Origin: Bryobacterales bacterium
GTDB taxonomy: Bacteria > Acidobacteriota > Terriglobia > Bryobacterales > Bryobacteraceae
Reading direction: 5' to 3'
DNA: 33,032 nt
NCBI GenBank assembly: GCA_030693045.1
Contig: JAUYBU010000195.1
Span: 1 to 33,032 of the forward strand
Part shown: positions 1-33,032 of the stretch, piece after piece
Layout of the letters: each line of letters starts with the position of its first letter
How positions within the stretch are numbered: the stretch's first letter is position 1
Notes under the pieces: generated by a model
The model's database searches: none
The model's input: the letters and a program-made list of their open reading frames with translations, nothing else
What the model was told of the DNA's origin: nothing
Position numbers and translations under genes: made by a program

Positions 1-1
1 C

Positions 2-2956
<2,955 letters not shown>

Positions 2957-2958
2957 GG

Positions 2959-2975
2959 GCCGCACCCGTTGCGGC
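2959..2975 (+). terminator. Weak hairpin just after carB
   Basis: GCCGCA-CCCGT-TGCGGC forms a 6-bp stem with a 5-nt loop two bases after the carB stop. No T-tract follows, so this is only a possible terminator or mRNA-end hairpin. Confidence 0.25.
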
Positions 2976-3024
2976 GAGCCGCGCAAGATCGCGCCCCAGC
3001 CGGTTACAATGACGGTGACAGTCC

Positions 3025-3357
3025 ATGGATCGAGAACTGGCAATCCGGGAAACGATCCGCCGCCTGGTGGGTTACTTTCGGCCGGAGCAAATCTATCTCT
3101 TCGGGTCCACCGCTCGAGGAGAGGCTGGCCCAGACAGCGATCTGGACTTCCTCGTGGTGCTGTCGGACGACGCTCCGCGAGCATTGCTGCTATCCGGCAG
3201 AGAATATGAGCATCTCATCGGCATACCTGTCGCCGCGGACATTGTGCCGATGCGACGAAGCACGTTCGAGGTCCGGAAGCACTGGCTGATGTCGATTCCG
3301 GCGCTCGCCATCCGAGAGGGGCAACTGGTCTATGATGCCAATCCCAAGGCGGCGTGA
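3025..3357 (+). CDS. MNT-type minimal nucleotidyltransferase (MntA-like antitoxin)
   Basis: A 110-aa protein of the minimal nucleotidyltransferase family (Pol-beta fold). The signature is clear: YLFGSTARGEAGPDSDLDF gives G27-S28-x10-D39-x-D41, the nucleotide-binding GS and two metal-binding aspartates. In MNT-HEPN toxin-antitoxin modules such proteins neutralise the HEPN RNase by AMPylating it. The length is normal for the family and the frame is intact. The ATG has no good Shine-Dalgarno sequence; TACAAT at 3005-3010 could be a -10 box giving a very short leader. The 3' end overlaps the first codons of the broken HEPN partner, the usual operon arrangement. With HEPN lost it is an orphan, and whether it still acts is unknown. 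Confidence 0.85.
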   Translation: MDRELAIRETIRRLVGYFRPEQIYLFGSTARGEAGPDSDLDFLVVLSDDAPRALLLSGREYEHLIGIPVAADIVPMRRSTFEVRKHWLMSIPALAIREGQLVYDANPKAA

Positions 3358-3561
3358 AGAAGCCGAGGAGTGGCTGAGATACGCGACCGAAGATCTGGAA
3401 ACCGCGGAAATCCTGCTGGCTCCCCGGCCTCCCCCAAGCCAAAACAGGCTCTTTTCCACGCGCAGCAGGCCATCGAAAAGGCTCTCAAGGCGTTTCTGGT
3501 TTTCCACGACAGCCCTTATGCAGCCGGTGATTGCAGTGCGCCTCTAGAACGGCTATCATGA
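3332..3561 (+). pseudogene. Frameshifted and truncated HEPN-domain toxin partner
   Basis: The first 25 or so codons (frame of the ATG at 3332/3335) read EEAEEWLRYATEDLETAEIL, a typical HEPN first helix. The recognisable continuation KQALFHAQQAIEKALKAFL lies in the next frame, from about 3420 on, so there is a +1/-2 type shift near 3415-3440 within a C-rich stretch. The second part ends at a stop at 3561, before the final helices that carry the catalytic R-x4-6-H motif. The gene therefore has two lesions, a frameshift and a 3' truncation, and cannot encode an active HEPN RNase. The following antitoxin gene begins within or just after its end, so the truncation probably came with insertion of that TA pair. 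A sequencing error could explain the frameshift but not the missing C-terminus. Confidence 0.75.
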
Positions 3562-3572
3562 GGTCAAAGAGT

Positions 3573-3752
3573 ATGATCGACCTCAAACTGGAAACGCTGG
3601 TCTCGAAGGAAATTGAGGTAGATACCGAGACTCTGGCCGCCATTGATAATGGCACAAGAGCCGCCGATGAAGGTCGGACGGTTCCCCTCGACGAAGTCCG
3701 CAAGATGATCCCGAAGTGGATTTCAGAATTCGAATCTCAGAACCGGCGTTAG
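3573..3752 (+). CDS. Small antitoxin paired with ParE/RelE toxin
   Basis: A roughly 59-aa acidic protein (MIDLKLETLVSKEIEVD...) that resembles small antitoxins found next to ParE-like toxins. It contains the segment DEGRTVPLDEVRKMIPKWI, a pattern I recognise from antitoxins of this type. The N-terminal strand plus helices would suit DNA binding, but I cannot assign it firmly to RHH, Phd or RelB. Two in-frame ATGs exist, at 3558 and 3573. I chose 3573 because the protein then starts at the conserved-looking MIDLK; GAGG lies about 10 nt upstream. The 3' end overlaps the toxin start by 37 nt, which implies translational coupling, antitoxin first. It probably represses its own promoter with the toxin. 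Confidence 0.75.
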   Translation: MIDLKLETLVSKEIEVDTETLAAIDNGTRAADEGRTVPLDEVRKMIPKWISEFESQNRR

Positions 3753-4000
3753 CGGATCTCGAGCAGATCATCGAGTACTCCTGGGCTAACTTCCCGGCCA
3801 GCGCGGAACGATTTGCATCTGCAATTCTCAATCACGTGGAGTTGCTGGGAAGGTTTCCTTACATCGGAAGCCCCATTTCCGGACGTCCCCACGTCCGCCA
3901 ATTGGTCCACACACCGATTCTGATTTACTATCGGATCCATGAACGGCGCAAGGTCGTCGAAATTCTTCACTTCTGGCACGGCCAACGGCGTCCTGCTTAG
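3716..4000 (+). CDS. ParE/RelE-family toxin
   Basis: A 94-aa protein of the ParE/RelE superfamily, which poison either DNA gyrase (ParE) or translating mRNA (RelE). The family pattern is visible: ISEPALADLEQIIEYSWANF as helix 1, then FPYIGSPISGRPHVRQLVH and the C-terminal strands ILIYYRIHERRKVVEILHFWHGQRRP. The YYR...VEILHFWHG ending is the classic C-terminal core. It starts at a GTG inside the antitoxin gene. The order antitoxin-toxin and the overlap are standard for type II modules. The sequence favours ParE over RelE but does not settle it. It converges with the large minus-strand run, whose last stop is 68 nt away. Confidence 0.88.
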   Translation: MDFRIRISEPALADLEQIIEYSWANFPASAERFASAILNHVELLGRFPYIGSPISGRPHVRQLVHTPILIYYRIHERRKVVEILHFWHGQRRPA

Positions 4001-4067
4001 TCTCTGACGATTATTTTCCCGCCAATCGGCGCCCTGTTCCCGGTGAACGCGGGGACAGACGGGACGT

Positions 4068-5834
4068 TCACTGGTTTACCAGCACGTCGCGGAGGCGCTG
4101 CCGGTTGGGTCCCGATTGGTCGGCGGCGTCGATGAAGTGTTTCATCGCGCCGGATAGCGGCGTTTGGGCCGGCATGCGGAAGATCCAGGGGATGTTGGCG
4201 CTGGTCAAGGTGCGGTCGTCGGCCAGCGCGAGCACCGGAAGGTAAAATTTGTTGGCCAACTGCAAGGCCAGATGGGCCGCCTTGCGTTCGGTCGCGATCA
4301 CACCCAGCGTGCGCTGGTCCTGGAGCAGCCGGACCAGTTCGTTGACCGCCTTCCCCCAGGGGACGTCGGAATCCACGCCCACCACGCGAAAGCGCGCCGG
4401 GACGTTCAGGGCGTTCGCCAGTCTGTCGGCGCCCGGGCCAAAGACCGCGATCACCGCCGGGCCGGCGGGAAGGTCGGCCAGCGCCGGGCCGGTGTAACTC
4501 ACGCCGTTCTCGCCCACCCGCGCGTAGGGTTTCTCCATCGGGTACAGGCGAAATTGCGCTTTGCCGCCCTCGATGGTCCCGAGATACATGGGGGCGACGT
4601 TCTTCGCGTTCGGATCGAAGACCATCTGCCCGGTCACACCCTTGTAGCGCTCCACCCCGGTCAGCGCGTCGCGGATTCGGCCCCGGTTCAATCCCGCGCG
4701 GCAGACAGCGTCCAATAGGACCTTCATGGCGTCGTAAGCCAGCGAGGAGAACGCCTCCGGCGACGCCGTGAATCGGCCCTGGAAGCGTTGCTTGAAGCCG
4801 GAATCCAGGCGCGCGGGGTCGTAGGGGAACACCACCTCCAGCCCGTCCGCCGCCGGCCCCGCATTCCGGAACAGCGCGTCGCCGAACACGCGGAAACTCC
4901 CGAAGACGCGCTGCTTCATTCCCATCGCGCGCAGTTGTTTCAGGATCGCTCCCGCCGGCCCCGCGTCGCCCCACAGCACGATCGCGTCGGCGCGCGAGTC
5001 GTTGATCACCCGAAGCTGCCGCTCGAAATCGGTATCCCCGGGCATGTATTTCTGTTCGATCACCACGGGGCGGCCGAGGCGGCGCGAAGCATCGCGAAAC
5101 TTGATCACGCCGAACCGGCCATACCGGTCGTTCACCCGGAGCAGCGCCACCCGCTTCAAACCCAAATCCGTGTAAATGCGCCGCGCCAGCGTGTAGCACT
5201 GCACGCGGTCGTCTTGTAGCACCGTCAGATACCACGGAATGATGGTTTCCGGAATGGTCGGATCGGTGGCCGCGCTGTTGACTATCGGCACTTCCGTCTT
5301 GAGCGTCACGCGAAGAGCGATGTGAGTCGAGTCGCCACTGATAGATCCCAGCATGGCCCAGACCTTGTCGTCGTAAGTCATCTTCACGATTTCATTGCTC
5401 GCCGCGCCCCAAATCGCCTGATCGTTGTGGACCATCAGACGGAACGGCTTCCCGCAGTAACCTCCGGCGGCGTTCGCCTCCTCGATGGCTAGCATCGCGC
5501 CGTTCAGCATCATTTTCCCGAGCGCTTCGTCCGGATGGTCTTCTATCGGCCCAAGAAAGCCGATGCGGACTTCGTCGACCCCGGCGAGCGCCGGTTCGGG
5601 GACGTCGCGCGCCGCGCCGTTGTACTCCACCAGCTTGGTGTAGTGCTGAAAATAGGGTTTCGTGAACTTCGAAAATGGCCGCAGGTCCTCCGGCGTCCCC
5701 GCATACGGATCCATCACGCGCGGCGCCGGCGGACCCGGCGGCTGGCTTCCGCAGGAACAAGGCACGGCGGTCTGCGCCGCCAGCGCGCCAGCCAATGCGA
5801 ACGAAAAACAGAGATACCGGCTTAGTCGTGACAT
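4068..5834 (-). CDS. Exported ABC-type (LivK-like) periplasmic binding protein with extra C-terminal half-domain
   Basis: A 588-aa exported protein. MSRLSRYLCFSFALAGALAA is a signal peptide and a proline-rich linker follows. From about residue 88 the type I periplasmic-binding-protein fold of branched-chain amino-acid receptors is clear: VRIGFLGPIEDHPDEA, GAMLAIEEANAAGGYCGKPF, AMLGSISGDSTH, VPIVNSAATDPTIPE, RVALLRVNDRYGRFG and LSSLAYDAMKVLLDAV-like helices. It is about 200 residues longer than typical LivK. The tail (about 490-570) repeats features of the N-lobe, e.g. TLGVIATERKAAHLALQLAN and IPWIFRMPAQTPLSG. The ORF track runs 82 codons further upstream, but ATG 5834 follows the upstream stop by 2 nt and begins the signal peptide. 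No ABC permease or ATPase is nearby, so it may be a sensor or scavenging receptor and not an importer subunit. The ligand is unknown. Confidence 0.85.
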   Translation of the reverse strand: MSRLSRYLCFSFALAGALAAQTAVPCSCGSQPPGPPAPRVMDPYAGTPEDLRPFSKFTKPYFQHYTKLVEYNGAARDVPEPALAGVDEVRIGFLGPIEDHPDEALGKMMLNGAMLAIEEANAAGGYCGKPFRLMVHNDQAIWGAASNEIVKMTYDDKVWAMLGSISGDSTHIALRVTLKTEVPIVNSAATDPTIPETIIPWYLTVLQDDRVQCYTLARRIYTDLGLKRVALLRVNDRYGRFGVIKFRDASRRLGRPVVIEQKYMPGDTDFERQLRVINDSRADAIVLWGDAGPAGAILKQLRAMGMKQRVFGSFRVFGDALFRNAGPAADGLEVVFPYDPARLDSGFKQRFQGRFTASPEAFSSLAYDAMKVLLDAVCRAGLNRGRIRDALTGVERYKGVTGQMVFDPNAKNVAPMYLGTIEGGKAQFRLYPMEKPYARVGENGVSYTGPALADLPAGPAVIAVFGPGADRLANALNVPARFRVVGVDSDVPWGKAVNELVRLLQDQRTLGVIATERKAAHLALQLANKFYLPVLALADDRTLTSANIPWIFRMPAQTPLSGAMKHFIDAADQSGPNRQRLRDVLVNQ

Positions 5835-5836
5835 TG

Positions 5837-6898
5837 TCACTCCGCCTTCACCGCGATCCCGTGGCTCAAGCCCTTGGCCGTCGCCACCCAGATGTCGTCG
5901 CCCTGAAAATCGACGCCGTACACGTAATGGTGGGCCGGCGCGCTTGGAACATCGATTCGCGTGACGCTCCCCGCCTGGTCGCGAATCAGCATCTCCGGCC
6001 GGCCGGTCTCCAGCGACGGCCGGTACACCGACCAGTTCCTGCCGTCGAAGTAAGCCAGACCCTTGTCGGTCGAGAACCACGCTCGGTTACCATCCACCGC
6101 TTTCACCTGGTTGAGGAAGTTACTCGGCAAACCGCTGTCTTGATCCAGAAAGTTACGCCAGTTACGTCCATCGTAGCGGCTGGCGCCGAAGTAAGTCGCC
6201 ACCCAGACGATCTTATCCTTCTCTACATAACTCACCGACGTAGTGATCTCGTGAATCAGTCCCTGGTCCTTGAACAGTACAATCTCGGTTTCACCGTCGG
6301 GATCGTTGTAGTCTTTCCATCGATCGTTCTTGACGTCGTACTCTAGCACGCCGCCGCCCCAGACGGCATAGTAGACCTTGTCCTTTCCGGGACTCACCGC
6401 ATACGTCCAGATCTCGTACATCGGCGTGTTCCGCTCGTTATAGAGCGTCCACTGGCCGGTGCGCGTATTAAGCCGGCTGGCCCCGGCCGCGGTCGCCGTC
6501 CATACCTCATCGTCCTGGACCGCCACGCCATAAACCACGTCATTACTCAGTCCGCTGTTAAGTTGAGTGTAAGTGTCGAAGCGCCCCGCCGAGTACCGGC
6601 TCAAGCCACCCATGGTGGCGATCCACACGTCGCGAGTCCTCTTGTCCACCGCCACATACAGCACGGCGCGGTGCGCCAGTCCGTCCTGGGGCCGGAATAC
6701 CTTCCACTTACCTTTCTCGTACAGTGCGAGACCGTTGTCGGTGCCCGCCCAAACCCGCTCGCCATCCACCGCCACCGAGAAGACTTTGTTGTCCGGCAGC
6801 CCGTCCGCCGTCGTGAAATTCTGCCAGCGGAATCGTGGCATGGGCGGGGCCGCCGCCCAGAGCGACGAAACAATCAGGAGCGCAAGCGCGTGTCTCAT
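5837..6898 (-). CDS. Exported Reg_prop (two-component-type) beta-propeller protein
   Basis: A 353-aa protein with signal peptide MRHALALLIVSSLWAAAP and a run of Reg_prop repeats: FTTADGLPDNKVFSVAVDG, VWAGTDNGLALYEKGKWKVF, VWIATMGGLSRYSAGRFDTY, VWTATAAGASRLN, IVWVATYFGASRYDGRNWRNF, AWFSTDKGLAYFDGRNWSVY and IWVATAKGLSHGIA. Such repeats form the periplasmic sensor propellers of hybrid histidine kinases. Here the propeller stands alone, with no membrane, kinase or GGDEF part, and about one propeller's worth of blades. Its ATG overlaps the upstream stop (ATGA) and its stop is 2 nt before the binding-protein ATG, so it is cotranslated with both neighbours. It may be an interaction scaffold or sensor for the adjacent exported proteins; this is inference. 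Confidence 0.85.
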   Translation of the reverse strand: MRHALALLIVSSLWAAAPPMPRFRWQNFTTADGLPDNKVFSVAVDGERVWAGTDNGLALYEKGKWKVFRPQDGLAHRAVLYVAVDKRTRDVWIATMGGLSRYSAGRFDTYTQLNSGLSNDVVYGVAVQDDEVWTATAAGASRLNTRTGQWTLYNERNTPMYEIWTYAVSPGKDKVYYAVWGGGVLEYDVKNDRWKDYNDPDGETEIVLFKDQGLIHEITTSVSYVEKDKIVWVATYFGASRYDGRNWRNFLDQDSGLPSNFLNQVKAVDGNRAWFSTDKGLAYFDGRNWSVYRPSLETGRPEMLIRDQAGSVTRIDVPSAPAHHYVYGVDFQGDDIWVATAKGLSHGIAVKAE

Positions 6899-8751
6899 AG
6901 CGTCTTCAGATACTCAATCAGATCGTTTAGTTCGTCCTTAGTCAGATCGTTACTCACTCCGTGCCGGTCGGTCGGATTGAATACCGTCCAAATCTCTTCC
7001 AGGCTCTGAGCCGATCCGTCGTGCAAGTAGGGCGCCGACAGGAAGATGTTAGTCAACTGCGGCACGTCGAACAAAGGCGAACGGTCGGTTGGTTTGCCGG
7101 TCCCCACATCGGTCAACTGCCGGTTGGTGTAGTCCGGGCCCGAGTGACACACCGGGCACTGCGACGCTTCCGGGATCGGCGTTCCGTCCTTCCGCCGGGT
7201 GCGCTCGTAGATCGCCTTGCCGCGTTCCTGGGCGGCGGTCGGTTCGCCGTCGGCGCGGCGAAACCGGTTGGGACGCCGGGGAATCGACTTCAGGAAACTG
7301 ACCAGGTCCGCCAGTTGCTCCGGCGAGTAACTCTGAGAACGGAAGAAGTATTTCTCGGTCCGCGGTCCGCACTCCGTCTCCAAATCCGGATTTGCTCCAT
7401 TCCACTTAAACGGCCCCGTATTGGACACGTCCTCAATCAGCCGGTTGTCCACGACGTCGATGCCGAACCCGTCCGGTTCCAGATCCCATGCCAGTCCGTC
7501 GAGTGTGCCCTCGATGTGACAACTCGCGCAGCCGAACTGACCCTGGAACGAGAAGCGGGCGGTGTGAAACAGCCGTTCTCCGCGCCGCTCCGGAGTCACA
7601 CCAGCCGGCCCGCCAAGAAGAATGGTCCGCGCCACCTTCCGCGCGCCGGTGTCGATCACCGACACCGTGTCGTCCAGGCGATTGGCCACAAACAGCCGCG
7701 CGCCGTCCGAGGAAAGCGCGATTCCCTTGGGATTGCTTCCCACCGCAATGCGCGCCGCGACGAACTTCACCGACGCCGACAAGTCGTTGGCCAGCCGCGC
7801 GCGCTCCCTGGCGCCGGAGCGGCGCAGTATGCTCAGCAACTTGTCGAGGTCCAGCACAGTGACGCTGTCCGAACCGCTGGTGGAAACATAGGCCGCGCGC
7901 TTGTCCGGCGCGATGGCCACTCCGAAGGGCAGCGAGAAGTAGCGTTCGACCTCGTCGATCAGCACTTGTACGCTATCCCCCACGTCCGGGCCGAACAGCG
8001 TGAGAGAGTTTCCAATCACAAAGCCGTGCGCGACGTGCGCCAGCGGGATCAGGTTCTTGGGGCGCAGTTGGGACGCGATGCCCAGCCGCCCGTCGGCGGA
8101 AATCGCCGCGTGAAAGACGCCGGCGACGTTGTGCATCCGCCACCGGTCGGTCACCGCCTGCCGCCCGGTGTCGATCACCGTGATCTCGGACTGCGGCGGC
8201 GTCCGGTGCGGGCCCGGATTGGGATAGATATGCGTACCGTAAATGAACCGGCCGTCGGGCGAACCAACCAGATAGCTCGCGCCCCGGCCCGCCGCCAGGC
8301 GCTTTGGCTCGCCGCCGCTGGCGAGGTCGATGACCGAGATGTTGCCGCCGATCCGGTTGGCCGCGTACAGGGTCTTGCCTTCCCGGTCAACCAACACGCT
8401 GGTCGGCTCGAAACCCGAGTGCAGCGTCCTGGTCACAGCGAGTGTTTGGGCGTCGATCTCCGTAACCGTGTCGCTCCACGAGTTCGCCACATACACGAAC
8501 TTCGCATCCGGGCTCAGAGCCAGCCCTTTCGGCGTTCGTCCCACCGGCACGCGCCGCAGCACCTTGCCGGACTTGACGTCCACCACCGCCAGTTCGTCGG
8601 AGCCTTCGCAGACCACGTACAGCCGCTCGCCGCCGGGCGACAACGCAAGTTCGATCGGACTCAGATAGCGCTCGGCGCCGGCGCCCGCGAGCAACCACGC
8701 GAACGCGGCCACCGCGGCCGTCACGGCAGCGAACGTGAGAGCCCTTCGCAC
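6895..8751 (-). CDS. YVTN beta-propeller fused to two-CxxCH cytochrome c peroxidase-like domain
   Basis: A 618-aa exported protein. After a signal anchor (ALTFAAVTAAVAAFAWLLAG) come YVTN/40-residue propeller repeats over about 30-390: LALSPGGERLYVVCEGSDEL, VGRTPKGLALSPDAKFVYVA, VGSNPKGIALSSDGARLFVA. The C-terminal third is a MauG/bacterial cytochrome c peroxidase-type domain with two haem c motifs, CASCH (408-412) and CPVCH (532-536), and the family signature APYLHDGSAQSLEEI. Such proteins carry out periplasmic electron transfer, peroxide reduction or protein modification; the substrate here is unknown. The start is GTG at 8751, one nucleotide after the upstream TAG, with GAGGAGAAG inside the end of the upstream gene as ribosome site. 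The stop overlaps the next ATG. Covalent haem attachment would need a cytochrome c maturation system elsewhere in the genome. Confidence 0.9.
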   Translation of the reverse strand: MRRALTFAAVTAAVAAFAWLLAGAGAERYLSPIELALSPGGERLYVVCEGSDELAVVDVKSGKVLRRVPVGRTPKGLALSPDAKFVYVANSWSDTVTEIDAQTLAVTRTLHSGFEPTSVLVDREGKTLYAANRIGGNISVIDLASGGEPKRLAAGRGASYLVGSPDGRFIYGTHIYPNPGPHRTPPQSEITVIDTGRQAVTDRWRMHNVAGVFHAAISADGRLGIASQLRPKNLIPLAHVAHGFVIGNSLTLFGPDVGDSVQVLIDEVERYFSLPFGVAIAPDKRAAYVSTSGSDSVTVLDLDKLLSILRRSGARERARLANDLSASVKFVAARIAVGSNPKGIALSSDGARLFVANRLDDTVSVIDTGARKVARTILLGGPAGVTPERRGERLFHTARFSFQGQFGCASCHIEGTLDGLAWDLEPDGFGIDVVDNRLIEDVSNTGPFKWNGANPDLETECGPRTEKYFFRSQSYSPEQLADLVSFLKSIPRRPNRFRRADGEPTAAQERGKAIYERTRRKDGTPIPEASQCPVCHSGPDYTNRQLTDVGTGKPTDRSPLFDVPQLTNIFLSAPYLHDGSAQSLEEIWTVFNPTDRHGVSNDLTKDELNDLIEYLKTL

Positions 8752-8752
8752 G

Positions 8753-10363
8753 CTACTTCTCCTCGATCGTTACCGCGCGATCCGCCGCCACATCGTTCAG
8801 CGTTTGGACAATTCCGCTGGGCCAGGTGATGGTGAGCCGCTCGGCCTTCGCCGCCGCGCCCAACCCGAAGTGTACGCGGCCGTCGTCCTGCCCGAGGTAG
8901 CCCGATCCGGCGACCCGCTCCGCTTGTTGCTTGCGTCCTCCGGCAGTCACTTCGACCCTGGCGCCGATTCCGTCCCGGTTGCTCTTCTTTCCAATCAGCC
9001 GCACCAACAGCCAATGACTTCCGGCTGGCGAAACGTTGTGGAACAGCGTCCCCGCGCTCCCCAGATTCACCAGAAAGAAGTCGATCCGGCCATCGTTGTC
9101 GTAGTCGGCCGCGCACGCGCCGCGCCCCACCGTCTTGGCGTCGAAGACCTCGCCGGCGCTCGATGAGACATCGGCGAACTTGCCCTCTCCCAAGTTGCGA
9201 AACAGCGAGTGCTCCTGCGGAACCATGTGGATCAGCCCGCCGTGCGCGATGAAGATGTCGCGCAGTCCGTCGTTGTCCAGGTCCTGCACCGCCGTGCCCC
9301 AACTCACGTATTGAGCGGTCAACTGCGAGATGCCAGCGCCCTCGGTCGCGTCTTTGAATTTCGCCGGCCCCACGTTTTTCAACAGGCGGTTGTATTTCGA
9401 ATCGCTCACCCACAGGTCCACGCGGCCGTCGTTGTCGAAATCCGCGAACACCGGTCCCATGGCCGAGGTCGATTCCCCGCTTTGCCCGTAGGCCACGCCG
9501 GCGGCAACGGCAATCTCCTTGAACGTTCCGTTGCGCTGGTTGTGAAACAGAAAGTTCTCGGTCTTGTCGTTGGCCACGTAGATGTCCGGGTAGCCGTCGC
9601 CGTCGAAGTCGCCGGCGGTGGCCCCCATGGTGCGCCCCACGTAGCCGGCGATCCCGGACTTCTCGCTCACGTCGGTGAACGTTCCGTTGCAGTTGTTGCG
9701 AAACAGCAAATTGATTTCGCCCGCGTAATCCAGCGGACCGGGATAGTTGTCGGCGGCGTAGTAGGCGCGATACTTGGGATCGAACTTCACGTACCTGCCC
9801 ACAAACAGATCCACGCACCCATCGCGATCGGTATCCAGCCAGGCCGATCCAATCGACCAGCCGGGCGCTTTCAGGCCGGCTTTCGCGGTGACGTCCTCGA
9901 ACGTCCCATCGCCCTTGTTGCGAAACAGAATGGCGCGCTCGTAGCCCGTGACGAACAGGTCCACAAACCCGTCGTTGTCGTAATCGGCGGCAATCGCCGC
10001 CATGCCGAACACGTCGGCGCCGACTCCCGCCTGGGCGGTTACGTCGGTGAACTTGCCGCCGCCGTCATTCCGGTACAGGCGATTGCGCGGCGTCTCCGCG
10101 GGCGGCTTGCGCAGCGGGAAAGGATGCATGACCGCCGCCAGCGGCTTGCCCGTGACCACGTAGAGGTCCTGACGCCCGTCGTTATTAAAATCGAACCACG
10201 CGCATCCGGCGCCCGTACTCTCGAGAAGCGAACCGAGTTTCTGCGCGCCGAAACTGTGAGTGAACTTGATACCGGACGCGGAGGTCGAGTCCTCGAAGCG
10301 GATCGGAGCTTCGCCGGCCGCCAGCGCGGCGGCGAGGACAAGTTGAAGCAAGCCGCTCATCAT
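8753..10363 (-). CDS. Exported FG-GAP/VCBS repeat protein with ASPIC/UnbV C-terminus (CRTAC1-like)
   Basis: A 536-aa protein with short signal peptide MMSGLLQLVLAAALAAGEAP. Many calcium-binding-type FG-GAP/VCBS blades follow: FDFNNDGRQDLYVV, ADYDNDGFVDLFVTGYE, LDTDRDGCVDLFVG, GDFDGDGYPDIYVANDK, ADFDNDGRVDLWVSDSK, QDLDNDGLRDIFIAHGG, ADYDNDGRIDFFLVN. The last ~80 residues are the ASPIC/UnbV domain (GIGARVEVTAGGRKQ, RVHFGLGAAAKAERLTITWP). The fold is an integrin-like propeller, probably extracellular or periplasmic; its biochemical role in bacteria is not settled. Two tandem ATGs (10363/10360) overlap the previous stop as ATGATGA. The strong site GGAGGGAGAG lies just upstream, partly within the previous gene. 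Complete and in frame. Confidence 0.92.
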   Translation of the reverse strand: MMSGLLQLVLAAALAAGEAPIRFEDSTSASGIKFTHSFGAQKLGSLLESTGAGCAWFDFNNDGRQDLYVVTGKPLAAVMHPFPLRKPPAETPRNRLYRNDGGGKFTDVTAQAGVGADVFGMAAIAADYDNDGFVDLFVTGYERAILFRNKGDGTFEDVTAKAGLKAPGWSIGSAWLDTDRDGCVDLFVGRYVKFDPKYRAYYAADNYPGPLDYAGEINLLFRNNCNGTFTDVSEKSGIAGYVGRTMGATAGDFDGDGYPDIYVANDKTENFLFHNQRNGTFKEIAVAAGVAYGQSGESTSAMGPVFADFDNDGRVDLWVSDSKYNRLLKNVGPAKFKDATEGAGISQLTAQYVSWGTAVQDLDNDGLRDIFIAHGGLIHMVPQEHSLFRNLGEGKFADVSSSAGEVFDAKTVGRGACAADYDNDGRIDFFLVNLGSAGTLFHNVSPAGSHWLLVRLIGKKSNRDGIGARVEVTAGGRKQQAERVAGSGYLGQDDGRVHFGLGAAAKAERLTITWPSGIVQTLNDVAADRAVTIEEK

Positions 10364-11244
10364 CTCTCTCCCTCCGGCGCCGGAATCTCGGCCGGAACCG
10401 TCGAGCGAAGCAGCGCCATCGGAACCACGTTCTCCGGCGCCCGCTCGGGCCCGGCGTGGCAGCCCACGCACACGCGTTGCTCGCCGCGCCGCATCCAGAA
10501 CCAGCCCTTCTCGCCCGCCAGGACGCGGCCCCCGCGATCCGCAAGTTCGATCCGGATGGGCCGCTCCGACGGAACGTGCAGGTAGAACGAACCGTCGCTC
10601 TCGACCTTCGCCTGCCCCAGCCGAATCGTTCGCCCTTCCGCGTTCAGCGAGTAGATTCGCACCGCGGCGATCGCGCCTTCGGCAAACGAAATCGGCGACT
10701 CGTACGCGTTCAGGCACAGCACTCTCGCCCCGGGCCAGCCGTGCAACCCCGACGGGTGGCTCAACGGCGTTCCACGAGCGGTGTCAGCGTGGCGCAGCGC
10801 GGCCTCGACACCGCTGCCGTCGCTGTAGACGGTGTACAAGCCGGCGGGGCCCTCGAACAGAATCCGGCCGTCGCCGAGCACCTGGCGCGGCAGATAGTTT
10901 CCGGGGGCGTAGGTCAAGCGCAGCGGTTCCCCGCCCGACAAGGGCATGCTTTCCATCTGGAAAGCGCCCGCGCGTTTGCGCGCATAGACCAGCATGTCGT
11001 CGGGCAGATACAGCGGACGAACGCAGTCTTCATCGAACTTCGTGATCCGCCGCGGCGCACCGCCCGCGCGCGATGTCTCCCATATCTGCCACGGGTCCCC
11101 CTGCCGTTGCTTGCCCGCGAACAGCACGCGCCGCCCGTCGAAGGAAACCTGGGAGTTGGCGGTGGCAAAGAACTCCGGCGACAACGGCCGCTGGCCGTTC
11201 AGCATGAGGACCGCGCAGGTCAAAGCAAGAGATAGACCCTTCAC
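10360..11244 (-). CDS. Exported PD40 (TolB-like) propeller protein with a single C-terminal CxxCH
   Basis: A 294-aa protein. I start it at GTG 11244 (VKGLSLALTCAVLMLNGQRP), which gives a signal peptide; the longer ORF in the track is read-through from the upstream gene. Propeller-like PD40 segments follow: ANSQVSFDGRRVLFAGKQ, IWETSRAGGAPRRITKFDED, GGEPLRLTYAPGNYLPRQV. Then comes a carboxypeptidase-regulatory-like strand region (KVESDGSFYLHVPSERPIRI). Near the end is CVGCHAGPERAPEN, a CxxCH haem c motif at residues 259-263. This layout resembles PD40-plus-CxxCH proteins with a single haem-binding tail. The protein is shorter than many relatives, with perhaps four or five blades. No clear Shine-Dalgarno sequence precedes the GTG, which lies 11 nt after the upstream stop. 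The stop overlaps the next gene's start. Confidence 0.8.
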   Translation of the reverse strand: MKGLSLALTCAVLMLNGQRPLSPEFFATANSQVSFDGRRVLFAGKQRQGDPWQIWETSRAGGAPRRITKFDEDCVRPLYLPDDMLVYARKRAGAFQMESMPLSGGEPLRLTYAPGNYLPRQVLGDGRILFEGPAGLYTVYSDGSGVEAALRHADTARGTPLSHPSGLHGWPGARVLCLNAYESPISFAEGAIAAVRIYSLNAEGRTIRLGQAKVESDGSFYLHVPSERPIRIELADRGGRVLAGEKGWFWMRRGEQRVCVGCHAGPERAPENVVPMALLRSTVPAEIPAPEGER

Positions 11245-11255
11245 CGTTTGCTGAA

Positions 11256-14200
11256 TTATAACCCGGTGGTGGCCCGCCGGGTATTGTATGCGCGCCGCCA
11301 CTCCCGGCGCCGGGCGTCGTTCGGGAACCTCTCGTCCCCCCGGTACGGATAGCCGCTCATGTTGTGGAACGGCAGCGGCTCGACGCTCGCGCCGAACGCC
11401 GTATTCGCGTCCGAGTCCTTCGACCATCCGTCAACGAACAGCAGGAAGTCCCGCGTCCAGCCTTTCGCCAGCGGCGGCATCGCGCGGGCGTCGAACAGCA
11501 GCCGCAACTCGTCGCCGGAGCCCGTGATCACCATGCGGTCGTCAACCGATTCCACCAGCTCCCGCACGTCGCCGTAGCGCGTGTACAACCCCGGCGTCGG
11601 ATTCCAAATCGAGGTTGCGCTGACATGCGCGTAGTCGAAGACCTCGGGCTGGTTGCTCGCCCGATCGATCACCAGCTTCGAGAAACCGCGAAAGCGCAGG
11701 TCCGCTTGCGCCGCGCCGACCGGCGTCAGGCGCGCCGCGGGCGTCGCCGAAGATTCGATCAGGAAAATCTCATCCCAATACACGCACAAACTGGTGACAA
11801 TCCGGATCTCGCGCGACGCCGAAAGGAATTTTCCGGCCAGGTCCGCCACCATCGTCTTGGGCTTGCCCGCGGGCATTCCCAGGTCTTCGATCACCGTGCG
11901 CCAGGCGCCGCGCGCGTCCTTCACCTGCAAATACGGCAGCCTCAGCCCGCCGCCGGCTTCCTGCGAGGCGCCCAGGAAAGCGCTGCCGTCCGCCCAATCC
12001 ACCCAGCCGCCGAGCACCAGGGCGGCGCGGTTGCCGGCCGCCGCGGCGGGACCGAAGTCGAGGTCCAGATGGTGCATTTCCGCTACGCCGGCGGCGTTGC
12101 GCCGGAAGTCGTCCGGATACCGCCGGTCCTTCCTCAGGACGCGATCGAGCACATCGTGGCCGTGATGGTCGGTTGCGCGCACGGGATGAATCCGCCGCTC
12201 GGCGCCGAACAGCCGGAATTCCGGAAATGGCGGCGACTTGAACTTTTCGTTGGTGAAGATCTCGGTTCCCGACGGATGATCCAGCGCCACCAGTTGCACC
12301 TGGTCGAGATAGGAAACCTCGTGCAGTTCCTCGGTGATCCGCACTTCGAATCGCCCGTTGCGCTCGGCCAGGGCCCCGCGCGGAATCTCCACGTACTCAT
12401 CGTGGTCCAGCGCGAAGACCGCGCCGTCGCCCGAACTGGCGCCCAGCGGCGCGACGCCCAGCACGTCGGTGATGAATTGAAATTCCCTCCCGTTCCACGT
12501 GAACACCATGGGGCACGAACCGGACATCCGCGGCGCTTCCTTAGCCCGCAACACCTTCCCCGCGGCCACTCCGGTTTCGTTCTGGATCATGCCGTTCGGC
12601 CAGGTGATGCGCACCGTGTCCGCCTCGCGGTACGCTCCCAGTCCGAACAGCAGCGGAAGCCCGTCGTACGGTTTCTTCTGATACGCCGCGCCGGCCTTCA
12701 CCTCGACTTCGGCGCCTTGCGCCAGTACCCGGTTCTTCACCCCCGCGAGCGAAACCTTGAGCCACCCATTGCGAGTCGCCGTCCGATTCAGCAGCAGGTG
12801 CAGACTGCCGTCGCTCGCCACTCCCGCCAGGTCGATCTTGCCATCGTCATTGAAATCCGCCGCGACCCACACGGCCCCTTTTCTGATTCCGGGATCGGCC
12901 GCGCCGCGATTCTCAAGATCCGCGAACACCGGCGCACCGGAACCCGCGAGGGCCATCGCAGCGGTCTCGAACCTGCCCTTGCGATTCAACAGCAGTCCCG
13001 CACCGCCGGGTCCGGAGAACGCCAGGTCCATCCAACCATCGTTGTTGGCGTCGGACACGGTCAACGCGTGTGATCGCGCCGGCAAGCCATCCAATAGCGT
13101 GGCCTCGAAGCGCCCGCGCAAGTGGTCGCGATACAGCACCCCGGCGCGATCCCGGTAAGCCACCGCGACATCCATCGATTTCTCGTCGGACATCGCGCAC
13201 AGCGCCACGGCGTCTGTCGCCTCTCCGCCGGCGAACTGAAAATCCGCGCTGCGCTCGACGAATCCGTTGGTCCCCTGGTTGCGCAGCAGCGCGGAGCTCG
13301 AGCCAAACAGCAGCAGGTCCAGATCGTAGTCGTGGTCGTAGTCGATCCACACGGCTTTGCGGAAGCGCCCCGCCGGCAGACTCGCCGCCTCTTTTCGATA
13401 CCGCCCTTTCACATTCCGGTACAGCGCCGGCCCGGACTCGGCGATCACGCACAGGTCCGCCAGGCCGTCGTTATCGAAGTCGCCCGCCGCGACCGAGACT
13501 ACTGACCGAAGCTCCTCCAGCCCCGTCGTCCGAACCGGCTCCAGGCCGTTCCTGTAGATCCGCACGCCGGCCTTGGACCAGACCAGAAGGTCGGGCCTGA
13601 GATCCCCGTCGATGTCCGTCACCAGTGCGCCGGCGGTCGCCGGGTCCAGGTTGCCCTCGAGCTTTCGATCCTGGAACCGCGCCCTCGCCGGCGGTTCCTT
13701 CGAGGCGCGGGCAAGCTCGATCGGATCGTAGATCTCCGAGTAGGTGTTCCACTCCATGTCCTCGGAGTCGTCCGCTTCTTTCTGCCTGCTCTTGGCCTCC
13801 TGGAATGCGGCCAGCGCCGCCCCGGCGCGCTCCTCCCGCTCGCCCAGCCGATAGGCGTTGTAGATCTGGAAGTAGGGAGCCACCAGGATCGGATTCAAGC
13901 GGTTTGCGAGTTGAAACTGTTGCAGCGCCAGGTCCGGCTTGCCATCGAGTTGGTGCAGCAGGCCCAGGTTGTAGCGGGAAACGGCGTCGTCCGGGACCAG
14001 TTGCGCGAACCGCTCCAGTTGCCGCACGGCTTCCGGATAGCGGCCCTGCTTCTTGTACTGTATGCCCAGGTTGAACCAGGTGTGCGGAAACCTGGGATCC
14101 AATTGCTGAACCCGCTCCAGCTCCGCAATGCCTTCGCCGGCTTTCCCGGCTCTCAGCAGCGCCAGGCCATAGTTCAAGCGGTCCGGAATCGAAACCGGCG

Positions 14201-14387
14201 CGATGTCGAGCGCCTTGCGAAACTCCTCCACCGCCGCCGCCGCCCCGGTGGGGTTTTCATAGAAAGCTTTTCCGAGGTTGCGATGCCGTTGCAGCCGGTC
14301 CCGCGCGAGCTGCGCCTCGTCGGCGCCGCTCAAGATGAGCATCGCCGCCACCACCATAAAACCGGGGACGGAGTACTCTTTCCCCAT
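11256..14387 (-). CDS. TPR + FG-GAP/VCBS + ASPIC/UnbV large exported protein
   Basis: About 1043 aa, the first gene of the six-gene run. The N-terminal ~200 residues are TPR repeats (LDIAPVSIPDRLNYGLALLR, PHTWFNLGIQYKKQGRYPEA, AVSRYNLGLLHQLDGKPDLA). The middle holds FG-GAP/VCBS blades (VTDIDGDLRPDLLVWSK, GDFDNDGLADLCVIAE, SDANNDGWMDLAFSG, ADFNDDGKIDLAGVAS), then an UnbV-like segment (ADTVRITWPNGMIQNETG). The C-terminal ~450 residues start at CPMVFTWNGREFQFITDVLG; I have seen this region in similar proteins but cannot name it. The start is uncertain. ATG 14387 has a weak GGAAAG upstream; ATG 14414 and 14357 are alternatives. Codons 1-10 (MGKEYSVPGF) lie in a piece of the nearby palindromic repeat, so 14357 (MVVAAMLILSG) may be the ancestral start. 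Probably exported. Confidence 0.85.
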   Translation of the reverse strand: MGKEYSVPGFMVVAAMLILSGADEAQLARDRLQRHRNLGKAFYENPTGAAAAVEEFRKALDIAPVSIPDRLNYGLALLRAGKAGEGIAELERVQQLDPRFPHTWFNLGIQYKKQGRYPEAVRQLERFAQLVPDDAVSRYNLGLLHQLDGKPDLALQQFQLANRLNPILVAPYFQIYNAYRLGEREERAGAALAAFQEAKSRQKEADDSEDMEWNTYSEIYDPIELARASKEPPARARFQDRKLEGNLDPATAGALVTDIDGDLRPDLLVWSKAGVRIYRNGLEPVRTTGLEELRSVVSVAAGDFDNDGLADLCVIAESGPALYRNVKGRYRKEAASLPAGRFRKAVWIDYDHDYDLDLLLFGSSSALLRNQGTNGFVERSADFQFAGGEATDAVALCAMSDEKSMDVAVAYRDRAGVLYRDHLRGRFEATLLDGLPARSHALTVSDANNDGWMDLAFSGPGGAGLLLNRKGRFETAAMALAGSGAPVFADLENRGAADPGIRKGAVWVAADFNDDGKIDLAGVASDGSLHLLLNRTATRNGWLKVSLAGVKNRVLAQGAEVEVKAGAAYQKKPYDGLPLLFGLGAYREADTVRITWPNGMIQNETGVAAGKVLRAKEAPRMSGSCPMVFTWNGREFQFITDVLGVAPLGASSGDGAVFALDHDEYVEIPRGALAERNGRFEVRITEELHEVSYLDQVQLVALDHPSGTEIFTNEKFKSPPFPEFRLFGAERRIHPVRATDHHGHDVLDRVLRKDRRYPDDFRRNAAGVAEMHHLDLDFGPAAAAGNRAALVLGGWVDWADGSAFLGASQEAGGGLRLPYLQVKDARGAWRTVIEDLGMPAGKPKTMVADLAGKFLSASREIRIVTSLCVYWDEIFLIESSATPAARLTPVGAAQADLRFRGFSKLVIDRASNQPEVFDYAHVSATSIWNPTPGLYTRYGDVRELVESVDDRMVITGSGDELRLLFDARAMPPLAKGWTRDFLLFVDGWSKDSDANTAFGASVEPLPFHNMSGYPYRGDERFPNDARRREWRRAYNTRRATTGL

Positions 14388-14391
14388 TTCT
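14359..14391. repeat. Short solo piece of the palindromic repeat, used as gene start
   Basis: On the minus strand this reads AAATGGGGAAAGAGTACTCC followed by GTCCCCGGTTTT. The first 20 bases match 14521-14540 of the large repeat with two differences, and its GAGTACTCCGTCCCCGGTTTT matches 14669-14689 exactly. It looks like the two outer ends of the element joined without the internal hairpin. It encodes the first ~10 residues of the TPR/UnbV protein, including a possible start codon. Confidence 0.7.
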
Positions 14392-14514
14392 TTCCAGCCA
14401 CTATGCGACTTCATGAGCGGCGCTGCGAACCTCGCCGGGCGTCCAAGCGCCTTGCGCGCGCATCCGGGAAGCCGGAAGCCAGCCCCCCCGCCGCAGCCAG
14501 CGGCGGCGACGGCA

Positions 14515-14695
14515 GGATGAAAATGGGGAATGAGTATTCCGAGCCAATTGCAAAATTCGCCGAACGACCGCTCCCTGACGGTCGCGGCTCAGTAACCCGT
14601 TGCGAATCAGTGGCGCGCTTCCGAGCCGCGGCCGTCAGGGAGCCGGGCGTGAATTTTGCAATTGGCTCGAGTACTCCGTCCCCGGTTTTGGACGA
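14515..14695. repeat. Large imperfect palindromic repeat element (nested hairpins)
   Basis: Two nested inverted repeats are visible. The outer arms 14540-14558 and 14651-14669 are a perfect 19-bp match (right arm GAATTTTGCAATTGGCTCG). The inner arms 14571-14590 and 14623-14642 match over 20 bp with one mismatch (left arm CTCCCTGACGGTCGCGGCTC). The loop is about 32 nt. Outside the arms lie partly matching ends (ATGGGGAATGAGTATTCC against GAGTACTCCGTCCCC). The element has no ORF of its own. In my recollection similar palindromes, giving spurious PDGRGSVTRCE-type peptides, are abundant in Solibacter-type genomes; that needs a search. It fills most of the gap between the divergent genes at 14387 and 14761. 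Confidence 0.8.
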
Positions 14696-14727
14696 AGGGG
14701 GGCTTCCCCTCGACCGGCAACCTGCAT

Positions 14728-14733
14728 TATAAT
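14728..14733 (+). promoter_or_regulatory. Consensus -10 box upstream of the TPR-like gene
   Basis: A perfect TATAAT lies 27 nt before the ATG at 14761. The -35 position is poor (around TTCCCC, 14705-14710). AGGAG at 14750-14754, six bases before the ATG, is the ribosome site. Confidence 0.55.
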
Positions 14734-14760
14734 ACTGGCGCTGTACTTTAGGAGCGTGTC

Positions 14761-15636
14761 ATGAGACTATCCATTCTGAGTTTTACGATTCTTCTCGTAG
14801 CCGGGCCGCTGGTCTGGGCCCAAGATCTGGAGGACATATTCGCAAACCTGCAACAAGCTGAATCAAAGAAAGACGCCGCCCAGATAAAGAAACTGGCGAC
14901 GGAAGCCCTGACGCTGGCGAACCAAGTGGTTGCGACGCCCGCTCCCGCGAGCGCCGAAGACAAGGAAAACTGGGCCGCGCGCGTCGCCCGGGCGCGAGAC
15001 ATCCAGGTGCGCGCCGAGTACGATCTGTACGCCACCGCCGCCTCGGCCCCGGCCGCCACCGCGGTGGAGCTGTTGTCCACTCTTGAGCGGCTAAGCCCGA
15101 AGAGCAAGTACCTCGACGAAGGCTATGCCCGCTATTTCCAGGCGCTGAGCCAGTCCGGGGCGTCGGCGAAGATTCCGGCCGTGGCCGAAAATGCCCTCAA
15201 GAACTTCCCCGAGAACGAGGACGCATTGCTGATGCTGGCCGACGTGGCCTTGAAGGGCAAGCAGAGCGACCGCGCCTCCGCCTACGCCGAACGTGCGATC
15301 GCCGCGATCGGCAAGCACGGCAAACCGGGCATGACGCTGGGCCAGGCCCACTGGATCGCCGGCATTGTGCACATGGAGAAATCCCAATTCTACGAGGCCA
15401 ACAAGGATCTGCGCGCGGCGCTGCCTTTCATCAAGGGCAACGAAGCGATGATGGGCGCGGCGCTGTTCCATCTTGGCGTGGCCAACTACCAGCTCGGCAA
15501 GACCTTCATGCGCAAGGCGCAGGTGGTGGAAGCCGTGAAGTTCAGCGAGGAAGCGGCCAAAATCAAGGGTCCGTTCGCCGAGCAGGCCTGGCGCAACGCG
15601 TACATCATGAAGACCGAAGGCGCGAAGATGCGATAG
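14761..15636 (+). CDS. Exported TPR-like repeat protein
   Basis: A 291-aa protein with a clear signal peptide (MRLSILSFTILLVAGPLVWAQ). The mature part is alpha-helical and TPR-like: DIFANLQQAESKKDAAQIKK, LERLSPKSKYLDEGYARYFQ, NALKNFPENEDALLMLADVA, SDRASAYAERAIAAI, ALFHLGVANYQLGKTFMRKA. Such proteins act as periplasmic interaction scaffolds; no catalytic motif is visible. It has its own TATAAT and a good AGGAG site, and is followed by a 12-bp inverted repeat, so it looks monocistronic. It is divergent from the propeller operon and convergent with pckA. Start and stop are clear; the specific role is unknown. Confidence 0.85.
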   Translation: MRLSILSFTILLVAGPLVWAQDLEDIFANLQQAESKKDAAQIKKLATEALTLANQVVATPAPASAEDKENWAARVARARDIQVRAEYDLYATAASAPAATAVELLSTLERLSPKSKYLDEGYARYFQALSQSGASAKIPAVAENALKNFPENEDALLMLADVALKGKQSDRASAYAERAIAAIGKHGKPGMTLGQAHWIAGIVHMEKSQFYEANKDLRAALPFIKGNEAMMGAALFHLGVANYQLGKTFMRKAQVVEAVKFSEEAAKIKGPFAEQAWRNAYIMKTEGAKMR

Positions 15637-15647
15637 CAGGCGATTAG

Positions 15648-15672
15648 GGCGCGGGAGCCGGGCTCCCGCGCC
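15648..15672. terminator. Perfect 12-bp inverted repeat between convergent genes
   Basis: GGCGCGGGAGCC-G-GGCTCCCGCGCC lies between the end of the TPR-like gene and the end of pckA. It would form a very strong GC hairpin on either strand (effective loop a few bases). No T-tract flanks it, so a bidirectional terminator or 3'-end stabiliser is inferred from position and strength. Confidence 0.55.
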
Positions 15673-15687
15673 GTGCAGGTCGGGGAC

Positions 15688-17334
15688 TTACGTCAAGCGC
15701 TTGGGGCCGGCATCGCGGACCTCGTCCGGGCACCCTTCGCTGAACAGCTTGAAGTTCTCGATGAAGCGCGCCGCCAGCGCGTCGTACTTGCGCATGTACT
15801 CCTCGCGGCTCGGCCAGGTGTTGGCCGGGTCCAGGATCTCGGTCGGGACGCCCTCGCACTCGGTCGGACACTCGAAACCGAAGATCGGGTCCTTGCGGTA
15901 GGGCACGTCCCGCAGCTTGCCGCTGAGCGCGTCGTTGAGCAGGATGCGCGTGTGGCGGATCGAGATGCGCTTGCCGACGCCGAACGGCCCGCCGGTCCAG
16001 CCGGTGTTCACCAGCCAGCAGTGCACCCCGTGCTGCATGATCTTGGACTTCAGCAGTTGGGCATAAGCCAGCGGCCGCTGCACCATGAACGGCCCGCCGA
16101 AGCAAGTGGAAAACGTGATCTCGGGCTCCACGCCGAGCCCGATCTCGGTGCCGGCAATCTTGCTGGTGTAGCCGGAAATAAAGTGGTAGATGGCCTGGTC
16201 CGGCGTCAGCTTCGAAATCGGCGGCATCACACCCGAGGCGTCGCAGGTCAGGAAGATTATGTTCTCGGGATGCCCGGCAACCGCCGCCGGCAGCGCGTTG
16301 TCGATGTAGGACAGCGGATAGGCGCCGCGCGTGTTCTCGGTCACCGACTCGTCGTTCAGATCGAGCCGGTGCCAGACCGGATCCATGGTCACGTTCTCGA
16401 GGACCGTGCCGAAGCGCCGCGTGCATTCGTAAATCTGCGGCTCGGCTTCCGGCGACAGGCGGATGACCTTCGCGTAGCAGCCGTCCTCGAAGTTGAAGAT
16501 GCCGTTTTCGCTCCAGCCGTGCTCGTCGTCGCCGACCAGGCCGCGCGACGGGTCGGCCGACAGCGTGGTTTTGCCGGTGCCCGAAAGACCGAAGAACAAC
16601 GCCGTGTCGCCGCGGTCGCCGACGTTGGCCGAGCAGTGCATCGGCATCACGCCGTCGAACGGCAGCAGGAAGTTGAGCACCGTGAAAATAGTCTTCTTCA
16701 TCTCGCCGCCGTAGGCCGAGCCGCCAATGACGGCCAGGCGCTCGGCGAAGTTGGCGATGATGAAAGTCTCCGACCGGGTGCCGTCGATCATCGCCGAACC
16801 CCGAAAATTCGGCGCGCAAATGATCGTGAACTCCGGCACGTGTTTCTTGTAGCCGTCCAGCCCTTTCGGCTTCAGGAACATGTTGCGCACGAACAGGCTG
16901 TGCCAGGCCAGTTCGGTGACCACGCGGATCGGCAGGCGGTAGTCGGGGTCGCAGCCGGCGAACAGGTCCTGCACGAACACGTCGCGGCCTTGCAGGTAGC
17001 CCTGCATGCGCGTCACCAGCGCGTTGAACGACATCGGGTTGAAGGGGCGGTTGTACTCGCCCCACCAGACGTGCTCTTCGGTGGTGTTCTCGCGCACGAT
17101 GAACTTGTCGGCGGCCGCGCGCGCGGTGTGCTTGCCAGTGTTGACGATCAGCGGACCCAGGTGCGCCACGCGCGCCTCGCGGCGGAAAATCGCCTCTTCA
17201 TACAGCGCGCCAGTGGGCAAATTCCAGTAAACGCGATTGAGCCCGGTGAGGCCGTGGTTGTCCAGGCCGAAGGTAGACGACAGGCGTCCGGCCTCTTTGG
17301 TCGCGGGTGTCTCGATGTTCAGAAACCAGGTCAT
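15688..17334 (-). CDS. pckA: Phosphoenolpyruvate carboxykinase (ATP type)
   Basis: A 548-aa cytoplasmic enzyme converting oxaloacetate plus ATP to PEP, CO2 and ADP, the entry step of gluconeogenesis. The length and motifs fit the ATP-dependent family: the kinase-1a P-loop FGLSGTGKTTLSADP with K255, then VGDDEHGWSENGIFNFEDGC, TCDASGVMPPISKL, FISGYTSKIAGTE and NTGWTGGPFGVGKRISI. The GTP-type signature is absent. The ORF track starts at a TTG (17340), but ATG 17334 overlaps the upstream aminotransferase stop as ATGA and is preferred. Coupling to an aspartate-type aminotransferase supplies oxaloacetate directly upstream of this step. It is followed by the 12-bp hairpin at 15648-15672. Confidence 0.97.
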   Translation of the reverse strand: MTWFLNIETPATKEAGRLSSTFGLDNHGLTGLNRVYWNLPTGALYEEAIFRREARVAHLGPLIVNTGKHTARAAADKFIVRENTTEEHVWWGEYNRPFNPMSFNALVTRMQGYLQGRDVFVQDLFAGCDPDYRLPIRVVTELAWHSLFVRNMFLKPKGLDGYKKHVPEFTIICAPNFRGSAMIDGTRSETFIIANFAERLAVIGGSAYGGEMKKTIFTVLNFLLPFDGVMPMHCSANVGDRGDTALFFGLSGTGKTTLSADPSRGLVGDDEHGWSENGIFNFEDGCYAKVIRLSPEAEPQIYECTRRFGTVLENVTMDPVWHRLDLNDESVTENTRGAYPLSYIDNALPAAVAGHPENIIFLTCDASGVMPPISKLTPDQAIYHFISGYTSKIAGTEIGLGVEPEITFSTCFGGPFMVQRPLAYAQLLKSKIMQHGVHCWLVNTGWTGGPFGVGKRISIRHTRILLNDALSGKLRDVPYRKDPIFGFECPTECEGVPTEILDPANTWPSREEYMRKYDALAARFIENFKLFSEGCPDEVRDAGPKRLT

Positions 17335-18548
17335 ACCCAATCCCTCACCAGTTTTCGGCCGCCCAGGAATAGCTCATTCGGAGAGTTCGGGTCGATCGCC
17401 CATTGAATGCGCTCTATCCCTTCGCGGATCTCCTTGATGGTTCCGCAGTAGCTCATCCGGACGCGGCCCTCCATTCCGAACTCCTTACCGGGCACAACCA
17501 CCACGCGGACCTTCTCCAGCAGCAGGCTCGCCAGCTTCTGCGAACTCTTCTCGTAGGCGCTGAAGTCGGGGAAGCAGTAGAACGTTCCCGCCGGCTTGGT
17601 CACCTGCACGCCGGGGATCGCCTGCAGCCGCGCGCACATGATGTTGCGGTTGTTTTCGAGCGTCATCCGCAGGCTTTCGATCGAGGACTGGATGCCGTTC
17701 AGCGCCCCCACCGCCGCCCACTGCGACGGCGTCGCCGGGCCCGAGGTCTCCTGCGACTGAATGTTGGTCATCGCCTTCGCCAGCTCACGGCTCGCCACCG
17801 CCCAGCCCAGCCGGAACCCGGTCATCGCGTACATCTTCGAAACGCAGTTGACCACGATCAGCTTCGACGATTCGATGTCCCGGTCGGTGAAGTCGTAGCA
17901 GTTCACCGGCGCGCGGCCGTCGAACACCAGCCGGTTATAAGTGTCGTCCATGAGCAGCCAGATGTTGCGCTTCTCGCAGATCTGGACGATCTCGGCCACA
18001 AAATCGCGCGAATACATCGCGCCGCTGGGGTTGTTCGGGCTGTTGAGGATGATGGCCTTGGTATAGGAGCCAATCGCGTCGGCGATCTCCTGGATCGTCG
18101 GCTGAAAACCGCCGTCCGCCGCGGTGACCGCAATCGGAACGCCGCCGGCGATCTTCACCATCTCCGGATAGCTCACCCAATAGGGCACCGGGAAGATGAC
18201 CTCGTCCTTCGGATCGACGATCGCGTGGAGCGCCACCATGATGGATTGCTTGGCGCCGCTGGAGGCAATGACGTTCTCCGGCGCCACCAGCCGCCCGTAG
18301 TGCTCTTCCGTGTAACGGATGATGGCCTTCTTCAGCGCGGGAATTCCGTCCGCCGGTGAATACCGGACTTCGGCGGTGTTCAATAGGGCGGTGCAATTCA
18401 GGATCGCATCGATGGGAGCTTTGCTTTTCGGCTCGCCACCGCCCAGGTGGATAACAGGCTCGCCCTTTTCTCGAAGGCGAGCCGCGGTCTCGTTCAGTTT
18501 GAGTGTCGGTGACTCGCTGATCGAGCGTGCAAGTTGACTCAGACTCAT
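17331..18548 (-). CDS. Class I aminotransferase, aspartate aminotransferase-like
   Basis: A 405-aa PLP enzyme of fold type I, class I/II. Visible motifs are the cofactor-binding SSGAKQSI, the NSPNNPSGAMYS loop, DDTYNRLVF, the Schiff-base lysine K238 in VNCVSKMYAMTGFRLGW, and the C-terminal arginine in GRVRMSYCG that binds the substrate carboxylate. The family converts aspartate and 2-oxoglutarate to oxaloacetate and glutamate. Relatives also act on prephenate or other acids, so I give no symbol. The start at ATG 18548 (MSLSQLARSI) has AGGAAGGAAG about 8 nt upstream; the ORF-track start at 18608 adds 20 residues without support. The stop overlaps the pckA start. The pair would feed amino-acid carbon into gluconeogenesis. 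Confidence 0.92.
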   Translation of the reverse strand: MSLSQLARSISESPTLKLNETAARLREKGEPVIHLGGGEPKSKAPIDAILNCTALLNTAEVRYSPADGIPALKKAIIRYTEEHYGRLVAPENVIASSGAKQSIMVALHAIVDPKDEVIFPVPYWVSYPEMVKIAGGVPIAVTAADGGFQPTIQEIADAIGSYTKAIILNSPNNPSGAMYSRDFVAEIVQICEKRNIWLLMDDTYNRLVFDGRAPVNCYDFTDRDIESSKLIVVNCVSKMYAMTGFRLGWAVASRELAKAMTNIQSQETSGPATPSQWAAVGALNGIQSSIESLRMTLENNRNIMCARLQAIPGVQVTKPAGTFYCFPDFSAYEKSSQKLASLLLEKVRVVVVPGKEFGMEGRVRMSYCGTIKEIREGIERIQWAIDPNSPNELFLGGRKLVRDWV

Positions 18549-18637
18549 AAGCGACGGCTTCCTTCCTGCTATCTTTGCCCCGCCGCGCAGTGGCCAGTAT
18601 CGATACACCTCCGCGCAATCATGGGCAATCTATTGAT

Positions 18638-18707
18638 TCTAAAAGGAAATGAGAAACGACTCGGGCAGGTAAACCGGGATTTCCCGGTCAATTCCTTTCC
18701 TTTTAGA
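18638..18707. repeat. Inverted repeat with nested hairpin upstream of the aminotransferase
   Basis: TCTAAAAGGAAA (18638-18649) is matched exactly by TTTCCTTTTAGA (18696-18707). Between them lies a second stem, ACCGGGA-TT-TCCCGGT (18673-18688). The A/T-rich outer arms contrast with the GC-rich surroundings. It lies about 90 nt upstream of the aminotransferase start, so it could be an operator, a terminator of something lost, or a small dispersed repeat. Confidence 0.6.
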
Positions 18708-19038
18708 GATGATAGTACATCCCGGCCGTCAACTCAAGCCGGCCGGGAGTCGGCGATTTCGCAACACCCGGTGGCGTGAGTGGGTCGGCGTGGGATTTGC
18801 GGAGGCTTTTCGGGAGAGATTCACGCCCCGCCGATTTCCGGGGCGTTGGGAACAGGGGACGCCTGGGCGCCCGAAGACAGGCGCCGAAGCGGTGCAATCG
18901 GGTTGGGGAGGCGAGAGCCGCGCCATCGTCATCGTTCGCCCGGCAGCCGCGCGTCAACTGCGTGTGAGCGCACTGAATGCCTCGGAGGTTCCGGTTCGGG
19001 TAACGAGAAGCCGTGCTGTCACCGGAGGAATCGCGGCT
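18708..19038. other. About 330 nt with no supported gene
   Basis: I see no convincing coding sequence here. The short ORFs in the track are Pro/Arg-rich and unlike any family I know. One 8-bp hairpin is present (CCCGGCCG at 18721-18728 with CGGCCGGG at 18740-18747). It may be decayed coding DNA at the island edge. Confidence 0.5.
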
Positions 19039-19251
19039 TCAGAGATCTTCCGGCCGGAGCCCTGTATCTTTGGCGATTTTCGCCAACGCTGCCGGCCCGA
19101 TCTCCTCGCTGTCGTGGAAGCAGAACGTGAAGTTCCGCCAGCTTGGCCGTTGCAGCTTTCGGTGAGAGCCCACCTGCTTCTTCAACGTCCAGCCGATTCT
19201 GAGCAACGCAGCGTAGACCCGTCTGGCCTTCGTTCCGCTCCAGGTGCTCAC
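19039..19251 (-). CDS. hicA: HicA-family mRNA interferase toxin
   Basis: A 70-aa toxin of the HicA family, dsRBD-like RNases that cut mRNA during translation arrest. The family pattern is clear: SGTKARRVYAALLRIGW, then VGSHRKLQRPS with the catalytic histidine H30 in the G-S-H motif, and the C-terminal LAKIAKDTGLRPEDL helix. It starts at a GTG that overlaps the HicB stop (GTGA), so it is translationally coupled, antitoxin first. The length is normal and the frame intact. It is one of three hicBA traces in this window and the only complete one. Confidence 0.93.
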   Translation of the reverse strand: MSTWSGTKARRVYAALLRIGWTLKKQVGSHRKLQRPSWRNFTFCFHDSEEIGPAALAKIAKDTGLRPEDL

Positions 19252-19463
19252 GCGGCGAACAAGACCTTCAGCGGTTGCGGTATCTCGTCGCCGCTCTCAA
19301 TCATATCGGCGAGAACCTGAAGCGCGATTGACTTCGCCTTTCGCAGTGCCGACTCTTCCGTGTCGCCGTAGGCCATCACTCCCGGCAGTTCGGGGACGGA
19401 AGCGAGGAATCTTCCGTCTTCTTCCCGCTCGATCTCAATTTGCAGCGGCTGGATCTCGACCAT
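19248..19463 (-). CDS. hicB: HicB-family antitoxin
   Basis: A 71-aa antitoxin with the partial RNase-H-like HicB fold: IEIEREEDGRFLASVPELPG, then VMAYGDTEESALRKAKSIAL, the typical strand-strand-helix core. It lacks an extended C-terminal DNA-binding domain, so any autoregulation would need another surface or the complex with HicA. The start ATG has no clear Shine-Dalgarno sequence. Two direct copies of an 8-mer precede it by a few bases. It is directly followed by hicA with a 4-bp overlap. Confidence 0.92.
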   Translation of the reverse strand: MVEIQPLQIEIEREEDGRFLASVPELPGVMAYGDTEESALRKAKSIALQVLADMIESGDEIPQPLKVLFAA

Positions 19464-19465
19464 GC

Positions 19466-19484
19466 GTCTACCGTAAGTCTACCG
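19466..19484 (-). promoter_or_regulatory. Tandem 8-mer upstream of hicB, candidate operator
   Basis: GTCTACCG occurs at 19466-19473 and again at 19477-19484 (plus-strand reading), spaced by 11 bp, one helical turn. It sits immediately upstream of the hicB start, where a bound HicB-HicA complex would block initiation. Inference from position only. Confidence 0.35.
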
Positions 19485-19553
19485 GATTCGAGTCGGGTCC
19501 GCACGACATCGTTCGGAGGCGGGCAGGTGATTCCAGTTCAAAGCGGACACAAT

Positions 19554-19645
19554 TCATGTCCCCCGTTCACACCCGCTGCTTTCCAATCGCCAGATCAGAT
19601 CGGCCCGTTTCATCCGACTGTCAGTTCGGCGACGCGGCGAACGCC
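19554..19645 (-). pseudogene. Decayed hicBA junction: last 11 HicB codons plus first 16 HicA codons
   Basis: Reading minus from 19645, GVRRVAELTVG ends in a TGA that overlaps an ATG (ATGA), and the second frame begins MKRADLIWRLESSGCE. This is the end of a HicB-type antitoxin coupled to the start of a HicA toxin. HicA breaks off after GCE and runs into a stop at 19554; no histidine core follows. The HicB end is fused in frame to DNA directly behind the stop of the 82-aa gene. The same junction occurs in the relic at 22156-22364. Both genes are fragments and non-functional. Confidence 0.7.
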
Positions 19646-19669
19646 GTGGCGCGCGGTGCGCGGACGGGT

Positions 19670-19915
19670 TCACGCGATCTCCTCGCCGTAGGGTTTCATA
19701 CCCTTGATCGGGAACGTCTTCGGGTATTCGCCGCTGCCACACAGCTTGAAAGACCCGAAGTCCTTGTACCAGTCGCCTTCCGGAGCATGCGGTTCCGCCT
19801 TCACCCAAGCCTGCAGGCGCCGAAGGTCGGCAAGCGGAATCCGGCGCTGGTCCACGCATTCAAGGAGGTGCTGCCAAAGGCCGCGAGGAAGATCAGAGAA
19901 TCGGATCTTCGGCAA
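19670..19915 (-). CDS. Small protein of unknown function coupled to an RHH-like protein
   Basis: About 82 aa and not assigned to a named family. The track starts it at TTG 19930, but TTG 19915 (LPKIRFSDLP...) has GGGAGAG placed 6 nt upstream and is preferred; there is no ATG. The sequence is compact and clearly protein-like: RGLWQHLLECVDQRRIPLAD and LRRLQAWVKAEPHAPEGDWY form helices, then a strand-rich KDFGSFKLCGSGEYPKTF and an end KGMKPYGEEIA. I have an impression of similar small proteins in acidobacterial genomes, which a search would have to confirm. It overlaps the upstream RHH-like gene by about 23 nt. The antitoxin-like partner, the size and the TA-rich setting suggest a toxin or effector role, but no catalytic motif is visible. 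Confidence 0.65.
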   Translation of the reverse strand: MPKIRFSDLPRGLWQHLLECVDQRRIPLADLRRLQAWVKAEPHAPEGDWYKDFGSFKLCGSGEYPKTFPIKGMKPYGEEIA

Positions 19916-20204
19916 TTGCGTCTCTCCCAAAAACGGCGCGAATCAGATCCCGTCCGGCTTCTTCCTTTTTCGAAGGCTCTTGCTCCTTCAGAAACTTTCG
20001 ATAGGCGGACCTGAGGTTTTCTTTGGCGTCCTGTTCGGCTCGAACCCCTCGCTCCGCCAAAGTCACGAGGGCGCGGCTGATCGTGAGGCGGCGTTCTTTG
20101 GCGACACGCCGCACTTCAGCCGCCAATGGCGCCGGGATGCTAACGCTCTGACGAACCGCCCTGCTTCCGGGTCTTGGTGAAATCGGCCTGGTTCGACTAG
20201 CCAT
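19893..20204 (-). CDS. Ribbon-helix-helix-like small DNA-binding protein, putative antitoxin
   Basis: A 103-aa basic protein. The segment AVRQSVSIPAPLAAEVRRVA followed by ERRLTISRALVTLAERGV fits a strand-helix-helix RHH (CopG/Arc) fold at about residues 17-57. The charged C-terminal half (AYRKFLKEQEPSKKEEAGRD) is the sort of tail that wraps a partner. It starts at ATG 20204 with no Shine-Dalgarno sequence. TACAAT at 20212-20217 sits only 7 nt before the ATG, so the message may be nearly leaderless. A perfect 7-1-7 palindrome lies just beyond it. Its end overlaps the 82-aa gene. The most likely role is a self-repressing antitoxin. Confidence 0.75.
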   Translation of the reverse strand: MASRTRPISPRPGSRAVRQSVSIPAPLAAEVRRVAKERRLTISRALVTLAERGVRAEQDAKENLRSAYRKFLKEQEPSKKEEAGRDLIRAVFGRDAIAEDPIL

Positions 20205-20225
20205 ATCTCACATTGTACGCCAGGT

Positions 20226-20240
20226 GAACCACTGTGGTTC
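20226..20240 (-). promoter_or_regulatory. Palindromic operator candidate GAACCACTGTGGTTC
   Basis: A perfect 15-bp palindrome (7-1-7) lies 22 nt upstream of the RHH-like gene and covers the -35 position relative to TACAAT at 20212-20217. This is the expected place for autorepression by a dimeric RHH antitoxin. Confidence 0.55.
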
Positions 20241-20411
20241 ATTCGAAAGCCGCGCGGGTGCGGCGCCCTGCATCTGCCGCCCGCTTCTGGCTCCGCTGCC
20301 GCGTCCGGCGGTTCACGGAATCAATCGATTCCGGCTCGAACCGCGCTGAAAACTTCCGCGACCGAGACTTCTGAGGAGCCCGCCACAGCCTTGGAACCGT
20401 GCACGGATCGG

Positions 20412-21389
20412 TTACAGATAGAAGTCCCTGGATTCGAGTCTTTCATCCAGAGGCAAGTCCAACAATTCCTTGACTAACTCCTCACGAAAAGAATCGGACC
20501 TATCCGACGGTTTCGCGTGAAAGACGTATCTGGTCTTGAGGTACAGTGGCAAGCCATCGTCTAAACATTCCGCGCGTACGATGACTTGGTATTTTGTGCT
20601 CTCCGGCGGGAGTCTGGCGATATCCCCCTGGATGATCATCGTCTCCCATCCGACGCCTCCTGACCGGCCATCCGCCTTGGCCTTGTAAGCCTCGTTGCTC
20701 ACGATCACGACCCTACCTGCCAGAGCTAGTTCGTTGCACATCCACTGGGCAAGATCCATGCCACGTCTCAAATGGAATTTGTCGAGCCGAACCTGAATGC
20801 CTTTCTCGACAAGATACAGCGCTAAGTGCACGGTCCAATCTTCCTCTTCCTTTGTTCGCGACGTATGGCTTATGAACACTCGGGGACTGGGATGGCCGCG
20901 GCCAACGATGCTGCGACGATTTGCGCGAAGGCGCTCGTATAGGTCTCGGTGCAGCACCGATATGGTCAGACATGAGTCGATGCTGGCCGCTTGCTCAAAT
21001 CCTTGTCTCAGCGCAGAGACTACCTTCTCGCTCTGCAACCCGCCCGCCCCGGCACCGAGTAGCGGTGCAGCGACCGCCCTGACCGCAGGTTGCTGCTTCG
21101 TGAAACCGCCGATCACCCCTCCAATTGCGCAAATCGCCTCGACAGTTGATGTCATGCGGTCGACTGATGCCGCGAATGCAACGAACTGAGCGATATTCTC
21201 TGCCCCCTCAAAAGGCATAAACTCAACTTCGCCCAACTCCATACCTTCGCGAGGATGAGGGATGTCGTAGTGAGCCAGATTTCGCGCAACGAATCCGGTG
21301 ACCGTACCGGATGTCGAGCACGGTAGCACGATGAGATCTGACGGACCATCAAACAGGTTTCCCAGTCGGAGCTTGACTTGGTTGGCCAT
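20412..21389 (-). CDS. Macro-like domain fused to TIR/SEFIR domain, candidate defence NADase
   Basis: A 325-aa soluble protein in two parts. Residues 1-157 look like a Macro (ADP-ribose-binding) fold: VKLRLGNLFDGPSDLIVLPC and the glycine-rich APLLGAGAGGLQSEKV. Residues 168-290 are a TIR/SEFIR domain: PRVFISHTSRTKEEEDWTVH, LVEKGIQVRLDKFHLRRGMD, GRVVIVSNEAYKAKADGRSG, VGWETMIIQGDI. E249 of GWET sits where TIR NADases carry the catalytic glutamate; this placement is inferred. Bacterial TIR proteins cut NAD or make ADP-ribose-type signals in antiphage defence, and Macro domains bind such products. ATG 21389 has GAGG 8 nt upstream; 21413 is an alternative. The local GC is visibly lower than in neighbours, consistent with transfer. 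No effector or receptor partner is adjacent. Confidence 0.82.
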   Translation of the reverse strand: MANQVKLRLGNLFDGPSDLIVLPCSTSGTVTGFVARNLAHYDIPHPREGMELGEVEFMPFEGAENIAQFVAFAASVDRMTSTVEAICAIGGVIGGFTKQQPAVRAVAAPLLGAGAGGLQSEKVVSALRQGFEQAASIDSCLTISVLHRDLYERLRANRRSIVGRGHPSPRVFISHTSRTKEEEDWTVHLALYLVEKGIQVRLDKFHLRRGMDLAQWMCNELALAGRVVIVSNEAYKAKADGRSGGVGWETMIIQGDIARLPPESTKYQVIVRAECLDDGLPLYLKTRYVFHAKPSDRSDSFREELVKELLDLPLDERLESRDFYL

Positions 21390-21413
21390 GATGTTTGCCT
21401 CACGAGCAATCAT

Positions 21414-21539
21414 AACACCCCCCGGTCGGCTTGCCCGAAACGGCGTTCCGGGAGATCGCTCTGGCGAAGTCCCCGCCTGGTCGGCGATCGGTAATACCCG
21501 GAGCCCTCAAAGGGCGCAGGCGTCGGACGAAGTTGGCAC
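21414..21539. other. Short gap between the Macro-TIR gene and the DUF5615 gene
   Basis: No gene is supported. The local GC returns to the high level of the surroundings here, so this may mark one edge of the acquired Macro-TIR segment. Confidence 0.4.
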
Positions 21540-21902
21540 TCAGACGGGAAGCCAGCGTCGCCGGATCCTTTCACGGTCGACCACGACTATGGATTTCGGC
21601 AGTTCATCGTGCGCAATCCAAATGAGGACGCGACGGAGACAGGCCAGACTCTCCGCCTCGCTATAGTTCCCGCCGCGCAGCAGGATCAGTCCCGGCCCAG
21701 CGGAACCGAGCGCCGACAGGAGTCTCGGAAAGTCCAGGTCCGCGGTGATGATTACCCGGCCGTTGGCGGCTGCAAAACGCAGAATCTCCGAGTCGGGACT
21801 TTGGTGCATGAGGAGGTCGTTCCCATGCACGGCATCATGGCCTTCCGCTCGCAGCCACTGAGCCAGTTCCGGCGACAGGGGCATATCGACGAAGAATTTC
21901 AC
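21540..21902 (-). CDS. DUF5615 PIN-like toxin
   Basis: A 120-aa protein of the DUF5615/PIN-like family (related to Mut7-C), putative metal-dependent RNases. The pattern MKFFVDMPLSPELAQWLRAEGHDAVH carries the first aspartate. ANGRVIITADLDFPRLLS has the T-x-D-x-D-F motif typical of the family. GPGLILLRGGNYSE follows, with SIVVVDRERIRRRWLP at the end. The start is a GTG overlapping the stop of the DUF433 gene (GTGA). DUF433-DUF5615 is a recurrent antitoxin-toxin pair. The gene is complete. Confidence 0.88.
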   Translation of the reverse strand: MKFFVDMPLSPELAQWLRAEGHDAVHGNDLLMHQSPDSEILRFAAANGRVIITADLDFPRLLSALGSAGPGLILLRGGNYSEAESLACLRRVLIWIAHDELPKSIVVVDRERIRRRWLPV

Positions 21903-22123
21903 CGGCTCAGCTCAATCGTCTCGTCTTCGGAAAGGAGCGCCGCATAGCGCAAGGCTTCGTCGATGTCGGCCGCTTCAAGGTAGGGATAGGCACTCAGAAT
22001 GGATTCCCTGGTTTCCCGGGCCGCCAGCAGACCGAGGAGGCGCGAGACCGGGAAGCGCAGATTGCGGATACACGGCTTGCCGGTCGCCACCGCTGGGTCA
22101 ACCGTAATTCGCTCGAAGCGCAT
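21899..22123 (-). CDS. DUF433-family antitoxin
   Basis: A 74-aa protein with the DUF433 pattern: FERITVDPAVATGKPCIRNL, FPVSRLLGLLAARETRESIL, then AYPYLEAADIDEALRYAALL. The family has a helix-turn-helix-like DNA-binding fold and pairs with DUF5615 proteins as the antitoxin. The ORF track begins at a TTG (22141), but ATG 22123 (MRFERIT) has GGAGGGG 8 nt upstream and fits the family start. TATGAT (plus-strand 22141-22146) could be the -10 box; if so the promoter lies in the decayed hicA fragment behind it. Coupled to the toxin by a 4-bp overlap. Confidence 0.88.
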   Translation of the reverse strand: MRFERITVDPAVATGKPCIRNLRFPVSRLLGLLAARETRESILSAYPYLEAADIDEALRYAALLSEDETIELSR

Positions 22124-22155
22124 GAAGAGTGTCCCCTCCAATCATACCAATGGCA

Positions 22156-22364
22156 TCAGCCCCGTGAACTCCCGATCCAAGCAGGATCGGTCCGTTTCAT
22201 CCGACTGTCAGTTCGGCGACGCGGCGAACGCCCGGAATTTCGCCGCTGCCGAGGTCGCGGTAGAGGTCCCGAAGATGTTCCTGGAGATCCTCGAAGCTTT
22301 CGCCCTGGGTCATGTAGTCGGGGAATTCTTCGAGGTGGCCGACCCACAGGCAGCCATTCTGCCA
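22156..22364 (-). pseudogene. Truncated hicB plus broken hicA start
   Basis: On the minus strand 22364-22197 reads WQNGCLWVGHLEEFPDYMTQ, then GESFEDLQEHLRDLYRDLGS and ends GVRRVAELTVG-stop. This is most of a HicB-type antitoxin (about 55 residues) lacking its N-terminus; an in-frame TAA lies four codons upstream. The stop overlaps ATG 22200 (ATGA), where MKRTD begins a HicA-type frame that degenerates at once and stops at 22156. It is absent from the ORF track because there is no start. The HicB end and HicA start match the 19.6-kb relic almost perfectly. Non-functional. Confidence 0.72.
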
Positions 22365-22467
22365 GGCCCCAGTTTACGCCGAACGGGTGCGGCCGGGGCC
22401 TGGGGTCCCGCACACAGTTGTTTTGGAGCGCCAACGGGCATATGCTGTTGGTGATCAGGAGGCCAAC

Positions 22468-23772
22468 ATGGTCGATCGCAGAAATTTCCTCGCCGCCGCC
22501 GCGGCGGCGGGCACAGCCGGAGCCGCCGAGGACCAGCCGGTTCGGGCAACGCCGCTCCGCGCCGACTACTTCGGGACGCAGTACTACGACGAAAAGGAGC
22601 GCGCCGAGTTGATGGAAGTGCTCGAGACGCGCCGGCCGTTCCGCTGGTACGGCTCGGGCTCGAAACCGCCCATGAAGGTGCTCACCTTCGAGAAGGAATT
22701 CGCCGCGCGCATGCGGACCAAGTACGCGCTGGCGGTGACCTCGGGCACGGCGGCGCTGCAGGCGGCGGTGGCGGCGCTGGAGATCGGCCCGGGCGACGAA
22801 GTGATCATGCCCGCCTGGACCTGGCACTCCTGCTGCTCGGCCGTGGTACTGGCCGGGGCGCTGCCGGTGTTCGCCGAAATCGACGAGTCGTTCAACATCG
22901 ACCCCGGCGACATCGAGCACCGCATCACGCCCGCGACGAAGCTGATCATGGCGGTGCACCTGCAAGGCAATCCGGCCGATCTGGACCGCATCCTGCCCAT
23001 CGCGCGCAAGCGCGGCATCCGCGTGCTGGAGGACTGCGCGCAGAGCGTGGGCGGCAGTTACAAGGGCCGCCCCTTGGGCTCGCTGGGCGAGATCGGCATC
23101 TACAGCCTGCAATTGAACAAGACCATCACGGCGGGCGAGGGCGGCGCGGTGGCCACCAGCGATCCGGTGCTGTTCGAGCGCGCGGCGCGGTTCCACGACG
23201 TGGGCGGTTTGCGCGGGCCGCACGAAGCCGCGGTCGGCAAGCCGAAGCTCGACCCCTTTGTGGGCTGCAACCTGCGCATGAACGAGTTTTCCGGCGGCGT
23301 GCTGCTGGCGCAACTGCGCAAGCTCGATCTGATCGTCGGTTCCTTGCGGGCCAATGCCAAGCGCGTCTACGACGGCGTGCGCGATCTTCCCGGCATCAAG
23401 TTCCGCAAGCTGCCCGACCCGGCGGGCGAACTCGGCGCCGGCGTCTTCATCGAATTCAAGACCAAGGAAGTGCGCGACCTGTTCCTGGCCGAAATGCGGA
23501 AGCAGAATGTTCCGGCCGGGCCTCCGGGCGGCTCGGTGGTCCTGCCGGCGTTGCCCTATATCGAGAACAAGCGCACGATTCACCCCAAGTGGCCGTCGTT
23601 CACCAGCGAGCGCGGCCGGGCGATTCGCTACGGCGCCGCCACCTGCCCGCGCACCATCGACATCCTGAACCGCTTCGCCGGCCCGCACCTGGATCCGAAA
23701 TTCACGCCGCGCGATTGCGCCGACATTGTCGCTGCGGTCCGGAAAGTTTATCCGCGAGTGGTGAAGGCGTAG
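22468..23772 (+). CDS. DegT/DnrJ/EryC1/StrS-type aminotransferase with twin-arginine leader
   Basis: A 434-aa PLP enzyme of the DegT/DnrJ/EryC1/StrS family, which usually aminate keto-sugars. Motifs: ALAVTSGTAALQAAVAALEI (cofactor phosphate loop), GDEVIMPAWTWHSC, RVLEDCAQSVGGSYKGRPLG, and IYSLQLNKTITAGEGGAV with the Schiff-base lysine K218. The N-terminus MVDRRNFLAAAAAAGTAGAA looks like a Tat signal (RRNFL plus an alanine-rich stretch), unusual for this normally cytoplasmic family; it would export a folded, cofactor-loaded enzyme. The start is firm: AGGAGG lies 5 nt before ATG 22468, so the ORF track's earlier start is wrong. No sugar-nucleotide genes are adjacent, so the substrate is unknown. 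A decayed copy of its 3' end lies at 24362-24465. Confidence 0.9.
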   Translation: MVDRRNFLAAAAAAGTAGAAEDQPVRATPLRADYFGTQYYDEKERAELMEVLETRRPFRWYGSGSKPPMKVLTFEKEFAARMRTKYALAVTSGTAALQAAVAALEIGPGDEVIMPAWTWHSCCSAVVLAGALPVFAEIDESFNIDPGDIEHRITPATKLIMAVHLQGNPADLDRILPIARKRGIRVLEDCAQSVGGSYKGRPLGSLGEIGIYSLQLNKTITAGEGGAVATSDPVLFERAARFHDVGGLRGPHEAAVGKPKLDPFVGCNLRMNEFSGGVLLAQLRKLDLIVGSLRANAKRVYDGVRDLPGIKFRKLPDPAGELGAGVFIEFKTKEVRDLFLAEMRKQNVPAGPPGGSVVLPALPYIENKRTIHPKWPSFTSERGRAIRYGAATCPRTIDILNRFAGPHLDPKFTPRDCADIVAAVRKVYPRVVKA

Positions 23773-23776
23773 CCCC

Positions 23777-24308
23777 ATGCGGCGCAGCCGGCCGATGCGC
23801 CTGGCGCTGCCGGCTGCGCTGGGCGCGGCAGCCCTTAGAGCGCCGCGACGGTCTCCGCCGGCTATTCGAGGCGGCGGGTTGCGTCTCCCCCAACCTGACC
23901 GAGCAAGCCGTAAAGCATGAACGGCTCGGCAACGTAATCTGCACGCTGCCGGGGCTGACCGACTCCAAAATAGTTGTCGGCGCGCATTATGATCACCATC
24001 AGAGTGGCGCCGGCGTGATCGACAACTGGAGCGGAGCCTCGCTGCTGGCGAGCCTCTATCAGAGTCTTGCCAGCCGTCCGAGGAAACACACGATTCTGTT
24101 TATCGGGTTTACGGCAGAAGAGGTAGGATTGCGGGGTTCGGACTTCTTCGTGCGCACACTGACCAAGGAAGAGCGAGCCAATTTCCGGGCCGTTGTGAAC
24201 CTTGACTCGCTGGGATTGTCCTCGACCAAGGTCTGGGTCAGCCGCTCGGATGCGGAACTGGTCCGGGCGCTCTATGTGGTTGCGAAGACGATGGAACTTC
24301 CGGTCCGT
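23777..24308 (+). pseudogene. M28-family metallopeptidase remnant (frameshifted, C-terminus lost)
   Basis: A leader-like start (ATG 23777, MRRSRPMRLALPAALGAAAL) lies in one frame. The recognisable peptidase lies in another from about 23835: LERRDGLRRLFEAAGC, LGNVICTLPGLTDSKIVVGA, HYDHHQSGAGVIDNWSGASL, HTILFIGFTAEEVGLRGSDF, AVVNLDSLGLSSTKVWVSRS. The zinc-ligand and catalytic motifs H-x-D, D-N-W-S and E-E are all present. Sequence similarity stops near MELPV at about 24308, so the last ~80 residues, including the final zinc histidine, are gone. The frameshift at the leader and the deletion together make it a pseudogene. Family members are exported aminopeptidases. Confidence 0.75.
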
Positions 24309-25833
24309 GACAGTCCGCGGGGCGGTCTCCCCGCGATCCGTTCTGAATCTCGATTACGGGCCGCGGCCGGGCGATTCGCTGCGGCGCCGCGGCCGGCCCG
24401 CGCGCCCTCGACATCCTGGACCGCTTCGCCGGCCGGGAAGGTCTATCCGCGAGTGGTGGCCTGAGGCCAGCCGCCCCCCCGCCAGGCGGCTCCTCCGTCT
24501 CCGGTTTCCGGGCGGGCTTGAGCGCCGGGCCGGGACCGAAGTGGAGCGTCACGTCGACACTGCGCCGCTGGTCGTCGGCCTGTACGGCCGAGCGCGTCTG
24601 GCCGAGGCCGTCGAACACGCCGTCCTCGCGAAGCCGGCCGAGAAAATAGTCCGGGTAGTCGGCGTCGAAAGGCTTCCCTTCCTTGAGCGCCCACAGTTTG
24701 CGCAGGGCCGGCTCGGTGAGGATATCCAGACCCACGATGGCCAGTTTGCCGAAGACGTACTGCGCCCCGGCGACGAAGTGAAAGACCAGGTCCACCGCCT
24801 TGCGGCCGTCGTCGATCTTGCGCTCGATGGTGGAATCCGCCTTCATGAATCCGTTCCGGCCGAGCAGCCTGTGCATGCGCTGGCGGCCCGCCTCGATCTG
24901 GTGGAAGTTGGCGATGTCGCCGGTCTTCAAATCCGCCGCCTTGAACAGCGCGTCGGAGGCGAGCGGCGCGCCTTCGATACGCACGTCGCCAAGGTTGTAG
25001 CTTCCGCCTTCCTCGACGCTCACCGTCACCACCAGCCCTTTGACGTCGGCCGCCGGCATCACCTGAATCTTCGGAAACGCGACGCGAAGCCGGCCGCGCG
25101 CCTCGTACAGCGGACGGATCGAGGTATCCAGCAACTGCCTCACGCGGGGCTCGCTGAAGGGCACGCCCACGGCCACGCCGGACATGGCGTTTTGCAGCGT
25201 GGACGCCGGAATCACCGAGGAGTCGACGAACCGGACGTAAGCGACCACCGGCGGCGCGGCCGCGGGGCGGAAAACCACCACCAGTCGATCCGGCGCGTCC
25301 GCCACCAGCCGTCCCCCCACCGGGACCTTGGCGCCCGTGGATGCCAAGTACGATTCCAATACCTGCGAGTAGCGCTTCAGCACCGGCTCGGTCACCGGAA
25401 CCTTCGCGCCGAACAGCGGATCCGAGCGCTCGAGCGCCGCCTGCAACTCCGGCGCCGGCGCCGGCAGGTCCTCGAACCGGAACGGATACAGCGGCTCGAC
25501 TTCGGCAACCTCGAAGGTCGCCAGGTAACCTTTTCCGTCCGGAGACGGTTCGTAGCGGAAGCCCACCGTGGCGAAGTATCCGGTGGCCAGGATGCGCTCG
25601 CGCGCCGCTTCGAACACCCCGGTGCTGGCCGGCTGACCGGCTTTGAGACCCGCAATCGCCAGGATCTTCTCCGTCGTGTAATTCCGGTTGCCGGCCACCG
25701 ACAGGCTTTGGATGGGCCACTCGCGCGGCGCCGCGGCAGGCGGGGCGGGGCGGGCGGGCGCGGCCTTCTTCTTCGGCTGCGTCTGAGCCGCAACGCCAAC
25801 CCCCACCAGCAACGCAAACGCAATCCAGCGCAT
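24238..25833 (-). CDS. Exported POTRA-repeat protein, C-terminal tail read through into relic DNA
   Basis: A 531-aa ORF with signal peptide MRWIAFALLVGVGVAAQ and a Pro/Ala/Lys linker. POTRA-like repeats resembling the N-terminal arm of BamA/TamA-type outer-membrane proteins follow: PIQSLSVAGNRNYTTEKILA, VTVSVEEGGSYNLGDVRIEG, FHQIEAGRQRMHRLLGRNGF, QYVFGKLAIVGLDILTEPAL, FDADYPDYFLGRLREDGVFD. No beta-barrel follows. Protein-like sequence stops about residue 455 (VDVTLHFGPGP then a Pro-rich tail). The last ~76 codons are antisense to the DegT and M28 relics, so the native stop was probably lost in a deletion. POTRA modules bind unfolded outer-membrane proteins; a periplasmic assembly role is inferred. 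Its ATG is only 11 nt from the divergent glycosyltransferase ATG. Confidence 0.75.
   Translation of the reverse strand: MRWIAFALLVGVGVAAQTQPKKKAAPARPAPPAAAPREWPIQSLSVAGNRNYTTEKILAIAGLKAGQPASTGVFEAARERILATGYFATVGFRYEPSPDGKGYLATFEVAEVEPLYPFRFEDLPAPAPELQAALERSDPLFGAKVPVTEPVLKRYSQVLESYLASTGAKVPVGGRLVADAPDRLVVVFRPAAAPPVVAYVRFVDSSVIPASTLQNAMSGVAVGVPFSEPRVRQLLDTSIRPLYEARGRLRVAFPKIQVMPAADVKGLVVTVSVEEGGSYNLGDVRIEGAPLASDALFKAADLKTGDIANFHQIEAGRQRMHRLLGRNGFMKADSTIERKIDDGRKAVDLVFHFVAGAQYVFGKLAIVGLDILTEPALRKLWALKEGKPFDADYPDYFLGRLREDGVFDGLGQTRSAVQADDQRRSVDVTLHFGPGPALKPARKPETEEPPGGGAAGLRPPLADRPSRPAKRSRMSRARGPAAAPQRIARPRPVIEIQNGSRGDRPADCHGPEVPSSSQPHRAPGPVPHPSG
24362..24465 (+). pseudogene. Deleted second copy of the DegT-type gene 3' end
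   Basis: The stretch CGCGGCCGGGCGATTCGCT starts a close match to 23611-23772 of the intact aminotransferase gene. GCCCGCGC, TCGACATCCTG, ACCGCTTCGCCGGCC and TATCCGCGAGTGGTG are shared in order. About 60 nt is missing before the last block. In the original frame it reads GRAIRCGAA...LDILDRFAG. It is a relic of a paralogous or duplicated gene that once lay downstream of the M28 gene. Confidence 0.75.
24469..24491. terminator. Hairpin between convergent relic and POTRA gene end
   Basis: AGCCGCC and GGCGGCT form a 7-bp stem around a 9-nt C-rich loop. There is no T-tract. It lies at the join between the DegT relic and the POTRA-protein DNA, so it may once have terminated one of them. Confidence 0.25.
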
Positions 25834-25844
25834 AATTCTATCTT

Positions 25845-27425
25845 ATGATGCGCCGGACATTAGTCGCGGCCGCGGTGGTCCTGCTGGCTCTGGTACCGGC
25901 GATTCGCCTGGCCTGGCTGAGCCGCGACGGACCTCATCTGGGTTTCTATCACGACGACGGGATCTACTGGGTGACGGCGAAGTCCATCGCCGAACGCGGC
26001 GGCTACCGCATCCCGAGCCTGCCGGGCGCGCCTTACCAGACCAAGTATCCGCCGGTGTTTCCGGCGCTGCTGTCCATCGCCTGGCGAGTCACTCCCGAAT
26101 TCCCGTCAAACCTGGCAACGGCGGTGTGGCTCACCTGGCTTCCGCTGCCGCTGACGATCGTGCTCACCAACGCGCTGATGGCGCAGTGGCGGGTGGGTGG
26201 GAGCACGCGGCTGTTGGTTTGCGCCATGCTGGCGCTGAACCCATACTTGGCCTACATCGCCACGGTGCTGATGTCGGAGGTTTGGGCCACGTGCTTCCTG
26301 TTGGCGTCGCTGGCGCTGGCCGGAAGCCAGAGGAAAGCCGGGTGGCCCGCGGCGCTGGGCGGGTTGTGCGCGGCGGCGGCGTATCTGACGAAGACCGTGA
26401 CCGCGCCGCTATTGATCGCCGTTCCACTGGTCCTGATGTGGAAGCGCAGGCGCGTAGCCACGGCGCTTTTCCTGGCTTGCGCTCTGCCGCCGGTGGCGGC
26501 GTGGCACGCCTGGTCGGCGGCACACCGCGCGCCGGCGACCGACTGGACCTGGCTGTACTACGCCGACTACCTGGGTTTCTGGGCCCGGGACATCACGCCC
26601 GCAATGCTCCCCGCCGTGGTCTACCACAACCTGGGCGAGTTGCTCGGCGGCGGCGGCGAATTGCTGATGTTCAAGCTCAGCGTGGTTGCCGGGGGCGAGC
26701 ACCTGGCGCGGCTGCTCATGATCGCCGCGCTGGCCGGCGTGGTGCGCTGGACCCGCGCCAGCCGCCATCCGGAGTATGCGCTGTTTGCCGCCGGCCAATT
26801 CGCGCTGCTGCTGGTGTGGGATTTTCCTCCCAACGACCGGTTCCTGATCCCCGTACTCCCGCTGCTCATTCTTGGGCTGTGGACCGAAGCGAGCCATCTC
26901 GGGCGCATCGCGCGGCACGCGTGGCGCCGGCCGGAACGGTCGCAAAAAGCGGCCGCGGTGGTCGCGGGCTCGCTGGTGGTCTGCCTGGCGGCGGCTTTGG
27001 TGGCGCGAAACGCCGACGCGGCTTGGAACATCCTGCCGGCGCTGGCGGGGCAACGGCGCGCCGCGGCGGCCCGTTCGCGGCCGCTGTACGAATGGATTGC
27101 GCGCCACACGCCGCCAGACGCCACCTTTTTCGCCGGCAGCGACCCACCCCTCTACCTGTACACGGGGCGGCAGGCGACCAGCGTCAGAACCCCCATGCGC
27201 GACTATTACCGGGTGGACCGCGCCGCTATCCTGGCCGAGTCCGCCAAACTGGCCGAGTTCGCGCGCGCCCGGCGCCTGGACTATCTGCTGCTGACGCCCA
27301 CCGATTTTGAATTCGGCCCGCTGCCCGACCAGCAGCGGCGCGCGGCGCGCGAGGCCGTGGCGCGCGATACTCAATTGCGCACCGTGTACGACTCCCCGGC
27401 GGGCCGGATCGTGAAAGTGAATTGA
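25845..27425 (+). CDS. GT-C/GT39-like membrane glycosyltransferase
   Basis: A 526-aa polytopic membrane protein of the dolichyl/polyprenyl-phosphate-sugar glycosyltransferase type (ArnT/PMT-like). After the first membrane helix comes the expected acidic periplasmic loop GFYHDDGIYWVTAKSIAERG followed by YQTKYPPVFPALLS. Roughly 10 hydrophobic segments follow, and a soluble C-terminal portion of about 150 residues. Such enzymes transfer a sugar from a lipid carrier to an acceptor outside the cytoplasmic membrane; substrates are unknown. It starts with tandem ATGs at 25845/25848, with no clear Shine-Dalgarno sequence. A second membrane protein follows after 68 nt. Its last ~30 codons recur, decayed, at 29313-29395. 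Confidence 0.85.
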   Translation: MMRRTLVAAAVVLLALVPAIRLAWLSRDGPHLGFYHDDGIYWVTAKSIAERGGYRIPSLPGAPYQTKYPPVFPALLSIAWRVTPEFPSNLATAVWLTWLPLPLTIVLTNALMAQWRVGGSTRLLVCAMLALNPYLAYIATVLMSEVWATCFLLASLALAGSQRKAGWPAALGGLCAAAAYLTKTVTAPLLIAVPLVLMWKRRRVATALFLACALPPVAAWHAWSAAHRAPATDWTWLYYADYLGFWARDITPAMLPAVVYHNLGELLGGGGELLMFKLSVVAGGEHLARLLMIAALAGVVRWTRASRHPEYALFAAGQFALLLVWDFPPNDRFLIPVLPLLILGLWTEASHLGRIARHAWRRPERSQKAAAVVAGSLVVCLAAALVARNADAAWNILPALAGQRRAAAARSRPLYEWIARHTPPDATFFAGSDPPLYLYTGRQATSVRTPMRDYYRVDRAAILAESAKLAEFARARRLDYLLLTPTDFEFGPLPDQQRRAAREAVARDTQLRTVYDSPAGRIVKVN

Positions 27426-27493
27426 CAATCGGCTCGATCCGTTCCGCGGGCCGGGCCTACAGCGGCCCTTTCCGTCTGCCGATAGAACTCCAT

Positions 27494-29032
27494 ATGCTCG
27501 AGAGGGAACCGGCTCGTCCCGACGCGCACGCCGAATCGGCCCCCGCGGGCCAAGTTGTTTACCGCCGCATCCTGCTGGTCTTCGGCGCACTCGCCGCCGT
27601 CGCCATCGCGGGACATTTCTTTGTCGCCTTCACCGCGGCTAACGAACTCAATCCGGTCGAGTCCATCATCGCCGCCCAGTCGCGCGCTTTCGCTCGATTC
27701 GGCACGCTCTATTACGATCTGAAAAGCTACCCCTACACCGTTTGCACCTACATGCCGGTGTTCTACCTGCTGCAGGCCGGGCTGTATCACCGCGGTCTGC
27801 CCATCCTCCTGGCCGGCCGCCTGGTAAGCATCGCCGCCCTGCTGGTCATTCTATGGCTGCTCTGGCGCACCGTCGAACTTTACACCGGCGACAAATACGC
27901 CGCATGGACCGGACTGGTCCTTGCCGGCGTCACCCCACTGCTGCACGAGTGGGGCACCATCGCGAAGGTCGATCTGCTTGCGGTTGCCTTTTCCCTGGCG
28001 TCTCTCTACTTCTATTCGCGCCACCGCATCCGGGGGGAGAACACCCTCCTCCTGGCCGCCGCCTGGGCGCTGGCCGGATTGTTGACCAAGCAGACGGCCG
28101 TCGCCGCCCCCGCCTCCATCTTCCTTCTGCTGATCGTCTCCCGCCCGGCGAAGGCTCTCCGGTTTGCCGCCGTCGTCGGCGGATTGGGCGGGGCAATCGT
28201 GCTCGGCCTAAACGCCTGGCTGAATGGCCGCTTCCTGGCCAATACCCTGTTCGCCAATTTGAATCCGTTCGCCTGGGAGAAGTTTCAACTGCAACTCCTA
28301 TCCGCTGCCTTTGCGCTGGCGCCACTACTGCTGATCACCGCGTTGGGCGCCGGAAAGGCCATCCGCGCCGGAATGGGCGCACCCTTTGTCTACCTGGCCG
28401 GCGCCCTGCTGGTTTTCATCCCCACCTGCGGCAAGGTCGGGGCGGACACCAACTATAGCGTTGAGTCCGTCGTCGCGGTGATCCTCTGTTCCTGTCTGGC
28501 ACTGCACGCCCTCCACTTTTTCCCGCTCTATTTCCGCCACAGCAAAAGCTGGATCACCCTGCTCCTTTTGCCCATCGGCGTCTATGCTGTCTACAGCCTG
28601 CGTGCCACCACCTTCGCCCTGCTCGACCGAACCGCACGCGAGCGAAAATTCGTCGCGCAAATCGCCGCCTTGCAGCCGGACCTGACCGCCAACGGGCGCC
28701 TCCTGTCGGCCGACAGCAACGCGGTTCTCCAGGCCGACCGCGCGATCGAGGTCGAGCCGATCATCTACTGCCAACTGGTCGAAGCCGGCCGCATAGACCC
28801 GACTCCGCTCACCAACGATCTCCAAGCTTCCGCGTTTTCCCGCATCCTGCTTTATGAGGAAGTCAACCAGCCCGCCGGCCTGTATCTCGAAACCCCCCAG
28901 TTCACTCAAGCCCAGTCCGCAATCATCCGCAGCCGCTACCGGCTCAGAGCCCGGGTCCCCGGGCCGTACCGGGAAGGCCTTTACGTGTATGAACCCGCCG
29001 GCCTCCAGGCTCCGCAACCGGCCACTCCCTGA
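27494..29032 (+). CDS. Second GT39-like polytopic membrane protein
   Basis: A 512-aa membrane protein. The ORF track begins at TTG 27422, but ATG 27494 (MLEREPARPD...) gives a short charged cytoplasmic N-terminus before the first helix and avoids the overlap with the previous gene, so I prefer it; no strong ribosome site is seen for either. It has about 11 hydrophobic segments. The first outer loop holds NELNPVESIIAAQSRAFARF, KSYPYTVCTYMPVFYLLQ follows, and LTKQTAVAAPASIFLLL is typical of this family. Sequence similarity to the two flanking glycosyltransferases is slight, apart from layout. Function beyond lipid-linked sugar transfer cannot be said. Codon use leans more to C-ending codons than in the neighbours. 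Confidence 0.82.
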   Translation: MLEREPARPDAHAESAPAGQVVYRRILLVFGALAAVAIAGHFFVAFTAANELNPVESIIAAQSRAFARFGTLYYDLKSYPYTVCTYMPVFYLLQAGLYHRGLPILLAGRLVSIAALLVILWLLWRTVELYTGDKYAAWTGLVLAGVTPLLHEWGTIAKVDLLAVAFSLASLYFYSRHRIRGENTLLLAAAWALAGLLTKQTAVAAPASIFLLLIVSRPAKALRFAAVVGGLGGAIVLGLNAWLNGRFLANTLFANLNPFAWEKFQLQLLSAAFALAPLLLITALGAGKAIRAGMGAPFVYLAGALLVFIPTCGKVGADTNYSVESVVAVILCSCLALHALHFFPLYFRHSKSWITLLLLPIGVYAVYSLRATTFALLDRTARERKFVAQIAALQPDLTANGRLLSADSNAVLQADRAIEVEPIIYCQLVEAGRIDPTPLTNDLQASAFSRILLYEEVNQPAGLYLETPQFTQAQSAIIRSRYRLRARVPGPYREGLYVYEPAGLQAPQPATP

Positions 29033-29151
29033 AGCAACCCACCCCGGCTACCCGCCGCGCCGGCCCGAAATGGGCGCTCCGTCTCTTTGACTGTCACGCT
29101 ATGCAGCGCATCCGTCCGCGCCTCACCATCGAGCTACGCCGGAGACGGTGA
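29033..29151. other. Gap before the mosaic relic, no gene seen
   Basis: About 120 nt of GC-rich DNA without a supported gene, promoter or terminator. Confidence 0.4.
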
Positions 29152-29406
29152 GACGGTAGAATCACAGGTAATGCACTGCGTTTCGACGGTCACGGCTCTG
29201 GTGTGCCTGGGTGCGACCGCGACGCCCGAGCGCGATCCGAGAGCCGGCCCGCCAAACGCCGACGTGCGCCTGGGCGTGGTGGCGGCCACCGGAGGGGCGG
29301 CGCGCTGCCCGACGAGCAGCGGCGCGCGGCGCGTGATCCGCGCTTGCGCACGGTGCATGATTCGCCCCCGGGAACGGTTGTGAAGGTGGAGCCCGGTGTC
29401 GAATGA
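29152..29406 (+). pseudogene. Mosaic relic: DPP-IV gene pieces fused to the end of a glycosyltransferase gene
   Basis: Four blocks match genes nearby. First, 29152-29205 repeats the DNA around the DPP-IV gene start (GACGGTAGAATCAC...MHCVSTVTALVC against MHFVSTVTALVC). Second, TATPERDPR matches the DPP-IV segment TDTPERDPK near 31030. Third, PPNADVRLGVVAATGGAAR matches TPNADVRLGVVAATGGAAR near 31350. Fourth, from about 29313, LPDEQRRAARDPRLRTVHDS matches the end of the first glycosyltransferase (LPDQQRRAAREAV...LRTVYDS) in another frame, ending KVE. The first three blocks stay in one frame although hundreds of codons are missing between them. The relic ends at the start of the third glycosyltransferase, whose GTG lies inside it. 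Non-functional as an enzyme. Confidence 0.8.
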
Positions 29407-30604
29407 ACGCGCGCTGGCGGCGGCGCTGTTCGTAGCGGCGTTTTTCGGCGCCCTGCTCCAGCTCGCGCTGAACAGAGACGCCGCGCTCGGCAAGGGATTT
29501 GAAACCCTCGCGATCACCAGGAGCCTGGCGCACAACGGAACCTTCGCGGACCCGTTCTTGTCGGCGCCTACCGGTCCCACGGCCCATCTGCCGCCGCTGT
29601 ATCCGTTTCTGCTCGCCATCCTGATGAGGCTGCTGGGAGACGGTCCGGGCTTCGCGATCGCGGCAATGGTGCTCAATGTCGCGGCGCAGGCGCTCAATGC
29701 CGCGCTGCTGCCCGCTGTTTCGCGGCGGCTGCTGGGCGACCCGCGTCCGGGCATTTACGGCGCGGCGCTGTCGATCATTCTGCCGGTGTTTCAGGTCTTC
29801 CCGGCCCGCGAAGCAGTGCTGTCGGCGACAGGTTTGCTCCTGTTCTGCCTGGACTCGGCGCGGCAAATGGAGCGGCCCCGGCGTGCCGCCTGGCGCGGGG
29901 CGCGCGTGGGCCTCTGGGCCGGGCTCCTGATCATGCTCAACCCGGCGCTGATCGCGGTGATGGCGCCATGGCTGGCCTATGTTGCCTGGCGAGACCGCGC
30001 CGCGATCCATCACCTGGTCCGGTTCGGCTCGGGTCTCGTCTTGGCCGCCGTATTGGTGTGCGCGCCCTGGACCGTTCGCAACTACCGGCAGTTCGGGAAG
30101 CTCCTCCCGATGCGCGACAATCTGGGGCTGGAGTTGTACGTCGCCAATCACGATCTCTCGAAGCCCAGCTTTGCCGAGAGCCGCCGCGCGGGCGTCCTGG
30201 ATGCGCTGCACGCCAACACCAGCCGGAGCGAGGCGCTCGAACTGCGCCGGATGGGCGAGGCGGCCTACAACCAAGACCGCCTCAATAGGGCCAAGGATTG
30301 GATCCGCCGCAACCCGGGGCGCTTCGCGCGACTTACCGCCGCGCGCATCGCGCAATTCTGGTTTCCGCTGCCGGAGGGCTTCGGCTGGTACGCGTATTCG
30401 CTGTGGATTGTCACCGCGCTCTCCTTTGCCGGTTTCGCGTGGCTGGCGTGGCGGCGCGCGCCGGCGGCGCTGTTCGTCGCCGCGGCGTGGGTCCTGTACC
30501 CGGCGATTTACTACATGCACGTCTCTCTGCCCTACTTCCGCTATCCGACACTGTGGGTGTCGCTGATTTGCGCGGGCGTGGTTCTGGCCTCCGTTAGACG
30601 GTAG
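29396..30604 (+). CDS. Third GT39-like membrane glycosyltransferase
   Basis: A 402-aa polytopic protein starting at GTG 29396 with GGTGGAG just upstream, inside the preceding relic. The family layout is visible: a first helix, then an outer loop FETLAITRSLAHNGTFADPF and PTAHLPPLYPFLLAILMRLL. Several hydrophobic segments follow, with a soluble loop ELYVANHDLSKPSFAESRRA after CAPWTVRNYRQFGKLLPMRD. The WTVRNYRxFG motif is common in this group of lipid-carrier-dependent glycosyltransferases. It is shorter than the other two and lacks a long soluble C-terminus. The stop is 11 nt before the DPP-IV start, so the two are probably cotranscribed. The acceptor and sugar are unknown. Confidence 0.83.
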   Translation: MSNERALAAALFVAAFFGALLQLALNRDAALGKGFETLAITRSLAHNGTFADPFLSAPTGPTAHLPPLYPFLLAILMRLLGDGPGFAIAAMVLNVAAQALNAALLPAVSRRLLGDPRPGIYGAALSIILPVFQVFPAREAVLSATGLLLFCLDSARQMERPRRAAWRGARVGLWAGLLIMLNPALIAVMAPWLAYVAWRDRAAIHHLVRFGSGLVLAAVLVCAPWTVRNYRQFGKLLPMRDNLGLELYVANHDLSKPSFAESRRAGVLDALHANTSRSEALELRRMGEAAYNQDRLNRAKDWIRRNPGRFARLTAARIAQFWFPLPEGFGWYAYSLWIVTALSFAGFAWLAWRRAPAALFVAAAWVLYPAIYYMHVSLPYFRYPTLWVSLICAGVVLASVRR

Positions 30605-30615
30605 AATCACTAGTA

Positions 30616-32787
30616 ATGCACTTTGTTTCGACTGTCACGGCTCTGGTGTGCTTTGCCGCGGCCGCGCTTTCCGCCGCCAGGAAGCCGGTCACCATCGAGG
30701 CGGCCGCCGAAGAGCGTCGTCCCGGCGGCGCGGGCGAAGTCCAATGGGCGCCCGATTCAAAGAGCTTCGTCTGGCAGGAGAGCGGCAAGCTCTGGCTGTT
30801 CGAGATGGCGTCGAAGAGCAAGAAAGAACTAATCTCGTTCGACGCTCTCGAAAAGGCCGCCCTGAAACCGCCGCCCCCCGAGGCCTTCGATTGGGAGAAC
30901 CGCCGTGTCAGAGACCGGAAGATCCAGTGGGCCGGGGACGGCAAGGGGCTTCTGCTGCTGGTAAACGGAGACCTGTTCTGGCTGGATCGCGGCTCGCTCC
31001 AGTGGGAGCAGTTGACCGCGACCGACACGCCCGAGCGCGATCCGAAGCTATCGCCGGACGCGCGCCGCGTCTCGTTCCGGCGCGGCAACGAACTCTACGT
31101 CCTGGAGCGCGGGTCGAAGAAGGTCACGCGGCTTACCTACGACGCGACGGACACGGTCTGGAACGGACGCCTGGACTGGGTCTATCCGGAAGAACTCGAC
31201 CTGGGCACCGCGCACTGGTGGTCGCCCGATTCTTCCAGGATCGCCTGGCTGCAATTCGACGTCAGCCGCCAGCACATCTATCCGCACGCCGATTTGACGG
31301 GCGTTCGCGCGATCTTCGAACCCGAGCGCTATCCGAAGGCCGGCACGCCGAACGCGGACGTGCGCTTGGGCGTGGTGGCGGCCACCGGAGGGGCGGCGCG
31401 CTGGATGGATCTGGGAGATCCGCGCGATCAGTTGCTGGCGCGCGTGGCCTGGCTTCCGGATTCCAGCGCGCTCGCCCTTCAGCGAACCAACCGCGTGCAG
31501 AACCGGCTCGAACTTCTGCTGGGGGACCCGGCCACCGGCGCGGCGCACCCGATGCTGCGCGAGACCGGCCGCGCCTGGGTCAACGTCTCCGACGATATGG
31601 CGTTGCTCAAGGACGGGCGGCGCCTGGTGTGGCCGAGCGAGCGCGACGGCTGGAATCATCTGTACCTTTACACGCTCGACGGCAAGAGCGTGAAGCAGCT
31701 CACGCGCGGGGAGTGGATAGTGGAAAGCCTGGCCGGCGTCGACGAGCAGGCGCGCCTGGTCTACTACGTCTCGACCGAAGAAAGCCCGCTCGAGCGGCAT
31801 CTCTACCGCGTCGATTTCAACGGCAAGCGGCGCGAGAAGCTGACCCGCGGCGCGGGCGTTCATTCGGTCTCGATGAGCCCCGACGCGCGCTATTACATCG
31901 ACACCTTCTCATCGCTCACCGAACCCCCTTCGCGCAAAATCTGTTCGAGCGACGGCAGCCAGTGGGCCGTCTTGCGCGAAGGCGACGGCAAGGTTGCCGC
32001 GGAATACGAGATTCTGCCGGCGGAGATCGTCAAAGTGAAAGCCGCCGACGGGGCGCTGCTCTACGCCCGGCTGATCAAGCCCGCCGGCTTCGATGCGGCC
32101 AAGAAATACCCGGCCATTGTCATGGTTTACGGCGGCCCTCGTTCGCAGTCGGTGCGCAACAGTTGGGCCGGGGCGACGTTCGACCAGGCCCTGGCCCATC
32201 GCGGCTTCCTCATCTGGCAACTGGACAACCGCGGCTCCTCCGGCCGCGGCCTGGCGTGGGAAGCCAAGCTCTACCGGCGGTTCGGCAAGCAGGAACTGGA
32301 GGACCAGGAAGCCGGCGTCCGCCATCTGATCTCGCTCGGCTTCGTGGATGCACGGCGTCTGGGCATCCACGGCTGGAGCTACGGCGGTTTCATGACCCTC
32401 TATGCGCTGCTCAACGCCCCGGACCTGTTCCGCGCCGGAGTGGCCGGCGCGCCAGTCACCGACTGGCATCTCTACGACACCATCTACACCGAGCGTTACC
32501 TGGGACTGCCGTCGGAAAACGAAGAGGGCTACCGGCTCAGCTCACCCGTGAACCAGGCCGCCAGCCTCAAGGGCAAGCTCATGCTGGCCCACAACCTGGA
32601 CGACGACAACGTGCTGTTCCAGAACACGTTTCGCATGCTGAACGCGCTCACCAGGGCGGGCAAGCAGTTCGAGTTGCGCCTCTATCCGCAAAAGACCCAC
32701 GGTGTCACGGGCCCGGAACGCAAGCATATGCTCGAAGCCATCGCGGCCTTCTTCGAACAGCACCTGAAATCGGACACGCAGCCGTGA
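30616..32787 (+). CDS. Exported dipeptidyl-peptidase IV-type serine peptidase (S9)
   Basis: A 723-aa exported peptidase with signal peptide MHFVSTVTALVCFAAAALSA. Residues to about 470 form the DPP-IV N-terminal beta-propeller; DWVYPEELDL carries the Glu-Glu pair that holds the substrate amino terminus. The C-terminal alpha/beta hydrolase domain holds VYGGPRSQSV, then the nucleophile S588 in HGWSYGGFMT, the aspartate in NLDDDNVLFQN (D662-D664) and H695 in KTHGV. The family removes X-Pro or X-Ala dipeptides from peptide amino termini, here presumably in the periplasm for peptide use. The length is typical. The start has no strong Shine-Dalgarno sequence. A decayed copy of parts of the gene lies at 29152-29312. 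Confidence 0.95.
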   Translation: MHFVSTVTALVCFAAAALSAARKPVTIEAAAEERRPGGAGEVQWAPDSKSFVWQESGKLWLFEMASKSKKELISFDALEKAALKPPPPEAFDWENRRVRDRKIQWAGDGKGLLLLVNGDLFWLDRGSLQWEQLTATDTPERDPKLSPDARRVSFRRGNELYVLERGSKKVTRLTYDATDTVWNGRLDWVYPEELDLGTAHWWSPDSSRIAWLQFDVSRQHIYPHADLTGVRAIFEPERYPKAGTPNADVRLGVVAATGGAARWMDLGDPRDQLLARVAWLPDSSALALQRTNRVQNRLELLLGDPATGAAHPMLRETGRAWVNVSDDMALLKDGRRLVWPSERDGWNHLYLYTLDGKSVKQLTRGEWIVESLAGVDEQARLVYYVSTEESPLERHLYRVDFNGKRREKLTRGAGVHSVSMSPDARYYIDTFSSLTEPPSRKICSSDGSQWAVLREGDGKVAAEYEILPAEIVKVKAADGALLYARLIKPAGFDAAKKYPAIVMVYGGPRSQSVRNSWAGATFDQALAHRGFLIWQLDNRGSSGRGLAWEAKLYRRFGKQELEDQEAGVRHLISLGFVDARRLGIHGWSYGGFMTLYALLNAPDLFRAGVAGAPVTDWHLYDTIYTERYLGLPSENEEGYRLSSPVNQAASLKGKLMLAHNLDDDNVLFQNTFRMLNALTRAGKQFELRLYPQKTHGVTGPERKHMLEAIAAFFEQHLKSDTQP

Positions 32788-32851
32788 GAGGGCCGGTGCG
32801 CGCGCGGGGGCGGCTGGCCGGCCGGACACGCCGATCTGTCGCCTGCGCTTC

Positions 32852-33032
32852 TCACCGCCGCGACTTCAGAACCTCGGCAACCCTGGCCAGGAGCAGTTCG
32901 ACGGCCAGCGGCTTGGCCAGCGCCGCGTCGGCCCCCAGCACGGTGGCCATCTTCAGGTAGGGCCCCTCGAGTTTCCCCGAGATGGCGATGATTCCAATGT
33001 CCGGGATCTCCTTGCGCAGGGCCCGAATGGTC
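32852..33032 (-). CDS. Response-regulator receiver domain, C-terminal part (truncated by window edge)
   Basis: Sixty codons are visible before the TGA; the 5' end lies beyond the window. TIRALRKEIPDIGIIAISGK and LKMATVLGADAALAKPLAVE match the last half of a CheY-like receiver: the conserved Ser/Thr position (AISG) and the invariant lysine-proline (AKP). The protein ends 20 or so residues after the KP, with VELLLARVAEVLKSRR as the last helix, so no output domain follows. It is either a stand-alone receiver or the C-terminal receiver of a hybrid kinase. It converges with the DPP-IV gene; the gap of 64 nt holds no clear terminator. Confidence 0.85.
   Translation of the reverse strand, partial: TIRALRKEIPDIGIIAISGKLEGPYLKMATVLGADAALAKPLAVELLLARVAEVLKSRR

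Follow-up and report, generated by a model that had tools for sequence, protein, structure and literature searches.

Genes 2 to 6 of an operon in the window, the 33,032-nucleotide stretch of Bryobacterales DNA analysed here, probably (at about 60%) form a conserved module that encodes an exported haem c enzyme complex patterned on hydrazine synthase (HZS). HZS is the key enzyme of anammox and, to our knowledge, was long believed to be without relatives; PDB 5C2V is the HZS of Kuenenia stuttgartiensis, and in Ca. Scalindua the beta and gamma subunits are fused. In the module, the alpha-like product of g2 and the fused beta-gamma-like product of g4 would act as the enzyme, with a CRTAC1-type protein (g3), a Reg_prop protein (g5) and a binding protein (g6) as partners. 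The module is real, widely conserved and partly published. The earlier note had known of no named system with this gene set; g2 and g4 turn out to be relatives of HZS alpha and beta-gamma, and clusters of alpha, CRTAC1 and beta-gamma genes with binding proteins have been described (PMC12758564).

Organization of the operon

The six genes all lie on the minus strand, with the order and coordinates first described, from 14387 to 4068 (Table 1). The g1 stop codon and the GTG start of g2 are separated by an 11-nt gap, ATGA overlaps of 4 bp join g2 to g3 and g4 to g5, and the g3/g4 and g5/g6 junctions have gaps of 1 and 2 nt. All six frames are open and free of internal stops. Pfam recovered the four propeller classes and three CxxCH haem motifs counted in the earlier note, and the export of all six proteins that it had proposed agrees with signal-peptide-like N-termini in 6/6, judged by a simple hydrophobicity test rather than a trained predictor. 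There is no ABC permease gene within the operon, and a scan for promoters and terminators returned nothing exceeding shuffled sequences. A PQQ-dependent catabolism cluster was considered as an identity and rejected: the YVTN propeller matches the model for such clusters only in a generic way, as any propeller would, and the conserved gene set includes no PQQ dehydrogenase.

Table 1. Operon genes and the adjoining repeat element, in window coordinates
Feature	Position	Strand	Description	Source
g1	11256..14387	-	TPR + FG-GAP + UnbV/ASPIC + ~420-aa C-terminal beta-rich domain	Pfam
g2	10360..11244	-	HZS-alpha-like; TolB/PD40-type propeller, HZS_alpha middle domain, single CVGCH	Pfam
g3	8753..10363	-	CRTAC1-like propeller, FG-GAP + UnbV	Pfam
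g4	6895..8751	-	HZS beta-gamma-like fusion; YVTN/Lactonase propeller (seven-bladed) + dihaem CCP_MauG, CASCH + CPVCH	
g5	5837..6898	-	Stand-alone Reg_prop propeller, exported	Pfam
g6	4068..5834	-	Type I Peripla_BP_6/LivJ-like binding protein + C-terminal extension	Pfam
Repeat element	14358..14689	.	MITE-like, 332 bp, 21-nt terminal inverted repeats	

Conservation of gene order and co-inheritance

Gene order was compared in 61 related genomes and among 84,980 scanned species genomes; the 80 scan loci most similar to the query, together with the relatives' loci, gave 90 distinct loci, a sample biased to near relatives. The hosts belong to Acidobacteriota, Planctomycetota and Verrucomicrobiota, with one Bacteroidales genome (Bacteroidota). 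The conserved order is alpha, CRTAC1, beta-gamma, Reg_prop, an optional Rid-family gene and the binding protein. Its upstream part, alpha-CRTAC1-beta-gamma, occurs in 66 of the 69 loci with enough upstream sequence. Of 61 loci, 60 have Reg_prop directly after beta-gamma, 60 have a binding protein downstream and 46 carry a Rid-family gene there. The neighbourhood search suggested in the earlier note has therefore returned a conserved order, relatives with the genes scattered were not found, and incidental packing is ruled out by the recurrence of the order at both ends of the module.

The first gene stands apart from this pattern. It is adjacent to the core in only a few loci, in many Acidobacteriaceae is found upstream at a distance of about 2.5 kb, and is a variable add-on outside the conserved core. 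A good model of its C-terminal domain (pLDDT 81) gave no significant PDB match, with weak, partial carbohydrate-binding-like matches only.

The five core families diverge in parallel, with pairwise distances that correlate at 0.92-0.96 across 63 loci, as co-inheritance would predict; shared species history contributes to this figure. In the nearest relative (G001), the sole other congener examined, Reg_prop and the binding protein form one open reading frame, in which a proline-rich linker joins the two and an internal signal peptide is absent. Kept gene order, parallel divergence and this fusion speak for a single functional unit. On these three grounds the earlier note's picture of an exported redox complex that includes a binding protein is supported, but not with g1 as a member, and the module proteins may well assemble into one complex. 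Operon conservation and correlated distances can also stem from shared inheritance and are not proof of a physical complex.

HZS-like architecture of g2 and g4

Matches to NCBIfam models, PDB entries and a predicted structure identify g2 and g4 as relatives of HZS alpha and beta-gamma. For g2, the NCBIfam HZS alpha model is matched with an E-value of 2.9e-11 (42 bits against a cut-off of 800), and a profile built from its relatives matches alpha of PDB 5c2v (5c2v_A) at 5.7e-49. For L023, a full-length relative, an AlphaFold2 model (pLDDT 86) has HZS alpha of 5c2v as its top structural match in the PDB (E 1.6e-19; TM 0.74-0.75 by query length), at an identity of about 18%. The g2 family shares with HZS alpha the six-bladed propeller, the middle domain and the CxxCH of haem alphaI. 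It differs in two haem features. The equivalent of Tyr591 is missing, CSGCHYGSYRG in HZS corresponding to CVGCHAGPERAPEN in the window and relatives being likewise altered; haem alphaII is absent, since the protein has one CxxCH only and stops shortly past it. An RC[DE]H motif, found in 47 of 77 alphas, adjoins the zinc-ligand column of HZS alpha (Cys303); its Cys is not aligned with that column, which is His in 51 of 77.

The product of g4 matches the NCBIfam HZS beta-gamma fusion model at 1.9e-63 (214.7 bits, cut-off 1250); the other curated HZS equivalog scores are likewise under their cut-offs (150 versus 560 and 100.4 versus 625 bits). It is colinear with beta of 5c2v over 339 residues (31-369; 1.1e-37), a stretch that takes in the PKN(L/W).P insertion region, and has the seven-bladed propeller with the HZS-type insertion. 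Its dihaem part is colinear with 5c2v gamma (8e-26), and the two are fused as in Ca. Scalindua. Haem gammaI residues Cys102, Cys105 and His106 are each kept in 89 of 89 beta-gamma proteins, and Cys165, which provides the third thioether link to the haem, in 81 of 89; the window protein has all four. The distal position of haem gammaII, whose ligand in HZS is His332 (PMC12607021), is His in 88 of 89, again including the window. Gamma His144 is replaced by Trp in all 89. The closest relative is 77% identical to g4 across beta-gamma. In one group of relatives, a cytochrome c554-type region with eight extra CxxCH motifs is fused to beta-gamma, and two separate binding proteins are present.

Reductive or oxidative chemistry

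The main rival to an enzyme on the HZS plan is an oxidative dihaem enzyme of the MauG/MbnH/bacterial cytochrome c peroxidase (bCcP) kind, with the HZS resemblance reflecting mere shared ancestry; we regard it as possible, at odds clearly below even. The gamma-like domain would then use peroxide or oxygen to oxidize either a small molecule or a residue of a partner protein such as CRTAC1 or Reg_prop. It shares with these enzymes the fold family and the inter-haem Trp, and this Trp at gamma 144, the MauG/peroxidase residue, has been linked to CCP/MauG activity (PMC12758564) and favours oxidative chemistry. A CCP_MauG Pfam match and secondary NCBIfam matches to the MbnH and MauG models point the same way. 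Other features are those of HZS and set the window type apart from MauG, MbnH and bCcP: the bis-His gammaII of the His332 type, the third haem Cys, and colinearity with HZS beta and gamma over the whole length, including fusion to an HZS-beta-like propeller. The multihaem domain fused to beta-gamma in some relatives would also suit electron input.

An actual hydrazine synthase, which would make the host an unrecognized anammox-type acidobacterium, is strongly disfavoured, to the point of being negligible. All three subunits have homologues in sequence and fold, and the gammaI and gammaII ligands are retained. Against these stand scores far under the NCBIfam equivalog cut-offs for both g4 and g2, and the residue changes described above; HZS identity has also been rejected for the same kind of cluster (PMC12758564). 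We reject a true HZS on the grounds of these residues and scores. The loss of Tyr591, haem alphaII and gamma His144 means that the module should not be filed as hydrazine synthase, and hydrazine synthesis by it is unlikely; its two haem proteins almost certainly catalyse some other reaction. The gene arrangement differs from that of HZS as well, with alpha upstream of beta-gamma and the pair set among CRTAC1, Reg_prop and binding-protein genes. A search with PF13447 (HAO-type multihaem) found no match in the window's genome, and control genomes gave none either.

For the favoured enzyme on the HZS plan, electrons would take the HZS route, in at the bis-His haem gammaII and on to the triply linked haem gammaI, and the alpha haem may handle the product or a second substrate.

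The binding protein and the question of sensing

The g6 protein belongs by fold and family to the LivJ-like type I binding proteins (Peripla_BP_6 5.1e-47; PDB 4gnr 1.6e-30), and its C-terminal extension resembles, by eye, half of a second binding protein. Its pocket departs from that of LivJ-type amino-acid binders. The Tyr and Glu aligned with GYY and GE of 4gnr are presumably the ligand residues of the LivJ-type amino-acid pocket. In the g6 family, D/N stands at the Tyr position and the Glu position is replaced by an invariant Arg region. A Trp and an Arg in the pocket are both invariant (63 of 63 each). This Arg and Trp take the place of the residues that normally bind amino acids, which suggests that the ligand is conserved and probably an organic acid; by its pocket sequence the family probably binds a single, anionic organic compound, which g6 would present to the complex or sense.

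Sensing, one of the two options in the earlier note, is central to a different explanation, in which g6 and g5 detect a ligand outside the cytoplasm while the haem proteins set or report redox state. Reg_prop domains are most familiar as parts of hybrid two-component sensors, which is one reason to consider it; the orphan state of the binding protein, the Reg_prop-binding protein fusion of the nearest relative and an FNR-type regulator gene that precedes the operon in one relative (L030) are others. However, histidine kinases, receivers and transmembrane outputs are all missing from the conserved gene set, and the eight extra haems of some relatives go beyond what a sensor needs. We consider an extracytoplasmic sensor doubtful.

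Rid, DAHP synthase and chorismatase-like neighbours

Of the 15 operon-bearing genomes, 14 have a Rid ortholog, versus 6 of 46 others (Fisher p 2e-8, phylogeny ignored). The copy in the window's genome, at 71% identity, is on another contig and so unlinked to the operon. The single-domain Rid partner is of the same fold family as FkbO/Hyg5 chorismatases and Rid hydrolases; its matches to chorismatases are no better than those to Rid hydrolases, and it lacks the Rid arginine (PAST versus PARS). None of the Rid copies at other sites (L120-L123) lies near HZS-like genes. A second, more distant HZS-like lineage in the same family (G000 C190, G001 C53/C55, G021 C298) has Rid-family neighbours at three of four places. 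At two of those the neighbour has two domains and matches FkbO/Hyg5 chorismatases best, at 65.9 bits against an NCBIfam cut-off of 325.

DAHP synthase genes neighbour 37 of the 90 loci and occupy two positions: a subfamily 67-75% identical sits within some operons, and another is found upstream in Acidobacteriaceae. They are missing from the window and from the operons of most close relatives, and housekeeping copies occur in nearly every genome searched. DAHP synthase is only partly specific to the module. Taken together, the co-inherited Rid partner, the recurrent DAHP synthase and the chorismatase-like neighbour point to a chorismate-derived or imine-type organic compound as our best guess at present for substrate or product; we offer this as a lead.

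State of the copy in this genome

The g1 start at 14387 given in the earlier note agrees in coordinate but lies inside a MITE-like repeat element (Table 1), which spans the start codon between the operon and the upstream region. The 21-nt end of this element occurs in 29 exact copies in the genome, and a relative (L040) has an ordinary signal peptide at the start of g1, where the window has the repeat. The assembly is fragmented (624 contigs), and misassembly at this locus is possible. The window g2 is shorter in frame by about 100 residues than that of G001 and other relatives, with part of the propeller gone, including the RCDH segment that adjoins the Cys303 column.

The repeat on the g1 start, the loss in alpha and the unlinked Rid gene mean that the window copy may be impaired. 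A stronger version, that this genome's operon is non-functional, either decaying or misassembled, appears unlikely. Those three observations speak for it, whereas the six open frames, the 77% beta-gamma identity to the closest relative and the intact gamma haem ligands speak against it; the alpha of relatives, moreover, is full-length.

Relation to published HZS homologues

A study of December 2025 reported alpha and beta-gamma homologues located together on either side of a CRTAC1 gene (clades I and II) and clade III clusters with binding proteins downstream (PMC12758564). It also found key HZS residues lost in these homologues, with Tyr591 missing and Trp at gamma 144. By architecture the window type fits its clade II, sharing the alpha-CRTAC1-fused beta-gamma order, a beta-gamma with no extra haems and a short alpha that lacks alphaII. 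Cys165 is given there for clade I, and the window type has it too. Another study proposed that HZS-like proteins form a broad family acting on other substrates (PMC10732223).

In the main text of PMC12758564 we found nothing on Reg_prop, Rid or regulators, nor did we find mention there of DAHP-synthase partners, of a signature in the binding-protein pocket or of how widely the module occurs in Acidobacteriota. Among the eight best matches of our literature search, no paper joined HZS to Rid or chorismate, and we found no biochemistry for any module member. For the Reg_prop, Rid and DAHP-synthase links and the invariant binding-protein pocket we found no earlier description.

Implications for the HZS family

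A broader and highly speculative proposal is that the HZS fold represents a widespread, older enzyme class of soil and sediment bacteria that joins or removes reduced nitrogen species at an organic acid. The alpha haem would act on a chorismate-derived or other organic acid from the binding protein, Rid or chorismatase-like partners would process the reactive product, and the HZS of anammox would be a specialized, ammonia-using offshoot. We give this proposal low odds. The module itself, with its fixed partner genes and fixed pocket in four phyla, provides a concrete route to the role of HZS relatives outside anammox, and that role bears directly on the origin of anammox chemistry.

Domain content and integrity of the operon genes

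The first gene of the operon encodes a TPR, FG-GAP and UnbV protein that ends in a well-predicted C-terminal domain (Table), the model of which gave no significant match against the PDB. Domains of this type were found again alongside FG-GAP proteins in many loci. The second gene product, which resembles the hydrazine synthase (HZS) alpha subunit, lacks approximately 100 residues in-frame when aligned with close relatives (window 10360-11244), and this loss removes part of the propeller together with the RCDH motif. In the nearest relative examined, a single open frame spans the end of the first gene and the alpha-like gene (L021:1-2880), with a palindromic insert at their junction.

Elements and genes flanking the operon

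A MITE-like element occupies window 14358-14689. The genome contains the 21-nt end of this element, GAGTACTCCGTCCCCGGTTTT, 29 times in exact form, and the reversed control sequence not at all. Small genes, tentatively assigned by eye (Table), are located at window 3025-4000.

Among related loci, DAHP synthase genes lie beside the operon in 37, occupying two positions and belonging to two subfamilies. An FNR/CRP-type regulator is encoded upstream of the operon at L030:4374-5075, and another, recognised by eye, in L029. In Acidobacteriaceae, an amidase gene recurs 5' of the operon in about 20 loci (e.g. L078:2257-3708). A GMC oxidoreductase gene occurs at L101:16107-17813 and in five other loci, in most of them close to the operon's downstream end.

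Table. Features of the window and of related loci
Feature	Position	Strand	Details
C-terminal domain of first gene product	window 11256-12515		~420 aa; predicted structure, pLDDT 81
Nucleotidyltransferase-like gene (MNT-type)	within window 3025-4000	+	by eye
HEPN-like partner of MNT-type gene	within window 3025-4000	+	broken; by eye
ParE/RelE-type toxin-like gene with antitoxin	within window 3025-4000	+	by eye
MITE-like element	window 14358-14689		332 bp; nested inverted repeats
DAHP synthase gene	L030:12384-13295		example
DAHP synthase gene	L115:13547-14485		example

Second HZS-like genes

The window's genome carries a second HZS-like beta-gamma gene on another contig (C190; L124), and related genomes feature HZS-like alpha-beta-gamma pairs (L125, L126 and L127). 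Most of these four loci are adjoined by Rid-family or chorismatase-like genes.
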